Assembly (NCBI RefSeq): GCF_014773545.1
Contig: NZ_SDDV01000010.1
Coordinates: forward strand, 1 to 64,000
DNA from: Hydrogenophaga sp.
GTDB lineage: Bacteria; Pseudomonadota; Gammaproteobacteria; Burkholderiales; Burkholderiaceae_C
Reading direction: 5' to 3'
DNA: 64,000 nucleotides
In this document: positions 1-64,000 of the stretch, piece by piece
Position numbering within the stretch: position 1 is the stretch's first letter
How the letters are laid out: every line of letters begins with the position of its first letter
Notes under the pieces: generated by a model
Databases searched by the model: none
What the model was told of the DNA's origin: nothing
Seen by the model: the letters and a program-made list of their open reading frames with translations, nothing else
Translations under genes and position numbers: made by a program

Positions 1-89
1 GGCTGCGCCAAACACCATCTTTTGCAAGCCCTGCATCATGCAAAACGCGGTGGCCATGCTTGCGCACCAGCCACCGCGTCAGCGGTTTA

Positions 90-146
90 GTTCAACTTTG
101 ATTTAAACGGCAAAACGCCGGATACCCACAATCGCTGCCGTTAAAC
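90..146. repeat. Inverted-repeat region upstream of intI, candidate degenerate attI/attC-like site
   Basis: TTTAAACGGCA (102-112) is complementary to TGCCGTTAAA (136-145) with one bulged base. It carries GTTAAAC (140-146) and, on the minus strand, GTTGAAC (96-90), both matching GTTRRRY. Confidence 0.35.
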
Positions 147-170
147 AAAGTCGCCTAGCATCCCAAAAAT

Positions 171-1232
171 GTGTTTGAAATCAAACCTGTAACGCATCAT
201 ACTGGATGCATGAACAGGTTTAACAGATCCGATAAACCCGACTGGGTCCCTCCAAGGTCCGCCCGGCTGCTGGATCAGGTGCGCGAACGGGTTCGCTACC
301 TGCACTACAGCATACAGACCGAGAAGGTTTACGTCTACTGGGCGAAGGCGTTTGTGTTGTGGACGGCACGCAGCGGTGGCGGTTTCCGGCACCCGCGCGA
401 GATGGGGCAGGCGGAAGTTGAAGCTTTTCTGACCATGCTCGCCACCGAAAAGCAGGTCGCGCCGGCCACCCACCGGCAGGCGCTCAACGCGTTGCTGTTT
501 TTGTACCGACAGGTGCTGGGCATGGAGTTGCCGTGGATGCAGCAGATTGGCCGGCCGCCGGAGCGCAAGCGCATCCCGGTGGTGCTGACGGCGCATGAGG
601 TTCAGTCGGTGTTCGGCCTCATGACGGGCACCGAAGGGCTGCTAGCGGCCCTGCTGTATGGCAGCGGGTTGCGTCTGCGCGAGGCGCTGGGCCTGCGCGT
701 CAAGGATGTGGACTTTGACCGCCATGCCATCGTGGTGCGCAGCGGCAAGGGCGACAAGGACCGGGTGGTGATGTTGCCCAAGGCGTTGATCGCTCGGTTG
801 CAGGCGCAGCTGGCCCACGCGCGGGCGGTCTGGGGTCAGGATCGGGCGAGCGGACACAGCGGCGTGTTTTTGCCGCATGCGCTGGAGCGCAAGTACCCTC
901 GGGCGGGCGAGAGCTGGGCGTGGTTCTGGGTCTTCCCGTCGCACAAGCTGTCGGTCGATCCGCAGACGGGCATCGAGCGCCGCCACCACCTGTTTGAGGA
1001 ACGGCTGAACCGGCAACTGAAAAAGGCGGTTCTGCAGGCGGGCATTGCCAAACATGTGTCGGTCCACACCCTGCGCCACTCGTTCGCCACGCACCTGCTG
1101 CAGGCGGGCACCGACATCCGCACGGTGCAAGAACTGCTGGGGCACTCTGACGTGTTTGTCGTCACCTCAGAACCGCAATTGGTCGCGACGGACGGCGCAG
1201 GGTTGCACAACGCACACCACTCCCTCATTTGA
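171..1232 (+). pseudogene. intI: Integron-type tyrosine recombinase (IntI-like), C-terminally truncated
   Basis: ORF with SAM-like N-terminal domain, YGSGLRLREALGLRVKDVDF, an IntI-type insert (LERKYPRAGESWAWFWVFPSHKLSVDPQTGIERRHHLFE) and HTLRHSFATHLLQ...QELLGHSDV. The usual STTMIYTHV tyrosine segment is absent and is replaced by unrelated FVVTSEPQLVATDG. Likely start ATG at about 210. Confidence 0.85.
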
Positions 1233-1249
1233 GCGACTGGAAGTTTTGC

Positions 1250-1618
1250 ATGAAATCGACTCCCCAGCCCGAGGCCGTGCGCCGGCCGCGCCGCCTCGCC
1301 CGCCTTGCCGGGCTGCTCGGCTTGGCCATGCTGCTGCCCCTGAGCAGCATGGCGCAAACCGCGCAAACCACGCCCCCCGCCCCGTCTGCCCTGCAGGTGC
1401 AGGTCTGGGCCGCCAGTTGCATGGCCTGCCACGGACCAGACGGGCGCGCCGAAGGCACCGGCTTGAGAATCGCCGGCATGCCGGCCCAGGAGCATCTGGA
1501 CAAGATGCTGGCCTTTCAAAAAGGCACTCGCAGCGCCACCATCATGCACCGCCACGCCAAAGGCTACAGCGAGCAGGAACTGCGGCTGATTGCCGAATAC
1601 TTCTCCCGCATCAAATAA
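1250..1618 (+). CDS. Class I cytochrome c, probably the cytochrome subunit of flavocytochrome c/sulfide dehydrogenase (FccA-like)
   Basis: Signal-like N-terminus; heme motif CMACH; immediately upstream of an FccB-like remnant. Confidence 0.7.
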   Translation: MKSTPQPEAVRRPRRLARLAGLLGLAMLLPLSSMAQTAQTTPPAPSALQVQVWAASCMACHGPDGRAEGTGLRIAGMPAQEHLDKMLAFQKGTRSATIMHRHAKGYSEQELRLIAEYFSRIK

Positions 1619-1628
1619 AAGCGCCATC

Positions 1629-2662
1629 ATGATCCAGCGACGTCTTGTGCTCCAGCCCGGCCTTGCAGATCACGGTGGTCGAGCCGGCCAGCGCATTCGT
1701 CATGTGCCCGCTGAGCAACCGGGTGCTGCACGGAGGCTTGCACCTGCGCGACATCACACGCTCCTACGCCCGCCTTGTCAGCAACAACCGCCTGCACTGG
1801 GTGCGCGCGCGCGCCGACGGCATCGAGGGCCTGGGCACGGCGGCGCAGCAGGCCGCCGTACCGCACGCATGGAAAGCCGGCCCGCAAACCGAGCAGTTGC
1901 GCAACATGCTGCGCGCCCTGCCCGACCAGGGCGTGGTCGCCATCAGCATCCCCAAAGTACCGTTCAGATGTCCGCCCGGACCGTATGAACGCGCCAGCCT
2001 GATCGCTGACTACCTCAGCACGCGCAAACCGCGCGCCAAGCTGCTGGTGTTCGACGCCAACCCGGAAATTCAGGCCAAAAAAGGCTTGTTTGAATCGGTC
2101 TGGGCCAGTCGCTACAGCAAGCTGATCGAGTACGTGCCCAACGCCGAGCTGAAGGCGGTCGACAGCGTGGCCGGCACGCTGGAATTCGATCTGCAAGGCA
2201 AGGTCAGCGCCCAGGTCATGAACGTGATACCGCCGCAGCGCGCCGGCCAGATCGCCCGCGCCAGCGGCTTGGCCAACGTCGACCAGCGCTGGTGCGGGGT
2301 CGATTTCCTGAGCTATGAATCAACCGCCGCCAAGGGCGTGTACGTGCTGGGCGACTCGATCTCCAGCGCCGGCCGGCCCAAATCGGGCCACATGGCGAAC
2401 CAGCAAGGCAAGGTCTGCGCCGGCGCCATTGCGGCCCTGACCCTGGGCCAGGCGGTGCCGTCCGATCCCATCATTGCCAACACCTGCTACAGCTTTATCT
2501 CGCACAACGAAGTCGTCCACGTGGCGGCGGTGTACCGCTACAACCGCGAGCAAAGGGTGATGGCGGTCGTGCCAGGATCGAGCGGCGTCTCAACCCAACC
2601 GGGCCGAAGCGGTCTACGCCATGTCCTGGGCGACCAACATCCTCAACGACACGCTGGGCTGA
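1629..2662 (+). pseudogene. Flavocytochrome c sulfide dehydrogenase flavoprotein subunit (FccB-like), degraded
   Basis: Conserved blocks ALQITVVEP, PHAWKAGPQT, PFRCPPGPYERAS, VINLIPPQRAG-like (VMNVIPPQRAG) and NTCYSFI. The FAD-binding N-terminus is missing, an internal stretch is missing, and the C-terminus EAVYAMSWATNILNDTLG* is recovered only after a frameshift near 2580. Confidence 0.8.
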
Positions 2663-2690
2663 AGCGGGCCCGCTTGCGTTTGTCGGAATA

Positions 2691-2722
2691 AAAAAACCCG
2701 CAGCATGCTGCGGGTTTTTTTC
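2691..2722. terminator. Bidirectional rho-independent terminator
   Basis: AAAAAAACCCGCAGCATGCTGCGGGTTTTTTT: perfect stem flanked by A and T tracts between convergent genes. Confidence 0.9.
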
Positions 2723-2763
2723 AGGCTAGGGCCACGCAGGCCGAAGCCGCTGGCGTCAAGCGA

Positions 2764-3192
2764 TCAGTAACCGCCGCGACCACCACCACCGCCGCCGCCT
2801 TCACGACGGCCACCACCACCACCGCCGCCGCCGCCGTAGGGACTGCGGAAACCGCCGCCGTCACCACCGCTGCGGCCGCCGCCACCACCAAAGCCGCCGC
2901 CACCGCCGCCACCACCAAAGCCACCGCTGCGGGGTGGGCGAGTCTCCATCGGACGGGCTTCGTTGACCACCAGGCTGCGCCCACCCAGCGATTGGCCGTT
3001 CATGCCTTCGACTGCGGATTGCGCTTCCGAGTCGCTGGCCATTTCGACAAAGCCAAAACCTTTGGAGCGGCCGGTGTCGCGCTCCATCATGACCTTGGCG
3101 CTATTGACAGCGCCGTAGGCGCTGAAAGCCTGCTGCAGATCTTCGTCGCGGACGGTGTATGGCAGATTGCCGACGTACAGTTTGTTGCCCAT
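2764..3192 (-). CDS. RRM-domain RNA-binding protein with glycine-rich C-terminus
   Basis: MGNKLYVGNLPYTVRDEDLQQAF...KGFGFVEM RNP motifs followed by a Gly/Arg-rich tail. Confidence 0.95.
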   Translation of the reverse strand: MGNKLYVGNLPYTVRDEDLQQAFSAYGAVNSAKVMMERDTGRSKGFGFVEMASDSEAQSAVEGMNGQSLGGRSLVVNEARPMETRPPRSGGFGGGGGGGGFGGGGGRSGGDGGGFRSPYGGGGGGGGGRREGGGGGGGRGGY

Positions 3193-3492
3193 TCTTGGGA
3201 CTCCTCAAAACACTGGAAAAAATAGCGAGGCAGCCCCGTTAGCAAACAAACCTGTAGCACGCGAAACCGACCGATCACTTGTCATGCGAGCGCTTAAGTC
3301 ACTCACCCGCCCATTATGCGCGCAAAGCCAGACTATCGGAGATTTTTTTTCAAAACCACCAGCGCTGCGCCGCATCCGCTCTGACCGCTGCCGTCCCGCG
3401 CAGCCGCATCCCTCTGGGTGGTCGAGGCGGTTCAATCTATACTTGCTGCGGCGCCGATAGGTTCCGGCTTGCGGGCGTTTTGGAACTGCCGC

Positions 3493-3617
3493 TAACGGGC
3501 ATGACTTTGAAAGCCACCCCGGCAAATGAAAGTCCTGCCCGTTCTCCCTCACCCCCAACCCCTCTCCCGCATACGGGAGAGGGGAGCGAAGTGAGTCGCG
3601 GCCCGACTTTCACGTTA
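3493..3617. repeat. Modular palindromic repeat, copy 1 (long form)
   Basis: TAACGGGCATGACTTTGAAAG...CCTCTCCCGCATACGGGAGAGGGGAGCGAAGTGAGTCGCGGCCCGACTTTCACGTTA; shares blocks with 10413-10474 and 22680-22743. Confidence 0.9.
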
Positions 3618-3693
3618 ACGAGGTGATTGCCGGTCTTGCTCGTGGCTGCGCCGGGTTTTTGAATATTCGAAGCTGCTCCGCAGAGATAGAGCC

Positions 3694-4878
3694 GTGATCC
3701 CCTGCCTGATTGCCACGCCGCAAACGTTTCGCTTCACCGAGCCGCTGGCGCTGCGCAGCGGCGCCGTGCTGCCCGCCTACGAGTTGGTGGTGGAAACCTA
3801 CGGCACGCTCAACGCCGCGCGCTCCAATGCGGTGCTGATCTGCCATGCGCTCAACGCCTCGCACCACGTGGCCGGCTGTCAGATCGATGCCAGCGGTCAA
3901 GCGCTGGCGCGCAGCGAAGGCTGGTGGAACAACATGATCGGGCCTGGCAAACCGGTCGACACCGAGCGCTACTTCGTCATCGGCGTCAACAACCTGGGTT
4001 CGTGTTTCGGCTCCACCGGCCCGACGCACCACAACCCAGCCACCGGCCAACCCTGGGGCGCTGATTTTCCCGTGCTCACGGTGGAAGACTGGGTGCAGGC
4101 GCAGGCGCGCCTGCTCGACGCCATGGGCATTCAGACGCTGGCCGCCGTCATGGGCGGCAGCCTGGGCGGCATGCAGGCCTTGAGCTGGACCCTGCAATAC
4201 CCCCATCGTGTGCGCCACGCCGTGGTGATCGCCAGCGCGCCCAACCTGACGGCGGAAAACATCGCTTTCAACGAGGTGGCGCGGCGCGCCATCGTGACCG
4301 ATCCAGACTTTCACGCCGGCCACTACCTCAAACACCACACCCTGCCACGGCGCGGCCTGCGCATTGCTCGCATGATCGGCCATATCACGTATTTGAGCGA
4401 TGACGTGATGAATGAAAAATTCGGTCGCAGCCTACAGCCGCGCGCGGGGGAGGACAGCACCCGTGCCGCCGAACTCGCCTACCGCTATTGCACCCAGGAA
4501 GTGGAATTCCAGATCGAGAGCTACCTGCGCCACCAGGGCGACAAGTTCAGCGCGTATTTCGACGCCAACACCTATTTGCTGATCACACGCGCGCTGGATT
4601 ATTTCGACCCGGCGCGCGCGTACGGCGGCAGTCTGCGTGCGGCGCTGGCACGCGCGCAGGCCAGTTTTTTGCTCGTCAGCTTCAGCACCGACTGGCGCTT
4701 CTCGCCCGCACGCAGCCGCGAAATCGTACAGGCGCTGATGGAAAACGGCCGCAACGTCAGCTACGCCGAAATCGATGCACCGCATGGGCACGACGCCTTC
4801 TTGCTCGACGACCCCCGCTACCACCAGCTGGTGCGGTGCTACTTCCAACGCAGCGTAGCGCAAGAGGTGGCGGCATGA
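3694..4878 (+). CDS. metX: Homoserine O-acetyltransferase
   Basis: Alpha/beta hydrolase acyltransferase with [22 protein letters not shown] and GHDAFL motifs; followed by metW. Confidence 0.95.
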
Positions 4879-5456
4879 GCGAACAAGCCATCATGGCTTC
4901 GATTGCCCGCCTGGTGCCGCGCGGCGCGCGCGTGCTCGACCTGGGCTGTGGAGACGGCGCGCTGCTGGCGCTGCTGCGCGAGCAGCGCGGCTGCAGCGGC
5001 TACGGCGTCGAGATCGACGATGCCAAGGTGCTGGCCTGCGTCAAGCGCGGTGTCAACGTACTGCAACTCAACCTGGAAGGTGGTTTGAGCCTGTTTGGCG
5101 ACGACGCCTTCGACGTGGTGCTGCAAATCGACACCCTACAGCACCTGCGCAACGCACAGATCATGCTGCGCGAGACCGCGCGCGTGGGCCGCCTGGGCAT
5201 CGTCGCCTTTCCCAACTTCGCCCACTGGCCCAACCGGCTGCACGTGCTGCAGGGCCGTATGCCGGTGACCAAGCGGCTGCCCTACCAGTGGTACGACACG
5301 CCCAACATCCGAGTCGGCACCTACGCCGACTTCGAGTTGCTGGCGCGGCGCAATGGGCTGACCATAGAAGACAGCTTCGGCCTGCACGAAGGCCGTGAAG
5401 TTCGCCGCCTGCCCAACCTGCTGGCCAGCACGGCGGTGTTTCGCCTGTCGCGCTGA
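4875..5456 (+). CDS. metW: Methionine biosynthesis protein MetW
   Basis: [34 protein letters not shown]...; 4-nt overlap with metX. Confidence 0.95.
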
Positions 5457-5642
5457 ACCAATCCAGCGGCGCAGCAAGGGCGGCACGAACTCCTGAATCA
5501 GACTGGAAAACACGGCTTACTTCGCGCTCAAGACGGCCTTGATCGGTCCGATATTCTTGGAAGAGAAAATGGTTTTCTCTTCGTTGTCTTGGCGCGCAGG
5601 GGCGGCCGGGGCGGTCGGGCATCATTTTCCAGGGCCACGGGC

Positions 5643-7397
5643 ATGACATCGAGCTTCGTATTTGGCATCGCCGGGCGACTGCTGTCGGTTGGCATCGCCA
5701 TCACCTTGGGGCTGGCCGCCTTGGCGGTGCTGGCGTACGTCAACCTCAACCAGGCCGCCCGCGTAGCGGCCTTCACCGAACAGCAGCGCGTGCCCCAGTT
5801 GCGTGCGGTCGACGACATCGAATTCAATATCGCTCGCACCGGGGGGGAGTTGCGCCACGCCATGCTGGCGCGCACGCCACAGGAAATGACTGAGGCACTG
5901 ACCGACATCAGGCGGATACGGCAAACCGTCGGCGAGCTGCTCCAGGCTTATGAATTGCGTCTGAACTCGGGTGCGAGCCAGCTGCATTTTGAGCGGCTAA
6001 GGCCACGCAGCGAAGCGTTCTGGCGGGTGGTCGACGCCAATATCGCACTGATCGAACAAGGACAGCGCGACGAGGCCTTCGGCCACCTGGTGCAGGCCTT
6101 GGTGCCGGCGCGCAACGCCTTGCTGGCCGAGCTGGCGCAGGGTGCGCAGATCGAGGCACAAGGGCTGACGGCCGACATGGCCCAGATCCAGCGCGACATG
6201 CGCAACACCTCCAAGCTGCTTGCCCTGCTGGCGCTGATGATCGGGCTGGCGCTGCTGGCACTTTCCTGGCGCGTGGCCGCGCTATTGCGCCGGCGCGTGG
6301 CAGCGGCACGGGCCGTGGCCGAGCGGGTGCGCAACGGCGACCTGAGCACCCCGATTGCCGATGGGGCGCAGGACGAATTCATGCCGCTGCTGGCGGCCCT
6401 GCGCGACATGCAAACGGCGCTGACGGCGGTGGTTGTCGACGTGCGCCGCAGCGCCGAAGGGGTGGCGGCGGCCAGCGCCCAAATCGAGCGCGGCAACACA
6501 GACCTGTCTCAGCGCACCGAACAGCAAGCCGCCGCGCTGGAACAAACCTCTGCCTCCATGACACAACTGGGCTGCACGGCGCGCCAAAATGCCGACCATG
6601 CGCGCCAGGCCAGCCAGCTCGCCGCCAGCGCCAGCGCCGTCGCGGTGCAAGGTGGCGTGGTGGTCGGGCAGGTGGTGCAGACCATGCACGATATCAACAC
6701 CAGCAGCCGCAAGATCAGCGACATCATAGGCGTCATCGATGGCATTGCGTTCCAGACCAACATTCTGGCTCTCAACGCCGCGGTCGAGGCCGCGCGGGCG
6801 GGCGAGCAGGGCCGGGGATTTGCGGTGGTGGCCGCTGAAGTGCGCCATCTGGCGCAGCGCAGCGCCGAGGCCGCGCGCGAAATCAAAGGGCTCATAGGAG
6901 CCAGCGTGCAGCGCGTCGAACAGGGCAGCCAACTGGTCAATCAAGCCGGCTCGACCATGCAGGAGATTGTGCAATCGATCCAGCGCGTGACCGATATCGT
7001 GGGTGAAATCAGCAGTTCCAGCGCCGAACAAAATACCGGGGTCGCACAGGTCAGCGAGGCGGTGGCTCAGATGGACCAAAGCACGCAGCAAAACGCTGCC
7101 CTGGTGCAAGAGAGCGCAAGCGCCGCCTCCAGCCTGCGTCAACAGGCGCAGCAACTGGTGCAGACCGTCGGCGTGTTCAAGCTGCCAGGCGCAGCAGGCG
7201 CGAGCGCCGCTCAGGCACCGGCCACGTACCCGACGGCGCCACCGGCGCGCGGGCGCAGCAGCACAGTGCACAAAGCCGTCTACGCGCCCGCCCACGCGGG
7301 CCGCAAGGTCAGCGGCGATCAGGCCTCGAGTCGACCGACGTCGGCAGCGGCCGCTGCGCCACAGCGAAGCGGCACCGACGACTGGGAAAGTTTTTAA
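5643..7397 (+). CDS. Methyl-accepting chemotaxis protein with C-terminal DWESF pentapeptide
   Basis: TM segments, HAMP region, signalling hairpin [44 protein letters not shown]. Confidence 0.95.
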
Positions 7398-7421
7398 GGC
7401 CCAAGCCCTCCGGAACACAGA

Positions 7422-7943
7422 ATGAACGCATCAAGCCGATCGACCCAGTTGGCGCAAGCCGCCAACACCAGCAGCAACACCGCGCGCACCGAACTACTCA
7501 CCTTTTGCCTCGGTGCGGAGGAGTACGGCATCGACATTTTGCGCGTGCAGGAAATTCGCTCCTACGAAGAGCCGACACGGATTGCCCATGCGCCGGCCTT
7601 CATCAAAGGCGTTGTCAACCTGCGCGGGGTGATCGTTCCGGTGGTCGACCTGCGCCTCAAGCTCGGTTGCCAGCAGGTCGAATACAACGCTTTCACAGTC
7701 GTGATCGTGCTCAACCTGCGCGGGCGCGTGATCGGCGCGGTGGTCGACTCGGTGTCGGACGTGCTGCACATCCCGCCCGAGCACATCAAACCCGCGCCTG
7801 AGCTCAACGCCATGGTGGACACCAGCTTCATCACCGGCATTGCCAGCGTGGGCGAGCGCATGCTCATTCTCATGAACATCGAGGCGCTGATGTCGAGCGC
7901 CGACATGGGGCTGATCGACGCCGCCCCGGCCCTGACTGCCTGA
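7422..7943 (+). CDS. cheW: Chemotaxis coupling protein CheW
   Basis: [23 protein letters not shown]...[19 protein letters not shown]. Confidence 0.95.
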
Positions 7944-7948
7944 CGACC

Positions 7949-9529
7949 ATGCAATACCTGATGCGACAATTTTCCATCCGCACCCGCATGTTGGGTGCAG
8001 TCGGCGTGGTTTTGCTGCTGCTGCTGCTCATTGGTGGTGCCGGCCTGTGGGGCCTGATGCGCATGCAAGCAATGAGTGCGCAGTTCTCCGAGCGCGCCTT
8101 CGGAGCCGCCGTGACGCTTGTGCGCCTGCAAGTGGCGCTGGGCGATCTGGGGCGCTTCGAAAAAGACATGGTGATTGCGTATGCAACCCCGGCCGATGTG
8201 CGGCGCGCCCAGGCCGGTTGGCAGACGGCGCACGAGTCGGCGCAGCGTCAACTCGAACAGGTGTTCGTCGGCACCGAGCTGCAAGACAGCGACCTGGTGC
8301 GCGCCATGCAGCAGCAATTGGCCGCTTACGCCGCCGCCGTGCATCCGGTGGCGCACCAACTCATCGCCAGCGGCTACGAAACCGCCAGCGTGGCCAACCG
8401 CATGCTGGGCGGTGCGCACAGCCAGTTCGACGCCCTGCGGGCAAACATCGAGCGGGCGCAAGACGCGCTGACGGCGCAGGCAGATCGACTCAGGCAAAAC
8501 GAAGCCGCCATCAGCCAGCAAACCCGGTGGCTGTTTGGTTTGGCCGTGGCCTTGGCCGCGCTGCTGGTGCTGCCCACCACGCTGATCAATATGCGCAGCA
8601 TTTGCCGGCCGCTGGAAAAAGCGCAGCGTCTGGCCCAGGCCATCGCACAAGGCGATTTGACGCAAGCGGTGCGGGTCGATGGACGCGACGAGTTGACCAG
8701 CCTGATGCGCGCGCTCGACGGCATGCAGGCCGCGCTGGCCCACATCGTGGGCGAGGTGCGCAACGGCACCGAGAGCATGGGCAGCGCCAGCACGCAAATT
8801 GCCAGCGGGAATCAGGACTTGTCGAATCGGACCGAACAGACCGCTCATCGGCTGCAACAAACCGCCGCCAGCTTAGCGCAGCTCACCAGCACGGTGCGTC
8901 AGAGCAGCGAATCGGCGCACCAGGCCGTGCAAATGGCACAGAGCAACGCCGACACGGCCGCACGCGGCGGCCAAGTGGTCGCACAGGTCGTCAGCACCAT
9001 GGACGAAATCAACCACAGCAGCCAGAAAATCGGCGACATCGTCGGTGTGATCGACAGCATTGCCTTTCAGACCAATATCCTCGCGCTCAACGCCGCCGTC
9101 GAGGCCGCGCGCGCAGGAGAACACGGCCGCGGCTTTGCCGTCGTCGCCACCGAGGTGCGCAACCTGGCGCAACGCAGCGCGCAGGCGGCCAAAGAAATCA
9201 AGGGCCTGATCGAAGCCAGCATGGAAAAGGTGGGGAACGGCTCGCAACTGGTGGCCCAGGCCGGCAGCACCATCGGAGAAATCGTGACCAAGGCCAAGCA
9301 GGTCTCGGCCTTCATCAACGACATCACGACCGCTGCTCGCGAACAATCGCAGGAGATTGAACAGGTCAACACGGCGGTCACACAGCTCGATCAGATGACG
9401 CAGCAAAACGCCGCGCTGGTCGAGCAAAGCGCGGCCGCTGCCGCCAGCCTGCGCGATCAGGCCGGCCGTCTGGCCGAGCTGGTGCGGGTGTTTCGCCTGC
9501 CCGGCCCCGGCAGCGAACAAGCCACCTGA
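7949..9529 (+). CDS. Methyl-accepting chemotaxis protein
   Basis: Signalling hairpin [51 protein letters not shown]. Confidence 0.95.
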
Positions 9530-9560
9530 GCGCGGGCACATTCAGCCGTCGAACGCGCAT

Positions 9561-10415
9561 ATGTCTGACAGCACGCACAACTCCTTCATCCTCATCGACG
9601 GTGTTGCGCTGGCGCTGTATGACTGGCCGCTGCCCCTGCGGGTGCGACCGCGTGCGGTTGTCTTGATTGTGCATGGCTTGGGTGAGCACGCCGGGCGCTA
9701 CGTGGCGCTGGCCCAGCGCCTCAACGACTGGGGTTTTTGCGTGCGCGCCTACGACCAGCGCGGCCACGGTGAATCCAACGGAGCACGCGGCGTGCTGGCT
9801 GCCGACAACATCTTGCTGCAAGACTTGGGCGAGGTACTGCGCGAGACGCGGGCGCAACTGTCGCAGCCCTGGTCTTGTCCGCTGATTCTGCTGGGGCATA
9901 GCATGGGCGGCCTGGTGGCAGCGGCCCTGGTCGAGCGCCAACCAAGCGCAGTCGACGCACTGGTGTTGTCCTCACCCGCCTTGGATCTGGGCCTGGGTGC
10001 GTGGCAAAAATTCATGCTCAGTCTGCGCTACCGACTGGCCCCCGATCTGACGCTGTCCAGTCGACTCGATCCGAGCAAAATTTCACACGCTCCGGCCGTG
10101 TTTGAGGCTTACCGCAACGACGAGCTGGTACACCGCCGCGTGTCAGCCCGGCTGCTGCGCTTCATGGAGCGGGCCGGTGCACGCGTGCTGGCGGCCGCGC
10201 CGAACTGGCGCACGCCCACTTTGTTGCTGTACGCCGGTGCCGACGAGCTGGTACGCCCGGCTGGCAGCCGGGCCTTTGCCGCGGCCGCTCCGGGTCATCA
10301 GGTGCGCAGCCATTGCTTCGAGCAGATGTATCACGAAGTTTTCAACGAAACCGATCCATCAGATGTCTATGCCGCGCTCATCGTCTGGCTCGATCAACTG
10401 ATCCCGCGCCGCTAA
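9561..10415 (+). CDS. Alpha/beta hydrolase, lysophospholipase/monoacylglycerol lipase-like
   Basis: VLIVHGLGEHAGRY, GHSMGG nucleophile elbow. Confidence 0.85.
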   Translation: MSDSTHNSFILIDGVALALYDWPLPLRVRPRAVVLIVHGLGEHAGRYVALAQRLNDWGFCVRAYDQRGHGESNGARGVLAADNILLQDLGEVLRETRAQLSQPWSCPLILLGHSMGGLVAAALVERQPSAVDALVLSSPALDLGLGAWQKFMLSLRYRLAPDLTLSSRLDPSKISHAPAVFEAYRNDELVHRRVSARLLRFMERAGARVLAAAPNWRTPTLLLYAGADELVRPAGSRAFAAAAPGHQVRSHCFEQMYHEVFNETDPSDVYAALIVWLDQLIPRR

Positions 10416-10474
10416 CCCCTCTGCCGCACGCGGGAGAGGGGAGCGAAGTGAGTCGCGGCCCGACTCTCACGTTA
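10413..10474. repeat. Modular palindromic repeat, copy 2 (short form)
   Basis: TAACCCCTCTGCCGCACGCGGGAGAGGGGAGCGAAGTGAGTCGCGGCCCGACTCTCACGTTA. Confidence 0.9.
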
Positions 10475-13472
10475 AAGGCTTGGCTGAACTGAGCTGCTTG
10501 CTGATGATTCCAGCCAGCTCGAACATACTCACCTGCGGCTGGCCAAACAAGGGCGCGAGTTTGGCGTCGGCGTTGATGCGGCGTTTGTCAGCGCTGTCTT
10601 GCAAGTTGTGGGCCTTGATGTAGTCCCATAGCTTTTTGATCGCCTCGGTGCGCGCCAGCGGTTCGGCGCCAATCACCGCCGCCAAGGCGGTGCTGGGTTG
10701 CAGCCCGCGGCCCGGCGTCGGCTTGGCGGCGGCCTTCTTCACCGGCGCCGGCTTGGCTGCTGCGGTTTTGACGCCCTTGCTGGCGGCGCTTTTCACTGCC
10801 CCCTTGCTGCTTGCGGCCTGGGCCGCTGTTGCGCCCGTCGGCTTGCGCGGCGGGAATTTGCTGGCGCGCGGCTCGAACTCGAAGTTCACCTTGCCGGCTG
10901 CCGCGTCCCAAACCAAAAAAGCCTTGAAGGCGCGGCGCGTGCGCGCAGAGACGAATTTGTCCAGCAGGTCGGTCTTGCCGGTCTGCAGCAGCTTGCTCAT
11001 CTGCTCGCGCGCGACCAGTTGTTGCAGGATGATCTTGCCGCTCTTGAAGTCGCAGCTTGGTGTGGCCTGAGCGTCGCTTGGCAGCGATTTTTCGCACACG
11101 TAGTTGGCGCCGTGCTCGTGCACCGGGCTGTTGCATTTGGGGCAGGCGCCGAGCGACTCGCTGGCGCTGAAGTCGACCCGCTCGCCGCTCGCTTCGTTCT
11201 TTTTGTCGTCGCCGAAGTCGAATTCGAGCTTCCAGTTCTTGTCTTCTTCGTTGAACTTGAGCACGATCTCGGCCACGAACGGCCAGCCGGCCTTGGAGCG
11301 AAAGCCTTCCAGCGGGCCGATCTTTTTGTCCGCCAGCAAACGCTCGGCCTCATCGGGCTCAAAAGTGCGGCCGGCCGGCGACTTGCCAAACGAAAAGCCG
11401 CAGCCCTCACTCTGACCGTCGGCGCCGCTGCAGGCGTAGCGGCGGTAATTTTCTTTCACCACGCCGGCGCAGTTGGGGCAGGGTGTGTGCAGCGTGGCGT
11501 AGTTGCCGGGCACGCTGTCGCGGTCGTGCTCTTTGGCCTTCTTGACCATGCGCTCGGTCATGGCGGCGATCTCAGCCATAAAAGCGGCGCGTGAAAGCCG
11601 GCCCTGCTCCATTTGCGCGAGCTTGTATTCCCAGGCGCCGGTGAGCTCGGGTTTGGTCAGCTCCTCCACCTGCAGGCCGCGCAACAGCGTCACGAGCTGG
11701 AACGCCTTGGCGGTGGGGATGATCTCGCGGCCTTCACGCAGCATGTATTTTTCGCTCAGCAAACCTTCTATGATGGCCGCGCGCGTGGCGGGCGTGCCCA
11801 AACCTTTGTCCTGCATCGCCTGACGCAGTTCGTCGTCGTCGAGCAACTTGCCCGCGCCTTCCATCGCACCCAGCAGCGTGGCCTCGGAGTAGCGCGCCGG
11901 TGGTCTGGTCTTGAGGCCCTTGGCCTCGACCAGCTCGGCGCGAACCGATTCACCCGCGCGCACCGGCACCAGGCTCTGGCCCTTGTCGCCCTCTTTTGCG
12001 CCCTCCACGTCTTCGGCCGCTTCCTTGCCGTAGACCGCCATCCAGCCCGGCTTGACCAGCACCTTGCCTTCGGTCTTGAAATGCTGGTTCAGCGCTTTTG
12101 AAATACGCGTCGTCAACATGAACTCGGCGCTGGGAAAGAACACCGCCAGGAAACGGCGCGTCACCAGTTCGTAGAGTTTTTGCTCGGCATCGGACAGCCC
12201 GCTGGGCGCTTGCAGCGTGGGGATGATGGCAAAGTGGTCGCTGACCTTGCTGTTGTCGAAAATGCGTTTGCTCGGGCGGATGTAGCCCTTGTTCAGCGCG
12301 GTCAGCGCGTGTGGCGCCAGTTGCGTCAGGCCGCTTGCGGCCAGCATCTCAAAGGTCTGCTTGACGGTGGGCAGGTAGTCCTCGGGCAGGGCGCGCGAAT
12401 CGGTGCGCGGGTAGGTCAGCGCCTTGTGGCGTTCGTACAGGCTTTGCGCCAGTTGCAGCGTGGTCTTGGCCGAAAAACCAAAGCGTCCGTTCGCCTCGCG
12501 CTGCAGGCTGGTCAGGTCGTACAGCAAGCCGCTGGCCTGCGTGCTGGGCTTGCTTTCTTCGCTGACGCTGGCCGGCTGGCCGCGCACCGCTTCGACGATG
12601 GCCAGCGCCTCGCGCTGGCTCCACAGACGATCGGCGCGCAGTTCGGCGTCGGCGGCGTCGCCAGCCGGTTTCTTGAACGCCGGGTCGAACCATTTGCCCG
12701 GGTACGCGCCGGCCTCGGCCAGAAAACTGGCGTGAATTTCCCAGTAGTCGCGGCTGCGGTGGGCGCGAATCTGCTCTTCGCGCTCGACCACAATCGACAG
12801 CGTGGGCGTTTGCACGCGGCCGACGGTGGTGAGAAAGAAGCCCCCGTCGCGCGAGTTGAACGCCGTCATGGCGCGCGTGCCGTTGATGCCGACCAGCCAG
12901 TCGGCCTCGGAGCGGCTGCGCGCGGCGTCGGCCAGACCCTGCATCTGGGCGTCGCTGCGCAAGTGCTCGAAACCGTCACGGATGGCCGCCGGTGTCATCG
13001 ACTGCAGCCACAGGCGCTGCACCGGCTTGCCCAGGTTTTGATAAGCGCCGCTTTTGATGCCGCCGGCGTATTGCTCGATCAGGCGAAAAATCAGCTCGCC
13101 CTCGCGTCCGGCGTCACAGGCGTTGATGAGCTGGCCCACGTCCTTGCGCTTGGCCAGCTTGACCACGGCGGACAGGCGCGACTTGGTCTTGTCAATCGGT
13201 TTGAGCTCGAAGTAAGGCGGCAGCACCGGCAAATGGGCAAAGCTCCACTTGCCGCGTTTGACGTCGAATTCCTCGGGCGCCGCAATCTCCAGCAGGTGGC
13301 CCACCGCAGAGGTCACGACGTAGCGCTCGTTCTCGAAATGGTCGTCGTGCTTGTCGAACTTGCCCGCCACCGGAGTGAGCGCGCGCACGATGTCCTGAGC
13401 CACGGAGGGCTTCTCGGCAATCACCAGGGTTTTGCCCTGCGCTTGAGTTTTCGCCAGACCTACAGTTTTCAT
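10467..13472 (-). CDS. topB: DNA topoisomerase III with C-terminal SWIB-like domain
   Basis: KTLVIAEKPSVAQDIVRAL, type IA topoisomerase core, CX2C zinc motifs; Ala/Lys/Pro linker then LQPSTALAAVIGAEPLARTEAIKKLWDYIKAHNLQDSADKRRINADAKLAPLFG (SWIB-like). Confidence 0.93.
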   Translation of the reverse strand: MKTVGLAKTQAQGKTLVIAEKPSVAQDIVRALTPVAGKFDKHDDHFENERYVVTSAVGHLLEIAAPEEFDVKRGKWSFAHLPVLPPYFELKPIDKTKSRLSAVVKLAKRKDVGQLINACDAGREGELIFRLIEQYAGGIKSGAYQNLGKPVQRLWLQSMTPAAIRDGFEHLRSDAQMQGLADAARSRSEADWLVGINGTRAMTAFNSRDGGFFLTTVGRVQTPTLSIVVEREEQIRAHRSRDYWEIHASFLAEAGAYPGKWFDPAFKKPAGDAADAELRADRLWSQREALAIVEAVRGQPASVSEESKPSTQASGLLYDLTSLQREANGRFGFSAKTTLQLAQSLYERHKALTYPRTDSRALPEDYLPTVKQTFEMLAASGLTQLAPHALTALNKGYIRPSKRIFDNSKVSDHFAIIPTLQAPSGLSDAEQKLYELVTRRFLAVFFPSAEFMLTTRISKALNQHFKTEGKVLVKPGWMAVYGKEAAEDVEGAKEGDKGQSLVPVRAGESVRAELVEAKGLKTRPPARYSEATLLGAMEGAGKLLDDDELRQAMQDKGLGTPATRAAIIEGLLSEKYMLREGREIIPTAKAFQLVTLLRGLQVEELTKPELTGAWEYKLAQMEQGRLSRAAFMAEIAAMTERMVKKAKEHDRDSVPGNYATLHTPCPNCAGVVKENYRRYACSGADGQSEGCGFSFGKSPAGRTFEPDEAERLLADKKIGPLEGFRSKAGWPFVAEIVLKFNEEDKNWKLEFDFGDDKKNEASGERVDFSASESLGACPKCNSPVHEHGANYVCEKSLPSDAQATPSCDFKSGKIILQQLVAREQMSKLLQTGKTDLLDKFVSARTRRAFKAFLVWDAAAGKVNFEFEPRASKFPPRKPTGATAAQAASSKGAVKSAASKGVKTAAAKPAPVKKAAAKPTPGRGLQPSTALAAVIGAEPLARTEAIKKLWDYIKAHNLQDSADKRRINADAKLAPLFGQPQVSMFELAGIISKQLSSAKPLT

Positions 13473-13654
13473 CTCTACAATCGGTTTTCTCGCGCGTGTG
13501 CACGCGCCCCTGGGTCTGCGCGCTCGCACGCACCCGCATGGGTCAACCTTACCAAATTTTCGGCTGCGGCCACCCAATTTCGCCCGCCTGACGGCTGGCG
13601 CCCAAGCGTAGCCGCTTGGCCCGTCGTGCTGGCTGTCGCAGCGCCCATTTGTTC

Positions 13655-14458
13655 ATGCCTGAAACTCTGTTGTCGCACGCCGAATCGCTCTGGCAGACCT
13701 TGGCGCGCAGTCTGCCGGGGCTGACGGTCGAGGTGCTCAGGCGCATCGACTCGACCAACAGCGAGCTGATGCGCCGCGCCCGCGCCGGTGTGATCGAGCC
13801 GGTGCTGCTGGTGGCCGAGGAGCAAAGCGCCGGGCGCGGGCGCCTGGGCAAAGCCTGGCACAGCCAGGCCGGACAATCGCTGACGTTTTCGCTCGCCCTG
13901 CCGCTGGCACCGACCGACTGGTCTGGCCTGTCGCTGGCGGTGGGGGTGAGCCTGGCGCACAGCCTGCACCCCGAGGTGCGGCTGAAATGGCCGAATGACC
14001 TCTGGCTGCAGCAGCGCAAACTGGGCGGCATTCTGGTCGAGACGGCGGCCTGCGCCGCGCCCGGTTCGCGCCAGCGTGTGGCGGTGATCGGCGTTGGCCT
14101 CAACCTGGCGCGCCCGGCGGCGGCGGCGCTGGCCGCGCTGACGTGCGCTCCTGCCGCCCTGCCGGCGCAAGCGCCGGCCGGGCTGTCCGAGCTGCTGGTG
14201 GGCATTAGCGCGGGCGAGTTGCTCGAACGCGTCGCCCCGGCACTGGTGCGCGACCTGCTGGCCTTCGAGTCACAAGGTTTTGCTGCTTTTGCGCTGCGTT
14301 TTGCCCAGCGCGACGCGCTGCGCGGTCTGCCGCTGCAACTCTCGGACGGCACACAGGGAACCGCCTGCGGGGTCAACGAACAAGGCGCGCTGCAGTTGCT
14401 GACCGCGCACGGCATGCGCAGCGTGAACCATTCCGACCTGAGCGTGCGGCCATGCTGA
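13655..14458 (+). CDS. birA: Biotin--[acetyl-CoA-carboxylase] ligase
   Basis: RIDSTNSELMRR, EQSAGRGRLGKAWHS, LKWPNDL motifs. Confidence 0.92.
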   Translation: MPETLLSHAESLWQTLARSLPGLTVEVLRRIDSTNSELMRRARAGVIEPVLLVAEEQSAGRGRLGKAWHSQAGQSLTFSLALPLAPTDWSGLSLAVGVSLAHSLHPEVRLKWPNDLWLQQRKLGGILVETAACAAPGSRQRVAVIGVGLNLARPAAAALAALTCAPAALPAQAPAGLSELLVGISAGELLERVAPALVRDLLAFESQGFAAFALRFAQRDALRGLPLQLSDGTQGTACGVNEQGALQLLTAHGMRSVNHSDLSVRPC

Positions 14459-15192
14459 GGTGGGCGATTGCGCTGCTGCTGCTGGCCAACGCCGGCTATT
14501 TCGCCTGGTCGCAAGGGTATCTGGGCCCGCTCGGACTGACCGCGCAGCCGCAACGCGAGCCCGAGCGGCTGCACACGCAGCTCAGGCCCGAGGCGCTGCG
14601 CTTGCTCGATGGGCCAGCGCCTGACACCGCGCAGACCGACCCAGGCGCTCCAGCGGCAGCGACGCCCAGCGTTGCACCGCTGGCAGACCCGGCGCAAACC
14701 GACGCGCCAGCTCCCAGCGCGCCAGCACCCAGCGCAGCCGGCGCATGCTGGCTGGCCAGCGGTTTCAGTGCGGCGCAGGCCGACGCTTTGCGCGCCGCGC
14801 TGGCGCTGCTGGACCTGCCCAGCGCGAGCTGGCAACTCACGCCGACTGGCAGCGGTGGGCGCTGGATCGTCTACATGGGGCGCTTTGACAACCCACAACA
14901 GCTCGAACGCAAGCAAGCCGAGTTGCGCGCGCTGCAAGTCGAATTTCGCAGCGTCAACACCGCTGGCCTGCGTCCAGGGCTGGCACTGGGCACTTTCTCC
15001 AGCGAAGCGGCGGCGCAACAAGCGCTGCGCGATCTGCGGCCCCAGGGCGTGCGCACCGCGCGCGTGGTGCTGTACCGGACTGAAACGCTCAGCTACACCC
15101 TGCGCCTGCCGCAGGCCAGCGCGGCGCAACACGCCGCCGTGGCCGCGCTTGGGCCGGCGCTGGCGGGTCGAACGCTACAGCGCTGCGAATAG
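14452..15192 (+). CDS. SPOR-like domain protein
   Basis: Single N-terminal TM, Pro/Ala-rich linker, SPOR-like repeats (WIVYMGRFDNPQQLERKQAELRAL); overlaps birA. Confidence 0.6.
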   Translation: MLRWAIALLLLANAGYFAWSQGYLGPLGLTAQPQREPERLHTQLRPEALRLLDGPAPDTAQTDPGAPAAATPSVAPLADPAQTDAPAPSAPAPSAAGACWLASGFSAAQADALRAALALLDLPSASWQLTPTGSGGRWIVYMGRFDNPQQLERKQAELRALQVEFRSVNTAGLRPGLALGTFSSEAAAQQALRDLRPQGVRTARVVLYRTETLSYTLRLPQASAAQHAAVAALGPALAGRTLQRCE

Positions 15193-15213
15193 TTGAGCGC
15201 CGCTGGCGCGGGT

Positions 15214-17132
15214 TCAGCGCCGCTGGCGCATCGACCAAGCCAGCGCCAGCACCCAAGCCCACAGGCCCAGCACCCACAGCAGTCCGCTGGCACCACCACC
15301 GCCACCGCCCGCCACCGGTGGCGGAACCGGTGGCGCCAGCACCTCCACCCGCACGCGCTCGCGTCCGATGCGACCGGCGCTGTCGGTCACGCTGAGCTGG
15401 AACACATGCACCCCCTCTACCGCACCCAGGCGCACCGTGGTGCTGGCCTGATCGGCGGCGGCGATCTGCGCCGGCGGGCCCTCAATCTGCTGCCACTCAA
15501 AGCGCTGCACGCTGTAGCCCGCAATGGCCTGGCTTTGGCTGCCGTCCAGCGTCAGCGTGGCGCCGGGCGCCGCAGCAGCCAGCGGCGCAATCAGCGCCGC
15601 CGGCGCACGGGCCTGCTGCAGCGCCAGCTTGGCGTCGAGCAGGCCGGCGCCGCAGGTGCTGGCGGTGCAATTGCAAACCCCAACCCCCGGCCGGTCGCAC
15701 ACCGGCAGATGCGCCTGCACGGTGTGCGGCCGGGTGCCCGCCTGCAAACGCTGGACCAGTTGCGACGGTGTCAGCGCCGGGTTGACGCTCAGCATCAGGC
15801 TGGCCACACCGGCCGCCAGCGGGGCGGCAAAACTGGTGCCCATGTCGTGGCGGTAATAGTTGTCCTGCGGCTGCGGCCTGGTGAGGCCGCTGTTGCTGGT
15901 GGAGAGCAGCAGCGAAGAGCGATCGGCCGCCTCGTTCGAACCGCCCGGCGCCGCCAGCGCCACACCGGCGCCAAAGCTGGAATAGTCGGCCTTGCTGCCG
16001 TCTCGGCGCACCGCGGCCACCGTCAGCACGCGCTGGCAGTTGGCCGGGCGGGTCAATGGAGCATCGGCGTTGCCGGCCGCCACCAGCACCAGCGCGCCGG
16101 CCTGGGTCACCGCGTCTATGGTTTCCTGGTAGGCCGGCGAGCACGGACCATCGCCGCCGAAACTCAGGCTGATGATGCGAGCCGGGGTCGGATTTTGGGG
16201 AACGCCAGCCACCGGCAGCCCGGCCGCCCAGCGCAGGCCGTCGAGCAGATCGGCCACCGTGGCGCCGCACTTGCCCGCGACCCGCACCGGCAACACCCGG
16301 GCGCCCCAATTGACACCCGCCACGCCACGCCGTTGTTGCTGGCGGCGGCGATCTGGCCGGCAATGAAGGTGCCGTGCCAAGAGCTGTAGCTTGGTTCACA
16401 AAAAGCAAACAGCGGCTGGCGCGCTTCGTCCCGCGTGATCCAGTCGCCCGGGTCGCTGGCGTTGTCGTCGCGGCCGTCGCCGTCGTTGGCCATGTGGAGT
16501 TCACTGACCAGGTCGTAACCCGGCAGCAGGCGAGCCGCCAGATCGGGGTGGTCAAAGCGCACCCCGCTGTCGACCACCGCCACCACCACGGGGCTGCCGG
16601 TGCTGTGGGCCGCCCAGGCGGCGGGCAGATCGAGCGCCGCGCGCTGCGCCTCTGTGGGTGCGTGCAAATGCCACTGCTGGCCAAACAGCGGGTCGTTCGG
16701 CGTCAGCGGCGCGGCTTGCTGGCGCACCAGCACGACGTTGGGCTCGACCCAGGCCACTTCCGGGTGCAGCCGGGCGCGCCGCAGCGCCTGCTCGAGCGCA
16801 GCACCCGACAAAGGCTGGTCAAAGCGCAGCAGGGGCGCAGCGCCGGCCAGCGCGCCCGCCTGCCCGGCCAGGCCGGCTTCGCGCGCCACGCGCGCGAGCC
16901 GCTCGTGGCTGCGGCGGGCCTGCCGCTCCCACTGTGCCTGGGCGCGTTCGGTCGGTGCATCGGCACGCGCCCGCTCAGGCGGCGCAGCCGCGTCAGCGGC
17001 GGGCTTGAGGCCAAAGATCAGCCCCAGGGCCACAGCAGGCGCTGGCTCTACATGTGCCAGCACCAGCCCAGGCAGGATCAGCGCCAGCACGGCCAGCACG
17101 GGCCAGCAGCCGCTGCGTTTGATTGCATTCAT
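15214..17132 (-). pseudogene. Subtilisin-like S8 serine protease with GlyGly-type C-terminal sorting signal, frameshifted
   Basis: Asp/His/Ser regions VVAVVDSGVRFDHPDL, SWHGTFIAGQI and MGTSFAAPLAAGVASLM are split over two overlapping frames. The shift is explained by tandem GCCAC GCCAC at 16319-16328. Ends GGGGGGASGLLWVLGLWAWVLALAWSMRQRR. Confidence 0.85.
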
Positions 17133-17194
17133 GGAATCGATCTCCGCTCAACAGTATCAAGCCGGGTATCACGCCGGCTGGCCCGGGGACGTTT

Positions 17195-18214
<1,020 letters not shown>

Positions 18215-18272
18215 TCAATAAAAAACCAAATCACTCGCTCGGCCAGCACGGCGTGCGCCGGGCCGCTGTGGC

Positions 18273-20363
18273 TTACTTCGACGCCCGGGGCTTGCGTTGC
18301 AGCACCGCCTGGACGATTTGCGCCAGATTGTCGGCCGTGAAGCCAAAGTGCTGCAACAACACCGGCGCCGGGGCCGATTCGCCGTAACAGTCCAAGCCCA
18401 GCACGGCGGCCACGCCGTACTTCCACCAGCCGTCGCTGCGGCCCATTTCCACCGCCACGCGCGGCACACCGACTGGCAACACGGCGGCTTGGTAAGCGCC
18501 GTCCTGGCGGTCAAAGGTGGTGCTGCTGGGCATGGAGACCACGCGCACGGCAATCTGGTGCGCCGCCAGCAACTGCTGCGCCTGCAGCGCCAATTGAACC
18601 TCGGAGCCGGTGGCGATGATGACCGCCTTGGCCTTTTTCTTCAGCCCCACCGCGTCCGGCTCGGCCAGCACGTAGGCGCCACGGCTGATGTCGCCCAGAT
18701 CGGATTTGGGCGCGTACGGCAGGTTCTGTCGGCTCAGCAGCAGCGCCGTTGGCTGGTTTTTGTTTTGCAGCGCCACCGCCCAGGCCACCGCCGTCTCGGC
18801 GGTGTCGGCCGGACGCCAGACGTCGAGGTTCGGAATCAGGCGCAGGCTGGCGGCGTGCTCGACCGCCTGGTGCGTCGGGCCGTCTTCGCCCAGGCCGATG
18901 CTGTCGTGGGTGAAGACGTGGATCACGCGCTGCTTCATCAGCGCGGCCATGCGAATGGCGTTGCGGCTGTAGTCGCTGAAGGTCAGGAAGGTGCCGCCGT
19001 AGGGAATGAAGCCGCCGTGCAGCGCGACGCCGTTCATGACGGCGGCCATGCCGAATTCGCGCACGCCGTAGTTGATGTGGCGCCCGACCACGCCGGCTTC
19101 GTTGCGCAACACCTGGCCGGCCGCGTCAAAACGCAGGCTGGGCGTGCTGGCGGTTTGGGTCAGGTTGGAGCCGCTCAGGTCGGCGCTGCCGCCCAGCAAC
19201 TCGGGCAGCGCGGCGGTGAAGGCCTCCAGCGCGATCTGGCTGGCCTTGCGACTGGCGACGGTCTGCGCCTGTTCGTGCGCCGCAATTGCCGTATCGACCG
19301 CCACCTGGGCAAATTTTTTCGGCAAATCGCCTTTCATGCGGCGGCTGAATTCTTTCGCCAGCTCGGGATGGGCGGCTTTGTAGGCAGCAAAGCGCTGGTT
19401 CCAGTCCGACTCGGCGGCCTGACCGGCGGCTTTGGCGTCCCAGGCGGCGTACACGCCTTTGGGGATCACGAACGGCGCGTGCGGCCAGTTCAGTGCCAAG
19501 CGCGTGAGCTGAATTTCTTGCGCGCCCAGCGGTTCGCCGTGCGCCTTGGCGCTGTTGGCGCGGTTGGGCGATCCGTGGCCGATGGCGGTTTTGCAGACGA
19601 TCAGGGTGGGCCGGTCGGCGCTGCTTTTGGCCTCGAGCAGCGCTCGGTCAATCGCGTCGACGTCGTGACCGTCAACAGCGCGCAGCACGCGCCAGCCGCA
19701 GGCCTCGAAGCGCTGCGTCGTGTCGTCGATGAACCAGGGCGCGACCTGTCCGTCGATCGAGATGCCGTTGTCGTCGTACAGCGCCACCAGCTTGCCCAGC
19801 TTCCAGGCCCCGGCCAGCGCAATTGCCTCGTGGCTGATGCCCTCCATCAAGCAGCCGTCACCCAGGAACACGTAGCTGTGGTGGTCGACGATCGGGTGGC
19901 CGTCGCGGTTGAATTGCGCCGCCAGCAGCTTCTCGGCCAGCGCCATGCCGACCGCGTTGGCCAGCCCCTGGCCGAGCGGGCCGGTGGTGGTCTCGACCCC
20001 GGGCGTGTGGCCGACCTCGGGGTGGCCGGCGGTCTTGCTGCCCAGTTGACGAAAGTTTTTCAGCTCTTGCAGCGACAGCTTGTAGCCGCTCAAGTGCAGC
20101 AGCGCGTACAGCAGCATCGAGGCGTGGCCGTTGGACAGCACAAAGCGGTCGCGGTTGGCCCAGGCCGGATTGGCCGGGTTGTGGCGCAGGTGGCGGCCCC
20201 ACAGGGCGAGCGCCATCTCGGCCATGCCCATGGGCGCGCCGGGGTGGCCCGAGTTGGCCTGCTGCACCGCGTCCATGGCCAGCACGCGGATCGCGTTGGC
20301 CTGCGTTTGTTCCGTTACAGCGGCGGTGCGATCGGGGTGGCTGGTGGACGTGGACGTGGACAT
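18273..20363 (-). CDS. tkt: Transketolase
   Basis: [37 protein letters not shown], thiamine-binding and C-terminal domains. Confidence 0.97.
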
Positions 20364-20466
20364 GGTGTGCGGGGGCTGGCTTGGGGGCGGCACGCGGGTC
20401 GCGCAGGCACCGAAAGTTGGAATTTTATCGACCCGCGCGCACCCCCGGCGACTGCATAATGCGGCC

Positions 20467-21219
20467 GTGCCTGAACTCCACGCTCACCCTGCCTTGCCCC
20501 AGCCTGTGCCAGCCATGCTGTTGGCCGCCGGGCGCGGCGAGCGCATGCGCCCGCTGACCGATAGCACGCCCAAGCCGCTGCTGCGGGTGCGCGGCCAGCC
20601 GCTGCTGTACTGGTCGATCCAGGCGCTTGCGCGCGGCGGCTTTTCGCGCCTGGTGGTCAACACCGCCTGGCTGGGCGAGCAGATCGAGCAGCAGCTAAGC
20701 GCCTGGCAGCACACCCGGCCCGAGCTGCAGATCGCCTTTTCACGCGAGGGGCGCGACTTTGGCCGTGCGCTGGAGACCGCCGGCGGCATCGCGCGCGCGC
20801 TGCCTGGGCTCGATGAGGTGTTCTGGGTGCTGGCAGGCGACGTCTACGCACCCACCTTTGTTTTTTCTGCTGCCAGCGTGCAGCGTTTTGCCGCCAGCGA
20901 GCGGCTGGCGCACCTGTGGCTGGTGCCCAACCCGCCGCAACACCCGGGCGGCGACTTTGGCCTGGCCGCCGACGGCAGCGCCCTGCCTCAGGCCGCTGAA
21001 CAACTCACCTACAGCGGCATTGGCCTGTACCGGCGCGCGCTGTTCGAGCCGCCCTGGTGCGAGCTGGCGCCTGGCAACCCGCACGGGGTGGTGCAGCCGC
21101 TGGCCGCGTTGCTGCGTGCTGCCATGGCGGCCGGGCGAGTCAGCGCCGAACGCCATGCCGGGGTCTGGGTCGACGTGGGCACACCCGAGCGCTTGGCCGA
21201 GCTCAACGCCGCGCCCTGA
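20467..21219 (+). CDS. murU: Nucleotidyltransferase, MurU-like (N-acetylmuramate-1-phosphate uridylyltransferase)
   Basis: [37 protein letters not shown] start inferred (ATG at 20515 is the alternative). Confidence 0.8.
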
Positions 21220-21284
21220 GAGGGCCCGATGCGCCCACAACCCGCAGCGCTTGTCAGTCGGGTAAAAAGCCGACAATGCAGCCC

Positions 21285-22682
21285 ATGAACGCCTGCCTGC
21301 ACAGCCCCTGCCACGCCGAACGCCGCGCCCGTGTGGCGGCCCAGCTCGGACCCGACGGCATCGCCATCGTGCCGACCGCGCCCGAGCGCGCGCGCAACCG
21401 CGACAGCGACTTTGCCTATCGGCACGACAGCTATTTTTATTACCTGACCGGTTTCACCGAGCCCAACGCCTGGCTGCTGATCAGCGCCGACGGACAGAGC
21501 ACGCTGTTTTGCCAGCCCAAAGACCCAGAGCGTGAAATCTGGGACGGCCTGCGCCTCGGGCCGCAGGCCGCACCGGCCCGACTGGGCGTGCAGCAGGCGT
21601 ATGAGGTAACGGAACTCGACGCCCGGCTGCCGCGCCTGCTGGAAAACCGCCGCAGCGTCTGGTTTCCATTTGCCACCCACGCCGGCCTGTCGCAGCGGAT
21701 CGACGGCTGGCTGCAGACGGTGCGCGCACGCGCGCGCGCCGGCGCGCTGTGCCCGCACACCCAGCGCGACCTGTGCGTCTTGCTCGACGAGATGCGGCTG
21801 ATCAAAGACCCGCAGGAGCAAGACATCATGCGGCGCGCAGCCGACATCAGCGCGCGCGCCCACGTGCGCGCCATGCAGCGCAGCGCCGCCGTGCTGCGCG
21901 CCGGCCAGCCGCTGCGCGAATACCAGCTCGAAGCCGAGCTGCTGCATGAATTTCGCCAGCACGGCGCGCAAAGCCCGGCCTACAACAGCATCGTCGCCGC
22001 CGGCGCCAACGCTTGCGTGCTGCACTACCGCGCCGACCAGGCATTGATTCGTGACGGCGATCTCGTGCTGATCGACGCCGGCTGCGAGCTCGACGGCTAC
22101 GCCAGCGACATCACGCGCACCTTTCCGGCCAACGGCCGATTCAGCGGCCCGCAGCGCGCGCTCTACGATCTGGTGTTGGCCAGCCAGGAAGCCGCCATTG
22201 CCGCCATCCGACCCGGCGCGCGCTTTGGCGACCCGCACCAGGCCTGCTTACAGGTGCTGACGCAAGGCATGTTGGATTTGGGCCTGCTGGATAAAAACCA
22301 CTCCGGCACGCTGGACGACGCGATCGCGCAGCGCCACTACGTCGCCCACTACATGCATCGCACCAGCCACTGGCTGGGCATGGACGTGCACGACTGCGGC
22401 AGCTACGTCGAGCCGGCCGAGATCGACCAGGTAAGCGAACGCAACGACCCGCACAGCGGCGAGACGGTGTTGGATCGACCCAGCCGCATCCTGCACCCTG
22501 GCATGGCGCTGACGATAGAACCTGGCCTGTACGTGCGCCCGGGCGAGGGCGTTCCGCGCGAGTTCTGGAACATCGGCATCCGAATCGAGGACGACGCCAT
22601 CGTCAGCGCCAGCGGCTGCACGCTGATCAGCCGCGCGGTGCCGGTGCAAGCAGACGAGATCGAAGCGCTGATGCGCGGCTAA
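21285..22682 (+). CDS. pepP: Xaa-Pro aminopeptidase
   Basis: SDFAYRHDSYFYYLTGFTEPNA, VLIDAGCELDGYASDITRTFP, HRTSHWLGMDVHDCG. Start 21285 preferred over the in-frame ATG at 21276. Confidence 0.93.
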   Translation: MNACLHSPCHAERRARVAAQLGPDGIAIVPTAPERARNRDSDFAYRHDSYFYYLTGFTEPNAWLLISADGQSTLFCQPKDPEREIWDGLRLGPQAAPARLGVQQAYEVTELDARLPRLLENRRSVWFPFATHAGLSQRIDGWLQTVRARARAGALCPHTQRDLCVLLDEMRLIKDPQEQDIMRRAADISARAHVRAMQRSAAVLRAGQPLREYQLEAELLHEFRQHGAQSPAYNSIVAAGANACVLHYRADQALIRDGDLVLIDAGCELDGYASDITRTFPANGRFSGPQRALYDLVLASQEAAIAAIRPGARFGDPHQACLQVLTQGMLDLGLLDKNHSGTLDDAIAQRHYVAHYMHRTSHWLGMDVHDCGSYVEPAEIDQVSERNDPHSGETVLDRPSRILHPGMALTIEPGLYVRPGEGVPREFWNIGIRIEDDAIVSASGCTLISRAVPVQADEIEALMRG

Positions 22683-22743
22683 CGGGCATGACTTTGAAAG
22701 GCGCCCCAAAAAATAAGTGAGTCGCGGCCCGACTCTCACGTTA
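22680..22743. repeat. Modular palindromic repeat, copy 3 (alternative short form)
   Basis: TAACGGGCATGACTTTGAAAGGCGCCCCAAAAAATAAGTGAGTCGCGGCCCGACTCTCACGTTA. Confidence 0.9.
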
Positions 22744-22786
22744 AAGCGCTGCACCCGCGCGGCAGCCATGAAGCACAATGGCGGCC

Positions 22787-23407
22787 ATGGACTTGAAGCC
22801 CCTGATCACCTTGCTGGCGATCGTCAACCCGCTGGCGATCGTGCCGTTTTTCATTCACTACACGCAGGGGTTTTCGCGCCAGCAGCGCCAGCGCACGGTG
22901 CTGATTGCCTCGTGCAGCGCCTTTGCCGTGATCGCCATTTGCGCCCTGATTGGTTTGCAGGTGCTGGCCTTCTTCGGCATTTCGCTGGCCAGCTTCCAAG
23001 TAGGCGGCGGCATGCTGCTGTTGACCGCGGCGCTGGGCATGCTCAACGCGCAACCGGCCGAGGCCAAGACCACGCAGGACGAGGTCAACGACGCCAGCGC
23101 GCGGGCGTCGATTGCAGTGGTGCCCCTGACCATTCCGCTGCTGACTGGCCCGGCCACCATGTCGACCGTGGTGATTTACGCTGACCAGGCGCAAACCGTA
23201 TGGCAACAGGCCGCGCTGCTGGGCTACGGCGTGGTGATTGCGATCGCTACGGCACTGTGCTTTACGCTGGCGCAACCGATTGCGCGCGCCCTTGGCCAGA
23301 CCGGCATCAACGTCATGACCCGCTTGATGGGGCTGATTCTGGCCGCGCTGGCGGTCGAGGTCATGGCCAGGGGGCTGCTTCAATTATTCCCCGGGCTAGG
23401 CAACTAA
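22787..23407 (+). CDS. MarC family integral membrane protein
   Basis: LITLLAIVNPLAIVPFFIHYTQGF, multi-TM, VPLTIPLLTGPATMSTVVIY. Confidence 0.9.
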   Translation: MDLKPLITLLAIVNPLAIVPFFIHYTQGFSRQQRQRTVLIASCSAFAVIAICALIGLQVLAFFGISLASFQVGGGMLLLTAALGMLNAQPAEAKTTQDEVNDASARASIAVVPLTIPLLTGPATMSTVVIYADQAQTVWQQAALLGYGVVIAIATALCFTLAQPIARALGQTGINVMTRLMGLILAALAVEVMARGLLQLFPGLGN

Positions 23408-23439
23408 ACCCGATTGCCCGGCGCTTTCGCGCAACCACC

Positions 23440-24207
23440 ATGTGTCAACTGCTCGGCCTCAATTGCGCCACACCGACCGACGCCTCGTTCAGCTTCACTG
23501 GTTTTTGCCAGCGCGGCGGCAACACCGCTGAACACGCCGACGGCTGGGGCATCGCTTTCTTTGAAGGGCGCGGCTTGCGGCTGTTCGTCGAACAGGAAAG
23601 CGCGGCGCAATCGCCGATGGCGCAGTTTCTGCAGAGCTACCCGCTCAAGAGCAAAAACATCATTGCCCACGTGCGCAAGGCCACGATGGGCGAGGTGGCG
23701 CTGGAAAATGCCCATCCTTTCACGCGCGAACTCTGGGGCCGCAACTGGGTATTTGCCCACAACGGCGACCTGAAGAACTACTTTCCCCACCTGCACCGCC
23801 ACTTTCACCCGGTCGGCAGCACCGACAGCGAGCGCGCCTTTTGCTGGCTGCTGCAAGAACTCTCAAAGTCGCACGCCAGCCTGCCCAGCGTGGCGGAACT
23901 GACGCTGACGCTGCGCGAACTGCTGCCGCAGGTGCGGCGCTTTGGCAGCTTCAATTTCCTGCTCTCCAACGGCGAGGCGCTGTGGGCGCATTGCAGCACC
24001 GAGTTGCACTACCTGGTGCGTCAACACCCGTTTGCTCAGGCCACGCTGAAAGACCAGGACTGGACGGTCAATTTTGCCGAATTGAACCAGCCGGGCGAAC
24101 GCGCGGCCGTGATCGTGACGGCACCGCTGACGCACGACGAACCGTGGCAGCGCTTCGCCGCCGACGAGCTCAAGGTGTTTGTCGACGGCTTGCCGCTGGC
24201 CAATTGA
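23440..24207 (+). CDS. Class II glutamine amidotransferase (YafJ-like)
   Basis: MCQLLGLNCATP...ADGWGIAFFEG...HVRKATMGEVALENAHPF. Confidence 0.9.
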   Translation: MCQLLGLNCATPTDASFSFTGFCQRGGNTAEHADGWGIAFFEGRGLRLFVEQESAAQSPMAQFLQSYPLKSKNIIAHVRKATMGEVALENAHPFTRELWGRNWVFAHNGDLKNYFPHLHRHFHPVGSTDSERAFCWLLQELSKSHASLPSVAELTLTLRELLPQVRRFGSFNFLLSNGEALWAHCSTELHYLVRQHPFAQATLKDQDWTVNFAELNQPGERAAVIVTAPLTHDEPWQRFAADELKVFVDGLPLAN

Positions 24208-24253
24208 TCGGGCCCCAGATCGAACCCGTCCGGGGCGTAGACTGGCAGCGCAT

Positions 24254-25438
24254 CTACTGAATCCAAAGCCGCAGCGCATCCCAGGCGCGGCCAAAAACGC
24301 CGCTCTCCGGTACGGCTTCGAGCACTTGCAGCGGCACTTCGGCCACCGGCACGCCGCTGCCCAGGCTCACGCGCAGGCTGCCCACTACCTGTCCGCGTGC
24401 AAAGGGCGCAATCAGCGGATCAGGGCGCACGATCTCGGTGCGCAAACGAGTGGATTCGCCGGCCGGCACAGTCACCACCACACCTTGCGGATGACCCAGC
24501 CGCACCACCGCAGAGCGGCCTTTCCAGACCGACGGCGTGGCCAGCGGCACACCGGGGGCGGACAGGCGAACGGCATCGAACGCGCTAAAACCCCAGTTGA
24601 GCAGCTTCTGACTCTCGTTGGCGCGGGCATTTTCACTCGCAGCACCCACCAGCACGCTGAGCAAGCGCCGCTGGCCCTGCGCGCCAGCGCCCAGTGCCGG
24701 CACCTGACGGCGCGCGGTGGCCACCAGGCAGAAACCGGCGGCGTTGGTGTGCCCGGTTTTCAGGCCGTCGACGTTGGGGTCGCGAAACAGCAGCAGATTG
24801 CGGTTTCTGTCATTGGCCTCGGGGGTGCCGGGAAAACGATAGCGCTGGATCGCGTAGTAATGCATGAACTGAGGGAAGTCCTGCATCAGTCGGGTCGCAA
24901 GCGTGGCGAGGTCGCGCACCGTTGTGCTGTGCCCGGGTGCGCTGAGTCCTTCGGGATTTTGAAAGCTGCTGGCGCTCATGCCGAGCGCGCGTGCCTGCTG
25001 GTTCATCTTCTCGACAAAGCGCTCGACCGAGCCCGCCACGCCCTCGGCCAGCGCCACGGTGGCGTCGTTGCCCGACTGCACGATCATGCCCTTGATGAGG
25101 TCTTCCACCGGCACTTGCATGCGCGGGTCGATAAACATGCGCGAGCCCGGCATGCGCCAGGCGCGCTCACTCACCGGCAAGGTCTGCGTCAGGCTGATGC
25201 GCTGCGCCCTGAGGGCATCGAACACCAGATAGGCCGTCATCAGCTTGGTCAGTGAGGCGGGATCGACCGCCAGATCGGGATTTTTGCTTGCCAGCACCTG
25301 CCCTGAGCTGAGGTCGACCAGCCAGTAGGCGCGCGCCGCCACTTCGGGCGGCTGCAGCATTTGGGCCGCAGCAGGCACAAGCGCCGCGCCGCACAAGCAA
25401 ACGAACAAGAAACGGGAAAACCAGCGACGTAACACCAT
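24254..25438 (-). CDS. D-alanyl-D-alanine carboxypeptidase
   Basis: Signal peptide; SLTKLMTAY (SXXK), SGNDA (SXN), KTGHTN (KTG). Confidence 0.95.
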   Translation of the reverse strand: MVLRRWFSRFLFVCLCGAALVPAAAQMLQPPEVAARAYWLVDLSSGQVLASKNPDLAVDPASLTKLMTAYLVFDALRAQRISLTQTLPVSERAWRMPGSRMFIDPRMQVPVEDLIKGMIVQSGNDATVALAEGVAGSVERFVEKMNQQARALGMSASSFQNPEGLSAPGHSTTVRDLATLATRLMQDFPQFMHYYAIQRYRFPGTPEANDRNRNLLLFRDPNVDGLKTGHTNAAGFCLVATARRQVPALGAGAQGQRRLLSVLVGAASENARANESQKLLNWGFSAFDAVRLSAPGVPLATPSVWKGRSAVVRLGHPQGVVVTVPAGESTRLRTEIVRPDPLIAPFARGQVVGSLRVSLGSGVPVAEVPLQVLEAVPESGVFGRAWDALRLWIQ

Positions 25439-25479
25439 CACATCCTTGCAAGTGAAAATAAGGCCGGCACCACCCCTGC

Positions 25480-26103
25480 TCAGGCGCGCAAATGGCGCCC
25501 GACCAGATCGCGCAACAGCGGCAGTTGGCCGTGAAAAAAGTGACCGCAACCCGGCAACACCAGCACCGGCAGCGCCTGGGGCCGCGCCCAGTCGAACACG
25601 CTGGACAAGGGCACCACCTCGTCTTGCTCGCCGTGAATGATTAAGCTGCGCGGCCGGAGTTCCTGCGCCAACAGCGCCACCTCGAAACGGCTGGTGGCTG
25701 TTCCCACCAGCACCAGGCGCTGCAAATCGCGTTCGGCCTGCAGCCGGCCAGCCACATGGCTGGCGACAAAGGCACCGAAGGAAAACCCGGCCAGGCACAG
25801 CGGCCCTTGCGCGGCCTGCGCCTGCACCACGGCCAGCACATCGTCGCGTTCGCCGCTGCCGTGGTCGAACGCGCCCTGGCTGCGGCCGACGCCGCGGAAA
25901 TTCAAGCGCAGCGCGCTCCAGCCGGCCAGCACGAAGGCGCGCGCCAGCGTCTGCACCACCTTGTTGTGCAGACTGCCGCCGTGCAAGGGATGGGGGTGCG
26001 CGATCACGGCCCAGCCGAGCGGCTCCCCCTCGGGGCGGTCTATCGCCACTTCGATCGACCCGGCCGGGCCGTCTTGCAGCAGGTATTCGGTCTGGGCGTT
26101 CAT
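25480..26103 (-). CDS. Alpha/beta hydrolase
   Basis: AVIAHPHPLHGGSLHNKVV, LAGFSFGAFVAS. Confidence 0.85.
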   Translation of the reverse strand: MNAQTEYLLQDGPAGSIEVAIDRPEGEPLGWAVIAHPHPLHGGSLHNKVVQTLARAFVLAGWSALRLNFRGVGRSQGAFDHGSGERDDVLAVVQAQAAQGPLCLAGFSFGAFVASHVAGRLQAERDLQRLVLVGTATSRFEVALLAQELRPRSLIIHGEQDEVVPLSSVFDWARPQALPVLVLPGCGHFFHGQLPLLRDLVGRHLRA

Positions 26104-26164
26104 GGGCTTGTGCGGCGTCCGCGCTGACGCTGCTGCGAACCCGCCAAGGGCTGCGTGCGCTGCA

Positions 26165-26503
26165 TCAGGCGCCGATGTCGGGCGGCAGCAGCAAGCGCTG
26201 CACCACCACGCCGTCGCGCAAATGCGATTGCACGATTTCATCGATGTCGCTGCGGTCGACATAACGGTACCAGACCGCCTGCGGATAGACCACGGCCACC
26301 GGGCCTGCGGCGCAGCGGTCCAGGCAGCCCGCACGGTTGACGCGCACCTTGCCCGGCCCGAGCAAGCCGAGCGCCTTGGCCTGGGATTTGCAGTATTCAA
26401 ACGCAGCCAGCGCTTGCAGCTTGGCGCAACAATCTTGCCCGCCTTCGCGCTCGTTCAGACAGAAAAAAATGTGCTGCTCGTAGTAGGGGGGTGTGTTCGA
26501 CAT
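26165..26503 (-). CDS. (2Fe-2S) ferredoxin domain protein
   Basis: HIFFCLNEREGG...VRVNRAGCLDRCAAGPVAVVYP. Confidence 0.88.
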   Translation of the reverse strand: MSNTPPYYEQHIFFCLNEREGGQDCCAKLQALAAFEYCKSQAKALGLLGPGKVRVNRAGCLDRCAAGPVAVVYPQAVWYRYVDRSDIDEIVQSHLRDGVVVQRLLLPPDIGA

Positions 26504-26538
26504 GGCGACCATTCTATTGCCGCAGCCCGGCTTGCCGG

Positions 26539-27192
26539 TCAGAACGGCAACCAGTGCCCCGCCTGGACGAGCAATTGGGCCGCCAAATGCCAGGCCGAGA
26601 CCGCGTAGGCCAGCCCGGCTGCGCCGACGGCGCCTGCCAGCAGCATGGCCAGTCCGTCACGAAACATCCAACCCAGACCGAGCAGGATCAGGCTTACGCT
26701 GGGCAGCAGATTGCCCAGCGGCAAGGGAATGAAGATGACCGCACCCATCAAGGCGATCCAGATGCCCCACCAGGCCTGTGCATGGGCATGAAACCACAAG
26801 GCCCAGCGCGGACGCATCCAGCGGTTGGCCTGCGTGTAAACCCAGGCCAGACTGTGCAGGCAGCGCCCGGTCCAGCGCTCGTTGAGGGTAATGGCACCCA
26901 GGCGCGGCGGCAGCGGCATGCTGGCACGACCGCACACCCAACCCCAGGCCAGGGCAAAAATGCCCAGGCTCAACACGGTGCCCAGGCCGGCCAAGGGCAA
27001 CATGGCGAGCAGCCCGATCAGCACCAGCACCACCGCCGTCGACGCATCGCCGTGCAGGCCGAGCAAATCCGACAGGCTCAGGCGCAGATCGGCCGGATCG
27101 CCAGCCGGCGACGGGCGTCCAGGCGCGACGCAGGCGCTGTGCCCGTCTGCCGCCTGTCGCAGCAAGCGCGCCAAATGCGCACCCATGCTCAT
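26539..27192 (-). CDS. Exopolysaccharide synthesis ExoD family protein
   Basis: LRLSLSDLLGLHGDASTAVVLVLIGLLAMLPLAGLGTVLSLGI, multi-TM. Confidence 0.75.
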   Translation of the reverse strand: MSMGAHLARLLRQAADGHSACVAPGRPSPAGDPADLRLSLSDLLGLHGDASTAVVLVLIGLLAMLPLAGLGTVLSLGIFALAWGWVCGRASMPLPPRLGAITLNERWTGRCLHSLAWVYTQANRWMRPRWALWFHAHAQAWWGIWIALMGAVIFIPLPLGNLLPSVSLILLGLGWMFRDGLAMLLAGAVGAAGLAYAVSAWHLAAQLLVQAGHWLPF

Positions 27193-27194
27193 GA

Positions 27195-27587
27195 TCAGGC
27201 TCTCCCCAAGGATCGGGGCTTCTTCATGCGCCCGATCAACCCATGCGCCAGCAGCGCCAGCAGCAGCAGCACCAGCATGACAAGCCCCCAGCCGATCCAC
27301 ATCAGCGGAGCGATCCAGCCCATCAGGCCGGCGGCCCCGGGCAGCACCTGCTCGAGCCACTGCACCATGCCCAGCCAGCTCTCCTGCAGCGCCTGCACCC
27401 AGGCGGGGTCGACCCAAAAGGCCAGCCAAGCCGGCAGCGGCCATTGCGCCGCCTGGGTGACCGCATCACCCACCTGAGCGCCATCGGCTGCGGTCAACAA
27501 CCATTCGGTGGCCTGCACCGAAATGGCTACCAAGCCGGTCCACAAAACGGCCAACAGAAAAAACACCAGCCAGACGGCGATTTTCAT
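27195..27587 (-). CDS. Hypothetical membrane protein
   Basis: Two hydrophobic segments; ATGA-type overlap with the upstream gene. Confidence 0.65.
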   Translation of the reverse strand: MKIAVWLVFFLLAVLWTGLVAISVQATEWLLTAADGAQVGDAVTQAAQWPLPAWLAFWVDPAWVQALQESWLGMVQWLEQVLPGAAGLMGWIAPLMWIGWGLVMLVLLLLALLAHGLIGRMKKPRSLGRA

Positions 27588-28021
27588 TCCAGGCCTTTCC
27601 TGTTTTCAGTGGGCTGTTGCGGCGGCTGGGAGTCGGATGGCGCGCGCCAGGCCGATGCCAGGGTGTCGAGCATAGCGGCCTCGCCGTCGGCCAGGTGCCC
27701 GTCGGCCAGCGCCAAGGCCTCGCACAGCGCCAGGATTTTGCGGCGCAGCGCCGGCTCTTGCACCTGCGCCATGAGTGTGTTGCGGGTATCCGGGTCCAGG
27801 CGTGAGGAGCCGCTCCACTCGCCGTGGTGGGCGCTGAGCAGGTCTTCGCAAAAATCATCGATCAGCTCCTTCATCTCATCCGGGCCCAGACCGAGCTGTT
27901 GCGACGCCTCCAGCCGGTTCAGGGCTTTTAACTCCGACATCGAGTAATGGCTGTCGGCCACCAGCAAAACGGCCAACAAACGGGCTGCGGCTTGCGGACT
28001 GTCGACGGGATATACGCGCAT
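27584..28021 (-). CDS. TerB-like/tellurite resistance family hypothetical protein
   Basis: All-alpha protein, MSELKALNRLEASQQLGLG...LALCEALALADGHLADGEAAMLDTLA. Confidence 0.6.
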   Translation of the reverse strand: MRVYPVDSPQAAARLLAVLLVADSHYSMSELKALNRLEASQQLGLGPDEMKELIDDFCEDLLSAHHGEWSGSSRLDPDTRNTLMAQVQEPALRRKILALCEALALADGHLADGEAAMLDTLASAWRAPSDSQPPQQPTENRKGLE

Positions 28022-28308
28022 GATGAACCTCGGTGCAAGGGATGTTTCGGGACGGACGCTGCGGCGCAGGCCAAGCGGATTTTGCACCATGGATTTGATG
28101 CCGCCAAGTCAGGCCCTCAAAAGGGGTGCGTCGATGGGCCGCCCGCAAGCCCTGTCAGTACGAGGTCGGTCAAGCCGAAAAGTTCACGCCGGCACAGGCG
28201 GGATGAATACCCGCCGGGTGGACCCGGGTCAGAAGCGAAAAAAAAGGGGGCAGGCAGGCAGCGCACCCACGCACCCGCGCAGAAAAACCGGCCGCCGCCG
28301 CTTGGCTC

Positions 28309-28668
28309 TCAGTGCAGCAAGCCCATCGGCCCAGTAGGCATTTCTTCGGACGAATAGTGCGGGTGGTGGTCGACAAAAAAGCGCAGCTTCTGGTCGAGCC
28401 GGGACACCCGCTCATGCGCCACTTTTTCACAGTGGTGCTTGGCAATCAGGTTGAACAGCTTGCCGCGCAGAAACCACAGGTCTTTCGGCGTCTGGACGGC
28501 GATCAGCGCCGCGTGCATGCGGATCGTCAGCGGATCCGCGATGTCGGCCAGCGCCGCGCAAAATTCATCCACCAGGAAATCCAATTCATGCGCCTGGGTT
28601 TCGAGTTGGGTTTCGGCTTTGGTTTTGGCCTTGAACCAAGGCAGCTTGAAGAACATGCCGAGCTCCAT
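28309..28668 (-). CDS. Conserved hypothetical protein
   Basis: Complete ORF MELGMFFKLPWFKAKTKAETQLETQAHELDFLVDEFCAALADIADPLTIRMHAALIAVQTPKDLWFLRGKLFNLIA. Confidence 0.6.
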   Translation of the reverse strand: MELGMFFKLPWFKAKTKAETQLETQAHELDFLVDEFCAALADIADPLTIRMHAALIAVQTPKDLWFLRGKLFNLIAKHHCEKVAHERVSRLDQKLRFFVDHHPHYSSEEMPTGPMGLLH

Positions 28669-28787
28669 GTGCGGATCTGAACGCCAGACGGCGGAAGCGG
28701 AATGTACCGTCTTCAGCTCGAACATCGACCCGCAGCGGGCCGACTTGAGTCCCGGCGCTTGACGCCAAACGCAGCAACCGACGAACG

Positions 28788-28858
28788 GTGAAATCGGAAA
28801 AATCGGGAAAAATCGGGGTCAGACTCCTATTTCACCGAGCGCCCGGTCATCTGACCCC
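28788..28858. repeat. REP-like nested palindrome overlapping the recQ 3' end
   Basis: GGTGAAAT...ATTTCACC and GGGGTCAGA (28815-28823)...TCTGACCCC (28850-28858). Confidence 0.75.
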
Positions 28859-30750
28859 CTGGCCGTGCCAAGCACCCGCAACAGCTCGGTGCCGTAGGCC
28901 GCGCGCTTGCGCTGGCCCAGACCGGCAATGCCGTCCAGATCGGCCACGGTTTGCGGCTGCCGCGCGGCAATCGCGCGCAGTGTGCTGTCGTGCAAGATCA
29001 CGAAGGCCGGCAGATTGTGCGCGCGCGCCTGCTCGGTGCGCCAGACCTTGAGTGCGGCCAGACATTCGCGCTCGCCCAGCGAGAGCGGCTGGCCGTCGGG
29101 TGCCGTGGCCACCCCCTTGCTGGCGCGCGAACTGCGCAAAACGGCCTTCTTCTCGCTCGCCCGACGCAGCCAGACCGGCGCCTGCCCCTTCAATATGGCG
29201 CGCGCCGCCTCGGCCAGCGTCAGCGTGTTGAAGTGGGCCGCGTTGACCTGAATGGCCTCGCGCGCAATGAGTTGGCGCAACAGCGCACGCCACTGCGTCT
29301 CGCCCAGGTCGGCCCCGATGCCGAAGGTGCTGAGCTTGTCGTGCCCATGCTGGCTGACTTTTTCCGTCCGCTTGCCGCGCAAAATGTCCGTGATGTGGCC
29401 AGCACCAAACGCCATGCCGCTGGCTTGTTGCACGCGGTAGATGCAAGAGAGCAGTTTGCGCGCCGATTCGGTGGCATCGTCGAGCGCCGGCGGCAACAGG
29501 CAGTTGTCGCAGTTCATGCAAGGCGCACTGGCCTCGCCAAAGTAGGCCAGCAGACGCACGCGGCGGCAGTCGCTGGCCTCGGCCAGGCTGAGCAAGGCGT
29601 CAAGCTTGCCGCGCTGCACCTGTTTGAATTCGTCCGCGGCCGGGCTTTCGTCGATCATGCGGCGCTGATTGACCACGTCTTGCAGGCCGTAGGCCATCCA
29701 GGCGTTGGCAGCCTCACCGTCGCGCCCGGCGCGTCCGGTTTCCTGGTAATAAGCCTCGATGTTTTTCGGCATGTCCAGGTGTGCGACGAAGCGCACGTCG
29801 GGCTTGTCAATGCCCATGCCAAAGGCGATGGTGGCCACCATGATCAGGCCGTCTTCGCGCAAAAACCGATCCTGGTGCCGCTGGCGCACGGCAGCGTCGA
29901 ACCCGGCGTGATAGGGCAACGCCTGTAGCCCGGCCTCGCACAGCAGTGCTGCCACCTCCTGCACTCGCTTGCGCGACTGGCAGTAGACAATGCCGGCTTC
30001 GTGTCCGTTGGGCTGGCTGTGCCGTTCGCGGATAAAGCGCAACAACTGCTGCGTACCGTCCTTCTTTTCGACGATGGTGTAGCGGATGTTGGGGCGGTCG
30101 AAACTGCTGACGAAGCAGCGTGCTGCCTGCAACTGCAGGTGCGTCACGATATCGGCGCGTGTGATCTCGTCGGCGGTGGCGGTGAGTGCGACGCGCGGCA
30201 CACCGGCAAAGCGCTGGTGCAGCAGTTCCAGCGCGCGGTATTCGGGCCGAAAGTCGTGGCCCCACTGGCTGACGCAGTGCGCCTCGTCGATGGCGAACAA
30301 CGCCAACTGCGCGCGCTGGTGCAACGCATCGAGCAAGGCCAGAAAACGCGCCGTGCTCAGGCGCTCGGGTGCGACGTAGAGCAGGGTCAGCTCGCCGCGC
30401 AACACCTGCTTTTCAAGCGCCTGCGCGGCCTCGCTGCTCAGGCTGGAATTGAGAAACGCCGCCGCCACACCCGCTTGCAGCAGTGCGCCGACCTGATCGT
30501 GCATCAGCGCAATCAGCGGCGAGACCACCACCGTGAGCCCGTGACCGGCGCGCGCGCGCACGATGGCCGGCACCTGATAACAAAGCGACTTGCCGCCGCC
30601 GGTGGGCATGAGCACCAGCGCGTCGCCGCCGGTGCTGACGTGGCTGACGATCTCGGCCTGCGGCCCTCGGAAGGCGTCGTAACCAAACACATCTTGCAGC
30701 ACCGCTGCGCAGACCGCTGGCGTTTTGCCTGCGCTGGCATTCACGCTCAC
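28819..30750 (-). CDS. recQ: ATP-dependent DNA helicase RecQ
   Basis: VLMPTGGGKSLCYQVPA, DEAH box, GRAGRDGE, HRDC-like C-terminus. Confidence 0.97.
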   Translation of the reverse strand: MSVNASAGKTPAVCAAVLQDVFGYDAFRGPQAEIVSHVSTGGDALVLMPTGGGKSLCYQVPAIVRARAGHGLTVVVSPLIALMHDQVGALLQAGVAAAFLNSSLSSEAAQALEKQVLRGELTLLYVAPERLSTARFLALLDALHQRAQLALFAIDEAHCVSQWGHDFRPEYRALELLHQRFAGVPRVALTATADEITRADIVTHLQLQAARCFVSSFDRPNIRYTIVEKKDGTQQLLRFIRERHSQPNGHEAGIVYCQSRKRVQEVAALLCEAGLQALPYHAGFDAAVRQRHQDRFLREDGLIMVATIAFGMGIDKPDVRFVAHLDMPKNIEAYYQETGRAGRDGEAANAWMAYGLQDVVNQRRMIDESPAADEFKQVQRGKLDALLSLAEASDCRRVRLLAYFGEASAPCMNCDNCLLPPALDDATESARKLLSCIYRVQQASGMAFGAGHITDILRGKRTEKVSQHGHDKLSTFGIGADLGETQWRALLRQLIAREAIQVNAAHFNTLTLAEAARAILKGQAPVWLRRASEKKAVLRSSRASKGVATAPDGQPLSLGERECLAALKVWRTEQARAHNLPAFVILHDSTLRAIAARQPQTVADLDGIAGLGQRKRAAYGTELLRVLGTARGSDDRALGEIGV

Positions 30751-31166
30751 ATCTGTTCCCAGGGCAGACCTTCAAAGCGCCAGCCATTGAGGCTGGAGCG
30801 CTTGAAGTCATCGTTCAAATCACCCTCGAAACCATGCAACACATGCGCCACATCGGTAAAGCCGGCCGCTTCCAGCGCGGCGCCAGCGTCTAGCGTGCGC
30901 CTGCCGCTGCGGCAGAGCAACAAAAGAGCGCGCGCCGTGCCGCCCGCTTCTGCCAGCACGGCGGCGACAAAACGCGCCGGATCGGGCGTGAGAGCGGGGT
31001 ATTCGTACCAGGAAACATGGAACACGCCGGGCGGGCGACCGACGTAGAGCGACTCGATTTCCATGCGCACGTCGACGAACAGCGGAGCTGCGCTGCCGTC
31101 GTGCGCGCTGCGCGCTTGGGCCGCTTGCAGCCAGGCCCACGCTTGCGTGGGAGTGAGGTGTTTCAT
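30747..31166 (-). CDS. Rhodanese-like domain protein
   Basis: [10 protein letters not shown]...[23 protein letters not shown]. Confidence 0.9.
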
Positions 31167-31245
31167 GGGCGCTATTGTCGGGGATGCGCCCGGGTGCTCT
31201 GGCGCGCGCGGGCGTGCCGGCGCCGCGCCTTCCTACAATCGCGGC

Positions 31246-32292
31246 ATGAAACCGATTGCCTACACCCGCGCGCAGGCGCTGCCCGCCATCCTGCAACGCC
31301 GCATCGCCATCCTCGACGGCGCCATGGGCACCATGATCCAGCGCTTCAAGCTGGGCGAGGCCCAGTACCGCGGCGAACGCTTCAAAGACTTTCCTCACGA
31401 CCTCAAAGGCAACAACGAGCTGCTCAGCCTGACGCGCCCGGATGTGATTCGCGACATCCACGAAGGCTATCTGGCAGCCGGCGCCGACCTGATCGAGACC
31501 AACACCTTTGGCGCCACCACGGTTGCGCAGGACGACTACGGCATGGCGCAGTGGGCGCGCGAGATGAACCTGGCCTCGGCCCGGCTGGCGCGTGCCGCCT
31601 GCGACAAGTTCAGCACGCCCGCGCAGCCACGCTTTGTCGCCGGCGCGCTCGGCCCGACACCCAAGACCGCCAGCATCAGCCCCGACGTCAACGACGCCGG
31701 CGCGCGCAACGTGACCTTCGAGCAGTTGCGCGCGGCGTACCTGGAGCAGGTGCAGGCGTTGGTCGAAGGCGGTGCCGACGTGCTGCTGGTCGAGACCATT
31801 TTCGACACCCTCAACGCCAAGGCGGCGCTGTTTGCCATCGACGAATTTTTCGAGCAAAGCGGCGAGCGCCTGCCGCTCATCATCAGCGGCACCGTCACCG
31901 ACGCGTCGGGCCGCATCCTCAGCGGCCAGACCGTCAGCGCCTTCTGGGCCAGCGTGCGCCACCTGCAGCCGCTGGCGGTGGGGCTGAACTGCGCACTGGG
32001 TGCAGCGCTGATGCGGCCCTACATTCAAGAGTTGGCCAAGATCGCCGACGACACCTTCATCAGTTGCTACCCCAACGCCGGCCTGCCCAACCCGATGAGC
32101 GAGACCGGCTTTGACGAAACGCCGGACGTCACGGCGCGCCTGCTGCGCGAATTTGCTGCCGAGGGCCTGGTCAACATCGTCGGCGGCTGCTGCGGCACCA
32201 CGCCGCAGCACATCGAGGCGATTCACGATGCCGTGGCCCCGCTGGCGCCGCGCGGCCTGCAGCGCCCCTATTTCTACCGCGCAGCGGCTTGA
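31246..32292 (+). CDS. metH: Methionine synthase, homocysteine S-methyltransferase module only
   Basis: [37 protein letters not shown] zinc motif. Ends after the Hcy domain; the folate/B12/SAM domains are not downstream. Confidence 0.9.
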
Positions 32293-32372
32293 ATTCGAAC
32301 GCCGCATCTGGCATCCTCAGCCGACATTGAGCCCACCGCTCACCATCCGATCTTTTTGCAGGACTGCACCCC

Positions 32373-32930
32373 ATGGCCGCTACCGGACACTCCGAAACGC
32401 TGGACACGCCCGCGCCCGACTTTGCCCTGCCCGGCGTGGACGGGCGCACCTGGACGCTGGCCGACTGCCGTGGCCCGCGCGGGCTGCTGGTGGTGTTCAT
32501 GTGCAACCACTGTCCTTATGTGATGGCAATCAAAGAGCGCCTGGTGCGCGATGCGCGCGAGCTGCAGACGCTAGGCATCGGCGTGGTCGGCATCAACGCC
32601 AACGACCCACTCGCCTACCCGCAAGACTCGTTCGAGCAGATGAAGCTCGTGGCGCGCGACTGGCACCTGCCCTTCCCCTACCTGTTTGACGCCAGCCAGG
32701 AGGTCGCGCGGGCCTATGGCGCGGTTTGCACGCCCGATTTTTTCGGCTTCAATGCCGCCGGCCAGTTGCAATACCGCGGGCGGCTGGACGCTTCGCGCAA
32801 AGAGGCCGCGCCGCCCGACGCGCCGCGCGAATTGTTCGAGGCCATGCAGTGCATTGCCGCCACCGGCAGCGGCCCGCAGACCCAGCACCCCAGCATAGGC
32901 TGCTCGATCAAGTGGCGCCCGAGCTGCTGA
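32373..32930 (+). CDS. Thioredoxin-fold/redoxin family protein
   Basis: PAPDFALPGVDGRTWTLADCRGPRGLLVVFMCNHCPYV...GVCTPDFF-like (GAVCTPDFF). Confidence 0.92.
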   Translation: MAATGHSETLDTPAPDFALPGVDGRTWTLADCRGPRGLLVVFMCNHCPYVMAIKERLVRDARELQTLGIGVVGINANDPLAYPQDSFEQMKLVARDWHLPFPYLFDASQEVARAYGAVCTPDFFGFNAAGQLQYRGRLDASRKEAAPPDAPRELFEAMQCIAATGSGPQTQHPSIGCSIKWRPSC

Positions 32931-32993
32931 GGGTCGCTGCGGCCGCTGGCGCACGCACTCCCGCTCGCAGCGCGCCAGCGCCTGTCAGCCCAC

Positions 32994-33158
32994 CTAGTGC
33001 AGTGTTGCGCGCTATCTGGAACATAAAACCGCGTCTTTTCGCCCCTGATGTCGTTGCAAATCCGCGCCATAGTGAAACTATGGCTGTGGTTTGCGCCTAA
33101 TCAGGGTCAAAAATCCATCGGTTTTATTTGTTCCATCAAGCACACAACACTGCACTAG
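32994..33158. mobile_element. MITE-like element, 165 bp, imperfect palindrome
   Basis: Perfect 14-bp terminal inverted repeats CTAGTGCAGTGTTG/CAACACTGCACTAG; sub-terminal GGAACATAAAACCG/CGGTTTTATTTGTTCC; central CCATAGT-gaa-ACTATGG; possible TA duplication inside CTAG. Confidence 0.8.
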
Positions 33159-33387
33159 CCGAGGCCGCGTGGCCAAGCGCCGATCTGCCAGCCACAGCAA
33201 GGTGTTGGCGAGGTGTTCGCCACCCAGGCGGGGCCTCATGCCGGCGTTGCCCACACCCGCAAACAGGCCGCCCGCAGCACCTCACCTCCAACGGTGGCGT
33301 TGACCATGGATATCATTGCGTGCGAAGTTTTATCGACGCACCCTTTTCCCCCGGCGCTGGCGCCGCAAACCCCCAGAAAGGCAGAGC

Positions 33388-33744
33388 ATGCAAATTCAAG
33401 TCAATACCGACGATCACATCCACGGTGGTGAATCCCTGGCCAAATGGGTCAACGACGAGGCCCTCAGCCGTCTGAGCCGGTTCCGTGACCACATCACCCG
33501 CGTGGAGGTGTTCCTGACCGATCTTGATGGAAGCAAATCTGGCGTGAAAGACAAACGCTGCCGCCTCGAAGCCCGCGTGGCCAACTGCCAACCGGTCAAT
33601 GTCACGGCCGACGGCGACAAGATAGCCACCGCGTTCATTGACGCTGCGGACAAGCTCATCCGGGTCTTGGACGCCGATTTGGGCCGCGTGAAGGACCGCC
33701 ACGGTCGCGACACCATACGCCACGCGGGCGGGCAGGACGACTGA
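33388..33744 (+). CDS. HPF/RaiA family ribosome-associated protein
   Basis: HITRVEVFLTDLDGSKSGVKDKRCRLEARVANCQPVNVTADGDKIATAFIDAADKLIRVLD. Confidence 0.85.
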   Translation: MQIQVNTDDHIHGGESLAKWVNDEALSRLSRFRDHITRVEVFLTDLDGSKSGVKDKRCRLEARVANCQPVNVTADGDKIATAFIDAADKLIRVLDADLGRVKDRHGRDTIRHAGGQDD

Positions 33745-33760
33745 GGCTGAGCGTTTTTCG

Positions 33761-33890
33761 TTCGAACAGATAAGGCTCGTGGCGCGCGACTGACGCCCGC
33801 CCCTCCCCCACCTGTTTGACGCCAGCCAGGAGGTCGCGCGGGCCTATGCAGCGCGCGAATTGTTCGCGGCCATGCGGCGCATGGCCGCAA
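33761..33890 (+). pseudogene. Partial, internally deleted duplicate of the 32373-32930 redoxin gene
   Basis: 33761-33850 matches 32631-32719 with few changes (CACCTGTTTGACGCCAGCCAGGAGGTCGCGCGGGCCTATG...), then jumps to sequence matching about 32821-32865 (CGCGCGAATTGTTCG.GGCCATGC). Confidence 0.9.
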
Positions 33891-33964
33891 GATTTTCATC
33901 TACCGCTGCGCGCCATGCCACACTAGAATGGTCGAAGTTCGTGTCAACCCTAGCGGAGCGCAAC

Positions 33965-34108
33965 ATGTCCCAGCCCCCACACGAGCAGCAAGCCGATCCG
34001 GCGCCCGACGTGACTGAATCCCTCGTTCACCAGATGCACATCGTGCTGCCGGTGCTAGGCGCGTTGCTGATGTTTTTGCTTGCTTTCATCGCCGTCACCG
34101 TTGCCTGA
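33965..34108 (+). CDS. Small single-TM hypothetical protein (47 aa)
   Basis: MSQPPHEQQADPAPDVTESLVHQMHIVLPVLGALLMFLLAFIAVTVA with AGCGGAG upstream. Confidence 0.55.
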   Translation: MSQPPHEQQADPAPDVTESLVHQMHIVLPVLGALLMFLLAFIAVTVA

Positions 34109-34453
34109 GAGGCCCAGGGCTGCGCGGGGCAGCGGCCGCCACCCAGCCACGGACGGTGGCACGTCTTGTCTTTGCCAATCTTTCTGCGCAGGTTTTGCAC
34201 GTAACCTGTCAGTAACCGGTAGACGGTTTTTATACAATGGCAAGCTTGGCCGCCCCGTCAATCAAAAACCGGATTCACCGAGCCGTTTTTTTGCACCCCC
34301 CTGCACCTGCTATCCGCACCGCAGCCTTTCGCGTCGGCCACCCTTTTTTTGCCCCAATGATGCCGCCCTTGCCCGCCGTGCGCTTGCCTTGAGTGCCCGG
34401 GTGTGGTGTGTCGCTGCGGCTCGCCGCTTAATCCCCCGTCTGGAGCCTCATCC

Positions 34454-36361
34454 ATGAATTCACCCCTGCTGCAGGGCATCGATCTGAACGTCCCTGATTT
34501 TGTCCAAAACGCCCGCTTGATCGACTGGGTGGCCGACATGGCCGTGCTGTGCAAACCCGATCGGGTGTATTGGTGCGACGGCAGCCAGGACGAGTACGAG
34601 CACCTGTGCCAGCAACTGGTGCAGGCCGGCACCTTCAAAAAACTCAACCCAGCCAAACGCCCCAACAGCTACCTGGCCTGGACCGACCCGTCCGACGTGG
34701 CGCGGGTCGAAGACCGCACCTTCATCTGCTCCGAGAAAAAGGAAGACGCCGGACCGACCAACAACTGGGTCGATCCGGACCAGATGCGGCAAACCCTGCT
34801 GCCGCTGTTTGACGGCTGCATGCGCGGGCGCACCCTGTACGTGGTGCCGTTCAGCATGGGGCCGCTGGGCTCGCCGATTGCCCACATTGGCGTCGAGTTG
34901 ACCGACAGCGCTTACGTGGTGGTGAACCAAAAGCTGATGACACGCATGGGCCGTGCGGTGTACGAGGTGCTGGGCACCGACGGCGCCTTCGTGCCCTGCC
35001 TGCACAGCGTGGGAGCACCGCTGGCCGACGACGCGCAAGACAAAACCACCTGGCCGTGCAACCCGCAGACCAAGTACATCGTGCATTTCCCGCAGACGCG
35101 CGAAATCTGGAGCTACGGCTCGGGCTACGGCGGCAACGCGCTGCTGGGCAAAAAGTGCCTGGCGCTGCGCATCGCCTCCAGCATGGGGCAGCAGGCCGCG
35201 CACGGCGCAGCGCCGGGCTGGTTTGCCGAACACATGCTGATTCTGGGCGTGCGCAGCCCGCAGGGCAAGAAATACCACGTCGCCGCCGCTTTTCCGAGCG
35301 CCTGCGGCAAAACCAACTTCTCCATGCTGGTGCCGCCAGCGGCATTTGACGGCTGGCGCGTCAGCACCATTGGCGACGACATTGCCTGGATCAAACCGCA
35401 GCCCAATGGCCAGTTGCGCGCCATCAACCCGGAAGCGGGTTACTTTGGCGTCGCACCGGGCACCAACACGCTGACCAACCCGAACTGCATGGCCAGCCTG
35501 AACCAGAACGTGATCTTCACCAACGTGGCGCTGACCGACGACGGCGACGTCTGGTGGGAAGGCATGGAAAAAGACAGCGGCCAACTGCCGGCGCACCTGA
35601 TCGACTGGCGCGGACAAGACTGGACGCCAGAGATCGCCCGCCAAACCGGCGCAGGCGGCAAGCTGCGCGCCGCCGCGCACCCGAACGCGCGCTTCACCAT
35701 TGCGGCCAGCAACAACCCAGCGCTCGATGAGGCCTGGGACGACCCGGCCGGCGTGCCGATAGACGCCTTCATTTTCGGCGGCCGCCGCTCGACCACGGTG
35801 CCGCTGGTGACCGAGGCGCGCAATTGGACCGAAGGCATTTACATGGCCGCTACCATGGGCTCGGAGACCACTGCCGCCGCCTTTGGCGCGCAGGGCGTGG
35901 TGCGGCGCGACCCGTTTGCCATGCTGCCGTTTTGCGGCTACCACATGAGCGACTACTTCCAGCACTGGCTCAACCTGGAGCCCAAGCTGCAAGCCAGCGG
36001 TCGGGCGCTGCCGCGCATTTTTTGCGTCAACTGGTTTCGCAAGGACGAAAGCGGCCACTTCATCTGGCCCGGCTACGGGGAGAACATGCGCGTACTCAAG
36101 TGGATGATAGACCGTATCGAAGGTCAGGCCAGCGGCGTCGATTCGCTGTTTGGCCGCGCGCCCAGCTACGACGAAATCAACTGGAGCGGGCTGGACTTCA
36201 AGCCCGAGCAGTTCGACGCCGTGACCCGCATCGACGCGGCGGCCTGGGAGCAAGAGTTCAAACTGCACGAGACGCTGTTTGAACAACTGGCCGACCGGCT
36301 GCCACCCGCGCTGGCGCACACCAAGGCCGCGCTCGAACAGCGTCTGACGGCCAGCGTCTGA
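34454..36361 (+). CDS. pckG: Phosphoenolpyruvate carboxykinase (GTP)
   Basis: [33 protein letters not shown]-type PEPCK architecture. Confidence 0.97.
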
Positions 36362-36397
36362 GCAACGCCGGGTTGGGCCGCGCTGGATCAGCCTGTC

Positions 36398-36949
36398 ATG
36401 CAAGAAAACAGTTCGCCGCTCGGTTTGACGGCGCCGCAAGCGCCTGCACCACAGCGTGTGGGCTGGTCGTTTTTGCTCGCGCACCCGGCACACTTCATCG
36501 CGCTGGGCGCCGGCGCCGGCCTGGCACCCTGGGCGCCCGGCACCATTGGCACGCTATGGGCCTGGGCGACCTTCTTGCTGCTGCAACCCCATTTGTCGGC
36601 GCCGGCCTGGGCGGTACTGATTCTGGCCACCACGGCGCTGGGCTGGTGGGCCTGCACCGTGACCGCGCGGCACTTGCAGGCGCCCGATTCGGGTCAGATC
36701 GTGATCGACGAAATCGTCGCCTTCTGGCTGGTTTTGTGGCTGATCTCGCCCGCTGGTTTTTGGGCTCAGTTGCTCGCCTTTGTGCTCTTTCGCGGCTTCG
36801 ACAGCTTGAAGTTCGGCCCTATGCGCTGGGCCGACCAGCGCTTCAAAGGCTTTGGCGCGCGCGGCGGTTTTGGCATTTTGCTGGACGATTTTGCCGCCGC
36901 GCTGTGCACCCTGCTGGTGCTTGCCCTGTGGCGCTTCGGGGGCGGCTGA
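36398..36949 (+). CDS. pgpA: Phosphatidylglycerophosphatase A
   Basis: GAGLAPWAPGTIGTLWA, IVIDEIVAFWLVL, LLDDFAAAL. Confidence 0.93.
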   Translation: MQENSSPLGLTAPQAPAPQRVGWSFLLAHPAHFIALGAGAGLAPWAPGTIGTLWAWATFLLLQPHLSAPAWAVLILATTALGWWACTVTARHLQAPDSGQIVIDEIVAFWLVLWLISPAGFWAQLLAFVLFRGFDSLKFGPMRWADQRFKGFGARGGFGILLDDFAAALCTLLVLALWRFGGG

Positions 36950-37440
36950 TGTTCCCTTTGACCACCACCGCGCTGGTGCAGCAATTGGCGACCGAGCTGA
37001 AGGCGCGCGGCCTGCTGCTGGCCAGCGCCGAGAGCTGCACCGGCGGGCTGATTGCAGCCGCCTGCACCGAACTGAGCGGATCGAGCGAGTGGTTCGAGCG
37101 CGGCTTCGTCAGTTACTCCAACGCCGCCAAGACCGAACTGCTGGGTGTGCCGACCGCACTGATCGAGCACCACGGCGCGGTCAGTCAGGCGGTGGCGCAG
37201 GCGATGGCGGCTGGTGCGCTGGCGCGCAGCCGGGCCGCTTGCGCCCTGGCCGTCACCGGCGTGGCCGGCCCCGGCGGTGGCAGCGCCGACAAACCGGTCG
37301 GCACGGTCTGGTTCGGCTGGGCCACGCCCGCGGGCGTGTTCACCGAACGCAAACAATTTGGCGGCCCGCGCGCAGCGGTGCGGCAGGCGGCGCTGGCGCA
37401 CGCACTGGCCGGGCTGTTGCAGCGCCTGCCGCCGGCCTGA
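36949..37440 (+). CDS. pncC: CinA C-terminal family, nicotinamide-nucleotide amidohydrolase
   Basis: LLASAESCTGGLIAAACTELSGSSEWFERGFVSYSNAAKTELLGV. Confidence 0.94.
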   Translation: MFPLTTTALVQQLATELKARGLLLASAESCTGGLIAAACTELSGSSEWFERGFVSYSNAAKTELLGVPTALIEHHGAVSQAVAQAMAAGALARSRAACALAVTGVAGPGGGSADKPVGTVWFGWATPAGVFTERKQFGGPRAAVRQAALAHALAGLLQRLPPA

Positions 37441-37582
37441 GGCTCGCCGACGGCAAGGGCGCCGGCCAAGACGCAAGCGACACGCCGGTCACGTCATGTG
37501 ACTGTGGCATGATGCGCGTCTTTCGCCGCCTTGGCTGCCGCTTCGGTCGCGCCCGACGCCGCATTTTTCCTGGGGTTTTATC

Positions 37583-38677
37583 ATGACTGTCCTGATGTTC
37601 ATCGCAGGCTTGGCCGCCCTGGTCGTGGGCGCCGAGTTGCTGGTGCGCGGCGCTTCCAAGCTGGCCTTTTCGTTTGGCATTTCGCCGCTGGTGGTGGGCC
37701 TGACCATCGTCGCCTTTGGCACCAGCGCGCCCGAGGTGGCGGTGTCAGTCGGTGCGGTGCTGGACGGCAATACCGAAATCGCCATTGGCAACGTGCTGGG
37801 TAGCAATATTTTCAACGTGCTGTTCATCCTCGGGGTCTCGGCCCTGATCGTGCCGCTGGTGGTCAACGTGCAACTGATCCGCCAAGAGGTGCCGATCATG
37901 ATTGGCGCCTCGCTGCTGCTGCTGGCGCTGGCGCTCGACGGTGGCCTGAGTCTGTTTGACGGCGCGCTGCTGTTTGGTCTGCTGGTGTTCTACACGGTGT
38001 TTCTGGTCGTGCAGTCGCGCCGCGAAACCAAGGCCGCCAAAGCAGAATACGCGGCCGAATTCGAACCCGCTGCGCCTGGTGGCTGGGACGCCAAACTGCC
38101 CGCGCAGTTGCTGCTGATCATCGGCGGACTGGTGTTCCTGGTGCTGGGCTCGGAATGGCTGGTCAACGCCTCGGTGCTGTTTGCCCAGGCGCTGGGCGTG
38201 AGCGATCTGATCATCGGCTTGACCATCGTCGCCGCCGGCACCTCGATGCCCGAAGTCGCCACCTCGATCACCGCCGCTATCAAGGGCGAGCGCGACATTG
38301 CGGTTGGCAATGTGGTCGGCAGCAACACCTTCAACATCCTGGGCTGCCTGGGCCTGTCGGGCATCGTCGCCGGCACGCTGGGGCTGGACTTGACAATGCC
38401 GCAAGCAGCACTCAATTTCGACATCTGGGTCATGCTGGCGGTGGCGCTGGCTTGTTTGCCGGTGTTCCTGAGCGGGCGCGAAATCGCGCGCTGGGAGGGT
38501 GGCGTCTTCGTGCTGTACTACGTCGCCTACGTGGTCTACCTGATCATGGCCTCGCAGCAGCACGCCGCGCTGGCGATGTTCTCCAGCGTCATGCTGTGGT
38601 TCGTGCTGCCGCTGACCGTGCTGACGCTGCTGATCGTGCTGGCGCGCAGCCTCAAGGCAGACAAAGCAAGGATATAA
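37583..38677 (+). CDS. Calcium/sodium antiporter (CaCA family)
   Basis: Two alpha repeats with GTSAPEVAVSVGAVLDGNTEIAIGNVLGSNIFN and GTSMPEVATSITAAIKGERDIAVGNVVGSNTFN. Confidence 0.93.
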   Translation: MTVLMFIAGLAALVVGAELLVRGASKLAFSFGISPLVVGLTIVAFGTSAPEVAVSVGAVLDGNTEIAIGNVLGSNIFNVLFILGVSALIVPLVVNVQLIRQEVPIMIGASLLLLALALDGGLSLFDGALLFGLLVFYTVFLVVQSRRETKAAKAEYAAEFEPAAPGGWDAKLPAQLLLIIGGLVFLVLGSEWLVNASVLFAQALGVSDLIIGLTIVAAGTSMPEVATSITAAIKGERDIAVGNVVGSNTFNILGCLGLSGIVAGTLGLDLTMPQAALNFDIWVMLAVALACLPVFLSGREIARWEGGVFVLYYVAYVVYLIMASQQHAALAMFSSVMLWFVLPLTVLTLLIVLARSLKADKARI

Positions 38678-38757
38678 AGGGGCGGCGGCGCTGGGGGGTG
38701 GTGCTAATCGTCGGCGCTGCGCTGCCCCGGCCACGCGCGGCCCCGTCTGAGCGCCTC

Positions 38758-40527
38758 TCAGTCGGCCATCAAGGCCGCCGGCTCTTCGGCCAGCAGCACG
38801 CTGTGCGCCCAGGCCTTCAGGCGGCTGCTGTCGCTGCGCAGAATTTGCTGCTTGACCGCCAGAATCTGCGCCGGATGCATGGAAAAGCTGCGCAGCCCCA
38901 GCCCCAGCAGCAAGCGCGTCAAGCTCACGTCGCCGGCCATCTCACCGCATACGCTCACGCCCTTGCCCTGTGCATTGCATTGGGCAATGGTGCTGGCGAT
39001 GAGTTGCAGCACCGCCGGGTGCACCGGGTTGTAGAGGTGTGAAACCGCCTCGTCGCTGCGGTCCACCGCCAGCGTGTACTGAATCAGGTCGTTGGTGCCG
39101 ATCGAGAGAAAATCGAAATGGCGCAAAAACAGCGGAATGGTCAGTGCCGCCGCAGGCACCTCTATCATCGCCCCCAGGCGCACCGACCCGTAGGCCTGGG
39201 CGCGCTCATCGAGCTGCGCGCGCGCGCGCGCCAGCAACTCCAGCGTCTGGTGAATTTCACTCGCCTGCGCCAGCATGGGCACCAGCAGGCTGACCGCACC
39301 GTGCGCAGCAGCACGCAAAATGGCGCGCAGTTGCTGCAAGAACATCAGCGGCTCGGACAGGCTCCAGCGAATCGCGCGCAGCCCGAGAGCGGGGTTGAGG
39401 TGGTCGTCGCCGGCGCGCGTGCCCACACGTTCGAGCGGCTTGTCAGCGCCGACGTCGACGGTGCGAATCGTGACCGGCAGGCCCTGCATACCCTGCACGG
39501 CGCTCAGATAGGCCTGGTACTGCTCCTCTTCGTCGGGCAGCTTGCCGTTGCGACCCATGAACATGAATTCGGTGCGGAACAGGCCGACCCCAACCGCCCC
39601 GGCCTTGAGCGCCGCAGCCACGTCAGCGGGTTGTTCGATATTCGCCAGCAGTTCGATTTTCTGCCCGTCCAGGGTGACTGCCGGGGTGTTTTTCAGTCGC
39701 GCCAGGTGTTCGCGCTGCTGCTCGCCCTGCTGGCGCTTGAAGCCGTAATCGGTCAACAGGGCAGGAGAGGGGTCCACCACCACCACGCCGGCGTCGCCGT
39801 CGACGATCACCCAGTCTTCCGGCGCGATCAATTGGCTGGCCGTGCGTGCGCCGACCACCGCCGGGATGTCCATGCTGCGCGCGACGATGGCGGTGTGGCT
39901 GGTCTTGCCGCCGACGTCGGTGACGAAGCCGACAAACACGCTTTGCTTGAACTGCAGCATGTCGGCCGGAGCCAGGTCGTGCGCGATCAACACCAGCGGC
40001 ACGTCGGCATGCGGGCCGACGTCGGTGGCTGCGCCTTTTTGCGGCGCAGCCTTGGCTGGCGCCACGGGCGAGGCCGCGCCGCGCATGCTGCGCAGCATGC
40101 GTTCGACCAGTTGCTCCAGGTCGGCCTTGCGCTCACGCAGATAGGGGTCTTCCATTTCGTCGAACTGGCGCGCAATCACTTCGAGCTGCGTGGTCAGCGC
40201 CCACTCGGCGTTGTAGTGGCGCTCATTGATCCAGTGCGTGACGCCGCCGATCAGGGTATCGTCTTGCAACAGCATCAGATGCACGTCGAGCACGGCGCTG
40301 AGTTCAGGGTGGGCGTCGTGGGTGCCGAGTTCGCCCAGGTTGTGCTGCACGCGCACGATCTCTTGTGCCACCGCATCGCGCGCCTGGCACAGGCGCACGA
40401 GCTCGGCTCCGATCTGGTCGGCGGCAACGATGTAATGCGCCACGTCGATCCGGCTGGACGCGACGACGACGGCGCGCCCGATGACAATGCCTCGGGAGAC
40501 CGCCTGGCCGTGCACACTGAAGCTCAT
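38758..40527 (-). CDS. ptsI: Phosphoenolpyruvate-protein phosphotransferase (PTS enzyme I)
   Basis: GGKTSHTAIVARSMDIPAVVG, LFRTEFMFMGR, SVCGEMAGD. Confidence 0.96.
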   Translation of the reverse strand: MSFSVHGQAVSRGIVIGRAVVVASSRIDVAHYIVAADQIGAELVRLCQARDAVAQEIVRVQHNLGELGTHDAHPELSAVLDVHLMLLQDDTLIGGVTHWINERHYNAEWALTTQLEVIARQFDEMEDPYLRERKADLEQLVERMLRSMRGAASPVAPAKAAPQKGAATDVGPHADVPLVLIAHDLAPADMLQFKQSVFVGFVTDVGGKTSHTAIVARSMDIPAVVGARTASQLIAPEDWVIVDGDAGVVVVDPSPALLTDYGFKRQQGEQQREHLARLKNTPAVTLDGQKIELLANIEQPADVAAALKAGAVGVGLFRTEFMFMGRNGKLPDEEEQYQAYLSAVQGMQGLPVTIRTVDVGADKPLERVGTRAGDDHLNPALGLRAIRWSLSEPLMFLQQLRAILRAAAHGAVSLLVPMLAQASEIHQTLELLARARAQLDERAQAYGSVRLGAMIEVPAAALTIPLFLRHFDFLSIGTNDLIQYTLAVDRSDEAVSHLYNPVHPAVLQLIASTIAQCNAQGKGVSVCGEMAGDVSLTRLLLGLGLRSFSMHPAQILAVKQQILRSDSSRLKAWAHSVLLAEEPAALMAD

Positions 40528-40793
40528 TCGCCTTCACCGAATTTGTCGTTGATGAGGGCGACGATGGCGTCCAGCGCCGCCTGCTCGTCGGCACCGCTGG
40601 TTTCTATCTCGACTTGGCTGCCCATGCCGGCGGCCAGCATCATCACGCCCATGATGCTCTTGGCGTTGATGCGGCGTTCGCCGCGCGCCATCCAGACTTC
40701 GCACGAGTGGGCGCCGGCGAGTTTGGTCAGCTTGGCCGAAGCGCGTGCGTGCAGGCCGAGCTTATTGCTGATGGTCACGGTGGTCTTGATCAT
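40524..40793 (-). CDS. ptsH: Phosphocarrier protein HPr
   Basis: KLGLHARASAKLTKLA, INAKSIMGVMMLAAGMGSQVEIETSG. Confidence 0.95.
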   Translation of the reverse strand: MIKTTVTISNKLGLHARASAKLTKLAGAHSCEVWMARGERRINAKSIMGVMMLAAGMGSQVEIETSGADEQAALDAIVALINDKFGEGE

Positions 40794-41220
40794 GAGAGGA
40801 CGACAAGCCCGGCGCGCGGGGCTGATTTTGAGGAGCGGAGACGGCGACCTGTATCACACCCTGTGTGGCACCGATCATGGCGCGTGAAATCAGAGCGTCG
40901 AGCGACTCGTGCCGGTAAGACACGCTGCGCAGCAGCATCGGCAGATTGACGCCAGTGAGCAGCTTGGTGTGCACGCCGTCAACCAGTTTTTGCGCCACGT
41001 TGCAGGGGGTGGCGCCAAACACATCAGTCAGCACCAGCGTGCTGGGCAGGTCGAGCTGGCGCAACAGCCCGCGCGCCTGCGCCAGCGTCTCCTCGGGCGG
41101 TGCCTGGGGCAAGACATCGAGCGCCAGCAGCGCCTGGCTGCTGTCGGGAAACACGTGCAGCGCACACTGCCGCAAGGCCGAAGCCAGCGGCGCGTGGGCA
41201 ATGATGAAAATCCCGTTCAT
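40762..41220 (-). CDS. PTS EIIA component, mannose family
   Basis: MNGIFIIAHAPLASALRQCA...LVLTDVFGATPCNVAQKL; upstream of ptsH-ptsI. Confidence 0.9.
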   Translation of the reverse strand: MNGIFIIAHAPLASALRQCALHVFPDSSQALLALDVLPQAPPEETLAQARGLLRQLDLPSTLVLTDVFGATPCNVAQKLVDGVHTKLLTGVNLPMLLRSVSYRHESLDALISRAMIGATQGVIQVAVSAPQNQPRAPGLSSSHDQDHRDHQQ

Positions 41221-41346
41221 GGCGTGCAGTTTAGCTCTCTTGCCAAGCGCCGCCCAGCGGCCCAGCAGTGGCCCGCCCGCCCGGGAGCGCCGTGCGCCCG
41301 CAGCGACCGCGCCGCAGCGCTGGCTGAGCCGGCGCACAATCGGCGC

Positions 41347-42576
41347 ATGAACACTCTCGATGGCATCCGTGTGCTCGATCTGTCCCGCGTGCTGGCTGGC
41401 CCCTGGTGCACCCAGACCCTGGCCGACTTGGGTGCCGACGTGGTGAAGGTCGAACGCCCGCCCGGCCCCGATCATCCGGGTGGCGACGACACGCGCGGCT
41501 GGGGGCCGCCGTTTTTGCGCACGCGCGACGGCAGCGACAGCGCCGAGTCGGCCTATTACCTGGGCGCCAACCGCAACAAGCGCTCGATCACCTGTGACTT
41601 CACGCAGCCCCAGGGGCAGGCGCTGCTGCGCCGACTCGCCGCCCGGGCCGACGTGCTGGTCGAGAACCACAAAGTGGGCGACCTGGCGCGCTACGGCCTG
41701 GACTGGACCAGCCTGCAAGCCGTCAACCCGCGTCTGGTGTACTGCTCAATCACCGGCTATGGCCAGACCGGCCCCTACAAAGACCGCGCCGGCTACGACT
41801 ACGCAATCCAGGGCCTGGGCGGCCTGATGAGCGTGACCGGCGAGCGCGACGCGCTACCCGGCGGTGGCCCGCAAAAAGTCGGTGTCGCCGTGGCCGACCT
41901 GTTTACCGGCATGTACGCCACCGTGGCCATTTTGGCCGCGCTGCGCCACGCCGAGCGCAGCGGTCAGGGGCAACAGATCGACCTGGCCTTGCTCGACACC
42001 CAGGTGGCGATGCTGGCCAACCTGGGGGCCAACTACCTGGTGCAGGGCCGCGCTGACGGCACGGTGCCGGGCCGCTCGGGCAATGCGCACGTCAACATCG
42101 TGCCGTACCAGGTGTTTGAAGTTGCGCCCGATGCCCAGGGCCAGCCGCAGCACCTCATCCTGGCGGTGGGCAACGACGCGCAGTTTGCCCGCTTCTGCGC
42201 CGTCGCTGCGCGGCCCGAGCTGGCTGCCGACCCGCGCTTTGCCCGCAACCCGGGCCGGGTGCGCTGGCGCGAACTGCTGCTGCCACAGCTCGAAGCGATC
42301 ATGCAAACCCGCTGCAAAGCCGACTGGCTGGCCACGCTGACCGCGGCCCAAGTGCCCTGTGGTCCGATCAACAACCTGGCCGAGGTGTTTGCCGACCCCC
42401 AGGTGCAGCAGCGCGGCATGGTGCAGCGCTGGACGCACCCGCTGACCGATGCGCTTGATCTGGTGGCCAGCCCGCTCAAGTTCAGCCTGACCCCGGTGCG
42501 CAGCGACCTGCCGCCGCCCCTGCTGGGCCAGCACGACGGCGCCGTGCTGGCCGACTGGCTGGGCAGCAGCGCGTGA
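41347..42576 (+). CDS. CaiB/BaiF family CoA-transferase
   Basis: LDGIRVLDLSRVLAGPWCTQTLADLGADVVKVERPPGPD. Confidence 0.95.
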   Translation: MNTLDGIRVLDLSRVLAGPWCTQTLADLGADVVKVERPPGPDHPGGDDTRGWGPPFLRTRDGSDSAESAYYLGANRNKRSITCDFTQPQGQALLRRLAARADVLVENHKVGDLARYGLDWTSLQAVNPRLVYCSITGYGQTGPYKDRAGYDYAIQGLGGLMSVTGERDALPGGGPQKVGVAVADLFTGMYATVAILAALRHAERSGQGQQIDLALLDTQVAMLANLGANYLVQGRADGTVPGRSGNAHVNIVPYQVFEVAPDAQGQPQHLILAVGNDAQFARFCAVAARPELAADPRFARNPGRVRWRELLLPQLEAIMQTRCKADWLATLTAAQVPCGPINNLAEVFADPQVQQRGMVQRWTHPLTDALDLVASPLKFSLTPVRSDLPPPLLGQHDGAVLADWLGSSA

Positions 42577-42640
42577 AGGCAAGCGCCCAATGCCTGTGCG
42601 CGCCCAGGAAACTCTGAGCCCTGGCTGGCATCGCAGACGC

Positions 42641-44206
42641 ATGTTCATTTTTTGCACCTGGTCAACGCTGACCCGCCTGCGGCGCGGTGCTGCGCTTGGG
42701 CTGTGCGCTGCACTGGCTCTGGCCAGCGTCACCCCGGCGCTCGGCGCCGCGACCGCCGAGCCGGCGCCGACCCACCTGCCCAGCCTGGGCGACGGCCTGG
42801 CGCTGTCGCTGGCGGCCGAGCGTCGCATCGGCGATCGGGTGGCGCGCGAAATTTACCAACACCCCGACTACCTGGACGATCCCGTACTGGATGAGTATTT
42901 GCAGTCCATCTGGCAGCCGCTGCTGGGAGCGGCGCGCGCGCGTGGCGACGTCTCCCCTGAGCTGCTGGAGCAGCTGGCCTGGGAGCTGATGATTTCACGC
43001 GACCGGCGCGTCAACGCCTTTGCCCTGCCCGGTGGCTACCTGGGTTTGAACCTGGGCTTGATCGCCGTCACCGACAGCGCGGACGAACTGGCCTCGGTGC
43101 TGGCGCACGAGCTGGTGCACGTCTCGCAGCGCCACATCGCGCGCTTGCTGCAGCGTCAAGAGCGTATGGCGCCCTGGGTGCTGGGCTCGCTGATCCTGGG
43201 CGCGCTGGCCGCCAGCGCGAACGCCGATTTGGCCAACGCCGCCATCACCGGCACACAGGCAGTGGCCGCGCAGACGCAGCTCAATTTTTCGCGCGACATG
43301 GAGCGCGAGGCCGATCGCGTCGGCTTTGCCGTGTTGATCGACGCCGGCTTCGACGGCCAGGGTTTCGTCAGCATGTTCGACAAGCTGCAACAGGCCAACC
43401 GCCTCAATGACGACGGCTCCTTTCCCTATTTGCGCAGCCACCCACTGACCATCGAGCGCCGGGCCGACATGCAAGCGCGCCTGCCCGCGCCGCTCAGCGG
43501 CGCAGCAACCCCGCCCCCTGCGCAGACCAGCCGCAGCCCCGAGCTGCACGCGCTGATGGCCGCGCGTGCGCGCGTGCTGGCCGAGAGCCGGGCGCCGCGC
43601 CTGCTGGCCTGGGCGCAATACGGGCAGACAGCGGGCGCGCGTGCGGCCGATCTCTATGCCGGCGCCGCTGCGGCGCAACGCCTGGGCCAAGGCGCGCTGG
43701 CGCTGACGCTGGCGCAGCGTTTGCGCCAGCAGGTCGCTCCCGCTGCGCACTGGGCGGCCGATGCCCTGCTGCTCGAGGTGCTACTGGCCACGCCCGGCGC
43801 GTCAGCCACCGCCAACCCGCTACTGGCCGAGTTGCGCGACCAGGCCCTGCGCGCCAGCGGGCGCGGCCAGGTCTTGCTCGGCGCCCAGGCGGCCATCGCC
43901 ACCGGCGTGCCGCAACGCGCAGCCGCTCGCCTGCAAGACTGGGTGCTGCGGCACCCGCGCGACGCGCAGGCCTGGGAAACCTTGGCGCAAGCGCAGCAGG
44001 CACAGGGCCAGAGCTTGCGCGCGCTGCGCTCGCAGGCCGAGTCGCACGTGGCACGGCTAGACTACGCCGGCGCGCTCGAGCGCTTGCAGGCTGCGCAGCA
44101 AGGCCCCGAGGCGCAACAAGGCGCAGACCCGATCGATCTGGCCATCATCGACAGCCGCCGGCGCGCCGTGCAAAGCCTGCTGAACGAATCCCTGCGCGAA
44201 AATTAA
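42641..44206 (+). CDS. M48 family metalloprotease with TPR-like C-terminus (BepA/YfgC-like)
   Basis: VLAHELVHVSQRHIAR (HExxH), RDMEREADRVGFAVL. Confidence 0.92.
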   Translation: MFIFCTWSTLTRLRRGAALGLCAALALASVTPALGAATAEPAPTHLPSLGDGLALSLAAERRIGDRVAREIYQHPDYLDDPVLDEYLQSIWQPLLGAARARGDVSPELLEQLAWELMISRDRRVNAFALPGGYLGLNLGLIAVTDSADELASVLAHELVHVSQRHIARLLQRQERMAPWVLGSLILGALAASANADLANAAITGTQAVAAQTQLNFSRDMEREADRVGFAVLIDAGFDGQGFVSMFDKLQQANRLNDDGSFPYLRSHPLTIERRADMQARLPAPLSGAATPPPAQTSRSPELHALMAARARVLAESRAPRLLAWAQYGQTAGARAADLYAGAAAAQRLGQGALALTLAQRLRQQVAPAAHWAADALLLEVLLATPGASATANPLLAELRDQALRASGRGQVLLGAQAAIATGVPQRAAARLQDWVLRHPRDAQAWETLAQAQQAQGQSLRALRSQAESHVARLDYAGALERLQAAQQGPEAQQGADPIDLAIIDSRRRAVQSLLNESLREN

Positions 44207-44559
44207 GCGCGGCGCGCCCACAAGGTCTTGAGCGCCGCGTCGACCACCAGCATCAAGACCGAATAAATCAGCGAACCCAACAGGGCGGCCCAAAACCCGC
44301 TGACGTCAAAACCAGCCAGTAAACTGGCAGCGGCCCAAAACATCAGGGCATTGATGACAAACAAGAACAAGCCCAGCGTCACCAGCGTCACCGGCAGCGT
44401 CAGCAGCACCAGCACCGGGCGCACCAGGGTGTTGAGCAAGCCCATCACGGCCGCAGCGATCAAGGCGGCGGTAAAGCTCAGTATTTGCACCCCGGGGTAG
44501 AGATAAGCCACCAGCAGCAAGGCAGCGGCGGCAAGCAACCAACGGACAATCAGTTTCAT
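44203..44559 (-). CDS. Phage holin family/YvlD-like membrane protein
   Basis: AAAVMGLLNTLVRPVLVLLTLPVTLVTLGLFLFVINALMFW. Confidence 0.88.
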   Translation of the reverse strand: MKLIVRWLLAAAALLLVAYLYPGVQILSFTAALIAAAVMGLLNTLVRPVLVLLTLPVTLVTLGLFLFVINALMFWAAASLLAGFDVSGFWAALLGSLIYSVLMLVVDAALKTLWARRA

Positions 44560-44642
44560 GCGCGCAGCATAACAGCCCGTGGCCGCTGGCGGCCAGGTGG
44601 GCGCCAGCAAGCGTCGCGGCGCACTTTCAGTTCTGAACTTTT

Positions 44643-45065
44643 ATGGCCAGCATCCACATCAGCGACATCGAGGCCGCCATCAACTTCTGGCGTGAACGCA
44701 GCATCCCGGTCGCTGATTTTTCGCTTGCGCCGCCCACGCGCGCGCTGGCCGAGGTCTACGCCTTGCTGGCGTATCACGGCCAGACCGAAATCGACGAGCG
44801 CCAGATGCCGACGGCGGCGCAAGCCGCCTGGCTGGCCTGGTTCGACAGCACGCCCGACACCCCTTGCATAGCGATCTGCACCACCAGCCAGGGCGACGCG
44901 GTATGCCAGGGCTGCGGCCGCACGTTTGAGGAGGTGCAGCGCTGGACCGCGCTGAGCGCGGCCGAAAAGCGCGCCTGCTGGCGGCGCATCAGCCTGCAAG
45001 GCAGCGCCTGGCGCTTCAACCGCTACGCCGAACGCGCAGCGCGCGGGGGTGGACCGGACGGCTGA
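44643..45065 (+). CDS. DUF3717-DUF1289 domain protein
   Basis: IHISDIEAAINFWRER; TPCIAICTTSQGDAVCQGCGRTFEEVQRW. Confidence 0.8.
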   Translation: MASIHISDIEAAINFWRERSIPVADFSLAPPTRALAEVYALLAYHGQTEIDERQMPTAAQAAWLAWFDSTPDTPCIAICTTSQGDAVCQGCGRTFEEVQRWTALSAAEKRACWRRISLQGSAWRFNRYAERAARGGGPDG

Positions 45066-45289
45066 AACCTTGCGCGTCCGGGCATTGCCCACAAACTTCA
45101 GCTAAAAGCGCCCCTCATTCCTGCCGAGCTGGCAGGAACCGCCAGTTCTCCTCGAACGCCACAGATTGAAAAAGACCGGTCTCGAGTGCGGCCTGGAAGT
45201 CCTGGGTGACCCAGGGCGGCCAGCTCGTCATGCGTTGCCCGACGATTCAGGCTGCGCCGCACGCTCTGCAAAAGGCTTGACTGCCAAGT

Positions 45290-46117
45290 TCAGTCAATCA
45301 ACACCCCGGCATGACGAAAAGGATAGTGGGGACCGAAATCCCCCAGCACACAGGTGTGTGTAATCAAGCGCGGTGGAGTCCACAGATGCAACTGAAACCC
45401 AGGCGGCTCCATGACAAAACAGTCGGGGCCACCGATGCGCAAGTCAAGAGCGACCTGGTGCGCCGTGCTGGGACAGACCGAAACCACGCTCGAGCCGATT
45501 CGGCACTGAATCGAACGATGCAAATGACCGCACATTATTCGCTCGACCTGGGCATGGCGCGCGACGATTTCCTCAAACTCGGCCGCCCCCTCGAATCCCG
45601 GCGCATCCATGTGCGCGATGCCTGTGACAAAAGGCGGATGATGCATTGCGATAATGGTTGGCATGGCCGTTTCGGACAAACGCTGCTCCAACCACCTCAG
45701 GCGAACGGAGCACAACTGACCGCGCGCCTCCATCGGGGCCACGGTGTCCAGCACCAGCAAGCACAAAGCACCCAATTGAACCTGATATTGAATAAATTGA
45801 TCGGTCGCAGCAAGATATTCGAAGCCAGGCCCGCCAAAGGCGGCCCGCAGGTGCCGACGCTCGTCATGATTGCCCGCCACCAGGTATACCGGCATGCTCA
45901 GCGGCGCCAACAAAGATTTAAGCAGCTCGTACTCGGCGGCAAGCCCGTAATCAACCAGGTCACCTGTTGCCAACACCAGGTCGGGCGCCGGCTGCAAGCG
46001 CGTGATGGCTGTCACGCACCGCTGCAGCAAGTTTGCCGTATCGACCACACCGTAAGCAAGCCTGCCGGCGGCCTTGATGTGCAAATCAGAGATCTGTGCA
46101 ATCAGCATACTACTCAT
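45290..46117 (-). CDS. Calcineurin-like (class III) phosphodiesterase, CpdA/GpdQ-like
   Basis: MLIAQISDLHIKAAG, ATGDLVDYG, VAGNHDERR, GHLHRSI metal-binding motifs. Confidence 0.88.
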   Translation of the reverse strand: MSSMLIAQISDLHIKAAGRLAYGVVDTANLLQRCVTAITRLQPAPDLVLATGDLVDYGLAAEYELLKSLLAPLSMPVYLVAGNHDERRHLRAAFGGPGFEYLAATDQFIQYQVQLGALCLLVLDTVAPMEARGQLCSVRLRWLEQRLSETAMPTIIAMHHPPFVTGIAHMDAPGFEGAAEFEEIVARHAQVERIMCGHLHRSIQCRIGSSVVSVCPSTAHQVALDLRIGGPDCFVMEPPGFQLHLWTPPRLITHTCVLGDFGPHYPFRHAGVLID

Positions 46118-47066
46118 CCCGGCAGGAGTTGACCCTAAGCCCGAGAGCCTCACCATTCGCAAGTTTGAGCTGCGGCGGCAATTTCAATATCACATCCTCA
46201 CCGCCAGACATTCTGAGCTGCACCCGCTGGTGATCACCAAGAAAGAATCTGTTCACGACCACGCCCCGCAAGCTCGCCTGCTCCAACGGCACCAGGCATA
46301 CGTCTTCCGGCCGGAAGCGGTGCGCGCCGACCAGATTCATGGTGCCAATGAAATCGGCAACGAACGAATTGGCAGGTTTAAAATAAATGTCCTGCGGCGT
46401 GCCGATTTGTGCAATTTTTCCGCTCTCCATGACGGCAATTCTATCACCTAGAGCCATGGCTTCGGCTTGATCGTGCGTGACATAGATCGAGGTGATCCCC
46501 AGGCTTCGAAACAGCTCGTTGATATCCGAGCGCAACACCTCTCGCAGGCGGGCGTCGAGTGCAGCCAACGGCTCGTCGAGCAACAACAGTCCGGGCTGCG
46601 GCGCAATGGCACGCGCCAAGGCGACGCGCTGCCGCTGGCCGCCAGACAACTGGTTGACCGCTCGCGCCGCCAACGACTCAATGTGCATCATGGCCAGCAT
46701 TTGCGCCACCCGTGCATTGCGCTGAGCGACCGGAATGCTTCTAACCACCAGTCCGTAGGCAATGTTTTCCGCCACCGTCATATTGGGAAACAATGCATAG
46801 TTTTGAAACACCATGCCGACGTTGCGCTTTTCAATCGGTAGCTGCGTGACATTTTTCTGATTGAACCAGACCTGTCCTGTATCTGGCAGCTCCAGGCCGG
46901 CAATCAGACGCAATGTCGTCGTTTTGCCGCAACCAGAAGGGCCCAGCAAGACCAGGGTCTCGCCCGCCTCGACCTGCAAATCGATCGGATCCAGCACACG
47001 CTGGCGCCCGTAACTCTTGGAACAGCCATGCAAGGCCACCGAGACGCCATCTGCTGCGCTCGTCAT
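46110..47066 (-). CDS. ABC transporter ATP-binding protein (PotA/PhnT-like)
   Basis: LLGPSGCGKTTTLRLIAG Walker A, LSGGQRQRVALARA, LLLLDEPLAALD, C-terminal TOBE-like region. Confidence 0.95.
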   Translation of the reverse strand: MTSAADGVSVALHGCSKSYGRQRVLDPIDLQVEAGETLVLLGPSGCGKTTTLRLIAGLELPDTGQVWFNQKNVTQLPIEKRNVGMVFQNYALFPNMTVAENIAYGLVVRSIPVAQRNARVAQMLAMMHIESLAARAVNQLSGGQRQRVALARAIAPQPGLLLLDEPLAALDARLREVLRSDINELFRSLGITSIYVTHDQAEAMALGDRIAVMESGKIAQIGTPQDIYFKPANSFVADFIGTMNLVGAHRFRPEDVCLVPLEQASLRGVVVNRFFLGDHQRVQLRMSGGEDVILKLPPQLKLANGEALGLRVNSCRDE

Positions 47067-47866
47067 ACCTGAATCCTGCGTCCGCCAGCCAGTTGCAGCG
47101 CAATCAGTAGCGGCACGATCATGACGAAAAACACGATGGTATAGGCGCTGCCGACTTCGATCCGCAATGAGGCGTATGCATCAGCCAAGCCAACCGGCAA
47201 GGTCTGCGTCAGCGGCGTATGCAACAACAACGTCATATTGAATTCACCTATGGAAAGCGTCAACACCATGAGTGCGCCGGCCACGATCCCCGACCGGCAG
47301 TTGGGCAGCACAACCCGAGTAAAGCGCTGCCAGAATGACGCCCCCAGACTGCGCGCAGCCTCCTCCAATGCCGGCATGTCTACCGATAGCATCACCGCCA
47401 GTACCGCCCGCACCATGAAAGGCAAGGTGAACAACACATGACCGACCAAGATGAACGACCAATGGGTGCGAAAATCACCGACGGCACCGTAGGTGACTAT
47501 CAACGCCAGCGCCGTGGCTATGCCTGGCAACGCCACCGGCAACATCAGCATTTCCTCGATCGTGCGCGCCCACCGGCCCTGGCAGCGCAACAACACATAG
47601 GCTGCCGGCACCCCCAGCAACAGCGTACTGGCCAAGCAGGCAAGCGCGATGCCGAACGACAGCCAAATGCTGCTCCGGTAGTCTGCCCAGACTTCAAAGA
47701 CCCAGCGCAGGGTCAAACCGCTTTCCAGTCCGACGAGTTGGTTGCGGGTCAAGCCGGTCAGGATCGAGAGCAGTACCGGCAACAGCAAAAAAATGGCCAC
47801 GCATACCGTGAACGCCAGTGCGGCCCAGAATACCGCAGAGCGCGGAAACGACTTATGCTGGCTCAT
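47063..47866 (-). CDS. ABC transporter permease
   Basis: Six TM-like segments, EEAARSLGASFWQRFTRVVLP EAA loop. Confidence 0.93.
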   Translation of the reverse strand: MSQHKSFPRSAVFWAALAFTVCVAIFLLLPVLLSILTGLTRNQLVGLESGLTLRWVFEVWADYRSSIWLSFGIALACLASTLLLGVPAAYVLLRCQGRWARTIEEMLMLPVALPGIATALALIVTYGAVGDFRTHWSFILVGHVLFTLPFMVRAVLAVMLSVDMPALEEAARSLGASFWQRFTRVVLPNCRSGIVAGALMVLTLSIGEFNMTLLLHTPLTQTLPVGLADAYASLRIEVGSAYTIVFFVMIVPLLIALQLAGGRRIQV

Positions 47867-48681
47867 GCCGCCGTCGAAACCACACTACCACTGAGCGTGC
47901 GCGCAAACGCCAGTGCCGCCCAAGTGACGAGGCCGAGCAGGAATGACAACACTGCCGCCATGGCTATATTGGCGTGCAGGGTGAATTCTGTATAAATCAC
48001 CATGGGCATCACATCGATCTTGGTGGCCAGGGTGAATGCGGTCCCGAAGGCGCCCATCGAAGTTGCAAAACATATTGCCCCGGCCGCCAGCAGTGCCGGC
48101 CGCAGACCGGGAATATAAACATCACACAATACCCGCCAGTTTGATGCCCCGAGCGAGCGCGCCGCCTCAATCAGGCGCTGATCAAGTTTTTCTGCCGCGG
48201 CCATGACGGTGAGAATGGTGCGTGGAATCGAGAAATAAATGTACCCGACAAACAGCCCGACCATGGAATAGGCAAAAACCACAGGCTCTCCGAGCAGCGG
48301 CTCGGAGAGCTGGGACACCAGGCCTTGGCGGCCACCCAGCATGATGACCATGAAGCCAATCACCACACCGGGAAATGCCAGCGGCAAGGTGAGCAGCGCG
48401 GTCAGAATCTGAATTCCGGTAAATTGATTGCGCGCCAAGAACACGCCGGCAATACCCGCAATGACCAGCGTGCTCAAGGTCACCACGACCGAAAGCGTGA
48501 TGGTGGAAAGCATGCTGCGCCAGTAGCGCTGCTCGGTGAGGGCCGTCAGGTACACGCTCCAGCCCAATTCGCCCGCGCCGCTCATCAAAAACAGCCGACC
48601 CATCGGCAGCGTGAAGAAAACCAGGAAGATCAGCGCGGCCGGCAGCAGCAACAGCAGCAACCAGCCGCGCTCGCCTTGCAT
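47863..48681 (-). CDS. ABC transporter permease
   Basis: EAARSLGASNWRVLCDVYIPGLRPALLAA EAA loop; TM segments. Confidence 0.93.
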   Translation of the reverse strand: MQGERGWLLLLLLPAALIFLVFFTLPMGRLFLMSGAGELGWSVYLTALTEQRYWRSMLSTITLSVVVTLSTLVIAGIAGVFLARNQFTGIQILTALLTLPLAFPGVVIGFMVIMLGGRQGLVSQLSEPLLGEPVVFAYSMVGLFVGYIYFSIPRTILTVMAAAEKLDQRLIEAARSLGASNWRVLCDVYIPGLRPALLAAGAICFATSMGAFGTAFTLATKIDVMPMVIYTEFTLHANIAMAAVLSFLLGLVTWAALAFARTLSGSVVSTAA

Positions 48682-49700
48682 CAGCCGACCTCGCGCTGGT
48701 AGCGCTCGGCAATCTGCCGCGCCACGGCAGCAAGCCTGAGCACGTCAACCGGGCGGGCCCGCTGATATTCTGCAGCCGGCAGGAACCGTCTTTGCACTTC
48801 AGCGGGCATCGCCCCCGGAAATACCGGACGCATAAAGGCATTGGCCCAGTGCCTTTGCCCCTCTTCGGACAAAACAAAATCCAGCATGCGCCGCCCCTGC
48901 GCCGGATTCGGTCCATTTCTGACCAAGGCCATCACATAAGGCAATTGCAGCGTGCCCTCCTGCGGAATAACAAATACCGCTGGCGCCTGATCCGTGTATT
49001 TGGCGCGATAGGCGTTGAAGTCGAAATCAATCAGGATCGGTATTTCACCCGACAGCACCCGCGCGTATGCAGTCATGGTCGGAACGATCGGATTGTTGGC
49101 CATTAGCTGGCGGAAAAAATTGATGCCAGGATCAAGATTCTCAAAGCTGCCGCCCAGCGCCAGGTTGACAGCCATTACGCCAAGCTGCCCTACTGCGGCG
49201 CTGCCGGGATTCAGATAGCCGACCATACCGCGGTAGACCGGGTTTTGCAGGTCTTGCCAACTGCGCGGCACCGGTCTGCCGCGCAAGGCCTGGGTGTTAA
49301 CAAACAAACCCAGGGTTCCGATATGGATCGTGAACCAGTAGCCCTGGGCATCTTTCAGTGGCGCTGCTATCTCTTCCCAGCGCACAGGCCGGTAAGGCTC
49401 GATCACTCCTGCGGCCCGGGCCTGCGGACCAACCTGTCCGCCGAGATAAACCACATCTGCCACCGGCCGCGCCCTCTCCGCCACCAGCGCGGCCAAGGCT
49501 TGACCGGAATTTTTGTTGTCCGGCGGCACACGAATGTCCAAGCGTTGGCCTATCAAACGCAGCATGCCGCCCCAATCGGCCCATTCGGGCGGGCAGTTGT
49601 AGCAGATGGCCGTGGCGGTCTGCGCCCTGGCGGGCAACGCCAGTGCCGCGACAGAACCTGTTGCTGCAGCCGTTAACAAGATATCGCGTCGGTTCAGCAT
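48681..49700 (-). CDS. ABC transporter extracellular solute-binding protein (family 1, Fe3+/polyamine/2-AEP type)
   Basis: Signal peptide MLNRRDILLTAAATGSVAALALPARAQ; PVADVVYLGGQVGPQARAAGVIEPY; first gene of an importer operon. Confidence 0.88.
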   Translation of the reverse strand: MLNRRDILLTAAATGSVAALALPARAQTATAICYNCPPEWADWGGMLRLIGQRLDIRVPPDNKNSGQALAALVAERARPVADVVYLGGQVGPQARAAGVIEPYRPVRWEEIAAPLKDAQGYWFTIHIGTLGLFVNTQALRGRPVPRSWQDLQNPVYRGMVGYLNPGSAAVGQLGVMAVNLALGGSFENLDPGINFFRQLMANNPIVPTMTAYARVLSGEIPILIDFDFNAYRAKYTDQAPAVFVIPQEGTLQLPYVMALVRNGPNPAQGRRMLDFVLSEEGQRHWANAFMRPVFPGAMPAEVQRRFLPAAEYQRARPVDVLRLAAVARQIAERYQREVG

Positions 49701-50127
49701 TTCATATCCTTTCAGATAGGGTGAGACGAAGGGCGGGAGATTCGGTCGGCATTGCATGCGGTGGCGGCGAATTCATGGGCGCTTGCAGCAATTCAAAAAA
49801 TACCGCCCGGCGCCCTTCGGCGGGCGCTGGGCGAACGGGAATCCAATGAACTGCCGCTCAGTCTTGCTTGTTTGCATGAAAAGTCCGTGACACCCGGTCT
49901 GCCTGGCCAGGGCTTCGATCAGATGCGGCGCCGGCGCGCTGCTCGGGCCGCCGCGCCCGGGCCAACGTGCTCGCTCCAGGCGACGCAGCGGGTGTCAGAG
50001 TGCAGCAGCGCGGGCGCGATCGCTTGCACGGCGCGCCAAAGCTCGCCGTGCTGAACGGCGTATCGGGAGGTTCCAGCCGGCTGCCTGCCTTTGCCGCCAG
50101 GCGACTCTGGGCGACAATCGAGCGGCC

Positions 50128-51357
50128 ATGTCCCGCTACGCCCTGTCTGATCCATCCGACCGCACGCCCTACGTGCGGCTGGCGCTGGCGCTCTCGCTGG
50201 GGGCGGCGATTTCACTCGGCATCACCCGCTTTTCCTACGGCCTGTTGCTGCCACCGATGCGCGAAGATTTGGGCTGGACGTATGCCTTGGCCGGCGCCAT
50301 GAACACCGCCAATGCGGTGGGCTACTTGCTCGGCGCGCTGGCCACGCCGTGGCTGCTGCGGCGCTATTCGACCACCACGCTGCTGCTGGGCGGCGCGGCA
50401 CTGGCCACGGTCTTCATGGCGCTGAGCGGTTTTTTTACCGCCGCCGGCCCGCTGTTGCTGCAGCGCTTGCTGGCCGGGGTGGCGAGCGCGCTGGTCTTTA
50501 TTGTCGGCGGTTTGCTCGCGGCTCAACTGGGGGCGCGACAAGCGCGGCGCGCCGGCTTTTTGCTGGGCTTGTATTACGGTGGCGTCGGCTTGGGCATCGT
50601 CGCTTCGGCGCTGGGCGTGCCCTGGGTGCTCGAACATGCCGCCGGGCAGGAACACGGTTGGGCCTGGGCCTGGTGGGGCCTGGCCTTGCTGTGCGCGTTG
50701 GCCACCGCCTTGCTGTGTTGGCCGGCACGCCGTCTGGGCACCGCCCCCGCCGCCGGCGCACCGTCTGCCGACCCGGCGCACGCCAGCGCCCGCCGGCACG
50801 AGCGGGTCTTTCGGCCGCGCGACTTTGCCTTTGCGCTGGCCGGCTATGCCGCCTTCGGCGTGGGCTACATCGGTTACATGACGTTTGTGATTGCGCTGTT
50901 GCACGAGCAGGGCAGCAGCAGCGCCGCCATCACCTGGTTTTACGCGCTGCTGGGGCTGGCGGTGGTCGCTTCTGCGCGTCTGTGGGCCGGCCTGCTCGAC
51001 CGCCACCGCGACGGCCAGGCGCTGGCGCGGCTCAACGCGCTGCTGGGGCTGGCCATCTTGTTGCCGGCGATCACCAGCTTTTGGCCGCTGGTGATCGCCT
51101 CCGGCCTGTTGTTTGGCGGCGTGTTTTTGTCGGTGGTGGCATCCACCACCGCGCTGGTGCGGCACAACCTGCCGCCCAGCCAGTGGGCGGCAGGCATCAG
51201 CGCTTTCACCATCGTATTCGCGGCCGGTCAGATCGTCGGGCCAACCGTGGTCGGCCTGATCGCCGACGGGCCCGGCGGCTTGGCGCGTGGGCTGGTGTTT
51301 TCCGCCCTGGCGCTGTGGATAGGCGCGGCACTGGCGCTGCGCCAGCGTGCCCTGTAA
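50128..51357 (+). CDS. MFS transporter, YbfB/YjiJ family
   Basis: LGAAISLGITRFSYGLLLPPMREDLGWTYALAGAMNTANAVGYLLGA. Confidence 0.9.
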   Translation: MSRYALSDPSDRTPYVRLALALSLGAAISLGITRFSYGLLLPPMREDLGWTYALAGAMNTANAVGYLLGALATPWLLRRYSTTTLLLGGAALATVFMALSGFFTAAGPLLLQRLLAGVASALVFIVGGLLAAQLGARQARRAGFLLGLYYGGVGLGIVASALGVPWVLEHAAGQEHGWAWAWWGLALLCALATALLCWPARRLGTAPAAGAPSADPAHASARRHERVFRPRDFAFALAGYAAFGVGYIGYMTFVIALLHEQGSSSAAITWFYALLGLAVVASARLWAGLLDRHRDGQALARLNALLGLAILLPAITSFWPLVIASGLLFGGVFLSVVASTTALVRHNLPPSQWAAGISAFTIVFAAGQIVGPTVVGLIADGPGGLARGLVFSALALWIGAALALRQRAL

Positions 51358-51372
51358 GCCGGTCCCGCCGCC

Positions 51373-51624
51373 GTGAAACCATCCGAGTGCGCCCCCGATC
51401 TGGCTTTGCATGCCAGCCTTTGCCCTCTGTGTGGCCAGGACAACCGCTGCGCGCAGCAGGCCAGCAGCGCCAGTGGCACCAGCGCTGCAACGCCGCTGCC
51501 GTGCTGGTGTGTGGCGCAGACTTTTGCGCCCGCGCTGTTGGCCCAGGTACCGGCAGCGGCGCAGGGCCGGGCCTGTGTTTGTGCCGCTTGTCTGGCGGCT
51601 TTTGCGTCTGCCCAACACGCCTGA
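51373..51624 (+). CDS. Cysteine-rich CWC family protein
   Basis: CPLCGQDNRCAQQA...PCWC...CVCAACLAAF. Confidence 0.75.
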   Translation: MKPSECAPDLALHASLCPLCGQDNRCAQQASSASGTSAATPLPCWCVAQTFAPALLAQVPAAAQGRACVCAACLAAFASAQHA

Positions 51625-51709
51625 GGCTGCCCGCCGCTGGTCCAGCCACAGCGCCTGTGAGGTCTGAAAAAACCGGAGCCGACGGCGGCGCGGCTATATT
51701 GTCGGCCAC

Positions 51710-53086
51710 ATGGCCAAAGACAAGACCCTCTACTGCTGCCATGCCTGCGGCGGCACCAGCCCCAAGTGGCTCGGCAAGTGCCCGCATTGCGGCGCCTGGA
51801 ACACCTTGGTCGAGACGCGGGCCGAACCGATTGCCAGCGGCAAGAACCGTTTTGACGCGCTGGCTGGCAGCACCGGCGTGGTGGCGCTGGCCGACATCGA
51901 AGCCAGTCAGTTGCAGCGCAGCCCGACCGGCGTCGACGAGCTCGACCGTGTGCTGGGCGGCGGCATCGTGGCCGGTGGCGTGGTGCTGATCGGCGGCGAC
52001 CCCGGCATCGGCAAGTCCACCTTGCTGCTGCAGGCGCTGGACGCGCTGCAACGCGCCGGTCTCAAGACCTTGTACGTCAGCGGCGAGGAAAGCGGCGCAC
52101 AAGTCGCGCTGCGCGCGCGCCGCCTGGGGCTGGACGGCTCGCAGGTCAATGTGTTGGCCGAAATCCAGTTGGAAAAAATACTCGCCACCCTGAGCGCCAT
52201 GCAGCCCGACATCGCGGTGATCGATTCGATTCAGACCGTGTACTCCGAGCAGCTCAGCAGCGCCCCCGGTTCGGTGGCACAGGTGCGCGAATGCGCCGCC
52301 CACCTGACGCGCGCGGCCAAGTCCGGCGCGACCAGCGTGGTACTGGTCGGCCATGTGACCAAAGAGGGTGCGCTGGCCGGGCCGCGCGTGCTCGAGCACA
52401 TGGTCGATACGGTGCTCTACTTCGAAGGCGATACGCACAGCAGCTTTCGCCTGGTGCGTGCCATCAAGAACCGCTTTGGCGCCGTCAACGAGATCGGCGT
52501 TTTCGCCATGACCGAGCGCGGCCTCAAAGGCGTCTCCAACCCGAGCGCGATTTTTCTGTCTCAACACGCCGCGCCAGTGCCGGGCAGTTGCGTGCTGGTC
52601 ACGCAAGAAGGCACGCGGCCGCTGCTGGTGGAGATTCAGGCGCTGGTCGACAACGGCGGCCCGTCGCCGCGGCGCTTGTCGGTCGGGCTGGAACGCGACC
52701 GCCTGGCGATGCTGCTGGCGGTGCTGCACCGGCATGCGGGCGTGGCCTGCATGGATCAGGACGTGTTTGTCAACGCCGTCGGCGGTGTGCGCGTCAGCGA
52801 GCCGGCCGCCGACCTGGCAGTGCTGCTGGCGATCGGCTCCAGCCTGCGCGGGCGCGCCTTGCCCAAGGGTTTCGTCACCTTTGGCGAGGTCGGCCTGGCG
52901 GGCGAGGTGCGGCCGGCACCGCGCGGCCAGGAACGGCTGCGCGAGGCCGCCAAACTGGGCTTTTCAGTCGCACTGGTGCCCAAAGCCAATGCACCGAAGA
53001 AGCCCGACCCGGCCCTGGCCGGACTGCAGATTCATGCGGTCGAGCGGATCGAAGACGCCATGGCGCTGGTGCGCAGCCTGGATTGA
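51710..53086 (+). CDS. radA: DNA repair protein RadA
   Basis: YCCHACGGTSPKWLGKCPHCGAWNT zinc finger, GGDPGIGKSTLLLQ, KNRFG motif. Confidence 0.97.
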   Translation: MAKDKTLYCCHACGGTSPKWLGKCPHCGAWNTLVETRAEPIASGKNRFDALAGSTGVVALADIEASQLQRSPTGVDELDRVLGGGIVAGGVVLIGGDPGIGKSTLLLQALDALQRAGLKTLYVSGEESGAQVALRARRLGLDGSQVNVLAEIQLEKILATLSAMQPDIAVIDSIQTVYSEQLSSAPGSVAQVRECAAHLTRAAKSGATSVVLVGHVTKEGALAGPRVLEHMVDTVLYFEGDTHSSFRLVRAIKNRFGAVNEIGVFAMTERGLKGVSNPSAIFLSQHAAPVPGSCVLVTQEGTRPLLVEIQALVDNGGPSPRRLSVGLERDRLAMLLAVLHRHAGVACMDQDVFVNAVGGVRVSEPAADLAVLLAIGSSLRGRALPKGFVTFGEVGLAGEVRPAPRGQERLREAAKLGFSVALVPKANAPKKPDPALAGLQIHAVERIEDAMALVRSLD

Positions 53087-53104
53087 TGAGGCGTCCGCCA
53101 GGCC

Positions 53105-53566
53105 ATGACCATGACCCTGCGCAAATTATTTGTCGCACTGGCCGCTGCGCTGCTGCTGGTGCTGGCGCACCGGGCCTACGGCTGGCCGGGCGTGGCCGCC
53201 GTCTCGGGCGGCCTGTTGATGTGGCTGCTGCTGCACGTCACGCGCTTGCTGACGGTGCTGCAACGCGCCGCTCAACGCCCGCTGGGCCATATCGATAGCG
53301 CCGTCATGCTCAATGCCCGGCTGCGGGTGGGCGCTTCGCTGCTGCACGTGCTGGCGCAGACGCGCTCGCTCGGCGTGCTCGAATCAGCCGCCGGGGAGCA
53401 GCCCGAGCGCTATCGCTGGAGCGACAACAGCGGCTCGGCGCTGACGGCTGAGTTTCGCTCTGGCCGGCTGCTGCGCTGGACGCTGCTGCGTCCGAACGAC
53501 GGCACGCCCGCCGCACCGCCGCCAGACCCATCGCAGCCGCCCGTGCAGCCGCCCGTGCAACCGTAA
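53105..53566 (+). CDS. Hypothetical membrane protein
   Basis: Two N-terminal hydrophobic segments; Pro-rich tail DPSQPPVQPPVQP. Confidence 0.6.
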   Translation: MTMTLRKLFVALAAALLLVLAHRAYGWPGVAAVSGGLLMWLLLHVTRLLTVLQRAAQRPLGHIDSAVMLNARLRVGASLLHVLAQTRSLGVLESAAGEQPERYRWSDNSGSALTAEFRSGRLLRWTLLRPNDGTPAAPPPDPSQPPVQPPVQP

Positions 53567-53628
53567 AATCAAGCGCTTGGCGTGAGCACCCCAGCGCCAG
53601 CCATCCACTCAAAACAAAGGACGATTGC

Positions 53629-54579
53629 ATGAGCCCCCCACTTCCCTCGATGTCCGATCGCGACGGCAAAATCTGGATGGACGGCCAGATGGTCGATTGG
53701 CGCGACGCCAAGATCCATGTGCTGACCCACACCCTGCACTACGGCTGCGGCGCCTTCGAGGGCGTGCGAGCCTACCAAACCGCACAGGGCACGGCGATTT
53801 TCCGGTTGCAAGAGCACACCGAGCGCTTGTTCAACAGCGCCAAGATTCTGCGCATGAAAATCCCGTTCAGCCCGCAAGAGGTCAACGAGGCTCAACAGGC
53901 TGTGCTGCGAGAAAATCGGCTGGCCAGCGGCTACCTGCGCCCGCTGACCTGGATCGGCGACAAAAAACTGGGCGTCTCGCCCAAGGGCAACACGATTCAC
54001 CTGATGGTGGCCGCTTGGCCCTGGGGCGCCTATCTGGGCGAAGACGGCTTGCAGCGCGGCATCCGCGTCAAGACCAGCAGCTACACGCGCCACCACGTCA
54101 ACATCACCATGACGCAGGCCAAGGCGGTGTCCAACTACACCAACTCGATCCTGGCCAACATGGAAGTGACCGACGAAGGTTACGATGAAGCGCTGCTGCT
54201 CGACAGTTCAGGCTTTGTCAGCGAAGGTGCAGGAGAGAACATTTTCATCATCAAAAACGGGGTGATCTACACCCCCGATCTCTCGGCCGGCGCGCTCAAC
54301 GGCATCACCCGCAACACGGTGTTGCACATCGCGCGCGACCTCGGGCTGGAAGTGGTGCAAAAGCGCATCACGCGCGACGAGGTCTACATCGCCGACGAAG
54401 CCTTCTTCACCGGCACCGCAGCCGAAGTCACCCCCATCCGCGAACTCGACCGCATCGCGCTGGGCAAGGATGACTATCAGGGTTCACGCGGCCCGATCAC
54501 AGAAAAAATCCAGCGCGCGTTCTTTGACATCGTCAACGGCCGCAACCCGCAATACGCCCACTGGCTGACCCTGATTTGA
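53629..54579 (+). CDS. ilvE: Branched-chain amino acid aminotransferase
   Basis: HTLHYGCGAFEGVRAY, KAVSNYTNSILANMEVTDEGYDEALLLD. Confidence 0.95.
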   Translation: MSPPLPSMSDRDGKIWMDGQMVDWRDAKIHVLTHTLHYGCGAFEGVRAYQTAQGTAIFRLQEHTERLFNSAKILRMKIPFSPQEVNEAQQAVLRENRLASGYLRPLTWIGDKKLGVSPKGNTIHLMVAAWPWGAYLGEDGLQRGIRVKTSSYTRHHVNITMTQAKAVSNYTNSILANMEVTDEGYDEALLLDSSGFVSEGAGENIFIIKNGVIYTPDLSAGALNGITRNTVLHIARDLGLEVVQKRITRDEVYIADEAFFTGTAAEVTPIRELDRIALGKDDYQGSRGPITEKIQRAFFDIVNGRNPQYAHWLTLI

Positions 54580-54587
54580 GACGCCCC

Positions 54588-54794
54588 ATGAACCCTTCCA
54601 GCATCGAACTCGGCCCCCAGGATCTCAACGCCCAGGGCGGCATTTATTGCCCCAGCCCGCAAGCCGGCATGCAGCTCTGGAGCAGCCACCCCAAGGTCTA
54701 TCTGGATCTGACCAAGACCGGCGAGGCGCGCTGCCCCTACTGCGGCACGCTGTACCGGCTGAAGGCGGGCCAGGCGCTGGCACAGCGGCACTGA
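54588..54794 (+). CDS. Zinc-finger domain protein (zf-CHCC-like)
   Basis: [25 protein letters not shown]. Confidence 0.85.
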
Positions 54795-54822
54795 GCCCAT
54801 CTTACAAGCAGGAACCATCCAC

Positions 54823-55893
54823 ATGAGCATTCTCGTGACCGGCGGCGCCGGATTTATCGGCTCCAACTTCGTGCTCGACTGGCTGGCGCAGTCAGACGAG
54901 CCCATTGTCAACCTCGACAAACTCACCTACGCCGGCAACCTGGAAAACCTGGCCAGCCTGCAAGGCGACGCACGGCACCTTTTTGTGCGCGGCGACATTG
55001 GCGACTCGGCGCTGCTGGACGCGCTGCTGGCGCAGCACCGTCCGCGCGCGGTGCTCAACTTCGCTGCCGAAAGCCACGTCGACCGCAGCATCCACGGCCC
55101 GCAAGACTTCATCCAGACCAACGTGGTCGGCACTTTTGCCCTGCTCGAGGCGGTGCGCGCGCACTGGGGCGGCCTGCCCGAAGCGGAAAAAAGCGCCTTC
55201 CGCTTCCTGCATGTCAGCACCGATGAAGTCTACGGCAGCCTGGGACCGACCGACCCGGCCTTTACCGAGACGCACCGCGTCGAGCCCAACAGCCCTTACA
55301 GCGCCAGCAAAGCCGCCAGCGACCACCTGGTGCGCGCCTGGCACCACACCTACGGCCTGCCGGTACTCACCACCAACTGCAGCAACAACTACGGCCCTTA
55401 TCACTTTCCGGAAAAGCTGATCCCGCTAATGATTGTCAACGCGCTGGCAGGCTTGGCGCTGCCGGTCTATGGCGACGGCCTGCAGGTGCGCGACTGGCTT
55501 TATGTGAGGGACCACACCAGCGCCATTCGCCGCGTATTGCAAGCCGGTCGGCCAGGTGAGGTCTACAACGTCGGTGGCTGGAACGAAAAGCCCAACATCG
55601 AGATCGTCCACACCGTCTGCGCGCTGCTCGACGAGCTGCGCCCGCGGGCCGACGGCAAGTGCTACCGCGAGCAGATCAGCCATGTGCGAGACCGCCCCGG
55701 CCACGACCGGCGCTACGCCATCGACGCGCGCAAGATCGAGCGCGAACTGGGCTGGACGCCGGCCGAAACCTTTGAGAGCGGCATCCGCCAAACCGTGCAG
55801 TGGGTTTTGGATCACCCCGACTGGGTGGCACACGTGCAAAGCGGGGCCTACCGGCAATGGATACACCAGCACTACGCCGAGGCAGCGGCATGA
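54823..55893 (+). CDS. rfbB: dTDP-glucose 4,6-dehydratase
   Basis: [49 protein letters not shown]. Confidence 0.97.
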
Positions 55894-56789
55894 AAATTCT
55901 GCTGCTGGGAAAGAACGGCCAGCTCGGCTGGGAACTGCAGCGCAGCCTGGCCCCGCTGGGCGAACTGGTGGCGCTCGACCGCACGGGCGAGCCGCAGCGC
56001 GGCCTGTGCGGCGACCTTGCGCAGCCGCAGGCACTGGCCGCCACGGTGTTGCAGCTCAAGCCAGACCTGATCGTCAATGCCGCCGCCCACACCGCCGTCG
56101 ACCGGGCCGAAAGCGAACCCGATCTGGCCCATACCCTGAACGCGCTGGCCCCGGGCGCGCTGGCCCAGGCCGCGCAGGCCTGCGCTGCGCTGCTGGTGCA
56201 CTACAGCACCGACTACGTGTTCGACGGCAGCGGCACCGCGCCTTGGCACGAGCACGCTGCCACCGGCCCGCTCAACGTCTACGGGCGCAGCAAGCTGGAA
56301 GGCGAACGCTTGATCGCGGCCTCAGGAGCGCGCCACCTGATCTTTCGCACCAGTTGGGTGTACGCCGCGCGCGGCGGCAATTTTGCCAAAACCATGTGGC
56401 AACTGGCGCGGGAACGCGAACGTCTGACCGTGATCGATGACCAGGTCGGCGCCCCCACCGGTGCCGACCTGATCGCCGACGTCAGCGCCCACGCCATCCG
56501 CCAGACGCTGCGCCAGCCGCAGGCGGGTGGCATCTACCACCTGGCGGCTGCGGGTGAAACCTCCTGGCATGGCTACGCCCGCTGGGTCATAGACAGCGCC
56601 CGCGCGCTCCATCCCGAACAGCCGCTGGCCGTGCAAGAGCTGGCCCCGGTACCCAGCAGCGCCTTTCCCACACCCGCGCGCCGCCCCCTCAACTCGCGCC
56701 TGGACACCAGCCGCCTGCGTCAGACCTTCGACCTGAACCTGCCCGAATGGCAACATGGCGTGCGTCGTATGCTGATCGAGATGGTCTGA
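55890..56789 (+). CDS. rfbD: dTDP-4-dehydrorhamnose reductase
   Basis: [44 protein letters not shown]. Confidence 0.95.
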
Positions 56790-56820
56790 CCGTGACCCGA
56801 AGCGTCTCCAGGGCGTCTGC

Positions 56821-56920
56821 ATGACTCAGCGCAACAACAGCACTCTGCTCGGTGACTCCGGCCACACCAGCGCTCGGCAAACAAGGGGCGCCGGTGTACG
56901 ACAAGCCAATGAACTCCTTC
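56821..56920 (+). pseudogene. rfbA: rfbA (glucose-1-phosphate thymidylyltransferase) N-terminal remnant
   Basis: ATG reads MTQRNNSTLLGDSGHT (compare MTQRKGIILAGGSGTR); after a frame change it reads PATPALGKQGAPVYDKPM (compare PATLALSKQLLPVYDKPM). It follows rfbB-rfbD. Confidence 0.75.
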
Positions 56921-56943
56921 GTCCGGATTGAGTCTGCTCCAGC

Positions 56944-57270
56944 ATGAGTCAGATTGCTGCTTTTTGTCGTCGCATCCTGGGCGCGGTGTTCAAGCTCGTG
57001 CTGGGGCTGGCGCTGGCCGTGTTCGCGCTGAGTTTTCTGCTGGCTGCCTTGCTGCTGCTATTGCTCTCCTCGCTCTGGTCGCTGTTGAATGGGCGCAAGC
57101 CCGTGCCGCTGCTGCTGCTGCAGCAACTGCGCGAACTCAGCCGCCGCTTGCGCGCTGCGGCCTGGATGCGCGCCCGACCGGGGCGACGCGCCTCAGGCAG
57201 CGCCGAGGTGCTCGACATTCAGGCACTTGAGGTGCCCGAGCCGGCGCAGCCGGACCGGGCACCGCGCTGA
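56944..57270 (+). CDS. Small hypothetical membrane protein
   Basis: Hydrophobic segment LKLVLGLALAVFALSFLLAALLLLLLSSLWSLL. Confidence 0.55.
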   Translation: MSQIAAFCRRILGAVFKLVLGLALAVFALSFLLAALLLLLLSSLWSLLNGRKPVPLLLLQQLRELSRRLRAAAWMRARPGRRASGSAEVLDIQALEVPEPAQPDRAPR

Positions 57271-57278
57271 ACACGCGC

Positions 57279-58199
57279 TCAGTCCGGCTCGTTCGATTCA
57301 TCCTTGCGCCGCGCCAGCGCGGCCTGGTAGAGCGCGTTGCGCGGCCAAGCGGTGATCTCGGCGCACAGCTTGACGGCGGTTTTCAGTGGCAACTCGGCCA
57401 GCAGCACATCGAGTGTGCGCAGCGCCTTTGCGTCAGCGGCAGCGGGGGGAGCGCTTTGCAGCGGGTGCAGCAACAAGACGAATTCGCCGCGCCTGCGCTG
57501 TGCATCGGCTTGCAGCCAGGCGGCAAAGTCTTGCGCACGCAGCAGCACCACTTGTTCAAACTGTTTGGTCAGCTCGCGGCCCACGCTCAGACCACGCTCG
57601 CCCAGCACGGCCAGATCGTGTGCCAGCGCCTCTATGCGGTGCGGCGCCTCCAGCAGCACACAGGCGCGCGCGTCTGCGCCTATGGCCTGCACCTGGCGCT
57701 GGCGCTCGCCGGCCTTGCTGGAGAGGAATCCGGCAACGACGAAACCACCGTCGCGGTCCAGCGCGCCGGCCACGCTGAGCAAGGCGGTGATGCTGCTGGG
57801 GCCGGGAATCGGCACGCAGCGCAGACCGGCCGCCGTCACCAGCGCCACCAGCCGCGCGCCGGGGTCGCTCACGCCGGGCGTGCCGGCGTCGCTGACGTAG
57901 GCCACGCGCTGACCAGCTTGCAGCCGTTGCAGCACCGTCTGCGCCGCCTCGACCTCGTTGTGCTGGTGCAGCGCCAGCAGCGGCTTGTGCAAGCCATAGC
58001 CCTGCAGCAGGCCAGCGCTGTGGCGCGTGTCCTCGCAGGCCACGCAGTCGACCAGCGACAGCAGGTGCAGCGCGCGCAAACCGATATCAGCCAGGTTGCC
58101 GATGGGTGTTGCCACCAGGTAGAGCGCGCCTTGCGGATAATGCTGATGTGCGGCCGCTTCGTGCGCGGCGGCCAACAAAGTGGCGGGGCAAGATGACAA
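57279..58199 (-). CDS. rsmI: 16S rRNA (cytidine(1402)-2'-O)-methyltransferase
   Basis: LYLVATPIGNLADIGLRAL, ACEDTRHSAGLL, SDAGTPGVSDPG, GPSSITALLSVAG. Confidence 0.96.
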   Translation of the reverse strand: MSSCPATLLAAAHEAAAHQHYPQGALYLVATPIGNLADIGLRALHLLSLVDCVACEDTRHSAGLLQGYGLHKPLLALHQHNEVEAAQTVLQRLQAGQRVAYVSDAGTPGVSDPGARLVALVTAAGLRCVPIPGPSSITALLSVAGALDRDGGFVVAGFLSSKAGERQRQVQAIGADARACVLLEAPHRIEALAHDLAVLGERGLSVGRELTKQFEQVVLLRAQDFAAWLQADAQRRRGEFVLLLHPLQSAPPAAADAKALRTLDVLLAELPLKTAVKLCAEITAWPRNALYQAALARRKDESNEPD

Positions 58200-58207
58200 G
58201 GTGCTCG

Positions 58208-58648
58208 ATGCTCAGGAATTGGATTTTCAGGCGCGGCCCCACCTCCGGCGCAGCGGCGCAGCCGGCCAGCAAGACGCCGGGCGCCGCCGCCGAAGACGCT
58301 GCGCTGAAGCATTTGCAACAGCACGGCCTGCAACTGGTGCAACGCAACTATAAAACCCCGGGCCGAGGCGGCGGCGAAGTCGATCTCATTATGCGCGAGC
58401 CCGACGGCACCCTGGTGTTTGTCGAGGTGCGACAGCGCTCTGGCATCAGCCAGGGCGGCGCCGCTGCCAGCATAGACGCGCGCAAGCAACGCCGCCTGGT
58501 GCTGGCGGCGCGGCACTTTTTGCTGCGGCTGGGAACGACACCTCCATGCCGCTTTGACGCCGTGCTGCTCGAAGGTCGCGCCAACAGCGCCGACTTGACG
58601 CGCATCGAGTGGCTGCGCGCGGCTTTCGACGTCCCACAAACCTTTTGA
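58208..58648 (+). CDS. yraN: YraN family (UPF0102) protein
   Basis: GEVDLIMREPDGTLVFVEVRQRS; divergent from rsmI. Confidence 0.9.
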   Translation: MLRNWIFRRGPTSGAAAQPASKTPGAAAEDAALKHLQQHGLQLVQRNYKTPGRGGGEVDLIMREPDGTLVFVEVRQRSGISQGGAAASIDARKQRRLVLAARHFLLRLGTTPPCRFDAVLLEGRANSADLTRIEWLRAAFDVPQTF

Positions 58649-58675
58649 GATCAACCGCAACGCTATCATCGCCCC

Positions 58676-59296
58676 ATGCTTTTGCAACGCATACAACAAC
58701 AGTTCATCGACAGCGCCGATCTCAAGTACCAGTGCGCGCAGTCGCTCGCGCCGGTGGTGCAAGACGCCATCGCCGCGGTGCTGGCCTGCGTCACCGGCGG
58801 CGGCAAGGTGCTGGCCTGTGGCAATGGAGCATCGGCGGCGGCGGCGCAGCACTTCGCGGCCAGCTTCATGGGCCGCTATGAGCGCGAGCGCCCGGAACTG
58901 GCCGCCCTCTCGCTGGCGGCCGACGCCGCCGTGCTGACCGGCATCGCGACCGATTTCGACGGCCGCTCGGTTTACGCGCGCCAAGTGCGCGCGCTCGGGC
59001 AGGCCGCCGACGTGCTGCTGGTGCTGAGCACCAGCGGCAACTCGGCCAACGTGCTGGCGGCGGTGCAGGCCGCGCACGAGCGCGACATGACCGTGCTGGC
59101 CCTGAGCGGCGCGCGCGGCGGCCAACTGGCGCGGTTGCTGCGCGACACCGACGTGCACGTGTGCGTGCCGCACGATCTGCCGGCCCGTATTCTGGAAGTG
59201 CAACACTTGATTCTGCACTGCATTTGCGATGGCGTGGACGCCCAGTTGCTGGGTCTGCCTGACGCCATCACCCCTGAACAGGAGCGCTCCTCATGA
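58676..59296 (+). CDS. SIS domain protein, DiaA/GmhA-like
   Basis: GGGKVLACGNGASAAAAQHFAASFMGRYERERPELAALSL. Confidence 0.92.
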   Translation: MLLQRIQQQFIDSADLKYQCAQSLAPVVQDAIAAVLACVTGGGKVLACGNGASAAAAQHFAASFMGRYERERPELAALSLAADAAVLTGIATDFDGRSVYARQVRALGQAADVLLVLSTSGNSANVLAAVQAAHERDMTVLALSGARGGQLARLLRDTDVHVCVPHDLPARILEVQHLILHCICDGVDAQLLGLPDAITPEQERSS

Positions 59297-59958
59297 AGAC
59301 CCGTCCATCCACCCGCTGGAGCCGGCTGGCCGTCAGCACCCTCGCTGTCGTGCTGCTCGGCACCGGCGTTTCGGCCTGTGCACCGCTGGTGGTCGGCGCT
59401 GGCGTGACCACCGTCCTGGTGGCGACCGACCGGCGCACCTCGGGCGCGATGCTGGAAGACAAAGGCATAGAGCTGCGCGCGGCCAACCGCCTGCGCGATC
59501 AGATCGGCGAACGCGGCCGGGTGTCAGTCACCAGCTACAACCGCCGCGTGCTGCTGACCGGAGAAGTCGCCAATGAGCAGGATCGGTTGCTGGCCGAGCG
59601 CACCGTCGCTGCGGTGGAAAACGTCAGCGGCGTCTTCAACGAACTCGCGCTGCTGGACGTGGCGTCGCTGGCGCAGCGCTCCTCAGACCTGCTGCTCACC
59701 GGGCGGGCCAAAGCAGCGCTGGTTGAGGCGCGCGACCTGTTTGCCAACGCCTTTCATGTGACCACCAGCCGCGGCACGGTCTACCTGATGGGCCGGGTGA
59801 CGCAACGCGAAGCCAACCGGGCCACCGAGGTGTTGCGCAACACCCAGGGCGTGCAGCGCGTGGTGCGCATGATGGAGATCATCAGCGAAGAAGAACTGGC
59901 GCGCCTGCAACCCAAACCGGCCGGCGTGCCCAGCCCCGACACCGGCCGCAATCCCTGA
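59293..59958 (+). CDS. BON domain lipoprotein
   Basis: Lipobox-like VSACAPL; two BON repeats (VTSYNRRVLLTGEVANEQDRLLAERTVAAVENVSGVFNEL). Confidence 0.9.
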   Translation: MKTRPSTRWSRLAVSTLAVVLLGTGVSACAPLVVGAGVTTVLVATDRRTSGAMLEDKGIELRAANRLRDQIGERGRVSVTSYNRRVLLTGEVANEQDRLLAERTVAAVENVSGVFNELALLDVASLAQRSSDLLLTGRAKAALVEARDLFANAFHVTTSRGTVYLMGRVTQREANRATEVLRNTQGVQRVVRMMEIISEEELARLQPKPAGVPSPDTGRNP

Positions 59959-60050
59959 CAGCGCTGCGCCGGTGCGGCACGCCAAGCGGGCCGCGTGCGC
60001 GCTTGCTGCGCTTTCCCGTGCGCTCAGGTTCGCGCCTGCGCTGCCCCGGT

Positions 60051-60944
60051 TCAGCGCAAGCGTTTGATCAGGCTGGAGGTGTCGAGCCGGTTGTCTCCCG
60101 CGGCTTGCAAGTCGGCGTAGAACTGGTCGACCAGCGCCGTCACCGGCAGCCGTGCGCCGTTGCGCCGGGCCTCGGCCAACACCAGTCCGAGGTCTTTTCG
60201 CATCCAGTCGACCGCAAAGCCAAAGTCGAATTGGTCGGCCAGCATGGTCTTGGCCCGCTGCTCGAGCTGCCAGCTCTGCGCCGCACCCTGGCTGATGAGG
60301 TCGACCGCGCGCTCCATGTCAAGCCCGGCCTGCTGGCCAAAGGCGAGCGCTTCCGCCAAGCCTTGCAGCAAACCGGCGATGCAGATCTGGTTCACCATCT
60401 TGGTGAGCTGACCGGCCCCGCTGTCACCCATGCGCACGCAGACTTTGGCGTAGTTCAGCAGCAGCGGCCGCACCGCATCAAAAGCCGCTTGTTCGCCGCC
60501 GCACATGACGCTGAGCGCACCGTTTTGCGCGCCCACCTGACCGCCCGAGACCGGCGCGTCGATGAAGCCCAGGCCGCGCTGGCTGGCGTTCGCATACAGG
60601 GTGCGCGCCAGCGTGGCCGAACTGGTGGTGTGGTCGACCAACACCGCGCCCGCCGCCATGCCAGCGAAGGCACCGTCGTCGCCCAGCGTGATGCCGAGCA
60701 CGTCGTCGTCGTTGCCGACACAGGAAAACACAAACTCGGCGCCTTGCACCGCAGTGCGCGGCGTGGGTTGCGCCCGGCCGCCGAATTGCGCCACCCAGGC
60801 CTGTGCCTTGGCCGGGCTGCGGTTGTAGACCGTGACGACGTGACCGGCGCGCGCCAGGTGCGCGGCCATCGGGTGGCCCATCACACCCAGGCCCAAAAAG
60901 GCGACCCGCCGTGCTGGCGTCGATTCATAACTGCGACGGGTCAT
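60051..60944 (-). CDS. NAD(P)-dependent 3-hydroxyacid dehydrogenase (HIBADH family)
   Basis: VAFLGLGVMGHPMAAHLARAGHVVTVYNRS; FIDAPVSGGQVGA. Confidence 0.92.
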   Translation of the reverse strand: MTRRSYESTPARRVAFLGLGVMGHPMAAHLARAGHVVTVYNRSPAKAQAWVAQFGGRAQPTPRTAVQGAEFVFSCVGNDDDVLGITLGDDGAFAGMAAGAVLVDHTTSSATLARTLYANASQRGLGFIDAPVSGGQVGAQNGALSVMCGGEQAAFDAVRPLLLNYAKVCVRMGDSGAGQLTKMVNQICIAGLLQGLAEALAFGQQAGLDMERAVDLISQGAAQSWQLEQRAKTMLADQFDFGFAVDWMRKDLGLVLAEARRNGARLPVTALVDQFYADLQAAGDNRLDTSSLIKRLR

Positions 60945-61006
60945 GTCAAGTGTCGTGGCTTGTCTTTACGCTGGAGTCTGGGCCGCCAAGCCGCTTGCCT
61001 GGCGCA

Positions 61007-62143
61007 TCAGCCGATCGTCATGTGTTCGGTGCCAGCGGCCAGGTTGTGCGACTTGGCACGCCGGCTGTTGAGCTTGATTTGCAGCCGCAAGTCGTTGACC
61101 GAGTCGGCGTTGCGCAGCGCGTCTTCGTAGCTGACTAATTCGACTTCAAAGGCGTCGAACAAGGCCTGGTCGAAGGTCTGCATGCCCAGGTTGCCGCTCC
61201 TTTTCATGATCTCCTTGATCTCGGCCACCTCGCCTTTGAAGATCAGATCGGCAATCAGCGGCGAATTGAGCATCACCTCGACCGCGGCAAAACGGCCTTT
61301 GCCGTCTTGGCGCGGCACCAGGCGCTGCGAGATCAGGCCGCGCAGATTGAGCGAGAGGTCCATCAGCAGTTGCGAGCGGCGCTCTTCGGGAAAGAAGTTG
61401 ATGATGCGATCGAGCGCCTGGTTGGCGTTGTTGGCGTGCAGCGTGGCCAGACACAGGTGCCCGGTCTCGGAAAACTGGATCGCGTGCTCCATGGTTTCAC
61501 GGTCGCGAATCTCGCCCATCAAAATCACGTCCGGCGCCTGGCGCAAGGTGTTCTTCAGCGCCACCTCCCAGTTGTCGGTATCCAGCCCGACCTCGCGCTG
61601 CGTGATGACGCAGTTCTTGTGCGGGTGCACGAATTCCACCGGGTCTTCGATGGTGATGATGTGGCCGTGGGTGTTTTCGTTGCGCCAGTCCACCATGGCT
61701 GCCAGCGTGGTCGACTTGCCTGAGCCGGTGGCTCCGGCGATGATGCCCAGACCGCGTTTGGACAGCGCCACCTCTTTGAGCACCTGCGGCAGACCGAGCC
61801 GGTCTATGGTCGGCAACACGGTCGCAATGGTGCGCAAGACCATGCCGATCTTGCCCTGCTGAATGAAGGCGCTGACCCGAAAGCGACCGATCGCCGGTGG
61901 CGCAATGGCGAAATTGCATTCCTTGCTGCGCTCGAACTCGGCCGCCTGCTTGTCGTTCATGATGGCGCGCGCCAGCGCCAGCGTGTGGCTGGCGTTGAGC
62001 GGCTGCGGCGAGACCTTGATCACCTTGCCGTCGACCTTGATCGCCGGCGGGAAGTCGGCGGTCAGGAACAAGTCGCTGCCGTTGCGGCTGAGCATCAGGC
62101 GCAACAGGTCATTGATGAATTTGGATGCCTGGTCGCGTTCCAT
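61007..62143 (-). CDS. pilU: Twitching motility ATPase PilU
   Basis: ATGSGKSTTLAAMVDWRN, EDPVEFVHPHK, AEIKEIMKRSGNLGMQTFDQAL; adjacent to pilT. Confidence 0.93.
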   Translation of the reverse strand: MERDQASKFINDLLRLMLSRNGSDLFLTADFPPAIKVDGKVIKVSPQPLNASHTLALARAIMNDKQAAEFERSKECNFAIAPPAIGRFRVSAFIQQGKIGMVLRTIATVLPTIDRLGLPQVLKEVALSKRGLGIIAGATGSGKSTTLAAMVDWRNENTHGHIITIEDPVEFVHPHKNCVITQREVGLDTDNWEVALKNTLRQAPDVILMGEIRDRETMEHAIQFSETGHLCLATLHANNANQALDRIINFFPEERRSQLLMDLSLNLRGLISQRLVPRQDGKGRFAAVEVMLNSPLIADLIFKGEVAEIKEIMKRSGNLGMQTFDQALFDAFEVELVSYEDALRNADSVNDLRLQIKLNSRRAKSHNLAAGTEHMTIG

Positions 62144-62206
62144 GGTGGTCGGGAGCTCTGGGTGATGTGGGACTCGGGCCGGTGTGGGTGAGCGCCGCAA
62201 GCCGCT

Positions 62207-63250
62207 TCAGCCTGGGAAATTCTCCGGAATTTTTGCCTTGCTGCGCGCCTCGGCCGGGCTGATGATGTTGCGCTTGACCAGGTCGCTCAGATTCTGGTCC
62301 AGCGTCTGCATGCCGACACCGCTGCCGGTCTGGATCACCGAGTACATTTGCGCCACCTTGGCCTCACGAATCAGGTTGCGAATGGCGCTGGTGCCGAGCA
62401 TGATTTCGTGCGCCGCCACGCGGCCGCTGCCGTCTTTCATCTTGCACAGCGTCTGCGAGATCACCGCCACCAAAGATTCGGACAACATGGCGCGCACCAT
62501 GTCTTTTTCTTCTGCCGGGAAGACGTCTATGACGCGGTCAATGGTCTTGGCCGCGCTGGAAGTGTGCAGCGTGCCCAGCACCAAGTGGCCGGTTTCGGCG
62601 GCGGTCATGGCCAGCCGGATGGTTTCGAGGTCGCGCAGCTCGCCGACCAAAATCGCGTCCGGGTCTTCGCGCAGCGCCGAACGCAGCGCGTTGGCAAAGC
62701 TCAGCGTGTGCGGCCCGACCTCGCGCTGATTCACCAGACATTTCTTCGATACATGCACGAATTCGACCGGGTCTTCCACCGTCAGAATGTGGCCGTACTC
62801 GGTTTCGTTGAGGTGATTGACCATGGCCGCCAGCGTGGTCGACTTGCCCGAACCGGTCGGGCCAGTCACCAGTACCAGGCCGCGCGGGCGCAGCGCGAGC
62901 TCGGCAAAAATTTTCGGCGTGTTGAGCTGCTCAAGGGTGAGAATCTTGCTCGGAATAGTGCGAAACACCGCCCCGGCGCCGCGGTTGTGGTTGAAGGCGT
63001 TGACGCGAAAACGCGCCAAACCTTCGATCTCGAACGAAAAATCACACTCCAGGAATTCTTCGAAATGCTTGCGCTGGCTGTCGTTCATGATGTCATACAT
63101 CATGCCGTGCACCTGCTTGTGGTCCAGCGGTTCGACGTTGATGCGACGCACATCGCCATGCACCCGTATCATGGGCGGCAGGCCGGCCGACAGGTGCAAA
63201 TCGGAGGCTTTGTGTTTGACGCTGAAAGCCAGCAGTTGGGTGATGTCCAT
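62207..63250 (-). CDS. pilT: Twitching motility ATPase PilT
   Basis: MDITQLLAFSVKHKASDLHLSAGLPPMIRVHGDVRR; GPTGSGKSTTLAAM. Confidence 0.97.
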   Translation of the reverse strand: MDITQLLAFSVKHKASDLHLSAGLPPMIRVHGDVRRINVEPLDHKQVHGMMYDIMNDSQRKHFEEFLECDFSFEIEGLARFRVNAFNHNRGAGAVFRTIPSKILTLEQLNTPKIFAELALRPRGLVLVTGPTGSGKSTTLAAMVNHLNETEYGHILTVEDPVEFVHVSKKCLVNQREVGPHTLSFANALRSALREDPDAILVGELRDLETIRLAMTAAETGHLVLGTLHTSSAAKTIDRVIDVFPAEEKDMVRAMLSESLVAVISQTLCKMKDGSGRVAAHEIMLGTSAIRNLIREAKVAQMYSVIQTGSGVGMQTLDQNLSDLVKRNIISPAEARSKAKIPENFPG

Positions 63251-63285
63251 GCCTGGATTCGGTGCGGTGTTGTAACGCTCTCATT

Positions 63286-63990
63286 ATGACGACGATTGAA
63301 GACAATCTCCGGCAGGTGCGCCAACGCATCGAACTCGCCTGCGCTCGCGCCGGTCGTGACGCGGCGCAGGTTGGGCTGCTGGCGGTCTCCAAGACCTTTG
63401 GCCCCGAGGCGGTGCGCTTGGCGCTGGCTGCGGGTCAGCGCGCATTTGGTGAAAATTACGTGCAGGAGGGCGTGGAGAAAATCCTCGCGCTGCGCCAATC
63501 TGACCCCGGCGCCACCATCGAGTGGCACTGCATCGGACCGCTGCAGAGCAACAAGACGCGGCTGGTGGCGACCCATTTCGATTGGGTGCAGTCGCTCGAC
63601 CGGCTCAAGATCGCCGAACGCCTGAGCGCGCAGCGTCCGGCCGAACGGCCCGATTTGCAAGTCTGTTTGCAGGTCAAACTGGACGGCGGCGCCAACAAAT
63701 CCGGCCTGAGCCCACAAGATCTGCCGGCGCTGGCGCAGGCGGTGGCAGCTCTGCCGCGTCTGCGACTGCGCGGTCTGATGTGCATTCCAGAGCCGGTGCA
63801 AACCTTCGACGCCCAGCGCGCCGTGTTCGCGCGCGCCCAGGCGCTGTTCGAGCAACTGCGCGCCAGTGGTCTGGCGCTCGATACTTTGTCGATGGGCATG
63901 AGCGAAGACCTAGACGCCGCCGTCAGCGCCGGATCGACCCTGGTGCGGGTCGGGCGGGCAATTTTTGGCCAGCGACCCAGCCCTGTTTGA
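63286..63990 (+). CDS. yggS: YggS family pyridoxal-phosphate homeostasis protein
   Basis: LLAVSKTFGPEAVRLALAAGQRAFGENYVQEGVEK; LSMGMSEDLDAAVSAGSTLVRVGRAIFG. Confidence 0.95.
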   Translation: MTTIEDNLRQVRQRIELACARAGRDAAQVGLLAVSKTFGPEAVRLALAAGQRAFGENYVQEGVEKILALRQSDPGATIEWHCIGPLQSNKTRLVATHFDWVQSLDRLKIAERLSAQRPAERPDLQVCLQVKLDGGANKSGLSPQDLPALAQAVAALPRLRLRGLMCIPEPVQTFDAQRAVFARAQALFEQLRASGLALDTLSMGMSEDLDAAVSAGSTLVRVGRAIFGQRPSPV

Positions 63991-64000
63991 GACGCGCGCA

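What the first reader, a model, noticed from the sequence alone, without database searches (positions are those of the whole stretch)
32994..33158. 165-bp MITE-like palindrome with perfect 14-bp termini
CTAGTGCAGTGTTG...CAACACTGCACTAG with successive inner complementary blocks (33018-33031/33119-33134, 33043-33049/33100-33106, 33056-33060/33090-33094, 33067-33073/33077-33083). Almost the whole element can fold into one cruciform and has no ORF. A TA inside the terminal CTAG fits a TA-targeting (IS630/mariner-like) origin.
Basis: partly seen in the sequence, partly recalled or inferred. Interest (0 to 1): 0.65.

Follow-up and report, generated by a model that had tools for sequence, protein, structure and literature searches.

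The report
Hairpin MITE with Correia-like core
The 165-base palindrome is a tiny mobile DNA element that borrows the end sequences of an IS630-type jumping gene; its hairpin middle recurs across Proteobacteria fitted with the ends of at least two unrelated transposon families, and it resembles the middle of the well-known Correia repeats of Neisseria.

Summary
The palindrome is real: 32994-33158, perfect 14-bp termini, fold z = -11. It is a MITE. The draft genome holds three identical copies in unrelated sites plus seven diverged or partial ones; tested relatives lack it at the two loci examined. Its ends match IS630-family insertion sequences (TA duplicated inside CTAG). Within the same genus, G038 carries an IS630 whose 34-bp end finds, among 128,000 positions of the window, exactly the two MITE ends as its best matches. 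No IS630 transposase was found in the MITE's own (draft) genome.

The unexpected part is the middle. A ~47-nt hairpin with conserved bulges recurs in palindromes whose ends belong to IS630 (three end types) or IS5 (two end types). It covaries strongly. A model of it hits 62 of 399 Pseudomonadota genomes. A model built without Neisseria puts its 13 best hits, in 108 kb of Neisseria-type contigs, on the 13 Correia elements; each hit alone is weak. Changes that leave only a wobble pair strongly favour one strand (50 to 13 distinct events), suggesting that a folded single strand, probably RNA, is what is maintained. Mobilisation by IS630 is inferred, not shown. The core's function is inference.

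The parts
32994..33158 (.). 165-bp palindromic MITE, whole element including the CTAG target copies
   Evidence: three identical 165-bp copies with unrelated flanks; fold
32994..33007 (+). left terminal inverted repeat CTAGTGCAGTGTTG
33145..33158 (-). right terminal inverted repeat, perfect
32995..32996 (.). TA target-site duplication, left copy, inside CTAG (inferred)
   Evidence: all three identical copies start and end in CTAG in unrelated flanks
33156..33157 (.). TA target-site duplication, right copy (inferred)
   Evidence: as left copy
32994..33027 (+). 34 bp corresponding to the RIGHT end of the partner IS630 (26/34 identical)
   Evidence: IS end from G038
33125..33158 (-). 34 bp corresponding to the LEFT end of an IS630 of the same type (26/34 with Cupriavidus KK10)
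33025..33049 (+). inner-arm module 1, left side, shared with B- and D-ended elements
33099..33126 (+). inner-arm module 1, right side
33052..33098 (+). conserved core hairpin CGTTGC...GCGCCT, shared by differently ended elements and by Correia-type elements
   Evidence: 72 bits, E 2.6e-18 for hit 33044-33106
32373..32930 (+). upstream gene, AhpC/TSA-redoxin family, ends 63 bp before the element
33388..33744 (+). downstream gene, S30AE ribosome-associated factor family

Best explanation
The element is a non-autonomous MITE. SHOWN by sequence: it is repeated, sits in CTAG sites with TA as the apparent duplication, and both ends correspond to the two different ends of an IS630-family insertion sequence. 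INFERRED: an IS630 transposase, not found in this draft genome but present in a member of the genus, cut and pasted it. SHOWN: its middle 47 nt is a conserved, covarying hairpin with fixed bulges that also occurs inside palindromes with IS5-family ends, so the core is a module separate from the transposase-recognised ends; the core resembles that of Neisseria Correia elements. INFERRED: the core is kept because its single strand, read 5'-AGGCGCAAACC...GCAACG-3' (minus strand of the window), folds into a hairpin that a widespread host factor handles, most likely an RNA hairpin bound or processed by RNase III as reported for Correia transcripts, which makes insertions in transcribed spacers tolerable. 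The lineage persists by acquiring new transposon ends.
For: Repetition: three copies at 100% and seven diverged or partial copies; unrelated flanks with CTAG at both ends; 23 of 67 genus genomes have relatives. Absence from tested relatives at the window locus and the C1 locus. IS630 partner: G038 IS end CTAGTGCAGTGTTCCATTCTGTTTGGAACTTAA, whose two best ungapped matches in the window are positions 32994(+) and 33158(-), 26 and 23 of 34 against 20 for the next; left MITE arm best fits IS right end and vice versa; transposases of this type are NF033545 IS630. Constancy: elements chosen only by type-A ends are 165-167 bp (a few to 174) and hold the core in practically every closed pair. Other ends: B = IS630, H = IS630, E and F = IS5. 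Core covariation: 43 both-side changes against 9.9 in shuffles, 93.6% paired against 32-44% when slid. Correia link: top 13 hits are the 13 Correia elements. Strand preference: 50 against 13 distinct wobble events, p = 3e-6, plus 66 double changes. RNase III and IHF binding of Correia elements: PMC2649163.
Against: No PF13358 match or close type-A transposase in the own genome, though the assembly is a draft of 19 contigs. No base-exact empty site, because spacers in relatives are too diverged. Individual Correia hits are weak (E 0.011-0.23) and a control set gave one hit of 18.1 bits. Orientation relative to genes shows no clear bias for types A, B, E and F, which does not favour a role fixed to the upstream transcript. 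No transcript data. The copies used for the strand test share ancestry, and polarity was taken from majority consensus.
Confidence: 0.72

Rival explanations
1. An ordinary IS630-derived MITE whose core is only common ancestry: all differently ended elements descend from one old palindrome, and the core has no present function.
For: MITEs normally carry IS-end relics plus arbitrary interior. Types A, B and D share inner-arm module 1, and E, F and G share module 2, as descent would give.
Against: The core is better conserved than the arms and ends that must fit a transposase. It covaries and keeps the same bulges across families. Correction of imperfect palindromes would have erased fixed mismatches.
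Confidence: 0.25
2. The core acts at the DNA level: a cruciform or host-protein site (for example a nucleoid protein) that brings the two ends together for whichever transposase is present.
For: The same core serves IS630- and IS5-type ends. The total length of type-A elements is nearly constant at 165-167 bp. IHF has been proposed for end synapsis in long Correia elements (PMC2649163).
Against: The strand-biased wobble pairs are not expected if both strands are used alike. IHF sites are reported only in the long Correia form.
Confidence: 0.3
3. A conserved non-coding RNA gene or regulatory element of the host at this locus.
For: Strong fold and an intergenic position between two co-directional genes.
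Against: Multi-copy at unrelated loci and absent from the tested loci in relatives. No Rfam match above chance.
Confidence: 0.03

Closest known systems
IS630-family MITEs (for example pneumococcal RUP)
   Same: short, no ORF of its own, long inverted repeats, TA target, ends that match an IS630-family element
   Different: carries a structured core that is shared with elements having IS5-family ends
Correia elements (CREE / NEMIS) of Neisseria
   Same: about 105-160 bp palindrome, TA target, directional conserved core; core architecture GGCGTTGC..CTYGCC..hairpin..CTGCGG..CGCCTTG recovered by a model built without Correia sequences
   Different: ends CTAGTGCAGTGTTG instead of TATAGYGGATTAA; 165 bp; different stem sequences; reported only from Neisseria so far (PMC2649163)
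IS630-family insertion sequences with GTGCAGTGTT-type ends (G038; Cupriavidus, Caballeronia, Variovorax)
   Same: 13 identical terminal bases in G038 and matching subterminal TGGAAC blocks with matching handedness
   Different: encode a ~361-aa transposase; the MITE has none
ERIC / REP-type repeats
   Same: repeated intergenic palindromes
   Different: ends are those of DDE insertion sequences; a relation to ERIC or to REP transposases was not tested

Membership tests
MITE | short, non-coding, terminal inverted repeats | tested here: met
   165 bp, perfect 14-bp ends, no ORF confined to it
MITE | dispersed multi-copy with lineage-specific insertions | tested here: met
MITE | ends shared with an autonomous IS | tested here: met
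IS630-mobilised element | TA duplication, typically in CTAG | tested here: inconclusive
   CTAG at both ends of all three identical copies, but no base-exact empty site; CTAG preference of IS630 is from general knowledge
IS630-mobilised element | matching transposase in the same genome | tested here: not met
   no PF13358 and no type-A transposase in G000; a matching IS is present in G038 of the genus; draft assembly
Correia element (CREE/NEMIS) | terminal repeat TATAG[CT]GGATTAA | tested here: not met
   ends are CTAGTGCAGTGTTG; CREE definition from PMC2649163
Correia element (CREE/NEMIS) | conserved directional core | tested here: inconclusive
   model R2 without CREE puts its 13 best hits on the 13 complete CREEs, but single hits are weak and one control hit scores 18.1 bits
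Correia element (CREE/NEMIS) | RNase III binding or cleavage of transcripts | not testable with these tools
   needs RNA experiments
Rfam RNA families | match above gathering score | tested here: not met
REP (RAYT-associated) | Y1 tyrosine transposase partner | not tested
   partners found are DDE transposases; no search for RAYT was made

The most novel reading that the evidence does not exclude
One ancient, still mobile hairpin module, transcribed and maintained as a folded RNA, has spread through Pseudomonadota by repeatedly changing transposon ends, recruiting IS630 and IS5 transposases in turn; Neisseria Correia elements are one branch of it.
Probability: 0.35. Interest if true: 0.85.

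Novelty: new variant of a known kind. Interest (0 to 1): 0.6.

Why it matters
MITEs are usually treated as broken offspring of one parent IS. Here the same interior travels with the ends of unrelated transposase families, so the interior has to be explained. Correia elements were described as confined to Neisseria, with no known mobiliser (PMC2649163); a wider clan with identifiable IS partners would let both their mobilisation and the role of the core be tested in harmless laboratory bacteria. It also gives a covariance model with which thousands of unannotated repeats could be named.

Tried and rejected
Host RNA gene: rejected (multi-copy, not syntenic, no Rfam match). Phage origin: only one viral contig carries the core by exact pattern. 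The strong bias of C-type elements to follow the upstream gene's direction (15 to 0 and 8 to 0) was first read as evidence for RNA function. It was dropped because those elements insert at asymmetric TGA sites that coincide with stop codons, and CTAG-targeting types show no clear bias. The multi-copy ends in G271 looked like an IS but are MITEs cut by contig ends. The narrow model R1 scored Correia elements only 12-15 bits, which led to the broader R2. A single C-to-T deamination process was considered for the strand bias and rejected, because T-to-C against A-to-G is skewed the same way. Literature searches for the core sequence and for such MITEs in Comamonadaceae or Burkholderia found no description; only open-access text was searched. 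The partner of C and D ends was not found.

Full report
Observation. Termini 32994-33007 and 33145-33158 are perfect 14-bp inverted repeats and every inner block pairs as described. It folds at -82 kcal/mol against -38.9 for shuffles, z = -11.1. It lies between an AhpC/TSA-family gene and an S30AE-family gene, is AT-richer than its surroundings, and its CTAG ends are rare words here (14 against about 203 expected).

It is repeated and mobile. The draft genome (2.21 Mb, 19 contigs) holds two further 100% identical copies and seven diverged or partial ones. The identical copies have unrelated flanks and each begins and ends in CTAG, which fits insertion at C-TA-G with TA duplicated. At the C1 copy the element appears to supply the TAG stop of a conserved gene. 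Relatives in the genus hold that gene, and the gene next to the window copy, without the element. Their spacers are too diverged for a base-exact empty site.

Transposase partner. No IS630 transposase was found in the own genome. A truncated IS end in G340 led through its coding C-terminus to intact IS630-family insertion sequences in Cupriavidus, Caballeronia and Variovorax plasmids (NF033545). In the same genus, G038 carries many copies of such an IS, ending CTAGTGCAGTGTTCCATTCTGTTTGGAACTTAA. Slid along both strands of the 64-kb window, this 34-mer matches best at 32994(+), 26/34, and 33158(-), 23/34; the next best is 20/34. The left MITE arm fits the IS right end better than the left end (26 against 21) and the right arm fits the IS left end better (26 against 23). 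So both different ends are represented, as in a classical internal-deletion MITE.

The core is not IS-derived. BLAST in the genus returned palindromes that share only the middle with the window element. A pattern scan of GTDB genomes found at least 119 stretches, nearly all Burkholderiales, with the same middle inside palindromes of many end types. Ends of type B and type H are those of IS630-family elements. Ends of types E and F are those of IS5-family elements. The pattern scan fixes some positions in advance, so conservation was tested on copies found otherwise. Elements collected only by their type-A ends in 401 family genomes were 165-167 bp long (a few to 174) and held the core in practically every closed pair.

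Structure of the core. On 40 distinct cores from BLAST and end searches, 93.6% of pair cells pair, 9 of 19 pairs show changes on both sides, and 43 cells have both-side changes against 9.9 in shuffles. A conserved bulged T and bulged C and fixed mismatches give the hairpin a direction. A covariance model R1 hit 25 of 399 Pseudomonadota genomes. A broader model R2 from 24 divergent cores (60 both-side changes against 23 in shuffles) hit 62 of 399 at E <= 1e-5, including several non-Burkholderiales families, with only 13 candidates scored per genome. The window hit scores 72 bits.

Relation to Correia elements. The general core, GGCGTTGC..CTYGCC..hairpin..CTGCGG..GCGCCTTG, recalled the inside of Neisseria Correia elements. 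I fetched 13 contigs by a Correia word and read the elements in them. R2, which contains no Correia sequence, placed its 13 best hits in 108 kb on the 13 complete Correia elements (18.6 to 14.1 bits, E 0.011 to 0.23; next hit 11.2). Rescaled to one 105-bp element the best is about 1e-5 (my estimate; model E-values are rough). The copies are not independent and a control set of 100 kb gave one hit of 18.1 bits, so I call the relation probable, not proven. By definition the window element is not a Correia element: its ends differ (PMC2649163).

Which strand matters. The minus strand folds better in 154 of 168 elements, by about 14.5 kcal/mol on average, and the difference lies in the arms of every end type. 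At arm positions paired in the type consensus, distinct single transitions leave a wobble pair on the minus strand 50 times and on the plus strand 13 times (p = 3e-6); 66 distinct changes are double. Both transition classes are skewed (G-to-A 49 against C-to-T 10; T-to-C 22 against A-to-G 4, counts of copies), so one deamination process does not explain it. This points to a folded single strand, RNA or single-stranded DNA. Which one is not settled.

Mechanism. Shown by sequence: repetition, CTAG sites, IS630 ends, shared covarying core, more than one transposase family. Inferred: IS630 transposition in trans, retention of the core because its folded strand is handled by a widespread host factor, and occasional exchange of ends. 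CTAG at the tips lets elements insert into one another's ends (examples in L178 and L367), which would bring different ends next to one core; that route is speculation.

Verdict. The window copy is a new IS630-ended MITE; taken with its relatives it is a new variant of a known kind: a Correia-like hairpin core with interchangeable transposon ends.

Noticed in passing
window 33758-33888: A decayed partial repeat of the AhpC/TSA gene (32628-32723 and 32797-32860; 90% and 80% identical) lies just after the S30AE gene.
   Followed up: partly
L178 (left flank of its core); L367 near 1291: A D-ended MITE sits directly on the CTAG tip of an A-type end, and an IS630 with CTAGTGGACTGTAACG ends sits on the CTAG tip of a B-type end: elements insert into each other's tips.
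   Followed up: partly
L052-L058, L066-L068 and C/C2-ended loci among L089-L196: C-ended elements insert so that the duplicated TGA is the stop codon of the upstream gene, nearly always in one orientation.
   Followed up: partly
L240, L241, L243, L244, L245, L361-L363: Contigs end inside or just past these palindromes or IS ends, so draft assemblies undercount both the MITEs and their partner IS.
   Followed up: no
L300-L305, L310, L312-L315 (mostly family f39), L338, L341, L342, L345 (family f15): Core-bearing repeats in other Pseudomonadota families, some with IS5-like GGAAGCTCTGAACAAGTC ends, others with no clear transposon end found.
   Followed up: partly
L367 near 1291; L321-L332: The IS630 end CTAGTGGACTGTAACG resembles the Correia tip TATAGTGGATTAAC, a lead for the unknown mobiliser of Correia elements.
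   Followed up: no
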